46,711 bases of DNA from a virus. Positions 1 to 46,711 of this stretch are shown here, piece by piece; the first letter of the stretch is position 1, and the number at the start of each line of letters is the position of its first letter. A program made the position numbers and the translations under genes. The notes beneath the pieces were generated by a model. It was not told where the DNA came from. It was given only the letters and a program-made list of their open reading frames with translations, and did no database searches. The stretch spans positions 1-46,711 of IMG/VR virus record IMGVR_UViG_3300014325_000020; one strand, given 5' to 3'.

Positions 1-78
1 ACAGTGGCACCGCGACCGCTGGGTACAGTGGCACCGCGACCGCTGGGTACAGGGGCACCGCGACCGCTGGGTACAGGG
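1..78 (+). repeat. 24-bp tandem repeat, left part
   Basis: Three units of a 24-bp repeat built around GGCACCGCGACCGCTGGG, varying only in the TAC/GAC and AGT/AGG codons. The period is exactly eight codons, so unit gain or loss never shifts the frame. This is the continuation of the array at 46561-46711. The total copy number in the real genome cannot be known from this contig, because assembly broke inside the array. Confidence 0.9.
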
Positions 79-212
79 GCGAAATCCGTGTTCGTTGGTG
101 GGATGAGAAAAACCAGCGATATCGCACGGTCATCGGCTATGTTGGCGAAGACGGGATCGAGGCTAACGTCGCATACAAGCTTGACCACAACCACAAGCTG
201 GTTAAAGCATGA
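1..212 (+). CDS. C-terminal part of DUF7666-like octapeptide-repeat protein (gene split by contig ends)
   Basis: This is the end of the gene that begins at 46149. Read with codons starting at position 3, it gives three GTATAG-Y-[S/R] octapeptides followed by a unique 43-residue tail rich in charged and aromatic residues (starting GEIRVRWWDEKNQ), with TGA at 210-212. The frame is continuous with the right-hand part if the two contig ends overlap by the shared ACAG. The stop overlaps the ATG of the next gene (209), so the two are translationally coupled. The tail has no motif I recognise. The other frame through these bases is a repeat-generated shadow. The function of the whole protein is unknown. 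Confidence 0.85.
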   Translation, partial: SGTATAGYSGTATAGYRGTATAGYRGEIRVRWWDEKNQRYRTVIGYVGEDGIEANVAYKLDHNHKLVKA

Positions 213-433
213 AATTCCAATCCTGGCAACTCATCCCCGGCTCGTGGAACGACCCGAAGACCGGCGAGAAGATCGACGGCAGCATCGGACTGTCGCGGGC
301 TGAGACGGTGGAAGCGAAGACCGTTCGTGATGCGATGCGACTGCTTCGCTCCCCGTTTAACCCGTCGCCCATTGTGACAGTCGTTGGTGCCGATGCGTGG
401 GCGCATAACGCGGTGCAGAGACTTGTGCGATGA
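209..433 (+). CDS. Hypothetical small protein
   Basis: A 74-residue soluble protein starting MKFQSWQLIPGSW. The ATG overlaps the TGA of the repeat protein upstream, and its own stop overlaps the ATG at 430, so it is the second gene of a tightly coupled early operon. It has an aromatic N-terminus and a basic C-terminal half. I see no membrane segment, zinc motif or recognisable family. Coding status rests on perfect ATGA-type packing on both sides. An early host-takeover role is possible but is only inferred from position. Confidence 0.7.
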   Translation: MKFQSWQLIPGSWNDPKTGEKIDGSIGLSRAETVEAKTVRDAMRLLRSPFNPSPIVTVVGADAWAHNAVQRLVR

Positions 434-633
434 ACTGCGTTACCGACGACTGGCCCGAATCGGTGCGCCGCGCTGTTAACGATCACGACGTTGCAGACGC
501 AGTTGACTTGATCGGTTGCGAGGAATTGCTAACTGACGCCGAAAAAGCGTTGATGGAGCGAATCGAGCGGACGGCCATTTGGTGCTGTGCGTCTCGTTTG
601 GTTCGAGAAGGGAGAGATCATGACAATGAATAA
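430..633 (+). CDS. Hypothetical small acidic protein
   Basis: A 67-residue protein rich in Asp and Glu (MNCVTDDWPESVRRAVNDHD...). It is coupled to the preceding gene by a 4-nt overlap, and the next gene starts inside its 3' end at 620. It is predicted helical and soluble. It has three cysteines but not in a metal-binding spacing. I do not recognise a family. The acidic character and early position would suit a small host-modulating protein, but nothing in the sequence shows it. Confidence 0.65.
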   Translation: MNCVTDDWPESVRRAVNDHDVADAVDLIGCEELLTDAEKALMERIERTAIWCCASRLVREGRDHDNE

Positions 634-880
634 CCACCCCAGCCATACAGCCATGCTTGAAGGCCGCCTCCTCACCATGCGCCAGGAGGTCAGACGCGCA
701 GTTGGCGAAGTTCGCGCCGCACTCGGCGAGCTGGACAAAATCGACGCCGAACTGTCGCGTTCGCTGATCGGTATCCGTGCCATCGAGGGCGACATGCAGG
801 CGCTTGGCCGGCGCAAGAGCGATCCCGAGGTGTCGATTCCGCTGACGGATGCGGCGCGGGCGATTTTGGAGGCGAAATAA
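620..880 (+). CDS. Hypothetical coiled-coil protein
   Basis: An 86-residue protein; ATG at 620 is preceded by AAGGGAG about five bases upstream, which is why I prefer it to the upstream in-frame codon at 587. Residues 10-60 form a long amphipathic helix with heptad-like Leu/Ile/Val (LEGRLLTMRQEVRRAVGEV...). The C-terminus ends in a small helical segment. Its stop overlaps the start of the exonuclease gene (880) by one base. A position directly ahead of the recombination exonuclease suggests co-expression. It could be a partner of that enzyme, but there is no motif to support this. Confidence 0.7.
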   Translation: MTMNNHPSHTAMLEGRLLTMRQEVRRAVGEVRAALGELDKIDAELSRSLIGIRAIEGDMQALGRRKSDPEVSIPLTDAARAILEAK

Positions 881-1812
881 TGCAACCAGGCCTCTACAGC
901 TCCGCTCAAATCCCGATGGCCGGCTATCTGGCCGATGCATTGTGCGATGTACCATCCCTGTCGTCGGGAGCCGCACATCGGATCATCCATCGGTCGCCCT
1001 ATCATGCATGGTTCGAACACCCCCGCCTCGGTGCTGGGCGCAAGGAAAATACCGACGCCACGGACACCGGTTCGCTTGCGCATGAAATGCTTTTAGGCGG
1101 CGATGGAAAAATCTGCATCATCAAGCCAGAAGACTACCGTTCGAAGCCATCGAAGGAGGAGCCACTCGGCGGTATTCCGAAGGGCTGGACGAACAACGCA
1201 ATCCGTGATGCGCGGGATCAGGCGCGCTCGAATGGACTACTCCCAGTCTTGCCGTGGGATATTGCCGATGCCTTGCGAATGGCTCAAAAGGCTCGTGAGT
1301 TCATCTCGACGACCGAGATAGCTGGCGTTCTGGACGATGGGCAAGGCGAGGCAACGGTGATTCACCAGGAGGGTGACACGTGGTTTCGGTCGCGTCCCGA
1401 CTGGATCAATCCGAAAATGCGTGTGGTGCTGCACTACAAAACAACCAAGGCCAGCGCGAATCCGGAACCATTCATTCGCGGCGTTATGAATTCGTTCGGC
1501 TATGACATGGCCCTCGCGTTCTACCGGCGCTGCTGGGAATCGATCGGTGACGAATACCGCGACTGGCAGCACCTAATCCTCGCCCAGGAGCATGAAGCCC
1601 CCTACGCGTGCTCTCTGATCGGACTATCGCCTGTGTCATGGGCGATTGCCGAGGAGAAAGTGCAGCGCGCCGTGACGATCTGGCAACGATGCATGAAAAC
1701 GGGTATTTGGCCGGCGTATTCGTCGGCAATCCACTACGCAGAGCCCTCGGCATGGCAACTCGCTCAAGCGGAAGAACAACTCGCGCGTGACGCGCAGGAG
1801 AACGAAGAGTGA
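880..1812 (+). CDS. RecE-like PD-(D/E)XK exonuclease (DUF3799-type)
   Basis: A 310-residue putative exodeoxyribonuclease of the phage recombination type. Enzymes of this family resect 5' strands of double-stranded ends so that an annealing or RecA-like partner can act. The sequence shows the family pattern: an N-terminal helical part with GSLAHEMLL near residues 65-73, then a beta-core with SRPDW, HYKTTK and a helix containing GYDMALAFYRR. The PD of SRPDW and the K of HYKTT fit the PD-(D/E)XK core, but the residue two before the lysine is His rather than Asp or Glu. The Sak4-like ATPase follows one gene later at 2096, forming a typical phage recombination pair. An alternative reading is a Cas4-like nuclease, but there is no cysteine cluster. 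Confidence 0.8.
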   Translation: MQPGLYSSAQIPMAGYLADALCDVPSLSSGAAHRIIHRSPYHAWFEHPRLGAGRKENTDATDTGSLAHEMLLGGDGKICIIKPEDYRSKPSKEEPLGGIPKGWTNNAIRDARDQARSNGLLPVLPWDIADALRMAQKAREFISTTEIAGVLDDGQGEATVIHQEGDTWFRSRPDWINPKMRVVLHYKTTKASANPEPFIRGVMNSFGYDMALAFYRRCWESIGDEYRDWQHLILAQEHEAPYACSLIGLSPVSWAIAEEKVQRAVTIWQRCMKTGIWPAYSSAIHYAEPSAWQLAQAEEQLARDAQENEE

Positions 1813-2093
1813 CTACCGACTACGCAAGCCCTGTACAGCCCGGCAAACCAATCGTCGTGGGCCAAGCCGCCATCCTCTGGGGCGATGCATTCCTGCACCC
1901 GGATCGCGGATTCATCGATGGCGGCTGGATTCTCCCTGGCTGTGTTCGCACAACGAACGCCGAACACGCTTCTCGCGTGTGTCGTGAGCTGAACGAAGCA
2001 ATCAAGGCGACGGCGACCGCAAAACTATCCCGCAACAAGCCCGAAAACATCGGCGAAATCATCCGCCAGCAAATGATGAAGCGGGAGGGCTGA
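1809..2093 (+). CDS. Hypothetical protein between exonuclease and ATPase
   Basis: A 94-residue protein. The start is a GTG whose last bases form the TGA of the exonuclease gene. The central WILPGCVRTTN reads like a beta-strand pair, and the C-terminal half is a basic amphipathic helix rich in Ala, Lys and Glu. It is sandwiched between the exonuclease and the RecA-fold ATPase in one transcription unit, so a recombination accessory is plausible. No OB-fold SSB signature or acidic tail is visible, so I do not call it an SSB. Confidence 0.7.
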   Translation: MTTDYASPVQPGKPIVVGQAAILWGDAFLHPDRGFIDGGWILPGCVRTTNAEHASRVCRELNEAIKATATAKLSRNKPENIGEIIRQQMMKREG

Positions 2094-2095
2094 CT

Positions 2096-3082
2096 ATGCC
2101 CATTTCATTTCGCCCTGCCACGCGCGCAAATGTCGGTATTCTCGTCGGACTGTCCGGCCCCTCTGGTGGCGGTAAGACCATGAGTGCCATGCGAATGGCG
2201 CAGGGTATCGTGGGAAGAGAAGGGCGTTTTGCCGTAGTCGATACCGAAAAAGGTCGCGCCCTCCACTACGCCCCGCAGGCTGGAGAAGAGCCCGACTTCA
2301 CTTCGACTTTCCGGTTCGATCACGCAGAGATGGACGCGCCATTCCATCCAGCCGCCTACGCCGAGGCCATCCAGTCAGCCGACGCGGCGGGCTATAAGGT
2401 CATCGTCGTGGACAGCATGTCGCACGAGTGGGCAGGCGATGGTGGCATTCTGGATTGGCAGGAAATGGAACTCGACCGAATGGCCGGCGATGACTGGAAA
2501 AAGCGTGAGTCATGCAAGATGGCCGCGTGGATCAAGCCGAAGATGGCACACAAGCAAATGATGCAGAAGCTATTGCAGGTACGCGCGAACCTGATCCTGT
2601 GCTTTCGTGCCGAGCCAAAAATCGAGATGATTCGGGAGAACGGCAAAACAGTGATCGTGCCGAAGCAGTCTCTCACCGGACTGGAGGGCTATATCCCAGT
2701 CTGTGAGAAGTCCCTGCCATTTGAGCTGACTGCTTCGTTCCTCGTGACACCCGACGCACCAGGCATGCCAAAGCCGATCAAGCTTCAAGAGCAGCACCGC
2801 GCCCTGTTCCCACTGAATCAGCCAATCGACGAAGAGTCGGGCCGAAAAATCGCAGCATGGGGATCGGGTGTAGTGAAAACCCCTATACAACACCTAACAG
2901 ACGCACATACAATTGCGATACAGGCTGCGGAAACGGTCGAGGCGCTGAAAGAAGCATTCACCGTTGCGCAGTCCGAGGCGAGGGCAGCGAAAGACGCTGG
3001 TCGACTTGCTAGGTACGTTCAGTTGAAGGAAGAACGGAAGACCGCGTTGGAGAATCCGCCGGATGTACCCGAACCCGCCTGA
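2096..3082 (+). CDS. Sak4-like RecA-fold ATPase (phage recombination)
   Basis: A 328-residue P-loop ATPase. The Walker A motif is GPSGGGKT at residues 21-28. A second conserved patch is VVDTEKGRA near 47-55. The Walker B region is VIVVDSMSHEW at 102-112. This order and the short N-terminus match the AAA_24/Sak4 group of phage single-strand annealing ATPases, which have only the RecA core. The C-terminal 100 residues are helical and charged, perhaps for DNA or partner binding. Together with the RecE-like exonuclease at 880 it would form a two-component recombinase used for repair, replication restart or mosaic exchange. An unrelated AAA_24 role cannot be excluded, but the neighbourhood supports recombination. 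Confidence 0.8.
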   Translation: MPISFRPATRANVGILVGLSGPSGGGKTMSAMRMAQGIVGREGRFAVVDTEKGRALHYAPQAGEEPDFTSTFRFDHAEMDAPFHPAAYAEAIQSADAAGYKVIVVDSMSHEWAGDGGILDWQEMELDRMAGDDWKKRESCKMAAWIKPKMAHKQMMQKLLQVRANLILCFRAEPKIEMIRENGKTVIVPKQSLTGLEGYIPVCEKSLPFELTASFLVTPDAPGMPKPIKLQEQHRALFPLNQPIDEESGRKIAAWGSGVVKTPIQHLTDAHTIAIQAAETVEALKEAFTVAQSEARAAKDAGRLARYVQLKEERKTALENPPDVPEPA

Positions 3083-3115
3083 TCCCCTGATCCCCTAAAC
3101 CTACTGGAGAACGAG

Positions 3116-3292
3116 ATGACGAAAGAGCAACTGATCGAGAACGCCGAGAAGATGGCGCGCAAGTACGCGGATCGCTTGGTCGAGAAGTACGTGGCAGGCG
3201 TCACCAAGTACGCAGACGACTACATCACCGATGGCAACGATGCCGATGACGACGACTTCTTCGCATGGGTCGAAGGTTACGACTGGAGCTAG
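3116..3292 (+). CDS. Hypothetical small acidic protein
   Basis: A 58-residue protein (MTKEQLIENAEKMARKYADR...) with a helical first half and a very acidic stretch (DGNDADDDDFF) before an aromatic C-terminus. A clear GGAGA site lies five bases before the ATG. It sits alone in the gap between the ATPase and the gene at 3338, on the same strand. The acidic tail ending in aromatic residues could mimic DNA or bind a basic partner; that is inference only. Confidence 0.7.
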   Translation: MTKEQLIENAEKMARKYADRLVEKYVAGVTKYADDYITDGNDADDDDFFAWVEGYDWS

Positions 3293-3337
3293 CCCGCTGA
3301 TCCCCAAGCCCCACAGACATTAGTAGGAGAAATTGAG

Positions 3338-3670
3338 ATGAGCGAGAAGTCCGATAACGCCAGCGGGGCGGGGCTGGAGACCCACGCGTGGGCGATCTTC
3401 AATAGCCTGACCGGTCAACTCCTCTCGGTGGACTGCCGCCAGAACAAGCCCAGCGCCGATGACCGTTGGCAAGCCCTCGTCCGCCGCACCGACGCCTCGC
3501 GACTCCTTGCAGAGAAGGAGGGGGAATTGCAGAGGCTGATGGAGCATCTCAAGGCCGTCCTGTCGCTGCCCATCATCCGCAACGAATTCGGCTACCTCAA
3601 CAAGGGGATTGGCGTCGCAACTCCGATGGGCCGAACGCTGCTTGCTGCTCGCGCCGCCATCAAGCCCTGA
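3338..3670 (+). CDS. Hypothetical protein
   Basis: A 110-residue protein preceded by TAGGAGAAA, a good ribosome site. An N-terminal segment of beta character (HAWAIFNSLTGQLLSVDCRQ) is followed by a helical region (ASRLLAEKEGELQRLMEHL) and a small C-terminal domain. It resembles short, family-poor proteins in the early regions of other proteobacterial phages. There are no zinc, nuclease or membrane signatures. Confidence 0.7.
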   Translation: MSEKSDNASGAGLETHAWAIFNSLTGQLLSVDCRQNKPSADDRWQALVRRTDASRLLAEKEGELQRLMEHLKAVLSLPIIRNEFGYLNKGIGVATPMGRTLLAARAAIKP

Positions 3671-3680
3671 AGGAAACACC

Positions 3681-4559
3681 ATGACCGAAGAAACATTCCT
3701 GCTGTTCCGCCGACGGTCTGCCCGAGACCTTTGGGAACAGGCGCCAATCGAGTGCCAAACCACATGCCAAGAGCCCGGCTGGGAGTATCGCTACTTCTTT
3801 TCCGACTGCGCCCGCCAGGCTCCTGCCCCCGTCGAAGTGTCGGAACTCGTGAAAGAGGCGAAGCGATACGGGCGCCGAAAGTGGTACGACCTGATGGATG
3901 AGCGGATCGACCGTCTCGCCTCCATGGCCTCCACCCCGGCGAATGGGCGTGAGCCGACGGACGATCAGTTTCGTGAAGCGATCGGCGCATACCTGAGGCA
4001 CCCGGGCGACGAGTTGGCTAGTTGGCGCGCGGCCTGGGCTGTCCTGGCTGTCAATGCCACCCCAGCGACCGAGGGCGAGGCGGTGCTGGAATACAGCGCA
4101 GAGGACGTCGTCAAGGCAGAGAGCGATGGCTTCATGAAAGGCTATGCCGCAGCCGAGAAGCGCGCCGCCCCCCTCGAGGCCGAGGCGCAGAAGCGCAGCA
4201 GGGCCATCGTCAACTACGGCACTGGTGACGATCCGAAGTGGGCTCCCGAGGCCGAGGCGCAGAAGGCGTCGGACGACCGCTATGGTCGTTGCAGTCAATG
4301 CGGGATTGTGAAGACGATGACGATCCCCGGAAATTGCGTGCGACAAGCGTGCCCATTGAAGAAGGCCGAGGCGCAGAAGGCGGTGGCCCCGAAGCTGCCA
4401 GACGTTTCCGAACTGCTGGTCTGGGCGGTAACCGACGAGCTGTTCGGCATGTCCAAGATCATGGACGCCGACCTGCAGGACGCGCTCGTGAAGTACTCGA
4501 AGCGCATCCTGGCCCTCGCCCCCACCAGCAGCGCGAGCACGGAAGCGGTGAAGAAATGA
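3681..4559 (+). CDS. Hypothetical modular protein with repeated EAEAQK linkers
   Basis: A 292-residue protein starting at the ATG at 3681 behind AAGGAAA. It looks assembled from short modules separated by the same linker: (E/K)AEAQK occurs three times, encoded by nearly identical 17-18 bp stretches at 4176, 4248 and 4362. Between the second and third linker lies a small cysteine module, CSQCGIV...NC...C, which may bind zinc. The last module is helical. The in-frame codons upstream of 3681 overlap the previous gene and lack a ribosome site. The ATGA overlap at its end couples it to the next gene. The function is unknown; DNA or RNA binding by the cysteine module is possible. Confidence 0.75.
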   Translation: MTEETFLLFRRRSARDLWEQAPIECQTTCQEPGWEYRYFFSDCARQAPAPVEVSELVKEAKRYGRRKWYDLMDERIDRLASMASTPANGREPTDDQFREAIGAYLRHPGDELASWRAAWAVLAVNATPATEGEAVLEYSAEDVVKAESDGFMKGYAAAEKRAAPLEAEAQKRSRAIVNYGTGDDPKWAPEAEAQKASDDRYGRCSQCGIVKTMTIPGNCVRQACPLKKAEAQKAVAPKLPDVSELLVWAVTDELFGMSKIMDADLQDALVKYSKRILALAPTSSASTEAVKK

Positions 4560-4840
4560 AGCCGCGCCGCGTAACCCTGGCCCTCGGCCGCTCTCAGCTT
4601 GAGGCCGCGTTTCACATCCCCGAGAACGTCCTCGACGCTGGCCGAGTCACAGACTATGAACTCGCGGCATGTCGACTTTTTCTGGCGTGGCAAGGCCATT
4701 GTCCGGAGCGTCGGCCCGTGTGTGAAGTCGAGGGCCTGCCGGAGGAATCGGCGGCACTGAACAAGGCACTGTTCCGCTCGCCTCGGCCTGCCCGCGCTCT
4801 CGCCAAGAAGAACGGCTGGCGGCTGGGAGGGGCGGAATGA
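4556..4840 (+). CDS. Hypothetical small basic protein
   Basis: A 94-residue, Arg- and Ala-rich protein (MKPRRVTLALGRSQLEAAF). Its ATG overlaps the upstream TGA and its stop overlaps the ATG at 4837. An N-terminal strand-helix unit precedes a helical middle and a basic tail. Start choice is decided by the ATGA overlap; a longer reading of the same frame would lie inside the neighbour. No known family is recognised. Confidence 0.7.
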   Translation: MKPRRVTLALGRSQLEAAFHIPENVLDAGRVTDYELAACRLFLAWQGHCPERRPVCEVEGLPEESAALNKALFRSPRPARALAKKNGWRLGGAE

Positions 4841-5073
4841 TCGCTGGCACGTACACGCTTGACCTGTATTGCGAGAACAAGGATCCGGCAGCGCGAACGA
4901 TGATCGACAACTTCGGTCATCGGCACGGCGAGTTTCCGCACCAGTACACGGGCGAGATGGGAAGCGATTGCCGTGCTCGTGCGAGGCGCGCCGGATGGAA
5001 GTTGAACCTCAAGACCGGCGAGGCATGGTGTCCGAAATGCAGCGGAAAGTTGGGAGGGGCAGACCATGGCTGA
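4837..5073 (+). CDS. Hypothetical protein with C-terminal CxxC
   Basis: A 78-residue protein with one CPKC knuckle near the C-terminus (EAWCPKCSGKLG) and two further cysteines upstream that could complete a metal site. It is coupled on both sides: its ATG overlaps the previous stop and the next ATG (5066) lies inside its last codons. It may be a small zinc-ribbon-like nucleic-acid or protein binder. The family was not recognised. Confidence 0.7.
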   Translation: MIAGTYTLDLYCENKDPAARTMIDNFGHRHGEFPHQYTGEMGSDCRARARRAGWKLNLKTGEAWCPKCSGKLGGADHG

Positions 5074-5245
5074 TCAACCTGGGTTCATCGGCCAAATCGA
5101 AGCGGCCAAGCGCGACATTCGAAAGCTGAAGAAGTCGACGCCCTACATCTTCAACGAATGGCAGCGCCTGGAGAACGCCAAGCGCAAGTTCGCTGAGGCT
5201 GAGTGTGAACTCAAGGCCGCTCGCAAAGCATGGAAGGAGTTCTAA
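5066..5245 (+). CDS. Hypothetical small helical protein
   Basis: A 59-residue protein (MADQPGFIGQIEAAKRDIRK...), almost wholly charged amphipathic helix, consistent with a short coiled-coil hairpin. The ATG at 5066 overlaps the end of the previous gene and is preceded by GGGAGGGGC. The stop at 5243-5245 lies two bases before the next ATG, and the next gene's ribosome site (AAGGAG) is within its last codons. The function is unknown. Confidence 0.7.
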   Translation: MADQPGFIGQIEAAKRDIRKLKKSTPYIFNEWQRLENAKRKFAEAECELKAARKAWKEF

Positions 5246-5247
5246 TC

Positions 5248-5748
5248 ATGGCTGATCCGCGCTGCCTTGAGTTCTGGCATGGAGACCGCAAGGTCACGAT
5301 GTACCCGGACGCGTGCGACGGTGACGAGCCGGTGTTGCTGAAGGTCTGGGGGCCGAACATCCACGACGAGATGGAAAGCATCCCGCTGACCGACACGAAC
5401 GCTGTTCGGGCTGCATTCGACTGGCTCTACGCCCCCGCCCAGGCAGCGCTGGAGCAAGCGAGGGCCGAGTCTGAGATGTGGCACGACCGAGCAACAGAAG
5501 CTCAGGCCGAGCGGGATGCGGCTCGGGAAGAGGTCGAGCGGCTTCGGGTGGCTGCCGAGCGCTATCGAGTCCTGAGGAACGACACGGCGACAGAGTTTGG
5601 CGAGCCGTGGGCAATAACTCGATATGCGCCTGGTGACGAGCGCAATTCTGACGGTGGAACATGCCCGCTGATCGGTGAAGAGTTGGATGCCGCTTGCGAT
5701 GCATTGATTGCGTTGCTGTCCCCGACCACCGGGAAGGAGCAGATGTGA
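5248..5748 (+). CDS. Hypothetical protein, coiled-coil C-terminal half
   Basis: A 166-residue protein. ATG 5248 is chosen over the in-frame ATG at 5230 because AAGGAG sits about eight bases before it. The first 70 residues look like a small beta-rich domain (CLEFWHGDRKVTMYP). Residues 70-115 are a long coiled coil (QAALEQARAESEMWHDRATE...). The C-terminal part ends in a helical cap. This layout is common in unassigned early phage proteins. The function is unknown. Confidence 0.72.
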   Translation: MADPRCLEFWHGDRKVTMYPDACDGDEPVLLKVWGPNIHDEMESIPLTDTNAVRAAFDWLYAPAQAALEQARAESEMWHDRATEAQAERDAAREEVERLRVAAERYRVLRNDTATEFGEPWAITRYAPGDERNSDGGTCPLIGEELDAACDALIALLSPTTGKEQM

Positions 5749-5903
5749 GCATGCGACAACGCAAGCGCCATCACAACCAAAAGTGGCGATATCTGCTGGT
5801 GCACGATTTCTGGCGCGGCATGGATGGCTGGGGATTCGAAGATGAGTGGCTGTCTAAGACGTACACCGACGTTGACGAGCTGATGCGCGATCTACTGGAG
5901 TAA
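5745..5903 (+). CDS. Hypothetical small protein
   Basis: About 52 residues, basic at the N-terminus (RQRKRHHNQKWRY) and acidic at the C-terminus. I favour the GTG start at 5745 because it overlaps the upstream stop and has GGAAGGA six bases before it. The ATG at 5751 is the alternative and removes only two residues. Aromatic residues (WRYLLVHDFWRGMDGWGF) suggest a compact fold. The function is unknown. Confidence 0.6.
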   Translation: MSMRQRKRHHNQKWRYLLVHDFWRGMDGWGFEDEWLSKTYTDVDELMRDLLE

Positions 5904-5910
5904 TCTCGCC

Positions 5911-6474
5911 ATGAATGAGTTCACGCGCAAGGCCATGGAGTTGGCCGACGAGATGGCCGTCCGCTGGCACGACAACCGAGTGCGCCACACGCCCGAGACC
6001 TTTCACGATCTGAACGTCTTCCGATACGCCCTCCTTGCTCACCTTGAAGGGGGTGAGCTGAAGCCGATCCTCGACATGATGCCGAAAGCGGAGTCGCGCG
6101 AGGCATGGTCATTCAGCTATCCCGCGGGCATGTCTGCCCAGGACGCGGCCAACGAACTCAGCGACTACGCGTTCTTGTTGGATCAAATCCCGAAGGTCTA
6201 TTGCCACATCACTGGTGGTCGGCTATCGAAGACGAACTACCACGCACACGCTGTCATCGGCGTGCACGACGAAGTTCGCCAAGAGGAAATAGATGAGGCC
6301 GTCAAAGAGGCGCTGGAGGAACGCGACGCCGAAGCCGCCGAAGTCACGGCCATTCTTCAAAGCCACCTCGGCGCATCCCGAGACAACCACGGACTCAGCG
6401 CCGAGTTCAAGGCGCTATGGGACAAGTGCCAACGGGTGATCGACTCCGCCACCCCTACTGAGGAATCCCCATGA
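5911..6474 (+). CDS. Hypothetical protein
   Basis: A 187-residue, mostly helical, acidic protein. The centre (KVYCHITGGRLSKTNYHAHAV) is beta-like and His-rich, and the C-terminal third is charged helix. Its stop overlaps the ATG at 6471. No catalytic motif can be assigned, and the isolated histidines are not in a metal-hydrolase pattern. It is one of the larger unassigned early genes. Confidence 0.72.
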   Translation: MNEFTRKAMELADEMAVRWHDNRVRHTPETFHDLNVFRYALLAHLEGGELKPILDMMPKAESREAWSFSYPAGMSAQDAANELSDYAFLLDQIPKVYCHITGGRLSKTNYHAHAVIGVHDEVRQEEIDEAVKEALEERDAEAAEVTAILQSHLGASRDNHGLSAEFKALWDKCQRVIDSATPTEESP

Positions 6475-6836
6475 CTGACACCGACCGCACGTTGCTTGAG
6501 AAGGCGGCACGCGCTGCTGGGTACGAGTTCGTTCGCCACTCGGAATGCGGCGATGGCGTCCTACTGGCCGGAATTCAGGACGCTTGGCGACCACTCGTCG
6601 ACGACGGCGACGTGCTGCGGCTGGCAGTGAAGCTGAATCTCGCGATATTCCCGAACGACTATCCGAAGGCTGACAAACCGTACGTCCTTGTCGAAGCCAG
6701 CGATCCCGGCCAGAGCCCTACGCATGCATCAGAGTTCCATGGCGACGACCAGATGGCCGCCACCCGTCGCGCCATCGTCAGGGCGGCGGCATCGCTAGGA
6801 GAACAGCATGACCAATACCCTGCAGAAGACTCTTGA
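6471..6836 (+). CDS. Hypothetical protein (DUF2591-like pattern)
   Basis: A 121-residue protein with a helical start (DRTLLEKAARAAGYEF), a short loop, DAWRPLVDDGDVLRLAVKLNLAI, and the ending TRRAIVRAAASLGE. This architecture resembles small phage proteins of the DUF2591 type, which typically read ...W.Pl.dd.dal.l...l...a.r.Ai..aaa..G. The identification is from pattern memory, and the biochemical role of that family is not known to me. It is coupled to its upstream neighbour; the next gene starts within its 3' end in another frame. Confidence 0.72.
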   Translation: MTDTDRTLLEKAARAAGYEFVRHSECGDGVLLAGIQDAWRPLVDDGDVLRLAVKLNLAIFPNDYPKADKPYVLVEASDPGQSPTHASEFHGDDQMAATRRAIVRAAASLGEQHDQYPAEDS

Positions 6837-7002
6837 GACGATGGGCTACCGTGCTGTCGTTCCTTGCCGCCGGTGCAAGCACTGCGACGTAGAAGAGGTT
6901 GCTTGCGGGAGCCAGTCCTTCATGACGATCCATACATGCCGCAAGGCTCGCGAACAGGTATCGCCCGACTGCACCTGCGATCACGCAAGGAGGAAAGCAT
7001 GA
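6808..7002 (+). CDS. Hypothetical cysteine-rich small protein
   Basis: A 64-residue protein with eight cysteines, including CRRCKHC and CTC, so metal binding is likely. The start ATG follows a CTAGGAGAAC site and overlaps the previous gene by 29 bases. The stop overlaps the next ATG. The pattern C-x2-C-x2-C...C...C...C-x-C...  suggests one or two small zinc knuckles. The function is unknown. Confidence 0.68.
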   Translation: MTNTLQKTLETMGYRAVVPCRRCKHCDVEEVACGSQSFMTIHTCRKAREQVSPDCTCDHARRKA

Positions 7003-7262
7003 CCAATAGCAAGACCAGGGACGAGGCATTCGAGGCGTGGTTTGCCCAGCAAAGAACAAGATTCACCAACGCACCTCTATCCGAAAAGACCAAGCGCCTG
7101 ATGGAACCGGCATACCTGGCTGGTCGCCGAGCAGCTCTCCTTGAGGCGGCGAAGGTGGCCTATGAGAAGGCTAACGAATGGCACGGCCATGACGGGAAAT
7201 ATGCGTGCGAGGATGTGGCCGCGGCGTTGAACGCTCTGGCGGACGAGGGGATGAAGCCGTGA
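6999..7262 (+). CDS. Hypothetical helical protein
   Basis: An 87-residue protein. ATG 6999 is preceded by AAGGAGGAAAG, the strongest ribosome site in this operon, and overlaps the upstream stop. The sequence reads as two or three amphipathic helices (DEAFEAWFAQQRTRF, LMEPAYLAGRRAALLEAAK). Short phage proteins of this kind with W...YLAGR..AL.EA.K are common in proteobacterial phages and uncharacterised. Confidence 0.75.
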   Translation: MTNSKTRDEAFEAWFAQQRTRFTNAPLSEKTKRLMEPAYLAGRRAALLEAAKVAYEKANEWHGHDGKYACEDVAAALNALADEGMKP

Positions 7263-7675
7263 GAAAACCCAAAGACCCAAACGCAAAATTCCCGTTCAAG
7301 ACGATCCCTGATGATGACCGTCGACCACCGGAGGTAACGGCTCAGATTCGAGTCCTAGAGGCACAGAAGGTCGAGCTTAAAAAGCTCAACCCGCCGAACT
7401 ATATCGAGCAGAGAAAAGCGCTGAACCGCGAGATTTACCGTCTGTCGTTGATCGGTCTGCCGAAAGACCTGAGTTGGCGTAACAACGACGGTCGGCCGGC
7501 TTTCCTGCCGAAGGATCACACGACCCGTACGGTGAAACTGACGGCGGATCAGGTGGCGTTCTGCGCACGGATGTCGCCGAAGGGGAATGTCTCGATGGGC
7601 ATTCGAGCTTGCATTGATTTCACGATGGCTGCAAGACAGTTGCCGGCGTTGCCTGAGGGGTTGGAAGATGATTGA
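7259..7675 (+). CDS. Hypothetical protein
   Basis: A 138-residue protein. The GTG start at 7259 is chosen because it overlaps the upstream TGA as at 1809 and 5745. The N-terminus is basic and proline-rich (RKPKDPNAKFPFK), followed by a helical segment and a C-terminal half (TRTVKLTADQVAFCARMSPKG) resembling small proteins that end in a ribbon-helix-helix-like unit. That would suit DNA binding, but I cannot confirm the fold by eye. Confidence 0.68.
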   Translation: MRKPKDPNAKFPFKTIPDDDRRPPEVTAQIRVLEAQKVELKKLNPPNYIEQRKALNREIYRLSLIGLPKDLSWRNNDGRPAFLPKDHTTRTVKLTADQVAFCARMSPKGNVSMGIRACIDFTMAARQLPALPEGLEDD

Positions 7676-7886
7676 TGATCGCGGCTGGCAGACCGTCATC
7701 TGCGAGGGTTGCCACGCCTCGCGAGTTCTGCACGAACTCATGAACGCGTATTCTCCATCAGTGAACGAGTGTCCGTATTGCAAACGGCCGCGATTGACGG
7801 AAGATCGAATTGCGCATCTGAGTAATCAAATCGCTAGCATCAACTACAGCGCGCCTTTCTCGGATGCGTGGTGGGCGGCATGGTAA
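7668..7886 (+). CDS. Hypothetical zinc-ribbon-like protein
   Basis: A 72-residue protein with two CxxC knuckles 24 residues apart (CEGC near residue 13 and CPYC near 38), the spacing of a small zinc ribbon. The C-terminus is helical and aromatic (FSDAWWAAW). It overlaps the end of the preceding gene, with GGTTGGAAG ahead of the ATG. It may be a nucleic-acid binder; the function is unknown. Confidence 0.72.
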   Translation: MIDDRGWQTVICEGCHASRVLHELMNAYSPSVNECPYCKRPRLTEDRIAHLSNQIASINYSAPFSDAWWAAW

Positions 7887-7903
7887 TTCGGAGATCTAAT
7901 TAA

Positions 7904-8344
7904 ATGGCTCGCCCTCCCAGCACCCCCTACCACGTCAACGGCTCCATGCTATTCGTCGGCGATGCCAACCAGGTGCAGGTGTCCCTCGTCGACATCCCAC
8001 AGGAAACAATCAACGTGATGGCGCTGAAATACCTGGCGCAAAAACTCACAAAGATCGTCGCCCGGGGTGGCTATCCCGAGGCTCAGCGTCTCGCTACGTC
8101 GATCTGTACGAATGGTCGCGTTACGCGTAAATTCGTGGATCGGTTGCCCGAAGAGACGATTCTGAAAGCCTGCCTCGTGAATTACGCCCGAGAAAAACAG
8201 GGTGTCGGCCCGCTCGATTTATCCGAGGCTTCAGCAGAGTTTGACGCTAAGATTGGCTCACTGGAGCGCGTAAGTCAGAAAAGCGAGGCTTATCTGTCGG
8301 CGCGTAAAAGGGCGGATGAGATTCTTTTCTCTTACAGGCGATAG
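7904..8344 (+). CDS. Hypothetical protein
   Basis: A 146-residue protein. An N-terminal beta-like stretch (MLFVGDANQVQVSLVDIPQE) precedes helical segments. The end is charged helix (LSARKRADEILFSYRR). It is the last sizeable gene of the rightward early operon. There is no recognisable family, membrane segment or nuclease motif. Confidence 0.72.
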   Translation: MARPPSTPYHVNGSMLFVGDANQVQVSLVDIPQETINVMALKYLAQKLTKIVARGGYPEAQRLATSICTNGRVTRKFVDRLPEETILKACLVNYAREKQGVGPLDLSEASAEFDAKIGSLERVSQKSEAYLSARKRADEILFSYRR

Positions 8345-8351
8345 GCTAAAT

Positions 8352-8474
8352 GTGAAAACTCTTTACAAAACCGTCGCCTTGATCCTCATCGCGCCTTTTC
8401 TGTTCGGAGCGATGCTTTTCGTGTCTTCGTTGGTTCTGCTTGTTGGTCTAATAACTGCACTGACTACCGACTGA
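8352..8474 (+). CDS. Small single-pass membrane protein
   Basis: A 40-residue ORF from GTG at 8352 to TGA at 8472-8474. After a short basic N-terminus (MKTLYKTVA) it is hydrophobic almost throughout (LILIAPFLFGAML...LLVGLITAL). It is the final gene of the early operon and abuts the convergent fibre gene, whose stop begins at 8475. The start is uncertain: an overlapping ATG at 8350 runs straight into a stop, so GTG is the only option. It could be an early membrane effector or a tiny holin-like protein. Confidence 0.5.
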   Translation: MKTLYKTVALILIAPFLFGAMLFVSSLVLLVGLITALTTD

Positions 8475-9389
8475 TTACAACAGCACTTCTTCTCCCTGTC
8501 GTGCTGTATAGGTCGGTGTTCCTGAGTTATTCTGAGTCTCGATCTGAACCCAAAGACCAGCCGGGATCATCCCCGACAGGTTCGCGGTACCGACCATTTG
8601 CTGGCCTACGGTGACCGAAAGCGTAGTTGGCTGGCCTGCTGTGCTGCTGATAATCGTCTGTTGTCCTGTACTGCAGGCGCTATTGGTATACGTCCTCAGA
8701 AAGACGGTTCCCTGAGGTGTCCCGCCGAGTGTTACGGTAGTGGAGATATCTACCCCATAGGCGACCTGTGCGTCACGCGTCGAACTGATTTGGAAACAGG
8801 TTGCTACGGCGCGCGTCGGATATGAAAACGAGCGAGCGACAGCAGTTGGCAAGGTCGCCAGCGTACCGTCCCCGCGAACGTACTGCGCAGTCGTCCCGGT
8901 TGGCGTGTTGAACTTACCAGCAAGTCCAGCGGACAAAGCCGCAGAAGTCGCACCGTCGGTGATTCCATAACCGCTCAGCGTCGTGGGCTTGGACAGCAGA
9001 TCAGCGAACAGGCCCGAAGTCGCCACCGTCGCAAATGTTGGCTTGGTGTTCAGGTCGTTATAGCTCCCGCTGGTCGCAACAGTCGCCAGCGTCGGGCGGT
9101 TCAAAATCTGCGACAGGCCGCTATTCGAGGCCCAATCGGCATTCACTGGCGCTGAGGACATGGCGAGTTGCCCAGCCGAGAACGTGAGCCCCGTCCCTAG
9201 AGTCACATAACCTGGCAGTTGCGTTGTCGGATCGTAGAACCACAGCGATTTGGCCGTGGGGACAGTCATCACTCGCGTAACGTTCCCGGTATCAGCAGAA
9301 TTACGCTGCGTTAGAACCATGGAATACGGATCGGCAAATGCCGACGAAGCGGCAGCAATCGCCGCCATGGAAATCAGCAAGCGATTCAT
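8475..9389 (-). CDS. Tail fibre-like protein with signal peptide
   Basis: A 304-residue protein and the last gene of the late operon. The first 19 residues (MNRLLISMAAIAAASSAFA) are a textbook signal peptide with an A-x-A cleavage site, unusual for a virion protein. The middle carries classic short-fibre repeats: two SYNDLNTKPTF-like units and LSGYGITDGAT, as in many phage fibres. The end is a beta-rich head with a cysteine pair. It is coupled to the gene before it by a 4-nt overlap. It might attach to virions as an adhesin or act as a secreted, cell-surface protein. The fibre assignment is firm; localisation is inferred. Confidence 0.78.
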   Translation of the reverse strand: MNRLLISMAAIAAASSAFADPYSMVLTQRNSADTGNVTRVMTVPTAKSLWFYDPTTQLPGYVTLGTGLTFSAGQLAMSSAPVNADWASNSGLSQILNRPTLATVATSGSYNDLNTKPTFATVATSGLFADLLSKPTTLSGYGITDGATSAALSAGLAGKFNTPTGTTAQYVRGDGTLATLPTAVARSFSYPTRAVATCFQISSTRDAQVAYGVDISTTVTLGGTPQGTVFLRTYTNSACSTGQQTIISSTAGQPTTLSVTVGQQMVGTANLSGMIPAGLWVQIETQNNSGTPTYTARQGEEVLL

Positions 9390-9706
9390 GCGTCCCCCAC
9401 CCAGTGATTCGATCCAACATGAGTCACAGTGACAAACGAATTCGCCAGGAACGTCGTGGCGCCGTTGTCCACAGTCTTACCGGAATCCCACGTCAGATCG
9501 GTGATATTTTGATTGCACCAAAATCGAATCGTCTGACCATCAACCGAATCGTTGTCCGAAGGCAAATTGATTTGCAACGATGCCAGGGAAGACGTGGGAA
9601 GCAGCTTAATCAGCATGTCGCCACTATCCTGAGCCGGAACCGTGTATGTGGTTCCGGTGGTTGGAGTCCCGGTATAGATGCTTCTGGAAAGCGAGTACGT
9701 TGTCAC
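9386..9706 (-). CDS. Probable virion or fibre-associated protein
   Basis: A 106-residue, beta-rich protein with Thr/Ser/Gly-rich sequence (YTGTPTTGTTYTVPAQDSGD) ending in a short beta motif (THVGSNHWVGDA). Proteins with the phrase YTVPAQDSGD next to fibre genes are usually small structural or receptor-binding accessories. Its stop overlaps the ATG of the signal-peptide fibre downstream, implying matched expression. Confidence 0.65.
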   Translation of the reverse strand: MTTYSLSRSIYTGTPTTGTTYTVPAQDSGDMLIKLLPTSSLASLQINLPSDNDSVDGQTIRFWCNQNITDLTWDSGKTVDNGATTFLANSFVTVTHVGSNHWVGDA

Positions 9707-9707
9707 G

Positions 9708-9929
9708 TTAACCCCCAGACAAAGCTTTTCGGATCGCGTCTTCCAGCGCTTGCCGAGAGTTTGATTGCGTGGCCTGGATACCGGCCCATTCGCTGTCGGT
9801 CAGCGTGGTTCGGCCTTCAAGCTGAGCCTGCTTGATCGTGGCCGAAATGCCGGCCGCAGCCTGCAGCGAGTTCGTCGCCGTCGTCAGAACGGTTGCGAGG
9901 ATGTCGATTGCTTCGGTGACGTTTGCCAT
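9708..9929 (-). CDS. Hypothetical small helical protein
   Basis: A 73-residue Ala/Thr-rich helical protein (MANVTEAIDILATVLTTATN...) ending RKALSGG. It lies directly after the lipoprotein gene, sharing one base of overlap, and two bases before the next gene. It has no membrane segment. The position among lysis-related small genes and fibre genes gives no clear role. Confidence 0.65.
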   Translation of the reverse strand: MANVTEAIDILATVLTTATNSLQAAAGISATIKQAQLEGRTTLTDSEWAGIQATQSNSRQALEDAIRKALSGG

Positions 9930-10267
9930 TACTTGACTCCATGAGCAGTGAGATAGGCCGACAGTTGCGCGAGAAGCGAGGTAGCGAGCGCGAGTTTGCC
10001 CTGCGCGGTTGTCGTATCACCGGCCGATTCAGCGAGTTTCGCAGCGGCAATCGCAGAGGTAGCCTGATCACCAATCGACAGGACTTGCTGCGCATCCGTT
10101 GCCTTGATCGTGCCAGCGTTCAGCGCCTGAGCTGCCGACAGTTCGAGGGCGGAAACCTGCGCCTGAGCGGTCGCGAGCGATTCATCGAGTGATTGCGGAG
10201 CCATGAGGCCCAGCGACGTACAGCCAGCCAGCGCAATGGCCAGCGTGAAAGCGTAGAGACTCTTCAT
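9929..10267 (-). CDS. Predicted lipoprotein (possible outer-membrane spanin-like)
   Basis: A 112-residue protein with a lipoprotein signal: a basic start (MKS), a hydrophobic stretch and the lipobox LAGC near residues 13-16. The mature part is a long Ala-rich helix. It is transcribed after the endolysin and a small membrane protein, the usual place for an outer-membrane spanin (Rz1). However, it is longer than typical Rz1, is not proline-rich, and no inner-membrane partner is obvious. Spanin is therefore a guess; lipoprotein is well supported. Confidence 0.75.
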   Translation of the reverse strand: MKSLYAFTLAIALAGCTSLGLMAPQSLDESLATAQAQVSALELSAAQALNAGTIKATDAQQVLSIGDQATSAIAAAKLAESAGDTTTAQGKLALATSLLAQLSAYLTAHGVK

Positions 10268-10500
10268 TTCGTCGTACCTCCGGGAATGGTGATGGTCGTA
10301 TTGCCAGACTTGGCGGCTTGATCTGCAGCAGGGTCAGCGTACGTCAGGTAGTGAGCGGAGAGGGCCGCCAAACCCATCTTGCAAAATTCCACAACATCAT
10401 CAGCGCCTTGAATGTGGTTGACGCGGAGATAGAACCAGCCAACTGCCATCATGACTGCAGCATAAACCTTGATCGCACCGGCAGAGAATAAGGAATTCAT
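10264..10500 (-). CDS. Small membrane protein, candidate holin
   Basis: A 78-residue protein with one clear hydrophobic segment at residues 8-25 (AIKVYAAVMMAVGWFYL) and a second weaker one around 37-55, followed by a hydrophilic tail. It overlaps the lipoprotein gene downstream by four bases and the small gene upstream by four, within two genes of the GH108 endolysin. Size, topology and position fit a class II-like holin that releases the endolysin. The alternative candidate is at 20640. Confidence 0.6.
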   Translation of the reverse strand: MNSLFSAGAIKVYAAVMMAVGWFYLRVNHIQGADDVVEFCKMGLAALSAHYLTYADPAADQAAKSGNTTITIPGGTTK

Positions 10501-10664
10501 GCCGGTAGTTTAACCTCTGGCAAATACTCTTCGATGACAGGATGTAAGCCCGGCCAGTATTCGCGAGCCTGCTGGACAGCCTCCAGACAGGTTTTAGCCT
10601 CGAATGGCTCTCCGAGAGGGACGAAGAACAAATCGTCGCCAAGGATATACGCCTGGAAAATCAC
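10497..10664 (-). CDS. Hypothetical small protein next to endolysin
   Basis: A 55-residue protein (VIFQAYILGDDLFFVPLGEP...). I choose the GTG at 10664, which overlaps the endolysin TGA, rather than an ATG further upstream inside the endolysin gene. The pattern, a strand pair followed by TCLEAVQQAREYWPGL, resembles small uncharacterised proteins encoded near phage lysins. There is no membrane segment. Confidence 0.6.
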   Translation of the reverse strand: MIFQAYILGDDLFFVPLGEPFEAKTCLEAVQQAREYWPGLHPVIEEYLPEVKLPA

Positions 10665-11149
10665 CTGAAGTCCTGCGCGGCATACTGGAGATTTTCCGTC
10701 CAACGTTCGATCCAGCCCTTGCCGTAAACGTCGAACTGAGGATTCTCCAGGTAAAACTGCTGGACACGGGCGATGAAGCCGAAGACCTGTGCGGGATACG
10801 TCATGCCCGACAGGTGAGCCATCGTCTGAGCGCCCAGCACGCCGTCTTGCTGAACGCCGGCCACGAACTGGAGAAACTGAATGGCACGATACTTGCCAGC
10901 ATTCACGGCGAAGTCAAACACCTGATACGCGAGTGGCGGATTAAGCTGGCTGATCCCCGGCCAATAGTCACGGGCGTAGATTTGCACCGCCGCTTCGCGT
11001 GTCAGGTTTTTGATATCGACGTTCGGGTACGAGCGTTTGCTGATGCCGAAGTTCGTTTCGCCGCCCGCGTCGCGGGGATCGAAACTATACCCACCCTCGT
11101 GCAAAAGGGTGCGGCCAACGATGGTGGGCCAGTCGAGAGAGACGTTCAC
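10661..11149 (-). CDS. GH108 N-acetylmuramidase endolysin
   Basis: A 162-residue peptidoglycan hydrolase. The N-terminal motif LLHEGGYSFDPRDAGGETNFGI carries the family's catalytic Glu (E18) and the DxGG-TN-GI signature of glycoside hydrolase 108. The C-terminal half (AQVFGFIARVQQFYLENPQF...GWIERW) matches the small PG_binding_3-type helical domain usually fused to it. There is no signal peptide or signal-anchor, so it should need a holin for export. The length is typical for the family. It is the central gene of the lysis cluster, followed by a small gene, a candidate holin and a lipoprotein. Confidence 0.92.
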   Translation of the reverse strand: MNVSLDWPTIVGRTLLHEGGYSFDPRDAGGETNFGISKRSYPNVDIKNLTREAAVQIYARDYWPGISQLNPPLAYQVFDFAVNAGKYRAIQFLQFVAGVQQDGVLGAQTMAHLSGMTYPAQVFGFIARVQQFYLENPQFDVYGKGWIERWTENLQYAAQDFR

Positions 11150-11571
11150 TTGTACAAATCTTTCGGGATAACGCGAGAGACGGTTACACCATCTGGATTC
11201 ATGGAAATTTTCGCTGCACCGACTCCGTAAACGAGAGAGTCAATCATGGTGATGCGCTGAACTTTCCTCTGTACATACCGATTGAGTTCTTCGAAAACGG
11301 TGCTGGGCTTCATCTGGAACGGCCGAATCTCATTGAACGGATCGCCCCAGACATCAAATCCCTTGTCGCGCTCCATCATCGCCAAATCCTCCATCCGCGC
11401 AAACGGCAGCGGAATATTCGTCCGCGTCTTGCCCGTCTTCCAGTTGTACTCGACACCAGGCGCGTCGGGAACCTTCTGCCACTCGTCCGGTTGCTGCACT
11501 GGCTTCTCAACTTTCGGCCCAAAGGGCGTCCAGTCCTTGTTGGATTCCGTGGGGTCGGTTTCGGTGCGCAT
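11146..11571 (-). CDS. Hypothetical protein
   Basis: A 141-residue protein with a Pro/Lys/Glu-rich, probably flexible N-terminal half (KPVQQPDEWQKVPDAPGVEY) and a more ordered C-terminal half (NRYVQRKVQRITMIDSLVYGVG...). Its stop overlaps the endolysin ATG. It lies between the ATP-grasp gene and the endolysin. It could be a virion protein or a partner of either neighbour; the sequence gives no motif. Confidence 0.7.
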   Translation of the reverse strand: MRTETDPTESNKDWTPFGPKVEKPVQQPDEWQKVPDAPGVEYNWKTGKTRTNIPLPFARMEDLAMMERDKGFDVWGDPFNEIRPFQMKPSTVFEELNRYVQRKVQRITMIDSLVYGVGAAKISMNPDGVTVSRVIPKDLYK

Positions 11572-11585
11572 GATGGGCTCCTGGG

Positions 11586-12902
11586 TTAGTCGTAAGACAT
11601 GCCTTTAGCGTAGCCCATTTTTTGCAGTTGCGGAAGCTGTTTCTCTAGCCTTTTACCGATGTCGTTGCGCAGCATGAGATTGCTTGGAACGCTGATCTTG
11701 TCGGCAACTGCGTAAGCAGCATCTGCCGACTCTTCTACTGTCGAGTCGCAACCGACCGCAACACCGATGTAGTTGCCAGCTGTGCACATCATCGGCTCTT
11801 CGATCACTTCGTCACCCTTCATCGTGGGCGCGCGACGGATGCAAACGTCCATGAGATGGAAGTTTTTGAGGACGGATTTGTTCAGTCCGTAGATCGGGGC
11901 ACCGGCATGCGTTTCTGGTGTGTCGTTCAAGTATGGGTAATCGCCGTGCGTGACGACGACCCCAGTAGCGATGTCCTCGCTGACCTTGAGCGTGTCTCGG
12001 CCTTCCAGCAGGTCAGCCATCCAGATAACGGGGTCGCCCTTGTGCAGTTGGGCCTGAATCACCGACAGGGGCCAACCAAAGCGGCACGTCCACTCCAAAG
12101 GCCACGGAATGCCCTTGTCGTCGATGATCGTGGCGATATCAACATATCCAACATACCCCAGTTGGAATAGAAAATCGGTACAAGGCTTCAAAACGTCGTC
12201 GAATAGCTGGGACTTCTTCACGTAGCGAACCACAGTCCCCTGCTCGCCAGTGGAAACGCCGTAGTCGCCCGGAAAGAGTTTTTTGAACTCCCAGTTTTCG
12301 CATAGCCACTCGCTCCAACCGTTAGGGCCGAACCACCCACCAACGGCCATTTCGGTGCCTTTGATGAGGTCTTGCAAAACGAACCCATTATTGATCGGCG
12401 GGTTCTTTTTCCACTGCTGGAGCTTGTAGACCAGATCGGCGGCGGACTTGCCAACGTAGCTGAATTCTTTGGGAGCTTCACCAATCGGCTTCGCCGCGTA
12501 CGCCTTCCCAGTCTTCTTAACGTAATCAATCGCTTTGTCGTAAGACGTGAACTTGACCGCCGGCATGATTTCCACGCCGCATGACTCCAATGCGGCCATG
12601 CCCTTGTCCCGGTCTAGCTCCAACTCGCCAGCCTGCTTGTTGCATCCGAAGATCGGATAACCTTGATTGAAATACGGTTGCAGTGCGTCGGCGTAATTGC
12701 AGTTATCCGAGGTCAGAATCAAATCCGCCCACTTCATCGAAGGCCGCCAATCAGCCACACGCGGCACGATCCCATCGCCCGCAGGGCGACGATTCCCGCC
12801 CTTGGTGTCCGGTAGCCAGTACCTCACATCGTGCCCAGCCTCCTGAGCACGGTATGCCACGTCCAGCGAGCACTTGCACGTATCAATGACGAGGACTTTC
12901 AT
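11586..12902 (-). CDS. PurD-like ATP-grasp ligase of unknown substrate
   Basis: A 438-residue enzyme, close to the length of phosphoribosylamine-glycine ligase (PurD). It has an N-terminal Rossmann-like unit (MKVLVIDTCKCSLDVAYRAQ), then ELDRDKGMAALESCGVE (the segment around K100 resembling the start of the ATP-grasp domain), KPIGEAPKE (K138), a glycine-rich loop, and PLEWTCRFGWP with E270 and R274 aligning with the Mg-binding LEfN-RfGDPE of PurD. The DPE is replaced by WPL, so the acceptor may differ. It acts in the cytoplasm, or is carried in the particle if it is a virion protein. It lies between the largest ejection protein (4-nt overlap) and a lysis gene, not with nucleotide genes. Product and role are unknown. 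Confidence 0.8.
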   Translation of the reverse strand: MKVLVIDTCKCSLDVAYRAQEAGHDVRYWLPDTKGGNRRPAGDGIVPRVADWRPSMKWADLILTSDNCNYADALQPYFNQGYPIFGCNKQAGELELDRDKGMAALESCGVEIMPAVKFTSYDKAIDYVKKTGKAYAAKPIGEAPKEFSYVGKSAADLVYKLQQWKKNPPINNGFVLQDLIKGTEMAVGGWFGPNGWSEWLCENWEFKKLFPGDYGVSTGEQGTVVRYVKKSQLFDDVLKPCTDFLFQLGYVGYVDIATIIDDKGIPWPLEWTCRFGWPLSVIQAQLHKGDPVIWMADLLEGRDTLKVSEDIATGVVVTHGDYPYLNDTPETHAGAPIYGLNKSVLKNFHLMDVCIRRAPTMKGDEVIEEPMMCTAGNYIGVAVGCDSTVEESADAAYAVADKISVPSNLMLRNDIGKRLEKQLPQLQKMGYAKGMSYD

Positions 12903-15379
12903 TGGCCGTCCTGCTGTTCTTGCTGCTGGTTCGATGACTGACGCACCACGTCAGCCGCGATCTGCCGCGCGATGTGATCGGCCATGAACGCGTTGCCCTT
13001 GTTTGGTTTCTCGGCCATCGTCTTCGCCATCTTCGGGTCTTCGATGATCTTGGCAATAGCGTCAACCGTCATCTGCTTCTGACGGGCAATCAGAGATTGA
13101 CCAGCCAGAGCTGCGGCGCCAGTCGCGGCGCCAGCAACAGGGCCGCCAGCAATCGTGCCGATACCGCTGGACAACGCGATGAATCCGACTTTTCGGACAA
13201 TGTAATTCGCAACGGACGACGAGTTTTCCAGCGTCGGCACACCGCCCCGAATCATCCGCTGAGCCTGCTGCTGGGCGTTCTCTCCACGAATCGAGTCAGC
13301 GACCTTGCGGATATTCGCGGACTGCTCGGGCGTGTACAGCCCTGATTTCTGCGCCATCAACGCGAGGTCTTCGGACTGTTCGGGATGGTCGAAAAAATAC
13401 TGATTGAACTTCGCTCGCATGCCGTCCAGTGCCGCAGCAGCCTGCGGCGATTTCTGAATCGCCTGCACGGCCTGGCGCATGTTCGACAATCGAGCACTCC
13501 GGTCTCCCTGCATGATCGGATCAAGCACCATCGAAGCATCGGCCACGCCGGCAGATTTCGCCAGCGCCGACGAGTTATAGCGATCCCGCTGCGTCTCGGT
13601 GGACTTGCGAATCGCGTTCACCTCGGCCTCACGGACACCGGCCGCCTGAACGGCGTCCTGCACTGTGGCAAGCGATTTATCCAGCCCATACGCCTTGATA
13701 GCGGGGCCGTAATCGCGCTGGAACTGTGCGAACTTTTGCGGAGTCAGACCGCCGGGAGACGCCTTCAGGTCGGATAGCTTCTGACCCACATACGATTTCA
13801 CGGCACCCTGGAACTCCGGGTCATCCTTCATAAGCGACTGAATGCGTTGCGCGGTGTCGCCGCCCTTCATACCCTTGGGCAGCAGAGTTTCCGCCGCCTG
13901 ACCGGCGCCCATGACCTTTGATCGACCATAGTCCATGTCAGCCGTCAGTTTATCCGCCGCTTGCCCACGCTGGAAGGGGTCTAGCTTTGCCATACCGCTC
14001 GCGTAGTCGCTCAGGTACTTCGAATAAGCACCTTCGGACGACTTATCGACAGCGGCAATCAGCGCTTTTTTCACTGCCAGCAGGTTCCTCACGTCGGGAG
14101 TTTTCTCCGTCGCGTACTTGCCCTTGCCCTCGATTCGGTCGTTGATGTCGCCGATGATGTTGTGGGCGGTCTGACCGTCCAGTGTTGCGCTGTCCGTCGT
14201 GATCTTGCTCTTGATCGTGCTGCTGATCTTTCCTGAACCGACCGGCGCACTGGTCTTACCCAAGTTTTCCTTGGTGTTGCTCAGGATATTCGCAGCCACA
14301 CCGCCGGCCGAATCAGCTACAGCGTCACGGCCGGCGAAATCCTTCTCGAACTTCCGAGCGAGCGACAGCGCCTCAGACGCATCCACGCGCCGGGTCTGAG
14401 TGACCTTCTGTAGCGTCCCCTGCGCTTGCGCTTTCACCTGGTCGCGAACGCTGTCATTCAGTTTCGATAGGCTCGCCTGCCCAATCTCGCCCAGAGTCGT
14501 ATTCGGCTGGAACGCGTTGATCGTGCTCTCGACGTGCTTATCCGCCTGTTTCTGCATGCTGTCTGCTGCCTGCAGGCGAGCGTCTAGCGCGGCGTTCTGT
14601 TCCTTCACGGCAGCGTTGAGCATGTCGCGAGTGGATTGCGGCGATGCGTTCTCCGTCGCGGTCTGATTCACAGTGTTGCGTTGAGCTACGTAATCCTTGG
14701 TCTTTTCGGCCGCAGTCTTTTCGGCCGCATCTTTGCCAACGGAGCCAGCCACCTTGCCCGCTGCGAAACTGGTTCCAAGTCCGAGCGCAAGAGTGATCTT
14801 GTTTGCCGTCTCAGGCGAAACGCCGAGCTTCACGAGGCCCTGCGTAATCGCCTCCTGACCGGAACCGAAAGCGCCCGAAAGCGCCATGTCTTTTAGTTTC
14901 TGAATCGCGCTTCCGCTCCCGCCGCCACCCGTGGCGGCAGCTCCCGCGCCAGCACCAACAATCGCTTGGCTCAAATCTGCCGGCGCTGGTTCAGGGCCAA
15001 GCAGACGGGTAGCCAAACGCGTGCCTGCATTCGCTGGGTCTTTCGCAGGATCATCCGGCGGTGCTCCCCAAGCCTTGAGATATTCCTTCTGCTGATCCGG
15101 CGTCATGTTCTTGAACGCTTCAGCGTTACCGGGTGACTTATTGCCTCCCAAACCGTGCATCGCGAAGTCGGCCAACTTGAACGGAGCCCGTGCCACCTGA
15201 TCAATGATGTATTCGGCGGTGGACATGTGCTCGCCGTCCTTCTCCTCGCCGAGGTGAATTCGGCCATCACCGCTGTCCTTTTTATCGACCACAGGCGCAC
15301 TGGCCCACGCTTCTTTCAGAGCAGGCGGCGGCGCAGCGGGCGAGCCAACGACCGGAGCGGATTCCCAAGCGCTGGGCAT
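12899..15379 (-). CDS. Large ejection (internal virion) protein
   Basis: An 826-residue protein, the largest of the ejection block. It has a Pro/Ala-rich repeated N-terminus (AWESAPVV and AWASAPVV), a long helical, Ala/Lys/Gln-rich body with predicted coiled coils, and a hydrophobic Gly/Ala segment near the C-terminus (SGIGTIAGGPVAGAATGAAA) that could insert in a membrane. This composition is typical of podovirus proteins that leave the capsid first and build a channel for DNA, like P22 gp16 or T7 gp15/16; similarity is in style, not shown by alignment. No lytic transglycosylase motif was seen. The start shares one base with the upstream gene. Confidence 0.78.
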   Translation of the reverse strand: MPSAWESAPVVGSPAAPPPALKEAWASAPVVDKKDSGDGRIHLGEEKDGEHMSTAEYIIDQVARAPFKLADFAMHGLGGNKSPGNAEAFKNMTPDQQKEYLKAWGAPPDDPAKDPANAGTRLATRLLGPEPAPADLSQAIVGAGAGAAATGGGGSGSAIQKLKDMALSGAFGSGQEAITQGLVKLGVSPETANKITLALGLGTSFAAGKVAGSVGKDAAEKTAAEKTKDYVAQRNTVNQTATENASPQSTRDMLNAAVKEQNAALDARLQAADSMQKQADKHVESTINAFQPNTTLGEIGQASLSKLNDSVRDQVKAQAQGTLQKVTQTRRVDASEALSLARKFEKDFAGRDAVADSAGGVAANILSNTKENLGKTSAPVGSGKISSTIKSKITTDSATLDGQTAHNIIGDINDRIEGKGKYATEKTPDVRNLLAVKKALIAAVDKSSEGAYSKYLSDYASGMAKLDPFQRGQAADKLTADMDYGRSKVMGAGQAAETLLPKGMKGGDTAQRIQSLMKDDPEFQGAVKSYVGQKLSDLKASPGGLTPQKFAQFQRDYGPAIKAYGLDKSLATVQDAVQAAGVREAEVNAIRKSTETQRDRYNSSALAKSAGVADASMVLDPIMQGDRSARLSNMRQAVQAIQKSPQAAAALDGMRAKFNQYFFDHPEQSEDLALMAQKSGLYTPEQSANIRKVADSIRGENAQQQAQRMIRGGVPTLENSSSVANYIVRKVGFIALSSGIGTIAGGPVAGAATGAAALAGQSLIARQKQMTVDAIAKIIEDPKMAKTMAEKPNKGNAFMADHIARQIAADVVRQSSNQQQEQQDGQ

Positions 15380-16770
15380 TACGGCTTCTTTCGGTGCGAA
15401 CCATCGGGCGCAATGAACTCAGCACCAGATGGCAATGCGTTGAACTCTTCGTCAGAGCTGATCGACACCGGGGCAGCGGCCTTTTCCTTCGCAACGGCCT
15501 CATCCGCCGCTTTAGCCTGCCGCTGGAGCGCCGCCCGCTTATTCGTCGGAGTCGCTGCAATCACCTGATCCCAGGTAGGCAAGTACTTTTGTGCCTTCTC
15601 CAGATTTTCCTGCGCCTGTTCCAACTGCGCGGGAGTGGCTCCCGACATTTTCAGGTCACGGATGTTGTTCTCCATGTACTGACGCATCCGGGCACCCTTA
15701 GCCATGACGGTTGCGCCGTCGTCGCCCTGAACAGGAATGATCGACTTTTCGATAGCTGCGAGCACGGGCGCAGTAACCGGCCGGCCTTGACTAGACATCG
15801 TAGCGATAGATTTTGCCATGCCACCGAAGGTAGTCCCGAGAACCTGCGTTTCGGTTGGCGTCAACTTACGGGCCATGAATGCACGAGTGGCGTCCGACGT
15901 GGAGGAGCCAGGTTTCATGATCCCGGTAAACGCCGAGCTAACGCCAGTCGGATCGAGCTTCTGCCAGTTCTCAATTTCGGTCGCGACTTCGTTGGATGCG
16001 CCGGTTTGAGCGTTGTTGTACCGGAAGTTGATTGCGCCACCAGCGCCCGCACCTGAGCCGCCACCATTGGCGGCTTGAGCGGCGAATTTGGCACCCTCTT
16101 TTTCGTTGCGAGTCTGAATAGTCTTCTCGGTGTTGATCTTTTCCTTATCCAGTGCGGCAGCGGCAGCGTCACGTTGCGCCTCAGCATTTGCCCGAATCTG
16201 ATCCGTCTTCGCTTTCATCTGCTCGCTGATGATCTTTGCTCGATCAAGCGCGCTGATCGAGATATCCTCAAATCGCTTATCCATGCCTGGCGTGAACTGC
16301 TTGAACGGTAGGTCTTCGCCGTAAGCTTGCTTGTAGGCTTGACGACGAGCGTCCAGGTCTTGTTGCGATGAAACTCCAGACAGGAACGATGCCTGCTGGG
16401 CGAACTTCATTTGCTTGTTCTTGATGTCCTCTTGGACTGCCTTCTGACCGTCCGCCAGCGCCTTGGCCTCTTGATCGGACGCCTTTGACCAAACGCCAAT
16501 CATCTTATCGGCATCAGCAAAGTCACCCGTCTTAATCGCGGAGTCGGCAGCAGCAGCAATCTTGTCGTGCCACGAGGCGCCAGGATTTTGCTGCGCTTGC
16601 TGGCTCATGGCCTGCATAAACTGATCCGCCCGCTGCGCCGTTTTCTGAGCCTGCGCATTTTCAAGCTGAATGCCTTGCGTCAGGGCCTGCGCTTGGGCGA
16701 GCTTCTGCGCCGCCATGGCGCGGTCGTTGGCCTGAGCGTAGTAGTCCGGGAACTGGATTCCATCAGCCAT
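15379..16770 (-). CDS. Ejection (internal virion) protein
   Basis: A 463-residue, Gln/Ala/Lys-rich, almost entirely helical protein (MADGIQFPDYYAQANDRAMAA...). Long runs such as QALTQGIQLENAQAQKTAQ are typical of injection proteins. The middle contains a Gly-rich break (AANGGGSGAGAGG). It lies between the short Gly-rich ejection protein and the 826-residue one, with one base of overlap to the latter. It is probably released from the capsid into the host at infection, as with P22 gp20. Confidence 0.78.
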   Translation of the reverse strand: MADGIQFPDYYAQANDRAMAAQKLAQAQALTQGIQLENAQAQKTAQRADQFMQAMSQQAQQNPGASWHDKIAAAADSAIKTGDFADADKMIGVWSKASDQEAKALADGQKAVQEDIKNKQMKFAQQASFLSGVSSQQDLDARRQAYKQAYGEDLPFKQFTPGMDKRFEDISISALDRAKIISEQMKAKTDQIRANAEAQRDAAAAALDKEKINTEKTIQTRNEKEGAKFAAQAANGGGSGAGAGGAINFRYNNAQTGASNEVATEIENWQKLDPTGVSSAFTGIMKPGSSTSDATRAFMARKLTPTETQVLGTTFGGMAKSIATMSSQGRPVTAPVLAAIEKSIIPVQGDDGATVMAKGARMRQYMENNIRDLKMSGATPAQLEQAQENLEKAQKYLPTWDQVIAATPTNKRAALQRQAKAADEAVAKEKAAAPVSISSDEEFNALPSGAEFIAPDGSHRKKP

Positions 16771-16773
16771 GAT

Positions 16774-17376
16774 TTAACCTCCGAACAGCGAGCCCAAGCC
16801 GCTCAGAAAACCACCACCGCCACTAGAACCACCAAAAAGACTACCAACGATCCCCGCACCGCCACTGAATAGGCTATTGAGGCCACTCTGGTTACTTGAT
16901 GCGCTAGAGGTTTGCGATGCATACGTCTGGTTCGGATTGATCCACGCACCTGCGAGGTTGGCTAGCATGGTTTCTTGATTGTTCAGATACTGCGACGTAT
17001 ATGCATCGGCCGTATTGCTGATTGTGCCGGCCATTGTTCCGCCACCAATCAAGCCTTGTGATGCTAGTTGGTGTTGAACAGCATTCGTTGCCTGTCCCAG
17101 TCCAGCCTGAAAACCCTTATCCGAAGTCACGCTTGATGGATCACTGATTAGACTAGCAAGCTGAGATGCGTAGGCAGGACGATACGCGTTGAATGCATTA
17201 GCATTCGTCAGCGTAGAGTTATTTTTGTTGTTCTGCAGCAGTCCAGTAACACCGCTCAGGAGTGAGCCCCAGTCAGTTGCCGAACCAATACCGCCGCCGG
17301 ACGACCCGCCGGAAGCCCAAGATGCTCCCGAGAAGTTATCCCCGAACGTGCCAGTAGTAGTGTCAAGAGCGCTCAT
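16774..17376 (-). CDS. Gly/Ser-rich ejection protein
   Basis: A 200-residue protein. Its centre (YRPAYASQLASLISDPSSVTS...GFQAGLGQATNAVQHQLASQGL) is the conserved part of many podovirus DNA-transfer proteins. Both termini are Gly/Ser-rich and hydrophobic, ending FLSGLGSLFGG, which suggests membrane interaction after release. It is the second of four consecutive internal-protein genes. A P22 gp7-like role is inferred. Confidence 0.75.
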   Translation of the reverse strand: MSALDTTTGTFGDNFSGASWASGGSSGGGIGSATDWGSLLSGVTGLLQNNKNNSTLTNANAFNAYRPAYASQLASLISDPSSVTSDKGFQAGLGQATNAVQHQLASQGLIGGGTMAGTISNTADAYTSQYLNNQETMLANLAGAWINPNQTYASQTSSASSNQSGLNSLFSGGAGIVGSLFGGSSGGGGFLSGLGSLFGG

Positions 17377-17378
17377 GA

Positions 17379-18104
17379 TTAGCCCATTCCATTCAGGAGC
17401 ATAGCAGAGTAGTTCGGCGATGCGAGAGTTACTGGAGTGTTGGTGTCTGAGGTTTTAACCGAGCCCGGGCCGAAATTGAAGAGGCTAGTAAAGTAATCCG
17501 GAGAATCTCCCCAGCCCGAGCCGCCACTAGAAGGCGCCGAACCACCAGAAAAGGTTCCGGTACTGCTGGCAGAATTTACCGATGAGGACGATCCTCCGAG
17601 TAGACCCCCCAATCCTTTGAACCAACTGTTGTAGTCGCTCAAATCCATTGCGCCACCACTCTGAGAACTCGTAGAGCTTCCGCCTGTTGCTTGATCGTAC
17701 AGCCCCAGTAGCGCCGAAGTTTCGGCAGTCGTCTTGCCCTCAGTCGCCGAGGTTCCGTCAAGCTTTTCAGCGCCCTGAGCGAACAGACTTCCAAGTCCAC
17801 CAGACGAACCGAAATATCCACCCGCCTCGTATCCAGCGATAGCGTTGGCAATTCCGCCCATTGTTTCGGCCGGTTTGACATTCACCCCCTGTTGAGCGGA
17901 TTCATTGAACTGCTGTTGAGTCTCTCCTCCGAGTTGACCAACCATCGGAGTAAATTTCTGCCCAGTGATTCCACCCCAGATTTTTGAAGACAAAGGATCA
18001 GCAGCGCCCAGCAGCAACTGCTCAGCGTTCTTGCCGCTGAAGTCACTGAAGAGGTTACCGATATGGCTAACCTCGTTGCCTAGCAAACTGCCAATCCAAC
18101 TCAT
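17379..18104 (-). CDS. Gly/Ser-rich internal virion protein
   Basis: A 241-residue protein starting MSWIGSLLGNEVSHIGNLF, with a long low-complexity Gly/Ser/Thr region (LLGGSSSSVNSASSTGTFSG). It is two bases from the next ejection gene. Its composition and position mark it as another injected or internal protein. No enzymatic motif was found. Confidence 0.72.
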   Translation of the reverse strand: MSWIGSLLGNEVSHIGNLFSDFSGKNAEQLLLGAADPLSSKIWGGITGQKFTPMVGQLGGETQQQFNESAQQGVNVKPAETMGGIANAIAGYEAGGYFGSSGGLGSLFAQGAEKLDGTSATEGKTTAETSALLGLYDQATGGSSTSSQSGGAMDLSDYNSWFKGLGGLLGGSSSSVNSASSTGTFSGGSAPSSGGSGWGDSPDYFTSLFNFGPGSVKTSDTNTPVTLASPNYSAMLLNGMG

Positions 18105-18472
18105 CGCACCACCACCGTAATAGTCGGAGCCACCGCATAGGTCACGCGCAAAGAATCCAGGGGTGACAACGCGAACATTCCCGCCGTCACCCCGATATCA
18201 ATGAATGATCCACCGTTACGTGAGAATTCTATCTTGCTGACAGTTCCGCCCTGCACTATTTCTGATTGGTCGTTGACGGTGTTATTGGTATAGGTATAGG
18301 GGCTGGCTGTTACCGTTTGAGCGGAGGGCGCGACTAGCCGCTGCTGAAAGTTCAAAACTTGCGTAATCTGAAGAAGAAATCTAGAAAACTCAACAGTCGG
18401 AACATCGCCTTTTCTTGTAAATACCTGGTCAAAGTTAAAACCCTTGACTCTTCCTTGCGGTTGGGTGCTCAT
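18101..18472 (-). CDS. Small virion protein
   Basis: A 123-residue, beta-rich protein (MSTQPQGRVKGFNFDQVFTRKG...) ending in a strand-rich segment with TITVVVR. It is placed between the gp10-like tail protein and the ejection block, overlapping both by four bases. Such position suggests a small tail or knob component; no family is recognised. Confidence 0.68.
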   Translation of the reverse strand: MSTQPQGRVKGFNFDQVFTRKGDVPTVEFSRFLLQITQVLNFQQRLVAPSAQTVTASPYTYTNNTVNDQSEIVQGGTVSKIEFSRNGGSFIDIGVTAGMFALSPLDSLRVTYAVAPTITVVVR

Positions 18473-19950
18473 ATATCACCCAATGCAATCAATAGCTCCA
18501 GCCGAGATAATCGGATTGGATCGCTACCGGAGTATTCAATCTCATATGCTCTCTTGGAGAACGTGCCCTGCAATCCTGGTAGCATCGGAACAGGCTTCGA
18601 TAGGTCGATTCCACGCCATGCTGACCACGTTTGGTAGTCATCGTCAGACCAGCGAATTCTCAAGGCACTAGCTGATTTCTGATCCGCCTTGATACGAAGG
18701 CCAGAAACCATCTTCCTCAGCGAGGTTCCTGCTTCGAAGTTATCCGTTCGAAGTCTCATGGAGACAGGTAGATGAACGGTCGAAGATGAACTATCGACAT
18801 TAACAGAATCATCAATCAAATAAACGTTTCCGGTGCTAAACAAAACATTGGTTTGGTCTGCAAAAGGATCATTTGCAGATGCCACCGGGTAATGATGGAA
18901 AAAACCGGCTGCATTACTTGGTATCAATGGCGTGTTAAAGACAGACCATTCCCCAGAACCCAAGTTATAAGCGAGCATTACCGTGGAAACAACGTTGTTC
19001 AGTGCCTGTATATAACTAAGGCAATAGAATTTGTTTCCGCCCATCGTGCATGAGAATGCGGCGACCTGGAATAAATCATTGTTCGATGCGGCCCCATTAA
19101 TCGACAATAATCGATTTATTTGGGGTGTAGAAATCGGAACCGGATTGAATTGGTTCATTCGAATGACCGAATTTAATCCAGAACTGGACGTGCCAACCCA
19201 AAATATATCGTCGTCAATCGTGACGATTGTTTTGGGCGTAGTACATCCCCATTTGATATTTATCTGTTGAACCGGCAAAAGTGGACTACCGATACCGTTA
19301 TTTCCAGCATCGTAGAATACTTCAATTGCGTACGTTTTGAAGACAAGAACCTCGTTCAGATATTTTCTGATCGCAAACGGTTTTCCTACAGTTCCCCACG
19401 CATTGATTACGTTGGTTGAACTCCACGCAGAAAAATCATTTTGATTTTTTGATCCCCAAACCGATCCATTTACATCAAGTACGTACAGATATCCATTTAA
19501 ATAAGCTGACCCATTTAGAGTGGAACTAGGATAAGCTGCATCGATAATCTTGGTGAATACTGCTCCCGTGTAGTACGCTCCGGAATTTCCATTGGAAACA
19601 TAGAAAGAAGAGGATGCGGGCAACGCTGTCGATTGATCAAACCAACTATCACCGCTGCTAATCGGCCAGGTGTAAACCAAACTGCCATTTTGGTAGACCG
19701 AGTTCTGGAAGGACACGAAGTTTCCAACACCGTTGGCACCCGCAGCCATGATCGCCTGACCTAGACCAGCTCCCGTATTACTCAATGCAGATACCCACGT
19801 CAAGCCAGCTCGCCGACGTGTCCATAGTGCACCAGCTTCGTCTTTTTCCAGATAGCCATTCGTCAACAGACCATCAATAGACGAGTCTGTATATCGCTGG
19901 TCAACAGACGCAGCGAGCGGAACAACTTTCCATTCAGCGGAATTTGCCAC
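18469..19950 (-). CDS. P22 gp10-like tail adaptor / DNA stabilisation protein
   Basis: A 493-residue beta-rich protein. I use the GTG at 19950: the preceding in-frame residues lie inside the neighbouring gene, and the family begins close to the RYTDSSIDGLLTNGYLEKDE region, where homologues carry a similar ...NGYAEKD...RPGL stretch. The body has repeated Tyr/Trp/Asp-rich strands (YLNGYLYVLDVNGSVWGS, DIFWVGTSSSGLNS) consistent with the beta-propeller of gp10, which plugs the portal vertex and connects to the tail. The length is close to P22 gp10. It overlaps the gp4-like gene upstream by 17 bases. The gene is visibly richer in A and T than its neighbours. Confidence 0.75.
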   Translation of the reverse strand: MANSAEWKVVPLAASVDQRYTDSSIDGLLTNGYLEKDEAGALWTRRRAGLTWVSALSNTGAGLGQAIMAAGANGVGNFVSFQNSVYQNGSLVYTWPISSGDSWFDQSTALPASSSFYVSNGNSGAYYTGAVFTKIIDAAYPSSTLNGSAYLNGYLYVLDVNGSVWGSKNQNDFSAWSSTNVINAWGTVGKPFAIRKYLNEVLVFKTYAIEVFYDAGNNGIGSPLLPVQQINIKWGCTTPKTIVTIDDDIFWVGTSSSGLNSVIRMNQFNPVPISTPQINRLLSINGAASNNDLFQVAAFSCTMGGNKFYCLSYIQALNNVVSTVMLAYNLGSGEWSVFNTPLIPSNAAGFFHHYPVASANDPFADQTNVLFSTGNVYLIDDSVNVDSSSSTVHLPVSMRLRTDNFEAGTSLRKMVSGLRIKADQKSASALRIRWSDDDYQTWSAWRGIDLSKPVPMLPGLQGTFSKRAYEIEYSGSDPIRLSRLELLIALGDI

Positions 19951-20638
19951 CGGAATACTGCCCTTGAGGATCTGGTGAGAACGTGATCGGAACGCCTTCG
20001 GTATCCCAGCCTTCAAGGGCTTCGCGGTACATCGAAGCGCGTTGCTGGCAGCGAGAAACGATGGCGGATGGCTGGCCCGTACACACTTCGTCGGCAAGGC
20101 CCCATTTCAGACCGAGCATCCATTCGACTGGAAAATCAACCGTGTCTAGCAAACTCACTGCATTGCCTACTTGGCCCTGAATGACCAAATGCAACGTATT
20201 TTGGACTTCGCTTGCATCTGGAAGTTGCCACGTGTTCACACCCAGATAATCGCGCTGGTGATCCACAAAAATATCGTTGATCTGGCCCTGCTGGTTGACC
20301 TGGGAGAGTCGCGACCACTCTTCCCACGAAATCTGATTGACCGGTCGTTTCGTTCCACCGCTGGTGACGAGCACATACGACTCGCACACACGCAACGGCT
20401 TAATCATCGGAACGTTCTGACCCAGACCGAGTTTGTAAAGACCTTGTCCAAGCACCAACGGAATCGATAGGTCTTGCCGAGTCCAGAGTTTCAGCCCCTG
20501 CGTTTGCCACAGGTTAATCAGATCGTTGTATCTAAGCAAGTAGTCGTTCAGAGACTCACTGTCGAGCGACTGCCCAATACCAATGATGCCGGCATTTTGC
20601 GCGGCACCATTCAAAATTGATTGAACAGTAGTCGTCAT
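19934..20638 (-). CDS. P22 gp4-like head-tail adaptor
   Basis: A 234-residue protein. Its start (TTTVQSILNGAAQNAGIIGIGQ) and the following helix with DYLLRYNDLINLWQTQGLKLW match the gp4/connector family, where helices in the N-terminal part dock under the portal. The middle is beta-rich. The C-terminal region (VEWMLGLKWGLADEVC...CQQRASMYREAL) is the typical closing helix set. It is followed by the gp10-like gene, the same order as the P22 stabilisation genes. Confidence 0.8.
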   Translation of the reverse strand: MTTTVQSILNGAAQNAGIIGIGQSLDSESLNDYLLRYNDLINLWQTQGLKLWTRQDLSIPLVLGQGLYKLGLGQNVPMIKPLRVCESYVLVTSGGTKRPVNQISWEEWSRLSQVNQQGQINDIFVDHQRDYLGVNTWQLPDASEVQNTLHLVIQGQVGNAVSLLDTVDFPVEWMLGLKWGLADEVCTGQPSAIVSRCQQRASMYREALEGWDTEGVPITFSPDPQGQYSGGKFR

Positions 20639-20639
20639 A

Positions 20640-20882
20640 TCAATGCTTGCCAGTGATTAGACCTGCCCATGCAGCAATCAGAGCTGCCGCAGAAGCAAAC
20701 GAACCGCCAATCCACATCATGGTTCGCCAACCGCCTTTTGCTTCAGAAAGCTGGGTCATGATCGTATCCAATTTAGCAGATTGCTCTTTGTTGACCTGCT
20801 TCATGTCTGCTAGTGTAGCGGTGACTGCCTCCATCTCTTTCTTGAGGACACCGACATCAACAGCGAGTTGAGTTTCCGACAT
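20640..20882 (-). CDS. Coiled-coil membrane protein, XhlA/holin-like
   Basis: An 80-residue protein. The start ATG at 20882 lies one base beyond the tailspike stop and follows CAGGAACTTGAT; the longer upstream reading would overlap the tailspike. Residues 5-45 are a coiled coil (LKKEMEAVTATLADMKQVNK...). After GGWRTMMW comes a hydrophobic helix (IGGSFASAAALIAAWAGLI) and a short basic end. Coiled coil plus C-terminal membrane helix is the XhlA-like layout of some holin partners. It could also anchor or chaperone a tail component, since it sits among tail genes away from the endolysin. Confidence 0.65.
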   Translation of the reverse strand: MSETQLAVDVGVLKKEMEAVTATLADMKQVNKEQSAKLDTIMTQLSEAKGGWRTMMWIGGSFASAAALIAAWAGLITGKH

Positions 20883-20883
20883 A

Positions 20884-22698
20884 TCAAGTTCCTGTTTCGG
20901 CGTAAAAGTCAAAATTCACCGTGGCTGCCGCAGTAGGAACGGAAACGCAAATAGTCCCGTTCAAAACAACGCCAGCTTGACTCGTTGCTCCACCTGGTGC
21001 CGTTCCAAATCCACCAGCACTCGTCAGTAATCCTGGGATAGCTCGGCTCGGAGTTTGCCAAATCAGCATTTTGTCCAAGAATGTGCTGCCCGATCCAGTG
21101 AATTGATAATCAATCGCATAAATGGCTTCTTCTGCTGCGGAATAATTCACGCTGCCAGAGGCTTGCGTATTACCTTTGGTGATAACTCGCCAAACCGTAG
21201 ATGCCCCCCAATAGGGTAGAACTATTTGCTGCACAGTCCCGCTTGCGGAATAAAATCCAACTCCAGTAACTCCCTTAATACTTATCTTTGGAACATCAGT
21301 ATTGTTGAAAACAAAACGCGTAATCGGCGTATTGATAATGGCGCCGCCGTTCAATTTCAACTGTGTCAAGCCTGTCGCCACGGTAAACATCGCGCCATAC
21401 GTCGTTGAATTCCACGAGCCACCGAGTAGATTCCTATATTGCGTGTTCTCGAAATCGTAAGTGCTCGTCCCACTCGCCGGCATCGACAGCACCGACGCCG
21501 TCGTGCTAGACGTGTAGCCACTCGTGGTCGGCGCGCCGTCGAAGACCGTGCCATTGAACATCAACACGTTGTTTGTGCCGGTGTTGTGATTGATGGCGGG
21601 GCCAGCCATGTTACGGAAACTGCCACCGTTCCACTGTGCATCGCTGTTGTTGGCTTGCCAATTAACGAATCCGGTGAACGTCGAATACTGTGTATTCATC
21701 GTGAAGTTCACGTTCGAGTGATTCAGGTTGTGAAGCGCAGTTCCCTGCATCAACTCGGCGGCGAATTGCGCGTATTCGATGATGCCATTTGAAATCGCGA
21801 TGTCGTGCGACGACCCGGAAAACGAAATTCCGTAATTCGGAAGGTACAAATCGAAGTTTGTGATCTGGATGTTCTGCGCGCCGTTCAGTACGATGGCGGA
21901 CAAAGATTGATCGATTTGGATTCCGGAGATGACACCATCCGCGCCCGTGACATTGATCCCGATCCCGGGGAACGTCAAGAACATATCGGAGATTTCGAAA
22001 CCCGCCGCGCTCGTCGTGATGACCGCCGCCGAACCGCCGCCGCCAGAAGTCCAGAGATTTTGAATCTTGACCGGCGAGCCACCAGCATCCGGGCCGCTGG
22101 AACTGTTGCCGAGAACGAAGTTGTTCGTCGATGCAGGCGTGCCTACTAGATTAATGAACGTACCCCACCCGACACCGCGCAACGTTTCACCCTTGCGCAC
22201 ATACACCGTGCCGTTGATGAGATATCCGGGTGGCGAATTCGGCACTTCGATGGTGTATTGCAGCGCTGCTGAGAATGTCGCTGTCGATTGAGTCGCTGCA
22301 TTGAACGCTGCCGTATCGTCATGCGTGTTGTCGCCGTAGGCGCCGCACTGCTTTACGTTCACGGTGTTGGTGTAGTTCAACCCCCAAACCGCGCCGTCGC
22401 TGGCGATGATGGTCAAGCAACCGTCGTCGGTGAAACCCGCCGAGGTCGTCGACTTGATGTAGTAATTCGCACCACCACCGTCGCCATTTGTTCGATAGCC
22501 CAATGTCTGGACATTATTTCCAAACAGATGATTGAAATTTCTTAGGGCGGCAACGTTCAGGACGTTTTTTGTCAGCGTGGCTGAACCCAATCCCGTGACT
22601 GTTCCGTTAATCGCTAGATTATTTACGGTGAACGTCTGTGCACTCGCAAACGAACTAATCGCGATAAGCAAAAGGAAAAGGTACTTTTTGAAATTCAT
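20884..22698 (-). CDS. Beta-helix tailspike with signal peptide
   Basis: A 604-residue protein. Residues 1-20 (MNFKKYLFLLLIAISSFASA) form a clear Sec signal peptide. Residues 114-135 (KQCGAYGDNTHDDTAAFNAA) are the hallmark of pectate-lyase-fold tailspikes (GA-GD-x-DDT-A). The following 300 residues have the Asn/Gly/Ile ladder of a right-handed beta-helix. The end is a small beta-sandwich-like domain. Such spikes bind or cleave surface polysaccharide. The signal peptide is not expected on a particle component and raises the possibility of export from the infected cell. It overlaps the preceding gene by four bases. Confidence 0.82.
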   Translation of the reverse strand: MNFKKYLFLLLIAISSFASAQTFTVNNLAINGTVTGLGSATLTKNVLNVAALRNFNHLFGNNVQTLGYRTNGDGGGANYYIKSTTSAGFTDDGCLTIIASDGAVWGLNYTNTVNVKQCGAYGDNTHDDTAAFNAATQSTATFSAALQYTIEVPNSPPGYLINGTVYVRKGETLRGVGWGTFINLVGTPASTNNFVLGNSSSGPDAGGSPVKIQNLWTSGGGGSAAVITTSAAGFEISDMFLTFPGIGINVTGADGVISGIQIDQSLSAIVLNGAQNIQITNFDLYLPNYGISFSGSSHDIAISNGIIEYAQFAAELMQGTALHNLNHSNVNFTMNTQYSTFTGFVNWQANNSDAQWNGGSFRNMAGPAINHNTGTNNVLMFNGTVFDGAPTTSGYTSSTTASVLSMPASGTSTYDFENTQYRNLLGGSWNSTTYGAMFTVATGLTQLKLNGGAIINTPITRFVFNNTDVPKISIKGVTGVGFYSASGTVQQIVLPYWGASTVWRVITKGNTQASGSVNYSAAEEAIYAIDYQFTGSGSTFLDKMLIWQTPSRAIPGLLTSAGGFGTAPGGATSQAGVVLNGTICVSVPTAAATVNFDFYAETGT

Positions 22699-23018
22699 AC
22701 TGCGACTCCTGCCGCGTTAATCCAAATAGCTGGCGAAACCTGAGTGCACCAGATCGGCTGACCGAGCGTTGTGTCTACGTAAAACTGATATAGCTTCGGA
22801 ACGGCAGGTCTGTTAGCAGTCGTTCCGCCACTTGGTGCTGGAGATGCCTGAATTGCAGCACCAATAGACCCAGCAGCGTATGGAACTGCTGGGCCAAAAC
22901 CAATGCAGCCAGCGCCCTTGGTGGCTGTCGATTGATCCCCGAGAATGTCATCGAAAACCTGTAGCGGCTCAATAGGAGCAGCCAAGTTTCCAAAATTTGA
23001 CAGTCCAAGCGTACTCAT
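22695..23018 (-). CDS. Small virion or appendage protein
   Basis: A 107-residue protein with an N-terminal part rich in Gly/Ala/Pro (CIGFGPAVPYAAGSIGAAIQASP) and a C-terminal strand set (YQFYVDTTLGQPIWCTQVSP). The last motif, with YvDttlgqPiWc, is often seen at the ends of phage structural proteins of the receptor-binding region. It lies between two tailspike genes. The role is inferred from position. Confidence 0.66.
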   Translation of the reverse strand: MSTLGLSNFGNLAAPIEPLQVFDDILGDQSTATKGAGCIGFGPAVPYAAGSIGAAIQASPAPSGGTTANRPAVPKLYQFYVDTTLGQPIWCTQVSPAIWINAAGVAV

Positions 23019-23020
23019 AT

Positions 23021-23341
23021 TCAGTCTCCTGGGGCTCCAGTGAACTGAACAAGTTGGTTCTTGTTGTTCACAAACTGCACGAATTGTAGTTTGTTATTGA
23101 TGAAGCCAACTGGCGCAACGACAAACAAATCGGCTGGATTCTGAGCCCAGGGAACCTCTGGACGCTCACGAATACTTCGAACGAAATCCTGAGGCTGACG
23201 AGCCTCCCAGTCATCGGGGCAGACGTAATATCCCTGCCACTGCTTGCGGAGCTGCGATGCCTTGAATTTCCCACCGCACCGAGCGCAGTAGGCATTCCAA
23301 TCACCTCCTGTGTAGAAGTCGGGTTGATTCTTGGTGGACAT
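23021..23341 (-). CDS. Small zinc-ribbon protein in tailspike cluster
   Basis: A 106-residue protein. Residues 18-45 contain CARCGGKFKASQ...YYVCPDDWE, a treble-clef-like CxxC plus a third cysteine and acidic residues. The C-terminal half (FVVAPVGFINNKLQFVQFVN) is a short repeat-like strand region. Genes of this type occur between portal/tail genes of other podoviruses; I know of no function. It could help assembly of the neighbouring spike. Confidence 0.68.
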   Translation of the reverse strand: MSTKNQPDFYTGGDWNAYCARCGGKFKASQLRKQWQGYYVCPDDWEARQPQDFVRSIRERPEVPWAQNPADLFVVAPVGFINNKLQFVQFVNNKNQLVQFTGAPGD

Positions 23342-23344
23342 GGT

Positions 23345-26300
23345 TTAAAGCGCCGTGAACGCGATGCTTGCAATACCCGGAACTGTACCTTTGTTTGGTG
23401 TGCTTGACGTGAATTTAACCGCGAGATTATGAGTCCCGCTCGGCATATCGAACGTTGGCAAACCGTTCATATTGAACATGGTGACACTACTGGCAACAGT
23501 GGCCCCTGCGCTACCAGCACCGTTAGCGGGAAGCGTCGCAGTACCGATCTGTACGTTATCCAGATAGACCATTGCGACGGTACCGGCGGTGCTGTCGGAA
23601 CCAGAAAGCGTCGCGCTGTAGCGTCGTGAACGGTTGAAAACTACGGCCCAATTTGCGTTCCGAGCCCCCGTGTTATCCACCCAATAACACATCCCGTTCG
23701 TCGTGTTGTACGTGATTGAGGTTCCGTTGGCATCGGTACCAGCCATGACGGACTGATCTGCGTTGACGTTCCCGACGCCCGACAGCTTGACCCCGTAGAC
23801 GGTCGGCGGCGCGCCGGCTGATGGGCTGAATAGGTTCTGGTAAAACCGTTGCTCAGAACGATAGGCCAGCAGTGCAGCGACCTTAGGTGATGTCGTGTCC
23901 GTCCACGAAGACATCCAGTTCCACGAACCCTGTGCCACGTTCGTGATGACGCCAGGCACGACACTGAAGCAGTATGCCTCTTGGCCTCCACAGCCATACC
24001 ACAGTTCAAGCAGCTTCTGAATCACCGTGCTCAGGAGCGAGTTCGAGCTGATACTGATTTGTTGATTCGGGATCGACTGAATGTCAATACTGATTTCGTA
24101 GGCCATCATTCGAACGCCGTATTTCCTCGTGAAATACGCATGGTTACGAATTGCCACCTCGATCCACGGCAAAAATCCTGAAATCATGCAGTTGAGAATC
24201 GAGGTCGAATCGCCGTCTGTGAACACGATACTCGGCGGTGCTGTCGTGGTTGTCGCCGTTGCGGTCACGTTTGTGAGAACCGTACCAGCGATATTCAAGG
24301 TCGTACCGCTGGAGCCGGCAGCCACCGCAGTCGCCAGCGTTGCGCCACTGGCCCCCACACCGCTGACGTTGATGGAGTCGCCAACCACCGCCGTGGATGC
24401 CCAAGGCACGCCCAGAATCTGATTCGGTGCACCAGTGGATGCGCTCGAATACCGGCTCTGAGCCTTGACGTAGGGCGCCACAGCCGTCGCATACAGCCAC
24501 GTGTTGATATTCGTCCCAGGAACCGTAGCGTTCGCTATGTAAGTAGCGTATGCGTAATGAACAGGCTCGAACTGAGCCGAAGTTTCGTTAACCGTGCCGC
24601 TGGTTTGCAGGTTCAAAACGAAGCGGTCTTGCGTGCGGCCGGCAGTCTGGAACTGCGTCCAGATTTGGTAGGCCCGACGAACGTACCACTTGTAAGGCAA
24701 TTGGTTGATATCCGTGATGCCGTCGCCGATCAGCGTTGATGACGGATTGAAGTACGCCTGCCACGTGTCGGTCAGGGACATCGTTCCGTTGCCTTGAGAG
24801 GCATAGGTGAACGTATTCCCGACAACTGACAGCACAGTTGCGAGGTGAGAAATGCTGTACGCTACTCCGCCTGCGTCTTTTGACCAGGCTGCAGTAATCG
24901 GGTTGTTGACGAAGAATTGCGCCCCGTTCGTGATGAACGATGGCATGGAGGTTAGCGTTACGGTGGTGGTCGTTCCGTTGCCAGTGATCGACGAAACGAG
25001 TTGAACGAAGGATGATCCCTTGTTCGAGCAGAGACACTGCAGTTCCTGCTGCGCCATCGCCGAGTAAATCGGATAGATCGTCGATCCCGTATTCCATGGC
25101 TCGTTTCCGATTTCGATGTATAGCGGAACGCCAGTCGTCAGAATAGAGGTCAGTTTACCGGCCGCGTTGAACGCATAGTTGTCGGTCACGTAGGGGTTCA
25201 GGTTGAACCACATGCTAACGATCTTGGAGCTAGGGTAGTTAGCTACCGAGTTGATAAACCGAATCTGACGCTCAATCGCATACGGCCAACCCGGGCCAGT
25301 CGTTCCGTAATCGACGATCCGGTTTGCCCACGTAATGTCGTGGTGCTGGACGACGCCCGTTCCAGTCGGAACTCCGGTCGCAGTGAAAACTGTTCCCTGT
25401 CGGTTATCCGCAGCACCCCACAGCGTGTAGTCGGTTGTTCCCTGAGAATAGATGACCGCATCTTGTCCCACCAGCAACGATGTCGCATTGATGTTCGGAG
25501 GAATGGAGTTGTTCAAGTCCATCATCCGAATCGAGTCGTGCTGCGACATGGATGCGAGCATGTCCTGCGCGAACTCCGGGCCGTTCCAGGTCGGCGTTAC
25601 ACCATCGCGCGGAATATCCACGTATGCGACGCCGCCCGTGAACTTGATTTGAACGTTCTGGTTCGCTGTCGTCACCATCGTGAACTTGATGGTGATGTTG
25701 TCCGGCTGAAGTGTTAGCCCGCTGACGGTGCAGCCTGCCAACGCGGAAACCGTAGGGACTGTTCCCGGCGTCCATCCAGCATTTGCCGATAGGAGCCGAT
25801 ACGAGCAGTTATATGTCCCGGCGGCCAATTGGCCGTCATTCGATGCCCCCGAGAGCGGCTTCGTGACGAAAAACTGGAACGCTACCGTGGGCCAGCCAGT
25901 TGCGCCGATATTGGCTGCTGGAATGACATTGCTGCTAAGGTCGGTCGGAATCGTTCCGCCCTGCGCCGCGTTGTTGATGAAATAGCCCGGCGTATAGCTG
26001 AACGGATCGGTGGTATTCGAGCCAAGTAACCCGTTGTTATAGGCTGTCTGGACAGCGATAACCGAGGTAGGCGTCGAATTGGATGTAACTGATCCAACCG
26101 CATTCGTCAGTGTCTGAGACGCCAAGACGGCCTTGCCAACATCACCAATGACGGTCGTGTACCCATTGCTCTGGGTGATTCCCCCGAGAGTCATTGTCAG
26201 CGCACCAGTAGGGATCGGAAACCCAGTGGCCGTCATCGGAAAACTCTCTAGCGAGTCGCCTACTTGAATCTCCGGGACAACATAGACCGGTTGCAAAATT

Positions 26301-26368
26301 GTCGGCGCAGCGTATACCGGGATATTGGCGAGCAGCTTCGCTAGTTGGAAACCGTTGATCTGAGCCAT
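23345..26368 (-). CDS. Large tailspike with glycoside-hydrolase-like centre
   Basis: A 1007-residue protein. The N-terminal 270 residues are beta-rich and probably bind the virion. Residues about 270-450 and 540-770 look like a (beta/alpha)-barrel of clan GH-A: IEIGNEPWN carries the likely acid/base E423, and RMMAYEISID offers a nucleophile near E758. Two inserted Gly/Thr-rich beta domains interrupt it at roughly 455-535 and 640-715. The last 150 residues (AVVFNRSRRYSATLSGSD...) resemble a carbohydrate-binding or Ig-like domain. It is probably a depolymerase acting on host capsule or O-antigen. Substrate and exact GH family cannot be told by eye. There is no signal peptide, unlike the beta-helix spike. 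Confidence 0.75.
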   Translation of the reverse strand: MAQINGFQLAKLLANIPVYAAPTILQPVYVVPEIQVGDSLESFPMTATGFPIPTGALTMTLGGITQSNGYTTVIGDVGKAVLASQTLTNAVGSVTSNSTPTSVIAVQTAYNNGLLGSNTTDPFSYTPGYFINNAAQGGTIPTDLSSNVIPAANIGATGWPTVAFQFFVTKPLSGASNDGQLAAGTYNCSYRLLSANAGWTPGTVPTVSALAGCTVSGLTLQPDNITIKFTMVTTANQNVQIKFTGGVAYVDIPRDGVTPTWNGPEFAQDMLASMSQHDSIRMMDLNNSIPPNINATSLLVGQDAVIYSQGTTDYTLWGAADNRQGTVFTATGVPTGTGVVQHHDITWANRIVDYGTTGPGWPYAIERQIRFINSVANYPSSKIVSMWFNLNPYVTDNYAFNAAGKLTSILTTGVPLYIEIGNEPWNTGSTIYPIYSAMAQQELQCLCSNKGSSFVQLVSSITGNGTTTTVTLTSMPSFITNGAQFFVNNPITAAWSKDAGGVAYSISHLATVLSVVGNTFTYASQGNGTMSLTDTWQAYFNPSSTLIGDGITDINQLPYKWYVRRAYQIWTQFQTAGRTQDRFVLNLQTSGTVNETSAQFEPVHYAYATYIANATVPGTNINTWLYATAVAPYVKAQSRYSSASTGAPNQILGVPWASTAVVGDSINVSGVGASGATLATAVAAGSSGTTLNIAGTVLTNVTATATTTTAPPSIVFTDGDSTSILNCMISGFLPWIEVAIRNHAYFTRKYGVRMMAYEISIDIQSIPNQQISISSNSLLSTVIQKLLELWYGCGGQEAYCFSVVPGVITNVAQGSWNWMSSWTDTTSPKVAALLAYRSEQRFYQNLFSPSAGAPPTVYGVKLSGVGNVNADQSVMAGTDANGTSITYNTTNGMCYWVDNTGARNANWAVVFNRSRRYSATLSGSDSTAGTVAMVYLDNVQIGTATLPANGAGSAGATVASSVTMFNMNGLPTFDMPSGTHNLAVKFTSSTPNKGTVPGIASIAFTAL

Positions 26369-26377
26369 TCCAACTCC

Positions 26378-27502
26378 TTACGGCGTACCAGGAGTTACGA
26401 TGGCCGTGACTTGCTTAATGATCATGTAGTCGGCAGCGTTGGCGTTCAGGATTTCCAGACTGAAAGCCTTATTGCCGACAGAACTCGTGTCGATTGCCAG
26501 ATTCGTTGCCACAGTAGTGACGTTGCCGAACGGGTTCGTTGCGCCGTTGTACCAGCCGGTCTGAGCATTGACCACGCCAGTGTTCATGAAGCCAGCCGCC
26601 TGACGTGAACCAGTGTTTGTCGAGAATGCACCCGTACTGACGCTGTTGGTGGTTCCGCCCAGCGTCACATGCCACTGCTTGTTATTGGCCGAGTTGTTGG
26701 CGTTGATAAAGAACTGCATCTCCGCCCAGCCATTTTTCCCAAGGAAGTTCTGGGCGATGTTGACTGTGAAACAAGCCACATAGGACGCTTGGGCTGCGAA
26801 GGTGCCCGGCGTTGTTGCGCCGAATGCAGTGGGAGACGAAGGAATAGCCCACGGGTTGGTGTCAGTGGATTTGTTGCTGCCAGGCGCATACACGTTCTGG
26901 AACACCTGTCCCACCGTCGTGGATGACATGACGGTGTAGTAGAACCCTGCCGCCGAGCCAGTGTTTAGAGCGCCCGAAGCAAAGTAACACCAGATAGAGG
27001 GATAGACCCGATCCAATGCAGTGCCAAATGTCACAGCGCCTGCCGAGGCCATCGTCCAGCTTGGCGGAAACATGATCGGAACCGCACAGTTAACCCATGC
27101 TGGCAGGTAGTCAGCTCCAAGCGTCGCAGAAATCAACCCGCCAGCGCCATCCGATTTAACGAGCGCAGTTCCCGTGGCTGGTGCGGCTGCTATGCGTTGC
27201 CACGTACCTCCAGAACCGAAATAAGCGATGTCGCCTACATTCCAGGTGGAAATACCGTCCAGCGTCGTCGTACCGGCTACCGTGACAATAAAGTCTGTAT
27301 TTCCGGTCGGCGCCACACTGCTGGTCAGAGTCGGTGAATTGGTCGATGCATTCCAGTTCGTCGGAATGCCCAATGCACTGATATTAGAGGGCGTAATCGT
27401 GACGGCCGGCCCAGTCTGCCCGTTGACACTGGTGATCGTGCTACCGCCGCCACCACCGCCGCTACCGCCACCGGCTGCGGGATAATTAATCACCACAGTC
27501 AT
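26378..27502 (-). CDS. Fibre-like virion protein with poly-Gly linker
   Basis: A 374-residue protein. It begins with a strand and a glycine-rich linker at residues 10-21, then STITSVNGQTGPAVTITPSNIS, the common NGQTG module of short tail fibres. A middle domain (STWNVGDIAYFGSGGTWQRI) is the repeat that precedes many fibre tips. The C-terminal 200 residues are a beta-rich head. It lies just before the GH tailspike, with good coupling. It is probably an appendage or trimeric fibre. Confidence 0.75.
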   Translation of the reverse strand: MTVVINYPAAGGGSGGGGGGSTITSVNGQTGPAVTITPSNISALGIPTNWNASTNSPTLTSSVAPTGNTDFIVTVAGTTTLDGISTWNVGDIAYFGSGGTWQRIAAAPATGTALVKSDGAGGLISATLGADYLPAWVNCAVPIMFPPSWTMASAGAVTFGTALDRVYPSIWCYFASGALNTGSAAGFYYTVMSSTTVGQVFQNVYAPGSNKSTDTNPWAIPSSPTAFGATTPGTFAAQASYVACFTVNIAQNFLGKNGWAEMQFFINANNSANNKQWHVTLGGTTNSVSTGAFSTNTGSRQAAGFMNTGVVNAQTGWYNGATNPFGNVTTVATNLAIDTSSVGNKAFSLEILNANAADYMIIKQVTAIVTPGTP

Positions 27503-27503
27503 G

Positions 27504-28109
27504 TCAGACCCCTTGCGTGCAGACGACTGATGCGCCCGTACCCGTGATCGCTGTTACGTTGGCTCGAACCCACTTCCAGTTGGAAATGGTTGCGAAACCG
27601 TCTGCGGCCTGCAGCGTTCCAGAAAGCGTGATCGTCGCCAGAAGAACCCATTGGAACGACTGGAATCGAGCGGGTACGATGGCGGTCGCCGTCGCGTTTG
27701 CGGACAGCGTTGCAGTCGTCTTCGACACAAACGTCATCGTCGTTCCGAGCGCAACACCCTGCGCATACACCTCGTCGCCCGTCATGTCTGAGCGAAACAG
27801 ACCTTCGGCAGAGGTGATGGTGGGAGAACCGCTTAGCGTGCTGATGAAGAAGTTGTTTCGCGTTCCAGCAACAGGATCGTCTGCGCCAGCCGTGTGCGGA
27901 TCGTTGGTAGCCTGAACGAGCACCGTTGCCGTTTGAGCACCAGCAGACCCCTTCACGGCAGCCACATAGGTCGAAAACGTGCTGTCCTTCGGAATCGGCT
28001 GGCTTCCACCCGTGGTGGAGATGAAATTCACTTGAGGAATGATCCCCGGCAAACTCCAAGTAAACCTTTGAGGTGGCCCCCCGGTTGTATTTCGTACCGT
28101 ATCAGTCAT
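27504..28109 (-). CDS. Structural (head or tail) protein
   Basis: A 201-residue, Thr/Ala/Ser-rich beta protein (MTDTVRNTTGGPPQRFTWS...), with sequence character of Ig-like or decoration proteins. It is one base from the fibre gene and ten from the gene upstream, in the appendage part of the late operon. No motif decides between neck, tail and decoration. Confidence 0.68.
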   Translation of the reverse strand: MTDTVRNTTGGPPQRFTWSLPGIIPQVNFISTTGGSQPIPKDSTFSTYVAAVKGSAGAQTATVLVQATNDPHTAGADDPVAGTRNNFFISTLSGSPTITSAEGLFRSDMTGDEVYAQGVALGTTMTFVSKTTATLSANATATAIVPARFQSFQWVLLATITLSGTLQAADGFATISNWKWVRANVTAITGTGASVVCTQGV

Positions 28110-28118
28110 GGTGTTACC

Positions 28119-28520
28119 TCATTGCTTAGTCAGGTCGAACAACAGGTACACCAGTTGTCCAGGCTGCAGGCCGATGGTTCGAATTTCGAGATTGCCGGTA
28201 TGGTCTTCGCCGTCAGGTGCGCTTGGCTGATATGCCGGAAATGCAATCCGTCCGCGACCACCTAGCGGCAGGAACTCGTGACGCTGACTTTTTGGGTGAT
28301 GCCACGCGAGTTGAACCTCAACCTTATCCGACACCGCGTAGTAAATTTCATCGATCCGGGCGCGTCGGGGATTGTGATTCAGCGTGGACAGATCGATGGC
28401 AACCGACCAATCGAGGTCGGAGGTCGCGCCCTCCTTGTTGCCCTTCGGTTTATCGCCCCGGACAACAACCTCGATTGCGGCGTTCTTAGCGCCATCGGTC
28501 AGCGCTCGAACGCGGAGCAT
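28119..28520 (-). CDS. Hypothetical virion-region protein
   Basis: A 133-residue protein starting at ATG 28520, which shares one base with the upstream stop (a TTG three bases further out is the alternative). It is mixed alpha/beta, with HHPKSQRHEFLPLGGRGRI in the middle and a strand-rich end. It contains no known motif. Position suggests a neck or tail-completion protein. Confidence 0.68.
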   Translation of the reverse strand: MLRVRALTDGAKNAAIEVVVRGDKPKGNKEGATSDLDWSVAIDLSTLNHNPRRARIDEIYYAVSDKVEVQLAWHHPKSQRHEFLPLGGRGRIAFPAYQPSAPDGEDHTGNLEIRTIGLQPGQLVYLLFDLTKQ

Positions 28521-29608
28521 CAATATTCCCCAGCGTAGAAAAGTTGATCGACGTAAGCGATTCGAGGATTCGCAGTGCTGTTCAGGAAACCAACGGTCGG
28601 GAACATCGGGACGAGCGGTGCGATATTCATAAAATCACCAGCCACTGGAAAGAACGTCATGCCGCTGGAGAGCTGGGTCGCCGTCGTATATGAATCAGGC
28701 TGAACCAGCGATGTATCCACCGTACTGCCAGTGGCAACCGCCGTCACACCATTCCGACCAAACGACGCAATGATCACGCCATTCACGCCAATCCATAGAA
28801 CGCCACGAGCGTCATAACGCATCGATAGCCGGATGAAATGATCGACTTCAACAGCAAACGTGCCAGCCGTGTAACCCGAGCCGGCCGAGGTCACAATCGC
28901 GTTGTACAGTCCTGCGTTGTTCAGACCGCCATTGCCGGTACCGATTTCGACGCGACCCGTAGCGCCTGAGCCCGCCGTTCCTGTGACAACCACAAGAGGA
29001 TCTTTCTGATACCCATTGCCAGCAGTGGCAATCGTCAGAGCGGTCAGGGTCGTACCCGTGGCGTTCGCAGTAACCGTACCTGCGGCGCTGGCTGAGCCGA
29101 AGATGCCAGAGGGCTTGGAAACGTCAGCCACATTTAGCAGACTGGTCGTCACACCCGCCTTGATGATATCAAGGTGAACCGCCGTGCCACCAAGCGGCTT
29201 GCGGAACAAAATGCCGTTTGCGGCAGAGGCGGGGTTCGCCGTATCGCTCAGGCCAGTGCGGAACGTGATATCCGTCGCGCTGGTCGACGGAATCGCCACA
29301 TCGACCGAGAACCAATTGCGATTTCGCGCCTTGAACTGCTCGGACGCCATAGTTCCCGACAGATAAATCGCGTCAGCAGTAGTAGAACCCGTGGTCGAGA
29401 GTTTCACAACTCCCGAATTCCAGACAAACGCCGCCGCAGTACCGTTCGTCTGAGTGGTCGTCCACTCAGTGGGAACATACGGCGCAAAGTCCGGGTTGTT
29501 AAATGCATACTGCCCAGGCAAGGTAACAGCGGGGTAGTCCCCCATGTTGTCCTTATACCCAAACGTAGCGATGCCGCTGTTATAGCGGACAGGAACTTGA
29601 TTTCCCAT
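28520..29608 (-). CDS. Structural protein, beta-sandwich type
   Basis: A 362-residue protein just downstream of the capsid gene, with CGGAGA as ribosome site. It has Gly/Thr/Ala-rich strands throughout. The middle (ATGTTLTALTIATAGNGYQKDPLVVVTGTAGSG and TSAGSGYTAGTF in pieces) holds two GxGY-type repeats seen in phage fibre and decoration proteins. The outer parts (NWFSVDVAIPSTSATDITFRTG; FIRLSMRYDARGVLWIGV) resemble a lectin-like sandwich. It is likely a decoration or head-fibre protein. Confidence 0.7.
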   Translation of the reverse strand: MGNQVPVRYNSGIATFGYKDNMGDYPAVTLPGQYAFNNPDFAPYVPTEWTTTQTNGTAAAFVWNSGVVKLSTTGSTTADAIYLSGTMASEQFKARNRNWFSVDVAIPSTSATDITFRTGLSDTANPASAANGILFRKPLGGTAVHLDIIKAGVTTSLLNVADVSKPSGIFGSASAAGTVTANATGTTLTALTIATAGNGYQKDPLVVVTGTAGSGATGRVEIGTGNGGLNNAGLYNAIVTSAGSGYTAGTFAVEVDHFIRLSMRYDARGVLWIGVNGVIIASFGRNGVTAVATGSTVDTSLVQPDSYTTATQLSSGMTFFPVAGDFMNIAPLVPMFPTVGFLNSTANPRIAYVDQLFYAGEY

Positions 29609-29642
29609 TTGAATCTCCGAAGCGTACTGCTTGTTGCGAGTA

Positions 29643-29661
29643 CGGTACCGACGTGGTACCG
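29643..29661 (-). other. Inverted repeat after the capsid gene
   Basis: GGTACC occurs twice (29644-29649 and 29655-29660) with a 5-nt spacer and one further flanking pair. The transcript of the minus strand can form a 7-bp hairpin. It lies 18 bp downstream, in transcription order, of the strong UUCG hairpin, within the only sizeable gap of the late operon. Confidence 0.5.
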
Positions 29662-29673
29662 CTTCATGGAGAC

Positions 29674-29691
29674 AGGGGGCCGAAGCCCCCT
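29674..29691 (-). terminator. Stable UUCG hairpin between capsid and next gene
   Basis: On the minus strand the RNA reads AGGGGGC-UUCG-GCCCCCU: a 7-bp GC stem with the exceptionally stable C(UUCG)G tetraloop, 20 nt after the capsid-protein stop. No U-tract follows in the direction of transcription, so it is not a standard intrinsic terminator. It may be a partial terminator, a 3'-end stabiliser of capsid mRNA or a processing stop. Confidence 0.6.
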
Positions 29692-29711
29692 ATCAGTTTT
29701 CAGTCTCTGTC

Positions 29712-30635
29712 TTACGGCCCCGATGAGGCAAACAGCGAACGCGGGTCGCTGCAGCCGAAACTCAGCCGCATGTACGAACGAGCCTTCGCGTTCTTCGTGT
29801 CGAAATCGTTATCCTGCTCGAACGTCGGGCGCTCACGCCAGAACATTTGCATGCCCGTGGGAACGTTCGTACGAACGAACCACGTATGCGGTGCGGTGAA
29901 GTAGTGATTCACCATAATGCCCTTCGGATACGCGCCCATCGCCTTCAACACGTTGATGTTGTTGTTGGCGGTGTTCGACTGCAGCACGGACTTCAGAATC
30001 CGATTCGCGGTGAACTCGTCATACGGCGACACGTGGAGAGACTGCGGCCGGTAAGCGATGTTCAGGCCCCGGTTGTTCTTCATCGTCTCGATCTGGATGT
30101 GGATGTCTTCCAGAGCGGCTTCCGAGAGGTCGGCCGAAGGGGACAGCGCGTTGGAGTACGTGCCACCCAGCGGGTTGACGTGGGCCGTCGAGATGAGCGA
30201 CTGACCGTCGCCAGTTGCGAACAGTGTTGCGGTGAACGCGTTGTTGTACGGGAACGCCGCAAGGACTTCCACGGTTTCACGCATCGAGAACGCATTTGCC
30301 TTGGCGCGTGCGGTGGCAACCTTCTTGTACAGGTTGTCTTTGATTTCCTCGTGCGACACGATGTAGCCCAGCGCGTAAGCGATGTGGTTGTACGTCGTGA
30401 TCTGACCTTGGATTTCCGAATCGTAGCTCGTACCGCCCGTTTCGGGCTTGATGGGGGCCAGACCAAAACCGGTCAGTTCCACATCCTGTTCGTAGGCCAT
30501 GTCCGAATCTTCGATTTCGTACAGGTCTTCGTGTTCCTTGTGGTACGTGCCCTCGTTCATGACCTGGCCCCACGTCGCGTGGACGCCAGGCCAGAGCAGT
30601 TTCGGGTGCGAGCCAGTGGTAATTACGCCAGCCAT
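29712..30635 (-). CDS. Major capsid protein
   Basis: A 307-residue protein that forms the icosahedral shell. A strong GGAG site precedes the ATG. It begins MAGVITTGSHPKLLWPGVHA and contains long helical stretches (HEEIKDNLYKKVATARAKANAF) and a domain near the end (HTWFVRTNVPTGMQMFWRERP...YMRLSFGCSDPRSLFAS) as in HK97-fold subunits of BPP-1/BcepC6B-type phages. Context is decisive: scaffold, then a possible decoration protein, then this gene, then a strong RNA hairpin. There is no N-terminal delta domain or protease gene, in line with a separate scaffold. Confidence 0.85.
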   Translation of the reverse strand: MAGVITTGSHPKLLWPGVHATWGQVMNEGTYHKEHEDLYEIEDSDMAYEQDVELTGFGLAPIKPETGGTSYDSEIQGQITTYNHIAYALGYIVSHEEIKDNLYKKVATARAKANAFSMRETVEVLAAFPYNNAFTATLFATGDGQSLISTAHVNPLGGTYSNALSPSADLSEAALEDIHIQIETMKNNRGLNIAYRPQSLHVSPYDEFTANRILKSVLQSNTANNNINVLKAMGAYPKGIMVNHYFTAPHTWFVRTNVPTGMQMFWRERPTFEQDNDFDTKNAKARSYMRLSFGCSDPRSLFASSGP

Positions 30636-30650
30636 GTTCGTGACTCCTTA

Positions 30651-31250
30651 TTAGACGCCGGCAGTGCCAGGCAGGAATTGGTGATTCACGATGCGGACGA
30701 TCCACTTCGCGTTGATGCCGAGGACGTTGTTCGGCTTCTGAGCGAGCTGCAGAATCTGAAGCTGTCGCGTATTGCCAGTGTTGGACGAGTTAGCCGCAAG
30801 TTGCCAACCAGACACGTAGCCGTTATTCGTACCGGCTACGAGGTTGTAGTTGCTCGAAACGTCGCCAGCGGCAAGGGTTGCCGTGCCATCGTCCTGAATC
30901 TCGAACAGGACATACGGGTCAACCACGACTTCGACGTAGTACGCCTTGGTCTTAGTAGCCGGGATGACGATGATGTTCAGATTGGCCGTATCAGCCGAGA
31001 CGCCACCGTATTGGGGGCCGCCCATGCCGACGATGACGCCAAGAATGACGCCACCAGTACCTGCCGTTGCGAGGGTGATGCTCGGAACGCCGTTGCTGTC
31101 AGCCGAGCCTGCCAGGGTGACAGGATCGCCGATTGCATACGCGTTAGCATCTGCTTGGGGGATGTAGTACCGCTGGGTCTTTTGACTCCAGTCGATACCG
31201 AGAATGTGCCCTACAGGCGACAGGCCCGAGGGTTGATTGACGTTTGCCAT
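30651..31250 (-). CDS. Possible capsid decoration (cement) protein
   Basis: A 199-residue, beta-rich, Gly/Ala/Val-rich protein lying 15 bases before the capsid gene. The middle (VTLAGSADSNGVPSITLATAGTGGVILGVIVG) has the character of small jelly-roll or sandwich decoration proteins. In BPP-1 a cement protein gene precedes the capsid gene; the same order here supports, but does not prove, this role. It could also be a second head protein of unknown type. Confidence 0.68.
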   Translation of the reverse strand: MANVNQPSGLSPVGHILGIDWSQKTQRYYIPQADANAYAIGDPVTLAGSADSNGVPSITLATAGTGGVILGVIVGMGGPQYGGVSADTANLNIIVIPATKTKAYYVEVVVDPYVLFEIQDDGTATLAAGDVSSNYNLVAGTNNGYVSGWQLAANSSNTGNTRQLQILQLAQKPNNVLGINAKWIVRIVNHQFLPGTAGV

Positions 31251-31291
31251 ATTGGTTTCCCGGTTTCACTCGATCCCGGGAAACCGCTAGG

Positions 31292-31903
31292 TCAGCGCTT
31301 CCGGAAGGTTTCGAGCACGTTGTACGACTGAGACTGAGGCTTTTTGGCCCGACCACGGCGCGCGTCCATTTCGGAAACGTATCGACCGTCATTGTCCTGA
31401 CCACTAACTGCTTGAGCATTCGGGTCTTTGTAGAGCGCATCGATGAGTTTCTTGCCCTCATCGTCGCGCTGCTGCAAATCCTCTTCGCGCAGTTCCATTG
31501 GGAGTTTCATTAGATACAGGCGCATAGCCTGACCGTCTTGACCCGTCCCGCCGGCAACAACGGAGATTCTATCCCCCATATCTGCGCTACCCGAGATTCC
31601 TGTCTGGTCGCCAAGTTCCAGGGTATAACCCGGCAATTCACCTACCTGGACAAAAGTATAGTCTGCTCGCAATGCTTTTGCAATACGATCAGCTTCACCG
31701 TTGACCCAGTGCAGATAATAACCCGGAAGTTCTGGAGTTTCCAGCTTTCGAGTTGCGGTCGTCATCGGAATACGCTTCCGACGAGTTTTGACGGTTTCTT
31801 GGCGATCTTGCAGAGAGTTTGCAGGATTCATTGCCTCTTGCGTTGCAGCAGAGGGTGGCGTATCGACTGGTGCAGACGTTGCGCGGGTGTATTGGCGGGT
31901 CAT
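31292..31903 (-). CDS. Head-region protein, unknown
   Basis: A 203-residue protein. The N-terminal third is Thr/Ala/Arg-rich and probably disordered. A core of PELPGYYLHWVNGEADRIAK...ADYTFVQVGELPGY is followed by an acidic helical end. Genes with the core pattern lPgyhl.Wvn are found between scaffold and capsid genes in related podoviruses. It may be a minor head or assembly protein. Confidence 0.7.
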   Translation of the reverse strand: MTRQYTRATSAPVDTPPSAATQEAMNPANSLQDRQETVKTRRKRIPMTTATRKLETPELPGYYLHWVNGEADRIAKALRADYTFVQVGELPGYTLELGDQTGISGSADMGDRISVVAGGTGQDGQAMRLYLMKLPMELREEDLQQRDDEGKKLIDALYKDPNAQAVSGQDNDGRYVSEMDARRGRAKKPQSQSYNVLETFRKR

Positions 31904-31906
31904 TGG

Positions 31907-32794
31907 TTATTCCTCGAAATAGAGATTTGCAAAGTACGACTGATATTCCTTGACCGTCTTGTATACCTTATTCGGCCCAACGTGACGCTTGATATCCTCG
32001 TCGCATTGCTTGCGAGCTTCAGAAGGAAGATCGGCATACCCCTTGCCACCACCGCCATTACCCCGGCGCGAACCTTCGACCTTGGAAGTCGTTTCGCGTG
32101 AGGATTTCTTGGCGGCCCCGAACGTCTCTTCGACTTCTTCGGTAATCTGCTCCAGAAAATCTGCCATACTGATATTCGGGTTCTTCGCTCGAATCTCTTG
32201 ACCCACGGCGACAGCCAGCCGCGAACGGCGGGCGTTGTCCTTGTCGGTATCGTCGCCGAACCAAGGGTTTTCCTTCGCCCACGCCTGGTATACCGGGTCT
32301 TTCAGAATCGCGTCTTGAGACTGAGCGGTCGGAGCCTTCTTCGTCTTGGTTTCCTCGGCCTTGGCTTCGGCTTTCAGGTCAGCAATCGCATCGCTGATTT
32401 CGTCCACCTTGTCGAGGTCGCCGTTTTCGCGGGCTTCCGTGCGAGCCTTCTTCAGGTCAGCCTCGGCGCGCGCATATTCGGCCTTCTTTTCCTTCTGCAG
32501 GCGAGCGGTCGTTTCCTCATGGAACAACTTGAAGTTGTCCATGGATTCGCGCATCTCGGCCAGCGTACGTTTCGTCGCCTCAAGGTCGTTCTTGAGCTTG
32601 CCGTTTTGCGCCTTGACCAGTGGGAGGATGTTCTCGCCGCGCTCCACGAATTCCTTGGCATCGATCCACTTGTTCGGATCGCCTTTGTACTGCTCAAGGG
32701 GACGCCAGCCCTCGGCGCGGGCCTCTGCTTCGAAGTTTCGTTCGCCGCCAGTTTCGCCGGGATCGTTGCCCGGGTCGGTGTCATGCTCCAACAT
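31907..32794 (-). CDS. Capsid scaffold protein
   Basis: A 295-residue acidic/helical protein. Residues about 55-160 form a long coiled coil of Lys/Glu/Ala (LEATKRTLAEMRESMDNFKL ...). A basic and Gly-rich stretch near 235-250 (KVEGSRRGNGGGGKGY) is followed by a small helical tail domain that may bind capsid subunits. Length, composition and place between portal-side genes and capsid gene fit scaffold well. No protease motif is present, so the scaffold probably leaves intact. Confidence 0.85.
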   Translation of the reverse strand: MLEHDTDPGNDPGETGGERNFEAEARAEGWRPLEQYKGDPNKWIDAKEFVERGENILPLVKAQNGKLKNDLEATKRTLAEMRESMDNFKLFHEETTARLQKEKKAEYARAEADLKKARTEARENGDLDKVDEISDAIADLKAEAKAEETKTKKAPTAQSQDAILKDPVYQAWAKENPWFGDDTDKDNARRSRLAVAVGQEIRAKNPNISMADFLEQITEEVEETFGAAKKSSRETTSKVEGSRRGNGGGGKGYADLPSEARKQCDEDIKRHVGPNKVYKTVKEYQSYFANLYFEE

Positions 32795-33029
32795 AAAGTT
32801 CTCCTGTCTCTGCTACTGAACGGACTTGCTTCTCGTATCGTCGAATTCTTTCTTCGTCAACTGTGATCCCACTCGCAAGAGTGAGCCCAGACCTATAGAT
32901 GAGATATTCCTCAGGAAATTGAATCGTGAATGTCCTAGTTTCTCGATTCCAAGAGGTGACTGCGCCTTGATGGCAGGTGTCATATCCTTCTGCCAACCCG
33001 AATCCTCGGATCTCTACTTCCTGCTCCAT
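32781..33029 (-). CDS. Hypothetical small protein
   Basis: An 82-residue protein between the co-chaperonin and scaffold genes. ATG 33029 overlaps the upstream stop; a GTG one codon earlier is possible. Its ribosome site is GGGAG. It is beta-rich in the first half (TSWNRETRTFTIQFPEEYLIYR) with a charged helix at the end. No family was recognised. It overlaps the scaffold gene by 14 bases. Confidence 0.68.
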   Translation of the reverse strand: MEQEVEIRGFGLAEGYDTCHQGAVTSWNRETRTFTIQFPEEYLIYRSGLTLASGITVDEERIRRYEKQVRSVAETGELYVGA

Positions 33030-33421
33030 CACAGCTCCCTCTCATCCTTGAAACTCTGCCCCGAGTTGTCCTGATGGACAGTCATGACGCAAAACACCGC
33101 GTTATCCTCGATCAGACGGTACGCCTTGCCATCGCCCGGCCCTTCAGCCTGGTAGCCGGCGTACTTGCCGAAGATGATGTGATCGCCAGGCTTACAGCGC
33201 GGCGTCGGCTCGCCCGCATACGCGGACGGCCCGCATGCCACGACAACGGCTCGTTGCTGGGCCAGTTGCGATTGCCGCACGACATCGGGGGGGAGTTCAA
33301 TCGGCCCGGAGTGGGTCGGAACCGCGTACAGTTCGACGAGGAGCGCCCGGCCACGAGGGTCTAGACCGCTCGTGTTCGACGTGTTGTCGAAGCTGTGATA
33401 GATCGGAATGTCATTGCTCAC
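33029..33421 (-). CDS. GroES-like co-chaperonin
   Basis: A 130-residue protein. RGRALLVELYAVPTHSG-IELPPDVVRQSQ, then AVVVACGPSAYAG...CKPGDHIIFGKYAGY and AYRLIEDNAVFCVM follow the order of the GroES fold: the DRVLV-like first strand, the mobile loop region, G-V-a-G-, and the GD-V-f-kyaG...-y-i--e-diLa-. GroES-type phage proteins (T4 gp31, RB49 CocO) replace host GroES in folding the capsid subunit with GroEL. Place beside portal and scaffold genes fits this. It acts in the cytoplasm as a heptamer, if like its family. Confidence 0.85.
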   Translation of the reverse strand: MSNDIPIYHSFDNTSNTSGLDPRGRALLVELYAVPTHSGPIELPPDVVRQSQLAQQRAVVVACGPSAYAGEPTPRCKPGDHIIFGKYAGYQAEGPGDGKAYRLIEDNAVFCVMTVHQDNSGQSFKDEREL

Positions 33422-33673
33422 TTACTCACCTCCTACTAGTTGGAGAAACTCTTCTCCGGTTCTACTAATGAACTCGCGATAGACGCGGGCTCGCTCTTGC
33501 TGTCGGGCCTGGACGAGAAACGTCGCATCGGCATTACCCTCATGCGTGAAATGCCCGTCCAGCCACGACTGCTTAACCGCTTCGATATCCTGTTCCAATG
33601 TTGCAAACAGAACCTCGGTCACGGGATGCTTCCGCCACGAGTTGTACAACTCGACGGTTTCCTCTGCCTTCAT
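33422..33673 (-). CDS. Hypothetical small helical protein
   Basis: An 83-residue, mostly helical protein (KAEETVELYNSWRKHPVTEVLF...). It is one base upstream of the co-chaperonin gene and 17 bases after the portal gene. Such small proteins sit in the same slot in other podoviruses; the function is unknown to me. Confidence 0.7.
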   Translation of the reverse strand: MKAEETVELYNSWRKHPVTEVLFATLEQDIEAVKQSWLDGHFTHEGNADATFLVQARQQERARVYREFISRTGEEFLQLVGGE

Positions 33674-33690
33674 TCAAACCTCGCTGTGTA

Positions 33691-35724
33691 TCAGCGTGCG
33701 GGAGTTCCTGAGGCTCCCGACTGCTGTTGTTGTTGACTTTCCAGAGACTGCTGCAAAAGCTGCATGTATCCCTGTTGGACATTGTGCATGTCCGCCGCAC
33801 CACTCAGAAGCGCCTCGAATCGATCGATATCCAGCGCAGCCGCATCGGCTCCGATGGCGTGAATGATCTGTTCGGCTTGCGCTTCCAGAAGGGTGATTTC
33901 TGCCTTCGTCTTCGTGTTGCTCGCGAGGTGATCCAGCAGCATCTGCTTGAGCTTCGCGGCGTCTCGCTTTTCGTGGCCCATCTGCTTGAGCTGTTCCACA
34001 GAAATCTTCGGGTTCTGCGGCGGCGGGATTTTCTGCCGGCCAACGAACACCTGTTGCCAGTCCTTCACTCGGAGGGCCTGGAGGAAACGAACTTCGACCG
34101 CATCGGGGTCGTATCCACCTGTTGGGACACGCTGCAACAGCAGCGTTGCCTGTTGCACCGCAGCGGTATCCGAAACAAGGTTCGGATCGGCGGCTGGGCA
34201 AATGAACTTGTCGGGGTCGTTGAAATCGCCCCGAGCGATCACGCCGGCTTGCTCACCGTACTGCATCTCTTCGGCCGGGAGATGCCGCTTGTTCAGGCGA
34301 TAGAACTTCTGGAACTCTTGTTTCATAGAGCGCCAAGTACGCTTGAAGATCGCGGCATTGATCTTTGAGCCCTGTTCAACCATTGTTTGAGAGGTCTGAG
34401 CCGGCGTGTTCTGGCCGGGATTTTCGCCGACCATGATGTCGGTGGCGCCCGCGATGCGGTTCGTGTAGTCGATCAGCAGGCCCAGCAACTGGAACAGCAC
34501 GTTGGACGGTGCGTTGACCGGCAGCGGCATGATCGACTTTTGCAACTCGTCGCCCGTCGAGTCCACCGGGTTCCACTGGAACGGGTTGAACGCCTGATTG
34601 CCGCCCTTGATCTTCGCGCCGCGCCCGAGGAAGCCGCCCGCACGAACTTGCATCGTGCCAGCATCGATCAGTTGGTTAATGATCGACGACACAGATTCGT
34701 TGATAGGGCCAAGGATCAGACCGAAGCCGATATCGTAGATTCCACCGTCCGGTGACGGGATGAACCCGTATTTAGTGAAATACTCGGTAGCGGGAATCTC
34801 AACGATTTCGGAGTTCTTGCCCTTACCGAGACGCTGGATGTCTTCAAAGTCGAAGGCCGTAACAATACGCAGGGTTGTTTGCGAAGCCTCGTCCACCGTC
34901 ACGATGTACGGTTCGTCGTATCCATCGCCGTCCAGATCGAGCCGGACATGCTGCTCAAGCTGCCAGAACGGCGTTACGTCGTCCTCGTTGATTGGCTGCT
35001 GACCGGTGCGGATATTCTCTCGCGACCGGTCGTTAATCATCTGTGCGCCAGCCGTGTACCAACCCTCTTCGCGGCAGTCGCGGAAAATGCCACCCGCCAT
35101 GCGCGAGTACATTTCGTTTTTCTGCATCGGAATTCGATGCGTTTTGCGCGGGCAGTCTTCTAGCGACTTTGCCCAGTAGTTGATGTACAAGTCGCGCGCT
35201 GACACCATTTCCGAACGGTTCTCACCGCGAACACCATCGCGGTACGTTTTCTTGAAAGCGCATCCGACGATGGGAATTGCCAACAACGCGCGGTCATGTT
35301 CGGCTTCCCATTCGCTGGACTCTTCCATAAGTTGGTAGCTCATGAAGGTGCCGACTCGCAGGGCCTTCTGAGTACGCTTACCGTCTGGATCAGTACCCAC
35401 AACGCGCATCTGCACGACATTGTTGTTCGGTACTAGGGCCGGGTACGCACGTGCATGCCACTGAAGGGCCGCGATAGTGACGAGTGGGAATTTGACGTTC
35501 GCAGCGCCAGGCCACGGGAACGTCTTGTCCTCCTGAAGCTGCAGCGCTAGGTCTAGCGCCGCCTGTACACGTTGCTCCCATGAGTGGCGGGAAGCCTTGT
35601 CGTACATGTACCCTTCGTAGACCACGCCGCCGATGGTCGCGAGGTCTTTGTCAGAGAACTTGTCGCAGAGGTTCGGCGAGTCGCAGGCCGCCTTGTCCAG
35701 TTTCAGGTGGCGTTCGAGGTTCAT
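33691..35724 (-). CDS. Portal protein (P22/BPP-1 type)
   Basis: A 677-residue protein, the usual size for P22-like portals. It contains an N-terminal helical region with WEQRVQAALDLALQLQEDKTFPWPGAANVKFPLVTIAA, a typical portal phrase, LLAIPIVGCAFKKTYRD and the stem/wing region with GFGLILGPINESVSSIINQLIDAG. A long helical, Gln-rich barrel-like C-terminus ends QQQQQSGASG. The dodecameric ring is the entry for DNA and binds terminase and the gp4-like adaptor. It lies two genes after the large terminase and overlaps the next upstream gene by four bases. Confidence 0.9.
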   Translation of the reverse strand: MNLERHLKLDKAACDSPNLCDKFSDKDLATIGGVVYEGYMYDKASRHSWEQRVQAALDLALQLQEDKTFPWPGAANVKFPLVTIAALQWHARAYPALVPNNNVVQMRVVGTDPDGKRTQKALRVGTFMSYQLMEESSEWEAEHDRALLAIPIVGCAFKKTYRDGVRGENRSEMVSARDLYINYWAKSLEDCPRKTHRIPMQKNEMYSRMAGGIFRDCREEGWYTAGAQMINDRSRENIRTGQQPINEDDVTPFWQLEQHVRLDLDGDGYDEPYIVTVDEASQTTLRIVTAFDFEDIQRLGKGKNSEIVEIPATEYFTKYGFIPSPDGGIYDIGFGLILGPINESVSSIINQLIDAGTMQVRAGGFLGRGAKIKGGNQAFNPFQWNPVDSTGDELQKSIMPLPVNAPSNVLFQLLGLLIDYTNRIAGATDIMVGENPGQNTPAQTSQTMVEQGSKINAAIFKRTWRSMKQEFQKFYRLNKRHLPAEEMQYGEQAGVIARGDFNDPDKFICPAADPNLVSDTAAVQQATLLLQRVPTGGYDPDAVEVRFLQALRVKDWQQVFVGRQKIPPPQNPKISVEQLKQMGHEKRDAAKLKQMLLDHLASNTKTKAEITLLEAQAEQIIHAIGADAAALDIDRFEALLSGAADMHNVQQGYMQLLQQSLESQQQQQSGASGTPAR

Positions 35725-36044
35725 TGGTTTTCCAGAACAGCCAGATAGCCTGTTTGAGTCACAGTCGTTCCGGTGTACGGCGAACCTGCGGCAAATACGC
35801 CTGTGATGCTGATGAGATAAATAACCCCATCCACACCATTACTGAGTTGGAACGTCACTCCGTACCCAGTCGAGTCCACAGCGACATTAGTAATCATCGA
35901 TCCGGCGCTAGGGTCGGTTCCCGTTGATACCGCGCAGGTTCCTGTCGCCGAGGCTAGCGAATAGCCCACCGGGACGAACGGCGAAAAATCGACCGAGTAC
36001 GTCCGTGTATTGGCAAGCGCCTTGGGCTGGAGAACGAAGCGCAT
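35721..36044 (-). CDS. Small virion-region protein
   Basis: A 107-residue beta-rich protein (MRFVLQPKALANTRTYSVDFSPFV...) with a Ser/Thr/Gly-rich middle, preserved between terminase and portal genes. It resembles small Ig-like or neck proteins of podoviruses. It is coupled to the portal gene by a 4-nt overlap. The function is unknown. Confidence 0.65.
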   Translation of the reverse strand: MRFVLQPKALANTRTYSVDFSPFVPVGYSLASATGTCAVSTGTDPSAGSMITNVAVDSTGYGVTFQLSNGVDGVIYLISITGVFAAGSPYTGTTVTQTGYLAVLENQ

Positions 36045-36053
36045 GGCGCTGGT

Positions 36054-36170
36054 TTACTTCTTCTTTTTCACGCCACCAGACGGCAGACCCAGCGAATATC
36101 GCTGACGAACCGGCATCGGTTCTTTCGGGGGCTTCTGACCACCCGGCGTCGGCTTCTTCATCGATTTCAT
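36054..36170 (-). CDS. Tiny Lys/Pro-rich basic protein
   Basis: A 38-residue ORF with AGGAG nine bases before the ATG. It reads MKSMKKPTPGGQKPPKEPMP then a short middle and GGVKKKK: eleven lysines or arginines, many prolines and no hydrophobic core. It fills the gap between large terminase and the next gene. It may bind DNA or the terminase/portal complex, or be an unstructured RNA-binding peptide. Short length keeps confidence moderate, but the ribosome site and packing are convincing. Confidence 0.65.
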   Translation of the reverse strand: MKSMKKPTPGGQKPPKEPMPVRQRYSLGLPSGGVKKKK

Positions 36171-36184
36171 CGAAGTATCTCCTG

Positions 36185-37699
36185 CTAATACCCTGTGATC
36201 TTCGACCGACCGCCTCGTACCCTGTCGATCACCTCTCGCGCTTCGGCTTCCATCTCTTCGGATTCGTCGAACTCGTAGTCCGTCAAATCCTCAAGCGCCA
36301 AACCAAGCAAACTCAGTGAATCCACCCGGTCGTCATGTACCCCGCGCGGGAATGTCTGGCATTCTACTTCCAAAGCCGGATACCAATCCCCGGATTTGTC
36401 GAACCGAACAGATTTCGCCCGCATTCTGCCCTGAATACTCTTGGCTCGGGACTGCTTGTTTTTCGTGGGTACTTTCGTAATCAGGTCGAAATACACGTTC
36501 CGTTTGCGCATTTCCTGACGCAGGAATGGGCCGATTACCTTTTCGATCACGCCGGTTTCAACCACCCAGAACCTCGGTTGCCAGCGTTCATGCATTGCAA
36601 ACCAAGTATTAATCATTCGAACAGGATCGAACCGGCCAACCTCGTTGTCCATGATGTCCAGGTAACTGCCATCGCCGTCTCGGTCGTCTGTCATGCCGCC
36701 GATCAGAAACGACGTGTTATCGGCCTGCGCAGACTCCGACACGGCGATATCGACAGCGCCGTAATACGCTCGTGATTGACTTAGTTCGTCCTCGGGTATT
36801 TCCAGAAAGTCGTCTGGACGAAAAAACGCTTCTGAAGTAACAATTGCCCGGTTCAGGTATTCGCGGGAATAGCCGTGCGGGTTGCCGTCGTCAATATAGA
36901 CCTGTCGTTCCATCCGGAGTTTTTCCTCCGGGAACCTTTCCGGCCACAGAATGTTCGAGAAATCGTCGAAATCACGGTGCGCCGCGTAGACCTTCGATTT
37001 CCACTGCGCGGACTTCAGCAGTCGATTCAGCAGTGAGTCCTCGTGCATGATCGTTCCGTGCACGCGGAACTTCGATGACTTCGAACCGATGGGACGTAGG
37101 GCGTTGTTAAACCAGTTCCGCAGTTTCAGCCGACGTTCGGGATTCTCGACCGCCTCGTCATCTTCCAAGTCATCCACGATCACGAGGTTCGGTCGCTTCA
37201 TGCGCCAGATCAGGCCGCGTAGGCGCTGCTCGGCGCCCTTGACGATGATTCGAACGATCCTGTTTCCGATGTGCGCTTCGACTACCGTATCGTTGTCGAT
37301 GCTCAGGCCGTGGACATTAAAGTCTGCCTTGAGTTTGTCGTTTTCCTGGAGCTGGAACTTAATCAACCCGAGGATACCGCTAGCCAGCGCTTCATTCGCT
37401 GAGACGATCAGGATGTAATCGGCCGCACCGAACAACATCGCGGCCAGTGAATACGTTACCGTACAACCCGTGGTTTTCGCGTGCCCCCGAGGCGCCGCAT
37501 CGGCGATGTATTTCTCCGGCCGGCACCACAGCGACCACACATCGCGGTGGAACGCCGGGGTAACGTCCGGCTCATCGAATGTATGCCACAGATACTCACG
37601 CGCGAACCCCTCGATCAGTCCGGCATCGAGTTGAACCACCGGGCCGGCGTCGTCCGTAGGCATCCCGCCCGGGAGTTCAACCTTGCGCTTGCGACCCAT
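36185..37699 (-). CDS. Terminase large subunit
   Basis: A 504-residue packaging motor. The ATPase half has APRGHAKTT near residues 69-77 (Walker A-like) and NLVIVDDLEDDEA (Walker B with catalytic acid). The nuclease half has the RNase H-fold acids: YYGAVDIAVSES, WVVETGVIEKV and HDDRVDSLSLL. These are the three acidic patches expected. It acts at the portal vertex to pump and cut DNA. It overlaps the small-subunit gene by 23 bases. Confidence 0.93.
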   Translation of the reverse strand: MGRKRKVELPGGMPTDDAGPVVQLDAGLIEGFAREYLWHTFDEPDVTPAFHRDVWSLWCRPEKYIADAAPRGHAKTTGCTVTYSLAAMLFGAADYILIVSANEALASGILGLIKFQLQENDKLKADFNVHGLSIDNDTVVEAHIGNRIVRIIVKGAEQRLRGLIWRMKRPNLVIVDDLEDDEAVENPERRLKLRNWFNNALRPIGSKSSKFRVHGTIMHEDSLLNRLLKSAQWKSKVYAAHRDFDDFSNILWPERFPEEKLRMERQVYIDDGNPHGYSREYLNRAIVTSEAFFRPDDFLEIPEDELSQSRAYYGAVDIAVSESAQADNTSFLIGGMTDDRDGDGSYLDIMDNEVGRFDPVRMINTWFAMHERWQPRFWVVETGVIEKVIGPFLRQEMRKRNVYFDLITKVPTKNKQSRAKSIQGRMRAKSVRFDKSGDWYPALEVECQTFPRGVHDDRVDSLSLLGLALEDLTDYEFDESEEMEAEAREVIDRVRGGRSKITGY

Positions 37700-38306
37700 C
37701 GCTGACCTGCTTTAGAGGAACGATCACAGCATTGGACGCATTCGCTGCTGCCTTGGCGCGAAGCTGGTCGGCGAGCGTCTCCAGTTTCCCCTTCGGAGTA
37801 CCTACCGCCGGACGAGTAGCCTCGTCAAGTTTCTCACGCCGTTCAGTGAGGATTGCAGCAATCGCGGCCAGATCGCGAGCCTTCACGGCTACGTTCACGA
37901 TGCCGTCTTTCGTCACCACCTCGTCCCCATGCTCTAGGCGCTTGTCAAGTTGTGACAAGACTTTATTGAGCTTCTGATCTAGGTCTGCCTTTTGCCGGAT
38001 TTTGGCTTGGTGCTCCAAGGACACCAGCTCTTCCATGAACCAGTCTTCACGTGAGGTACGCAATGCAACGGGGTAACGGATCTTCAACTGTCTGGCCGAT
38101 TCCGCCAGATTACCCAACACGAAATAGCGACGACACAACTCTAGACCGTCTTTGGCAGTCAGGTAAGTCGCCAGGTCGCCGGAGGATTCTTCGAATTCAA
38201 CAGAAGTTGGAAGAAGAGGAACTCGCTCACCGAAAGTTTGTCCAGGCTGAACCTGAGGAGGAATAGCGGATTCCTCGTTAATACCCAGAATGTCGGCTAG
38301 CTCCAT
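37677..38306 (-). CDS. Probable terminase small subunit
   Basis: A 209-residue protein. The ATG at 38306 (MELADILGI) is preferred over an upstream in-frame start at 38330. Residues around 55-85 (GLELCRRYFVLGNLAESARQLKI) form a helix-turn-helix-like unit used by small terminases for DNA recognition. A long charged helix follows (ADLDQKLNKVLSQLDKRLEH). Directly upstream of the large subunit with overlapping ends, the assignment is contextual but strong. No clear ribosome site precedes it; a TATACT hexamer nine bases ahead may mean a near-leaderless transcript. Confidence 0.78.
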   Translation of the reverse strand: MELADILGINEESAIPPQVQPGQTFGERVPLLPTSVEFEESSGDLATYLTAKDGLELCRRYFVLGNLAESARQLKIRYPVALRTSREDWFMEELVSLEHQAKIRQKADLDQKLNKVLSQLDKRLEHGDEVVTKDGIVNVAVKARDLAAIAAILTERREKLDEATRPAVGTPKGKLETLADQLRAKAAANASNAVIVPLKQVSDGSQAQG

Positions 38307-38315
38307 GATTCCAGA

Positions 38316-38321
38316 AGTATA
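38316..38321 (-). promoter_or_regulatory. Possible -10 hexamer of late operon
   Basis: TATACT on the minus strand, five of six to consensus, nine bases before the small terminase ATG and just past the tRNA terminator. No good -35 hexamer is visible, so an activator or a phage-specific factor would be needed. Assigned from position only. Confidence 0.35.
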
Positions 38322-38335
38322 GCCGCACAAATTAA

Positions 38336-38360
38336 ACGGGCTGCCTTTTGAGCAGCCCGT
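38336..38360 (-). terminator. Intrinsic terminator after tRNA-Gly
   Basis: A 9-bp stem ACGGGCTGC / GCAGCCCGT with a 7-nt loop; on the minus strand it is followed by TTTAATTT, a fair U-tract. It would end the tRNA transcript just before the terminase genes. In the plus direction no T-run follows. Confidence 0.75.
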
Positions 38361-38404
38361 CGTCTAGCAGTCCTACCAAAGAGCGATACCGTTCAACACG
38401 GTTC

Positions 38405-38479
38405 TGGAGCGGCCTGCGAGGATCGAACTCGCGTAATCTGCTTGGAAGGCAGAAGCCTGAGCCACTCGGCCAAGGCCGC
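38405..38479 (-). tRNA. tRNA-Gly (anticodon UCC)
   Basis: It folds as a complete cloverleaf on the minus strand: acceptor GCGGCCT/AGGCCGC, a short D-arm with GG in the loop, anticodon stem TCTGC/GCAGA with loop CTTCCAA (anticodon TCC), a 4-nt variable loop, and T-arm GCGAG-TTCGATC-CTCGC. A CCA tail is encoded (38405-38407). It reads GGA and GGG glycine codons. Its gene is followed by an intrinsic terminator. The glycine-rich late virion proteins may benefit; that is inference. Confidence 0.95.
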
Positions 38480-38486
38480 AAATATT

Positions 38487-38615
38487 TGAGAGCGCCGGAG
38501 ACGATCCCGGCTTAGGAATTGGCTTGCAAGGCTCGACCCCAGGGGATCACAACTCCACAGCCCTCGGCGAAAATTACCGACGCATGCTGCGCATCGTCAC
38601 TGCGCATTGCTCTCA
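38487..38615 (-). other. Structured non-coding segment beside tRNA
   Basis: About 130 bases without a gene, closed by the inverted pair TGAGAGC (38487-38493) and GCTCTCA (38609-38615). Inside are several smaller inverted repeats: GCCGG/CCGGC, GACCCC/GGGGATC, and two TGCGCA palindromes seven bases apart. It may be an RNA in the tRNA transcript or a packaging or recombination site near the terminase genes. I could not fit a second tRNA: no T-loop of the usual form is present. Confidence 0.45.
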
Positions 38616-38637
38616 GGGTCAGTCTACTTCCGCCCCT

Positions 38638-38964
38638 CTATCGAGTCAACACCTTTTCCAGCTGATCCAGTGAACTGTTCAACTTCGCCAGTTCGTTTTC
38701 CAACTCGCGCAGTCGCATGTCCATCGGCGTACCCAGGCGCTGGAGGGTTTCGTCGACTTCCTGTTCTCCGGGGCTGTCAAACCTTCGCAGCTGATCCTCA
38801 ACGAATGAATGCGACAACATCCCGGGCTCTGGGAAAAATTCAGGGCTGGTGTCCCACGAATCCGGCCAGACGGTGCAGGGAGTCGTCAGTGTAAAAATCG
38901 TGCCCACCAACTCGGGGTATCTCGACCACTTGCACTGGCACACATCGCCGCTCTTAAATCGCAT
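38638..38964 (-). CDS. Hypothetical protein
   Basis: A 108-residue protein starting MRFKSGDVCQCKWSRYPELVG. The first half is a small beta-barrel-like unit (SGDVCQC...GTIFTLTTPC), and the C-terminal 40 residues are a coiled coil (LRELENELAKLNSSLDQLEK). Proteins with this start are common and unassigned in proteobacterial phages. The chosen ATG lies at the 3' end of the preceding gene; the longer upstream reading is a shadow of it. It is upstream of the tRNA in the same direction. Confidence 0.75.
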   Translation of the reverse strand: MRFKSGDVCQCKWSRYPELVGTIFTLTTPCTVWPDSWDTSPEFFPEPGMLSHSFVEDQLRRFDSPGEQEVDETLQRLGTPMDMRLRELENELAKLNSSLDQLEKVLTR

Positions 38965-39793
38965 CGCACACCTCTTCTTCCAAATACCGCCCCACCGGCA
39001 GCGCCCCAAACACCGGCCGAACCTCCGACGGATCAACGTAAAACCGGTAATCCGCACGAACCGGCGCCACGGTCACCCGCGTCCGACTCGTGATAATCGG
39101 CTCGCCTACCAGTGTCGGCCGCTTCGTCACGCTCACCGGGGCGTCCACCGACTCCACACGGGTGACCAGCTCGGAACCGGGACGGGCAACCTGCTTAACC
39201 ACACGCTTCGCTTCTCGGGCGGCACGTTCGGCGTCCCTCTGAGCCTTCGCCAGCAGATACTTTTCCCGGTCGTATGCCTTCTTCGCAGCCTTACGCGCGT
39301 CCTCAGGCGTGACTCCCTGGTATCCCTCAACCCGCTTCGGAGGCGGTTCGGCGAACCCACGCTTGCGCCAGATATTCGCCCGGATGCGCTCGTTACGGAT
39401 CGCCAGTCGCGCCACCCTCTGCTCCGGAGTTTCAGCCGCACGCTTCGCCGCCTCGCGTTCAGCCGCACGCTTCAGTTTCGCCTGCCTGCGCTCTTGCGCA
39501 GTCGGTACCCCCTCGAACACGTACGCATCACACTGCGTCTGAGTCTCGAAATACCGGTACCTCTGCTGGCCCGCGCCACCAACGTATACGCCCTTTCCGA
39601 AGATCAGCCCGTCACGCTTCATCTTGAACAGCGTCGTCTTCGCCGATCTATCGGTCAGCCCAACAGCAGTCAAAACTGCAACCAACTCGGCCGTTTCTAC
39701 GCCCTGCGATGCCGATTTCTCCAACGCAGCGAAAACCGAAATACGGCCTTGAGTGGTCGCCTGCCCGTATTTTCCCTTCGGGTGGCCGGTCAT
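38954..39793 (-). CDS. Winged-helix-like DNA-binding protein
   Basis: A 279-residue basic protein. The first 85 residues (ISVFAALEKSASQGVETAELVAVL...RSAKTTLFKMKRDGLIFGKGVYV) have the helix-helix-helix-wing layout of a winged helix. The next 120 are a highly charged Arg/Lys/Glu/Ala helix. The end is a small beta region. It could regulate transcription of the leftward small operon or act in chromosome organisation. Its start overlaps the previous stop (ATGA). Confidence 0.72.
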   Translation of the reverse strand: MTGHPKGKYGQATTQGRISVFAALEKSASQGVETAELVAVLTAVGLTDRSAKTTLFKMKRDGLIFGKGVYVGGAGQQRYRYFETQTQCDAYVFEGVPTAQERRQAKLKRAAEREAAKRAAETPEQRVARLAIRNERIRANIWRKRGFAEPPPKRVEGYQGVTPEDARKAAKKAYDREKYLLAKAQRDAERAAREAKRVVKQVARPGSELVTRVESVDAPVSVTKRPTLVGEPIITSRTRVTVAPVRADYRFYVDPSEVRPVFGALPVGRYLEEEVCDAI

Positions 39794-39957
39794 CGCGCGA
39801 ACCTCCCCGCCACAACCATCTTACAAACCGCAGCCACCCGCGTCAGCTTCCCACCGAACACAGGGCGGCGCTCCTGCACCTTCAGACTGATAACACGGTG
39901 TGTCAACCAATCCGCACAGTGCTTCTGAACCTGGGCACGCGTCAGCTCTTTCTTCAT
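39790..39957 (-). CDS. Hypothetical small basic protein
   Basis: A 55-residue protein (MKKELTRAQVQKHCADWLTH...) with 12 Lys/Arg, preceded by a near-perfect TAGGAGGTAG site. Its stop overlaps the start of the winged-helix gene. It is probably a helical protein followed by a basic tail. The function is unknown; a DNA- or RNA-binding role would suit its charge. Confidence 0.75.
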   Translation of the reverse strand: MKKELTRAQVQKHCADWLTHRVISLKVQERRPVFGGKLTRVAAVCKMVVAGRFAR

Positions 39958-39999
39958 ACCTACCTCCTATCTACGCGATCACCCGACCGCAGGAAAATC

Positions 40000-40425
40000 C
40001 TACTCTCCGGTGAGACGTTCTGCAAGCGGGTCGGCAATAAAGTCGTGTAACCGCGCAGTCGGAACTTGGTCGCCGTACATCAACCACCGCCTCTTATGCG
40101 TCCGCCTTTGGTGACAGTTCGAACAAACCACGTCGCACTTGTCAACTTCGGCAAGGATGACCGACAAGTCTTTCCCCTTACTCGTTGCCTTGGCAATTCC
40201 GAACACCTTCGTCTCGCCCTCTCGATGATCGAACTCCAGAACGATTGGGTCAGGTTCTCCGCAGTCAACGCAACACGAAGCCATTTTGTAGCGCCGCAAT
40301 GCCCGCATGGTTTTGAGCACCTTCGCGTCTCTCAAAGCCTTTGCTACCGCTATGCGTCTTGCTCTTTGCTCGGGCGGGAGATTTCCGTAGTACTTACGTT
40401 GGTATTCGCGCTGTCTTTCGTTCAT
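40000..40425 (-). CDS. HNH endonuclease
   Basis: A 141-residue protein with a basic helical N-terminus and a C-terminal HNH/zinc module: C52-x2-C55, EFDHREGE with D66-H67, then VVCSNCHQRRTHKRR with C101-x2-C104, H105 and H110. This is the common small phage HNH form, with four cysteines binding structural zinc and the His as the general base. It could be a free-standing homing endonuclease, a packaging nicking enzyme, or a repair nuclease. A 327-base stretch without a gene lies upstream and the endonuclease VII gene beyond it. Confidence 0.88.
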   Translation of the reverse strand: MNERQREYQRKYYGNLPPEQRARRIAVAKALRDAKVLKTMRALRRYKMASCCVDCGEPDPIVLEFDHREGETKVFGIAKATSKGKDLSVILAEVDKCDVVCSNCHQRRTHKRRWLMYGDQVPTARLHDFIADPLAERLTGE

Positions 40426-40752
40426 TCATCCAGTCTACCGGATGCCGGAAAAATGGTTTCTAGCTTTTGGTGCAAATCCTACCGTACACCCAGACCTCGA
40501 TCCGAAGGCCCCGGCGGTTGCTCCCCCGGCCCCAATACGACCGTCCGTATTACAGGAATGGCGGTCGGCTACTCGGTTAACAGGTAAGCAGGCACAGTGG
40601 ATATGCGATCAACTCATAAGCAAGAACCTCGACACGCCAGGCTGTAGATCGAAGCGATGTTCAAGGGATCGGCTGGACGTTCGACATCCCATGATGTGAG
40701 AGTGCAATCAATGCAGTCTATCGGTAAGACTTGCAGTTGACATAATGCTTAT
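40426..40752. other. Gap with no convincing gene
   Basis: Between the HNH and endonuclease VII genes. Short open frames exist on both strands, the longest on the plus strand from 40442, but none has a ribosome site or recognisable protein. The base composition is mixed and no strong hairpin stands out. It may hold promoters for the HNH gene or remnants of a lost gene. Confidence 0.5.
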
Positions 40753-41121
40753 TTAGCTCTGTTCGATTGATTTGTTAAACCTATCGATGTACTCGGCTGC
40801 GGCTCGCATGTTGGCCGCGCTGTTGCCAAACATTCCAATCGCTGTGTTGCATCGCGAGCAGATTAGACCTCGCACCTTGCCTGTCTCATGGCAATGGTCG
40901 ACGCACAGCCCCTGCTTCGCACGCCTCTGAGAGCCAGCCTCCCGACTGTCTGGGCTCTTGCAGATAGAGCACAGTCCGCGCTGCTCAGCGTGCATGCGCA
41001 GATAGTCATCATGTGCCAGGCCATACAAGCGATACGCCGCTCGCAACTGCGCCCAGCTCGGTGGCAAAGTGTCCAGATCAATGGTTGAGATGTGCTCTAG
41101 AACAGCTTTCAGACGACTCAT
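40753..41121 (-). CDS. Recombination endonuclease VII-like protein
   Basis: A 122-residue protein with the endonuclease VII core: GLAHDDYLRMHAEQRGLCSIC (C51, C54), CVDHCHETGKVRGLIC (D75, H76, H78, C88) and SRCNTAIGMFGNSAANMRAAAEYI (C91, N92). The four cysteines hold zinc, and the DH-H-N residues form the catalytic HNH. T4 gp49 uses this domain to resolve branched DNA before packaging. This version lacks the extra C-terminal dimer part of gp49. A role as a branch-cleaving or free-standing homing nuclease is possible. A TACAAT hexamer ends six bases before the ATG. Confidence 0.88.
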   Translation of the reverse strand: MSRLKAVLEHISTIDLDTLPPSWAQLRAAYRLYGLAHDDYLRMHAEQRGLCSICKSPDSREAGSQRRAKQGLCVDHCHETGKVRGLICSRCNTAIGMFGNSAANMRAAAEYIDRFNKSIEQS

Positions 41122-41127
41122 GTAGGG

Positions 41128-41159
41128 ATTGTACTAATTCGCACGCGACTGGGTGTCAA
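41128..41159 (-). promoter_or_regulatory. Possible promoter of endonuclease VII
   Basis: On the minus strand TTGACA (41154-41159) and TACAAT (41128-41133) point at the endonuclease VII gene. The spacer is 20 bases, longer than usual. The -10 ends six bases before the ATG, so the transcript would start at or next to the start codon. Confidence 0.4.
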
Positions 41160-41324
41160 TAGAGTGGTTCACGACATGCCCTCTATTCAACTATTCCGCC
41201 ATTCACTCAATCAAAGTACCGTTTAACGATACTGAGTGTATTTTGCACGCATATTCATGAGATGATCCTCACAATACTATGCAGAATGTGCACGAGCGCA
41301 TGCACACAGGCCGCCCAACACAGA

Positions 41325-41347
41325 TGCAATCATTGCAACTAATGCAA
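41325..41347 (+). repeat. TGCAA iteron-like repeats, upstream cluster
   Basis: TGCAA occurs at 41325, 41334 and 41343, three copies at exactly 9-bp spacing. The same arrangement recurs at 41583-41605. One more copy is at 41532 and an inverted copy at 41504-41508. This fits a binding site of a cooperative protein or iterons. Confidence 0.6.
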
Positions 41348-41438
41348 AGCGGACGAGAGGGTATGTTTTCTGGTTGAATGGCTATAGCGCATGTGTGTGT
41401 AGTTTTGTATTATTTATACACGCGCGGGTATTGTTAAA

Positions 41439-41454
41439 TACTACGTAAGTAGTA
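41439..41454. promoter_or_regulatory. Inverted repeat, possible operator
   Basis: TACTAC-GTAA-GTAGTA, a perfect 6-bp inverted repeat with a 4-base spacer, about 70 bases upstream of the -10 hexamer at 41523. Size and symmetry suit a dimeric repressor or activator. Confidence 0.5.
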
Positions 41455-41519
41455 CAGACATGCGATAGCCTCTTTAACCAGCAGACATCCCCTACCATCC
41501 GCCTTGCATTCGTTTCTAC

Positions 41520-41528
41520 TGTTATAAT
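41520..41528 (+). promoter_or_regulatory. Extended -10 promoter
   Basis: TG-T-TATAAT: a perfect -10 hexamer with the TGn extension, 31 bases before the ATG at 41560. A TTGCAT lies too close (13-base spacer) to be an ideal -35, but extended -10 promoters need none. An AAAGAGGA ribosome site follows. Confidence 0.7.
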
Positions 41529-41559
41529 TGCTGCAATCTCCACTCCAAAGAGGACTGTG

Positions 41560-42198
41560 ATGCCGCTGTACCATGCCGCCGTTGCAACGCCTGCAACCTA
41601 TGCAAACATAAAGATTTTCGTGGAAGCCTGTCTAGTTGAGCGGCCTGGCGAACGTGTAGCGATGGGCGCCATTTATGAGGCGTATCGGGCGTGGTGCTCG
41701 AGTGTCGGGGCTACTGAGATTCACTCGCTGGCTGCGGTGGGGCGGATGCTGACGCACTACGGCGTTAGTAAGATAAACAGCGGAGGGATCAAGCGGCTGG
41801 GGATTGCGTTGCGTGATGAGCCGCTGAGTCCTGGGGTTGTGGTGCTGGCGCGTGAGGTGCAGCGAAAATCAGCTGAGCAGCTGGCAGCTGACAGGGAAGC
41901 AGCGCTTGTGAAGCCGCCCAAGCAGACTAAACGGCAAGCTCGCGATGAGCAGTTGCATGCCGAGATTGAAAGCAAGCACCAGAGTGTGGCGGCATGGGCG
42001 AAACAGGCGCTGCATCGCGCGGACGCTGCGCCGTTCGTTAAATTTCTGTATTCGAACTACGTTGACTGGTGTGATGCCAACGGACAGCCCAAGCACACGG
42101 CTAATCAACTGGCGTGGTCGCTAGACAAGGCTGGGTTCCCTATCGATGGTGCAGGCTTGAATGCGGTGATCCGAGGATGGGACACGGCGGAAGAATGA
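41560..42198 (+). CDS. Protein with two D5-C-like (primase C-terminal) domains
   Basis: A 212-residue protein; ATG 41560 follows AAAGAGGA. It seems to hold two copies of the winged-helix domain usually found at the C-terminus of D5/P4-type helicase-primases. The first is IKIFVEACLVERPGERVAMGAIYEAYRAWCSSVG...VGRMLTHYGVSK (about 17-75). The second is WAKQALHRADAAPFVKFLYSNYVDWCDANGQ...LAWSLDKAGF (about 144-196). A charged helical linker joins them. The helicase itself is at 43918. It could load or regulate the helicase, or bind the nearby repeats as a regulator. The 5' end of the gene contains three TGCAA repeats. Confidence 0.7.
   Translation: MPLYHAAVATPATYANIKIFVEACLVERPGERVAMGAIYEAYRAWCSSVGATEIHSLAAVGRMLTHYGVSKINSGGIKRLGIALRDEPLSPGVVVLAREVQRKSAEQLAADREAALVKPPKQTKRQARDEQLHAEIESKHQSVAAWAKQALHRADAAPFVKFLYSNYVDWCDANGQPKHTANQLAWSLDKAGFPIDGAGLNAVIRGWDTAEE
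41583..41605 (+). repeat. TGCAA iteron-like repeats, inside coding sequence
   Basis: TGCAA at 41583, 41592 and 41601: three copies at 9-bp spacing, within codons 8-16 of the gene at 41560, where they encode the three-residue pattern VAT-PAT-YAN. The same spacing is seen in the intergenic cluster 258 bp upstream. Confidence 0.6.
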
Positions 42199-42291
42199 AT
42201 CGCCCTGTTACCTGGACATCCCCTGAACGGGTGATCCGCCCCGCTTGACTCTCCGTAAAATCGCGATTCCGATTAACGATTCGAGGGTGTA

Positions 42292-42390
42292 ATGGACAGT
42301 CTGTGGGGCGTGGTGGAGTTCGTGTGCGTGGTGTATACGGTGGCCGATGTGATCGCGATGCTGGTGCGATGGTTTAGGGTAAGTACCTAG
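42292..42390 (+). CDS. Small hydrophobic protein
   Basis: A 32-residue ORF (MDSLWGVVEFVCVVYTVADV...), largely hydrophobic with a basic C-terminus (RWFRVST), thus a likely single membrane helix. GAGGG lies four bases before the ATG. It stands alone between two gaps. Very short, so it could be chance; the ribosome site and strand support it. Confidence 0.45.
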   Translation: MDSLWGVVEFVCVVYTVADVIAMLVRWFRVST

Positions 42391-42463
42391 TGCATATGCG
42401 AAATAGACTGGCATAGTTCAGTCATCGGTTGCGAGGTGCACCCGGCAGACAGGAGATAGACAG

Positions 42464-42616
42464 ATGATCCGTTCCGAATACACCGCGAACCAGGCCCTGG
42501 AATCGGCCGTTCGCACGCAGGGTAGCTGGGTTACCCCGTCGCGCTGCGTTCGTGCGCGTCTGACGCGGTTTCAGCGCGTTCTGCGGGCGCTGGGATTGGA
42601 GGTGAGCCATGGCTGA
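42464..42616 (+). CDS. Hypothetical small basic protein
   Basis: A 50-residue protein (MIRSEYTANQALESAVRTQG...) with a good AGGAGA site seven bases ahead. Its C-terminal half is Arg-rich and helical (RCVRARLTRFQRVLRALGLE). The following gene starts within its last codons. It may be a compact DNA-binding helix; no family is known. Confidence 0.65.
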   Translation: MIRSEYTANQALESAVRTQGSWVTPSRCVRARLTRFQRVLRALGLEVSHG

Positions 42617-42788
42617 CGCGAAGCACACGCCGGAGCGCCTGCGCTTCCTGCGCCGAGAGTTGGCTCGCTTCGAGGCGGAAGCCGCTTTCAATCGTCGCCA
42701 CTTCAGCGAAGCCGAGGCTGCATCGTGGGACGCGCTTGCCGCTGATGCCCGCGCCGCCATCGCCAAGGCCACCGGGAGCGCGTCATGA
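42609..42788 (+). CDS. Hypothetical small helical protein
   Basis: A 59-residue charged, Ala-rich helical protein (MADAKHTPERLRFLRRELAR...), overlapping its neighbours at both ends. The ribosome site GGAGG is inside the preceding gene. Two helices with a turn at HFSEAEA suggest a hairpin. The function is unknown. Confidence 0.65.
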   Translation: MADAKHTPERLRFLRRELARFEAEAAFNRRHFSEAEAASWDALAADARAAIAKATGSAS

Positions 42789-43039
42789 GCGACCGTATCG
42801 CCGCCACCCTGTGGGCATCGTTCGCAGTCGCATTCATCGGCCTGATCGGGGCGCTGATCGTGAGCATTGCCAACGAACAGGCCAGCTTCGAAGGTCGTAT
42901 TTGGGTTTCCGATTCACGCGTCTATCAGGGCTCGACGCTGATCGGCGTGTGTGGCGGTCAGCCACCGAACCGCGAGACGTTGCCGAAGTCCAGCGACCCG
43001 TCCGTGGACGTGACGTGGTACCCGGAGTGCCCGCGATGA
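42785..43039 (+). CDS. Membrane protein with small extracytoplasmic domain
   Basis: An 84-residue protein with an N-terminal membrane helix (LWASFAVAFIGLIGALIVSIA, in part) and a soluble domain with two cysteines (GVCGGQ and ECPR). The start overlaps the preceding stop. It could be an inner-membrane protein whose tail faces the periplasm, as in small superinfection-exclusion or spanin-like proteins; there is no direct evidence for either. Confidence 0.68.
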   Translation: MSDRIAATLWASFAVAFIGLIGALIVSIANEQASFEGRIWVSDSRVYQGSTLIGVCGGQPPNRETLPKSSDPSVDVTWYPECPR

Positions 43040-43161
43040 GCCGGCCGCGTTTGGCAGTGCTCGCGGCCATCCACCGCGAAACGGTGCTCTGCGCCACATG
43101 GGAAGCCTATCTCGCCGGAATCCCGATGACTTGGTTGACCTATGGCGAGCACAGACCGTAA
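43036..43161 (+). CDS. Hypothetical small protein
   Basis: A 41-residue protein (MSRPRLAVLAAIHRETVLCA...). Its ATG overlaps the upstream stop and the next gene's ATG (43142) lies within it. It is mostly helical. No motif is seen. It is supported by packing only. Confidence 0.55.
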   Translation: MSRPRLAVLAAIHRETVLCATWEAYLAGIPMTWLTYGEHRP

Positions 43162-43315
43162 GCCGGCGGGCCGCCCGTCTCTGTACGGCGAGCGCATGCG
43201 AAACCGGAACGTCAGGCTCACGGATAAGCAGTGGGCGGTGTTTCTGGCGCTGGGTGGGCCGGAATGGCTCAGACGAATGATCGAGTTAGCAACCAGACAG
43301 AAGGAAGAATCATGA
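43142..43315 (+). CDS. Small DNA-binding-like protein
   Basis: A 57-residue basic protein. GRPSLYGERMRNRNVRLTD followed by KQWAVFLALGGPEWLRRMI is the pattern of short phage proteins with a ribbon-helix-helix-like strand (RNVRLT) and two helices. It is coupled to the next gene by an ATGA overlap. A small transcriptional regulator is likely, but not certain. Confidence 0.65.
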   Translation: MASTDRKPAGRPSLYGERMRNRNVRLTDKQWAVFLALGGPEWLRRMIELATRQKEES

Positions 43316-43482
43316 CCAAGGCAGAAATCCAACGACTCGCATACCTGCTCACAGATTATTTCGCAGTGGCATTTGCGCTGCTGATGATCGCTGGCTGCAA
43401 CGCGGACTGCGCGTCGCCGTTCGAGAAGCCGGATACGACCACTCAGCCGGTGAATTGCCAGCAGTCGGGGTGCGCATCGTGA
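43312..43482 (+). CDS. Predicted small lipoprotein
   Basis: A 56-residue protein. After a charged start, AFALLMIAGC forms a hydrophobic stretch with lipobox-like IAGC near residue 29. The mature part is short with four cysteines and Thr/Gln/Pro-rich. The signal is longer at the front than typical. A surface lipoprotein may alter the infected cell envelope. It is coupled on both sides. Confidence 0.58.
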   Translation: MTKAEIQRLAYLLTDYFAVAFALLMIAGCNADCASPFEKPDTTTQPVNCQQSGCAS

Positions 43483-43790
43483 GCCCCGATCTGTATGGTG
43501 CTGCTGCGAATTCGGCGATGAACGTTGCGTCCTTCAACGCCCTGACGAACATGCTGCCGGAACGGTGGTATGAGTACTACGCACACGTGCAGCTAGCATC
43601 GCTGCAGAACTCCCTGGGCCGCCAATCCGTTCAGGAACGAGCCAAATCGCGCCGAAATTCCGCCTGCCAGTGGTTTGCTACCAAGTGGCGAGCCAGAGCC
43701 TCGGAAATCGGCGTTTACGGGGCTGCACGGCTCATGCGCAAGCAGGGCGTTCCGTGCGATGTGGCGGTTTCGATTCTGGCGACCCGATGA
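43479..43790 (+). CDS. Hypothetical protein
   Basis: A 103-residue protein. The GTG at 43479 is chosen because it overlaps the previous stop, the same style as in the early operon. It is helical and basic, with WYEYYAHVQLASLQNSLGRQS in the first half and ASEIGVYGAARLMRKQGVPCDVAVSIL in the second. No family is recognised. The next ATG overlaps its stop. Confidence 0.65.
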   Translation: MSPDLYGAAANSAMNVASFNALTNMLPERWYEYYAHVQLASLQNSLGRQSVQERAKSRRNSACQWFATKWRARASEIGVYGAARLMRKQGVPCDVAVSILATR

Positions 43791-43921
43791 ACACCCGACG
43801 CTATCCCCGAACAATGCAAGAGGCGTTCGGCCCGTACACCGATCATCGATTGCATCCGATGCGTGAGCGACGCGCTCCGAGCTGGTTCGAGCGCTTGTTG
43901 ATCCTGATATGCGGACACTAA
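43787..43921 (+). CDS. Hypothetical small basic protein
   Basis: A 44-residue protein rich in Arg and Pro (MNTRRYPRTMQEAFGPYTDH...), ending in a short hydrophobic segment. It is the last gene of the rightward operon and overlaps the convergent helicase gene by four bases, with no terminator between. The function is unknown. Confidence 0.55.
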   Translation: MNTRRYPRTMQEAFGPYTDHRLHPMRERRAPSWFERLLILICGH

Positions 43922-45330
43922 CGCCGCAAGTCTGCCAACCGCTCGCGCTCACTCAGAGTCAGGCTGATCCCTTCATAGCGGATCGAGCCTGATTTCTTGC
44001 TGGTGATCTTGGGATCAGTCTTCAGTCGCTTAGCCCAGAGCGGCAGAGATACTGCGAACTGGCCGCGCGCTTTAACCCATGTTGAGTAAGACTCATACAG
44101 GTCAGCAGCTTTAGCGAGCGGACTGCTGGATTCCATGACGCAGCATTCAGACATCCAGGTTCCGATATCGTCGTTTTCTTCCATGTACTCCGCGCTGGAG
44201 TTGGAGATTTTCGACGGAATCTGCAGGCCGGCGTTATACCACTCGACAGAGCCCTGAATAATCCATGCCAACACACCAGGCGCCTCGTCCTTGAGTTTGT
44301 CGATCATGGTCATATCGCGCTGACCGGCCGAGAATACGGCGTCGAATGGGATCAAGACAAATCGCCTCACCAGCGCAGGATCAGACCCATCCAGACGCGG
44401 TTTGTGATTCCCGACCACTAGGTGTTTTTGTGTCTGTCGGAACGTGAACGGATCGCCGCGCATGACACGAGCTGTGAGCGTTTCCTCGCCGGTAAGGCGG
44501 TTGATCCGTGCTTCTGCCCAGTGTGATCCGCGCTCGATTTCCCCGCTGATCGCAATACGGATTCCTCGGAGCTGCGCCAGCTCGGTCGGATGTCCTGGAT
44601 TTCTCTGGGTCATCAGCACCTCGGCTGGGAGGTCAAGCGCGTAATCCCCACAGAGCCACTGGAAGAAATTGAACAGCGTGGATTTTCCGTTGCTGCCGAT
44701 ACCGTGTGCAAAGAATATCTTCTGTTCGCGCCTGTCAGCAGTAATGAAATAACCGAGCAATCGTCGAATAAATTCAATCATTTCCTCGTCCTGCGCGAAT
44801 ACGCTATCGAGGAATTTAAGCCAAGTAGGCGTCGGAATGCTGCTGTCTGGAGTACACCTAGCGCACCGTGTGACGAAATCTCCAGCACGTGGGCGAATAT
44901 TCCCAGTCTTCAGGTCGACCATTCCGCCTGGAGTATTAAGCCCCATCGGATCTGAATCCCATGAGTTAATCGAAATACTGATGGACGGATCAGACTTAGA
45001 AAGATTGACGATACTGTTGATCGTGCCGTTTGAAGCGATTTTGCGAGCGAGTTTGACTTCTTTGAACGCCAGTTTCGCCGCCGCCTCACGCGCCACGATG
45101 CGCGAGAAATTGAATCGCTTGAGCCCTTCGTCTGGCGCCCAGCGCTCACCTGTGTTGAAAAACCACTCCATGCCGGCCGTCCACTTCAGCCGATGCGCAT
45201 TGCGTTGCACAAAATCGACCGACAGCGCGTCCTCGCTCAGAGAAACCAGCTTGGCGTCCACTTCCTCGTCGTAATAGTCATCGGGAACGTCGTCGATTTC
45301 CCCTGCCGAGTCGGCATCGTGTTCGATCAT
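43918..45330 (-). CDS. SF3 helicase of D5/P4 type
   Basis: A 470-residue replicative helicase. The N-terminal 200 residues are the D5_N-like domain (WFFNTGERWAPDEG; LNTPGGMVDLKTGNIRP; MIEFIRRLLGYFITADRREQ). The ATPase core has Walker A GIGSNGKST (210-218), IAISGEIERG with E264, VVGNHKPRL (sensor 1, N308) and VRRFVLIPF (arginine finger R322/R323). A short winged-helix-like region closes the protein. The primase part found in P4 alpha is missing. It would unwind DNA as a hexamer at the phage origin. It is transcribed after the VRR-NUC gene. Confidence 0.9.
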   Translation of the reverse strand: MIEHDADSAGEIDDVPDDYYDEEVDAKLVSLSEDALSVDFVQRNAHRLKWTAGMEWFFNTGERWAPDEGLKRFNFSRIVAREAAAKLAFKEVKLARKIASNGTINSIVNLSKSDPSISISINSWDSDPMGLNTPGGMVDLKTGNIRPRAGDFVTRCARCTPDSSIPTPTWLKFLDSVFAQDEEMIEFIRRLLGYFITADRREQKIFFAHGIGSNGKSTLFNFFQWLCGDYALDLPAEVLMTQRNPGHPTELAQLRGIRIAISGEIERGSHWAEARINRLTGEETLTARVMRGDPFTFRQTQKHLVVGNHKPRLDGSDPALVRRFVLIPFDAVFSAGQRDMTMIDKLKDEAPGVLAWIIQGSVEWYNAGLQIPSKISNSSAEYMEENDDIGTWMSECCVMESSSPLAKAADLYESYSTWVKARGQFAVSLPLWAKRLKTDPKITSKKSGSIRYEGISLTLSERERLADLRR

Positions 45331-45342
45331 CGATTTTCTCGG

Positions 45343-45855
45343 TTAGCTGCGGCTGATGCCGTTGAGGATGTCCTGTGCCATTTCGACCGTCCAGGCAACG
45401 CCAGCGATACCGCCGCCGGCCCGGACTTTTTCGATGAATTCGAGCTGGTCAGCGGTCGGCTTTTCCTTACCGTCCCGCTTGCACTCGATGTAGAACGCTC
45501 GGCCGTTGGTTAACATGCCGTGGATGTCGCTGAAGCCTGGCACCGTGTTGAATACGATGTGCCGGGGCTTGCCGTCCTGGCCGTAGTAAACAGCTTTTCC
45601 GCGATTAAATCGACCGTAAAACACCACGTCGGTGCGCCAGCGAATCATGCTCAGAATGGCCTTTTGAACGTCCTTTTCGAGCGGGCGCGTGGACGGCACA
45701 GCAGGCACGGCGCGTTTTTTCGGAGCGGTCGGAATGTCCAACTCAATGCGCGGTTTTTCAGACAGAGCGGCGTGCATGTCGAGCGCCCTCTGATTGCGCA
45801 GCATCTGGTCGCGCAGGCTGATTTTGCCTTTGGGAGGTTTGTAGCCCCAGTTCAT
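45343..45855 (-). CDS. VRR-NUC nuclease
   Basis: A 170-residue protein. ATG 45855 overlaps the stop of the regulator gene; the longer frame is not needed. An N-terminal linker of 50 residues precedes the VRR-NUC domain: PLEKDVQKAILS (conserved Glu), GFSDIHGML (catalytic Asp) and AFYIECKRDG (E-x-K), then QLEFIEKVRAGGGIAGVA. This is the PD-(D/E)XK set of phage-type VRR-NUC, a fold shared with Holliday-junction and flap nucleases. Neighbouring the SF3 helicase, it likely processes replication or recombination intermediates. Confidence 0.9.
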   Translation of the reverse strand: MNWGYKPPKGKISLRDQMLRNQRALDMHAALSEKPRIELDIPTAPKKRAVPAVPSTRPLEKDVQKAILSMIRWRTDVVFYGRFNRGKAVYYGQDGKPRHIVFNTVPGFSDIHGMLTNGRAFYIECKRDGKEKPTADQLEFIEKVRAGGGIAGVAWTVEMAQDILNGISRS

Positions 45856-46052
45856 GAGGCAGCCCTCATTTTCCTGGCAAGCTTGCGCCATTTCGTGGCG
45901 TACTCAAACCGTGCTGAGCGTGGTATTACGCCGCGTGAGTGCCACTGAGACACCCGCCAGAATCCTTTCTGGTCGCGCAGTCCTAGTGCATCGGCTAGTG
46001 CGCGAGTCGATCCAGCAGCCGCCACGAAATCGTGGATTGTCAGTTCGTCCAT
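45852..46052 (-). CDS. YdaS/Cro-like transcriptional regulator
   Basis: A 66-residue protein (MDELTIHDFVAAAGSTRALADALGL then a helix-turn-helix ending VSQWHSRGVIPRSARF). The pair ALADALG...VSQW is the Cro/YdaS helix-turn-helix, with short C-terminal basic helices. It is the first gene of the leftward replication operon and divergent from the early operon, so it probably binds the 96-base region between them. No ribosome site precedes the ATG, and a -10 hexamer ends six bases before it, so its mRNA may be leaderless. No CI partner gene was found. Confidence 0.8.
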   Translation of the reverse strand: MDELTIHDFVAAAGSTRALADALGLRDQKGFWRVSQWHSRGVIPRSARFEYATKWRKLARKMRAAS

Positions 46053-46058
46053 GAGTAC

Positions 46059-46087
46059 AGTAGACCACACAGAAAAAAAGACTGCAA
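46059..46087 (-). promoter_or_regulatory. Promoter of the regulator operon
   Basis: On the minus strand TTGCAG (46082-46087), a 17-base spacer and TCTACT (46059-46064). Six bases separate the -10 from the ATG, giving a start site at or near the A of the start codon. Confidence 0.5.
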
Positions 46088-46094
46088 CTTTTCC

Positions 46095-46122
46095 TTGACA
46101 TACGTCACGGCACCGGTAGCAT
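46095..46122 (+). promoter_or_regulatory. Early rightward promoter
   Basis: TTGACA (46095-46100), a 16-base spacer and TAGCAT (46117-46122), 27 bases before the first early gene, which has CCGGAG as ribosome site. A second TTGACA follows at 46122-46127, giving a 27-bp direct repeat that may be an operator. Confidence 0.6.
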
Positions 46123-46148
46123 TGACAGATCAACAACCGGAGTCAGCG

Positions 46149-46711
46149 ATGACCAAGAAAGATAGCAAGGTAGAAACTTCCCTCGTCCTGCGCTCGTGTC
46201 GCAGCGATATGACCAGCCAAAACAACTTCATCTGGCCTTGTGTCGGTGGAGTTGCCGTGTGTCCTGACTGGAAGGACAACAAGGAGTGCGGCAATGGGTT
46301 GCACGGTTGGCTGTACGGCCAGGGTGATGCAACGGCCAGCTCATATCTCGACGAGACCGCGAAGTGGCTGGTCGTTGAAGTCGAAACGTCCACAATCGTG
46401 ATGCTTGGCGGCAAGGTGAAGTTTCCGCGCGGTACAGTTCGATTTGTGGGAGACAAGACCGCTGCAGCAGTCTACATCATCGAGCACGAAGAACGCGCTA
46501 AATCGGTTGCCGTGATTGGCGCGAGTCTTGTTGTTGGCGATCAGCAGACATGCATTGTCGGGTACAGGGGCACCGCGACCGCTGGGGACAGTGGCACCGC
46601 GACCGCTGGGGACAGGGGCACCGCGACCGCTGGGGACAGTGGCACCGCGACCGCTGGGGACAGTGGCACCGCGACCGCTGGGTACAGGGGCACCGCGACC
46701 GCTGGGTACAG
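46149..46711 (+). CDS. DUF7666-like protein with octapeptide repeats, N-terminal part
   Basis: The first gene of the early operon; it runs off the contig and ends at 212. Residues 1-135 match the DUF7666 pattern: FIWPCVGGVAVCPDW, ECGNGLHGWLYGQGDA, then WLVVEV and KVKFPRGTVRFVGD. From about residue 138 it changes to GTATAG-(D/Y)-(S/R) octapeptides, six here and three at the left end. The TAT of each unit recalls the TxT rows of ice-nucleation and antifreeze beta-solenoids. This suggests a rigid, repetitive fibre attached to a small head. The biological role is unknown. Confidence 0.85.
   Translation, partial: MTKKDSKVETSLVLRSCRSDMTSQNNFIWPCVGGVAVCPDWKDNKECGNGLHGWLYGQGDATASSYLDETAKWLVVEVETSTIVMLGGKVKFPRGTVRFVGDKTAAAVYIIEHEERAKSVAVIGASLVVGDQQTCIVGYRGTATAGDSGTATAGDRGTATAGDSGTATAGDSGTATAGYRGTATAGY
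46561..46711 (+). repeat. 24-bp tandem repeat, right part
   Basis: Six units of the 24-bp repeat, nearly identical apart from TAC/GAC and AGT/AGG changes. They continue at 1-78. The last bases ACAG equal the first bases of the contig, so joining with a 4-nt overlap preserves period and reading frame. Confidence 0.92.

What the first reader, a model, noticed from the sequence alone, without database searches (positions are those of the whole stretch)
20884..22698. Beta-helix tailspike carries a bacterial signal peptide
The first 20 residues are an ideal Sec signal with A-S-A before the mature beta-helix protein. Phage tailspikes assemble in the cytoplasm, so export makes no sense for the particle unless the start is different or the signal is used otherwise. 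It may be released as a free depolymerase or displayed on the dying cell, where it could clear capsule or block superinfection.
Basis: partly seen in the sequence, partly recalled or inferred. Interest (0 to 1): 0.75.

Follow-up and report, generated by a model that had tools for sequence, protein, structure and literature searches.

The report
Phage tailspike halves with export signals
This phage makes the receptor-binding part of its tailspike as a separate protein carrying a bacterial export signal, and dozens of other environmental phages do the same, which suggests that some phages send part of their tail out of the cytoplasm and may finish the particle outside it.

Summary
The 604-aa spike starts MNFKKYLFLLLIAISSFASA|QTFTVNNLAINGT behind a good ribosome site and an ATGA overlap with the upstream gene. 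It is not an oddity. An IMG/VR scan for AQTFxVxNLx[V/I]xG, blind to the rest of the signal, gave 37 contigs; with the window, all 38 have a Sec-type signal directly before the Q (28 distinct signals). In 23 of 38 the upstream gene ends in the same ~45-aa cap domain. In at least three lineages that upstream gene is the virion-binding N-terminus of a conventional tailspike, cut off from its body: the window's matches the N-terminus of a close relative's ordinary 688-aa spike. That 688-aa spike shares 51% identity over 600 aa with an exported spike in another phage. So the same body exists on a virion anchor or on an export signal. A second window gene (8475-9389) belongs to another such class (9 of 9 with signals), which includes cultured phages. 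Best reading: a split tailspike, with the anchor made in the cytoplasm and the body exported by Sec; docking at or after lysis is the most likely use, unproven. Free depolymerase or receptor mask is the main rival.

The parts
20884..22698 (-). Exported spike body, 604 aa (P0001)
   Evidence: family profile matches PDB tailspike 8oq1, phi29 preneck appendage and pectin-lyase folds
22639..22698 (-). Sec-type signal peptide, residues 1-20 (MNFKKYLFLLLIAISSFASA)
   Evidence: sequence; conserved in 38/38 loci with the same mature N-terminus
22567..22638 (-). QTF module (QTFTVNNLAINGTVTGLGSATLTK), first segment of the mature protein
   Evidence: shared with unrelated fibre bodies in many phages
20884..22566 (-). 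Variable body: N-terminal beta domain (GY..GDGGG) plus right-handed beta-helix
   Evidence: 30% identity over 272 aa to the L102 spike; Vibrio MGD2 gp5 homology over residues 146-551; PF13229/PF12708 in family members
22695..23018 (-). Upstream 107-aa gene: virion-anchor stub plus cap, without signal peptide
   Evidence: residues 1-63 are 54% identical to the N-terminus of the conventional 688-aa spike of L102; cap matches phrog_20787 virion structural protein
22698..22829 (-). Cap domain (GGTTANRPAVPKLYQFYVDTTLGQPIWCTQVSPAIWINAAGVAV)
   Evidence: cap-type ending precedes 23 of 38 exported spikes; similar domain in CBA120 tailspike and YuA structural proteins
22706..22710 (-). Shine-Dalgarno AGGAG for the spike, inside the cap coding sequence
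   Evidence: sequence
8475..9389 (-). Second fibre-like protein with a signal peptide, 304 aa (P0002: MNRLLISMAAIAAASSAFA|DPYSMVLTQRNSADT)
   Evidence: signal in all 9 family members with the QRNxxDT module, including Pseudomonas phages AF, AH02 and Orisa03
9386..9706 (-). Small beta protein coupled (ATGA) to the second exported fibre

Best explanation
The gene encodes the receptor-binding body of a split tailspike. SHOWN by sequence: the body carries a canonical Sec/signal-peptidase-I signal that is conserved across its class, and the virion-anchoring N-terminus that relatives fuse to the same kind of body is encoded separately by the upstream, translationally coupled gene. INFERRED: the anchor stub folds in the cytoplasm and is built into the tail, while the body is exported by Sec, cleaved at A20|Q21 and trimerises in the periplasm. 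At lysis both are released together, and the QTF module of the body docks on the cap of the virion anchor, completing the particle outside the cytoplasm. Excess free body may also cleave or mask surface glycans.
For: Signal in 38/38 loci with the same mature N-terminus, 28 distinct signals, all A|Q, against about 5% background. Cap-ending gene immediately upstream in 23/38, nearly always with ATGA overlap; the converse search (cap end plus ATGA) gave an exported protein in 16/18. The anchor is detached from a conventional spike in three lineages: window 107-aa vs L102 spike, 54% over 63 aa; L255 stub vs PBR31 tailspike, 63% over 199 aa; L259 stub vs BcepC6B gp18, 36% over 261 aa, plus tail-protein PHROGs. 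The same body occurs in both formats: L102 anchored spike vs L292 exported spike, 51% identity over 600 aa. Conventional fibres and spikes from phage records lack the signal.
Against: No proteomic or biochemical data: neither export, cleavage nor docking is shown. The cap also ends virion proteins that have no exported partner (L250, L252; YuA and CBA120 hits), so it is not a dedicated dock. 15 of 38 exported spikes have no cap gene next to them. Other tail genes in the window could supply receptor binding. The structure model was too poor to test docking.
Confidence: 0.45

Rival explanations
1. The body is exported and never joins the virion. It is freed at lysis as a soluble depolymerase, or binds surface glycan or nascent receptors so that progeny are not lost on debris or the dying cell is not reinfected. 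The upstream stub is an independent short virion fibre.
For: Signal conserved in all members. The cap is also found on virion proteins with no exported partner. Exported fibres often lie next to lysis genes (BcepC6B gp19, PBR31 gp35, L292, window P0002). From general knowledge, T5 Llp and phage Cor proteins are exported receptor blockers.
Against: It leaves anchors of known spikes without a body in at least three lineages, and a body interchangeable with an anchored spike. No lipobox or membrane anchor for display. Catalytic activity not tested.
Confidence: 0.32
2. The N-terminus looks like a signal but is not used for export. The hydrophobic segment holds the body to the cap or tail in the cytoplasm, so the protein is an ordinary virion component.
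For: Tailed phages assemble in the cytoplasm (established knowledge); the gene lies inside the tail gene cluster.
Against: 28 different sequences keep the n/h/c signal layout, with Ala always directly before Q and a small residue usual at -3. That conserves a protease site, not an interface. Three unrelated mature N-termini are each preceded by such a signal.
Confidence: 0.12
3. A one-off: wrong start codon, host gene contamination, or a chance hydrophobic N-terminus.
For: Phage starts are often misassigned; no Pfam or PHROG family for the protein itself.
Against: Ribosome site and ATGA coupling; conserved in dozens of contigs, with structural phage genes on both sides in the window.
Confidence: 0.02

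Closest known systems
Beta-helix tailspikes of podoviruses (P22 gp9, Sf6; here PBR31 gp34, BcepC6B gp18, L102 spike)
   Same: Beta-helix body, place in the tail gene cluster; the upstream stubs are homologous to the N-terminal virion-binding domains of PBR31 gp34, BcepC6B gp18 and the L102 spike.
   Different: Those are one polypeptide without a signal peptide; here anchor and body are two genes and the body is addressed to the Sec pathway.
BcepC6B gp19, PBR31 gp35 (SP|TLxPIQLLNPAGSTSGQAI class) and Pseudomonas AF gp25, AH02 gp17, Orisa03 gp38 (SP|..QRNxxDT class)
   Same: Fibre-like proteins of cultured phages with an N-terminal signal in front of a short conserved module, directly behind a structural gene.
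   Different: Different mature N-terminal module and body; annotated only as tail fibre, structural or hypothetical protein, with no signal noted in the records seen.
Exported receptor-blocking proteins (T5 Llp, Cor of lambdoid phages; from general knowledge)
   Same: Phage proteins exported by the infected cell that could affect re-adsorption.
   Different: As recalled, Llp is a small lipoprotein; here the residue after cleavage is Gln, with no lipobox, and the protein is a large beta-helix spike.
Sec-exported phage endolysins (signal-peptide and SAR types; e.g. PMC7143992, PMC7696170)
   Same: Phage late proteins that use the host Sec system.
   Different: They are lysis enzymes, not tail components.
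Filamentous phage pIII/pVIII (general knowledge)
   Same: Virion proteins with signal peptides, assembled outside the cytoplasm.
   Different: Unrelated proteins and assembly pathway; no tailed-phage equivalent was found in the papers searched.

Membership tests
Sec/signal-peptidase-I exported protein | Positive n-region, hydrophobic h-region, A-x-A type cleavage site at a real start codon | tested here: met
Sec/signal-peptidase-I exported protein | Signal conserved among homologues as a property, not as a fixed sequence | tested here: met
   38/38 loci, 28 distinct signals
Sec/signal-peptidase-I exported protein | Actual export and cleavage | not testable with these tools
   needs a fusion or N-terminal peptide mapping
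Beta-helix tailspike | Right-handed beta-helix body | tested here: met
   family level only: PF13229/PF12708 in members; profile matches to 8oq1, 7chu and 3gq7. Own AlphaFold model mean pLDDT 45
Beta-helix tailspike | N-terminal virion-binding domain in the same polypeptide | tested here: not met
   domain is in the separate upstream gene
Beta-helix tailspike | Present in virions as a trimer | not testable with these tools
   no virion of this phage exists in culture as far as known here
Secreted free depolymerase | Signal peptide on a polysaccharide-lyase-like fold | tested here: met
Secreted free depolymerase | Catalytic activity or active-site residues | not tested
   no close characterised homologue
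Llp/Cor-type lipoprotein receptor blocker | Lipobox with Cys at +1 | tested here: not met
   +1 is Gln in all 28 signals
SAR (signal-anchor) protein | Uncleaved anchor, no signal-peptidase site | tested here: not met
   small residues at -3 and Ala at -1

The most novel reading that the evidence does not exclude
Some tailed phages complete their particles outside the cytoplasm: a virion leaves assembly with bare spike anchors, and receptor-binding spike bodies stored in the periplasm dock onto them at lysis. Several unrelated phage lineages have converged on this by splitting the tailspike gene and adding a Sec signal to the body.
Probability: 0.4. Interest if true: 0.92.

Novelty: new variant of a known kind. 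Interest (0 to 1): 0.78.

Why it matters
All tailed phages are taught to assemble in the cytoplasm. A conserved class of spike bodies addressed to the Sec pathway means either that some virions are finished outside it, or that phages secrete their receptor-binding proteins for another purpose. Both change how host range, free depolymerases and receptor competition are read from phage genomes. It also warns annotators: signal-bearing beta-helix genes in soil viromes may be spikes, not auxiliary pectate lyases. The question is directly testable, because two related classes occur in cultured phages (Pseudomonas phage AF, BcepC6B, PBR31).

Tried and rejected
Wrong start codon: rejected (ribosome site, ATGA overlap, no other nearby in-frame ATG). 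Frameshift fusion of the 107-aa gene with the spike: no slippery site seen in the overlap, and the cap ends in the same conserved way in all copies; termination-reinitiation is the simpler reading. Parity of cysteine counts as a sign of periplasmic folding: class A shows none. A cysteine pair in the GY..GDGGG domain occurs in three exported bodies and not in L102 or VSW-3, suggestive only; the window spike lacks that pair. AlphaFold model too poor for a fold search, so none was run. Cultured-phage search for the window's own class gave no full module match. Cap-end DNA pattern in 399 genomes drawn from the order of a Nitrotoga genome found nothing (exact pattern, weak test). Paper searches for signal peptides on tail fibres or spikes found no description (open-access texts only). 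No DNA-level relative among 50,697 phage records.

Full report
What is there. The window is a 46,711-base virus record whose minus strand carries a head-tail gene cluster: terminase large subunit, portal, major head protein and head-closure-like proteins. The finding lies on the minus strand, 22698 down to 20884. Its first residues are MNFKKYLFLLLIAISSFASA|QTFTVNNLAINGTVTG. The start is secure: AGGAG at 22706-22710, 7 nt before the ATG, which overlaps the stop of the preceding 107-aa gene as ATGA.

The signal is a conserved class feature. The motif QTFTVNNL was first searched as DNA in viral and genome contigs and gave one more phage protein, L016 (MKRIFLIALALISGICSA|QTFTVNNLAVNG). A broader motif added L246. 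Two wider scans of IMG/VR followed. One asked for the end of the upstream gene plus the ATGA overlap: 16 of 18 contigs continue with a signal peptide, 15 of them followed by a QTF-type module. The other asked for Ala-Gln-Thr-Phe-x-Val-x-Asn/Asp-Leu-x-Val/Ile-x-Gly, blind to everything before the Ala: 37 contigs, and with the window 38 of 38 have a signal ending exactly at that Ala. There are 28 distinct signals, net charge +1 or +2 in the first seven residues, with an acidic residue in one only. The pattern did require the Ala, which is a small bias; the background rate of my rule is 70 of 1305 ORFs. Near-identical contigs are among the 38, so 28 is the better count.

It is one of at least three such classes. 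A second gene of the window, P0002 (8475-9389, minus), starts MNRLLISMAAIAAASSAFA|DPYSMVLTQRNSADT. Nine of nine proteins with this QRNxxDT module carry a signal, among them Pseudomonas phages AF, AH02 and Orisa03. A third class (SP|TLxPIQLLNPAGSTSGQAI) includes BcepC6B gp19 and PBR31 gp35. Most of these genes overlap or directly follow a structural gene. Ordinary fibres used as controls have no such signal: BcepMigl gp58-61, Bcep176 gp66, Vibrio MGD2 gp5, VSW-3, ZF14_PE001, the L102 spike. One BcepMigl fibre (gp62) trips the rule weakly (score 2.84), on an N-terminus shared with its non-signal neighbour gp61.

The spike is split. In the close relative L102 (tail genes 72-91% identical) the window's 107-aa gene and spike are replaced by one 688-aa spike without signal, whose first 63 residues match those of the 107-aa protein at 54% identity. 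In L255 the upstream gene is the virion-binding N-terminus of the PBR31 tailspike (63% identity over 199 aa). In L259 it is that of BcepC6B gp18 (36% over 261 aa; tail-protein PHROGs). In each case the anchor ends in the same cap...RPxxPxLYQxYFDTTLGxPIWCxQxSPxxWVNAAGVxV, and the next gene is an exported body. A cap-ending gene directly precedes 23 of the 38. The cap itself is a known ending of virion proteins (phrog_20787; CBA120 and YuA proteins).

The bodies are true tailspike bodies. The L102 anchored spike and the L292 exported spike share 51% identity over 600 aa up to the last residue. P0001 shares 30% over 272 aa with the L102 spike. The family profile matches a solved tailspike (8oq1), the phi29 preneck appendage and pectin-lyase folds. 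So the same body occurs either on a virion anchor or on an export signal.

Mechanism. That the protein is addressed to Sec is strongly supported; actual export is inferred (I put it near 0.85). What it does afterwards is open. Docking onto the virion anchor at lysis explains why anchors and bodies are separated yet kept together in different lineages. It has a precedent in kind, since P22 tailspikes attach to finished particles in vitro (general knowledge). A free depolymerase or receptor mask explains the signal and the frequent nearness to lysis genes, but not the bodiless anchors. A purely cytoplasmic role of the hydrophobic N-terminus is unlikely, given the conserved cleavage site.

Limits. 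No SignalP, no complex prediction, a poor monomer model, no proteomics, and only open-access literature. Searches there found no description of signal-bearing tail spikes. The PBR31 paper notes a signal peptide on another protein (gp40) but does not mention gp35 (PMC10975493). The JC1 virion proteome (PMC9144972) concerns a Bcep22-like phage; in its relative BcepMigl the fibres I checked show no convincing signal.

Noticed in passing
window 8475-9389, minus: A second exported fibre-like protein, after the lysis genes; it and its small partner gene (9386-9706) are absent from the close relative L102, which also has an ordinary unsplit spike.
   Followed up: partly
window 23345-26368, minus: A 1007-aa protein in the tail cluster contains YIEIGNEPWN, like the acid/base motif of clan-A glycoside hydrolases; no Pfam, PHROG or PDB match.
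   Followed up: partly
window 11586-12902, minus: A weak match to ATP-grasp/GARS domains in a 438-aa gene kept next to the lysis genes in relatives (73% identity in L102).
   Followed up: no
window 22698-22720: The conserved end of the cap (AAGVxV) doubles as the Shine-Dalgarno of the exported spike, which may explain part of its conservation.
   Followed up: partly
L292 C68/C92, L285 C66/C90, L274 C112/C137: Three exported bodies have a cysteine pair in the GY..GDGGG domain that the non-exported homologues L102 and VSW-3 lack, as expected if they fold in an oxidising compartment.
   Followed up: partly
L112 62-1684: A distant relative of the window has another beta-helix-like protein with a signal (MKKLFALCLLALALPSWA) and 14 mature cysteines just upstream of the tail genes.
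   Followed up: no
window 38405-38479, minus: tRNA-Gly (tcc) next to the terminase genes.
   Followed up: no
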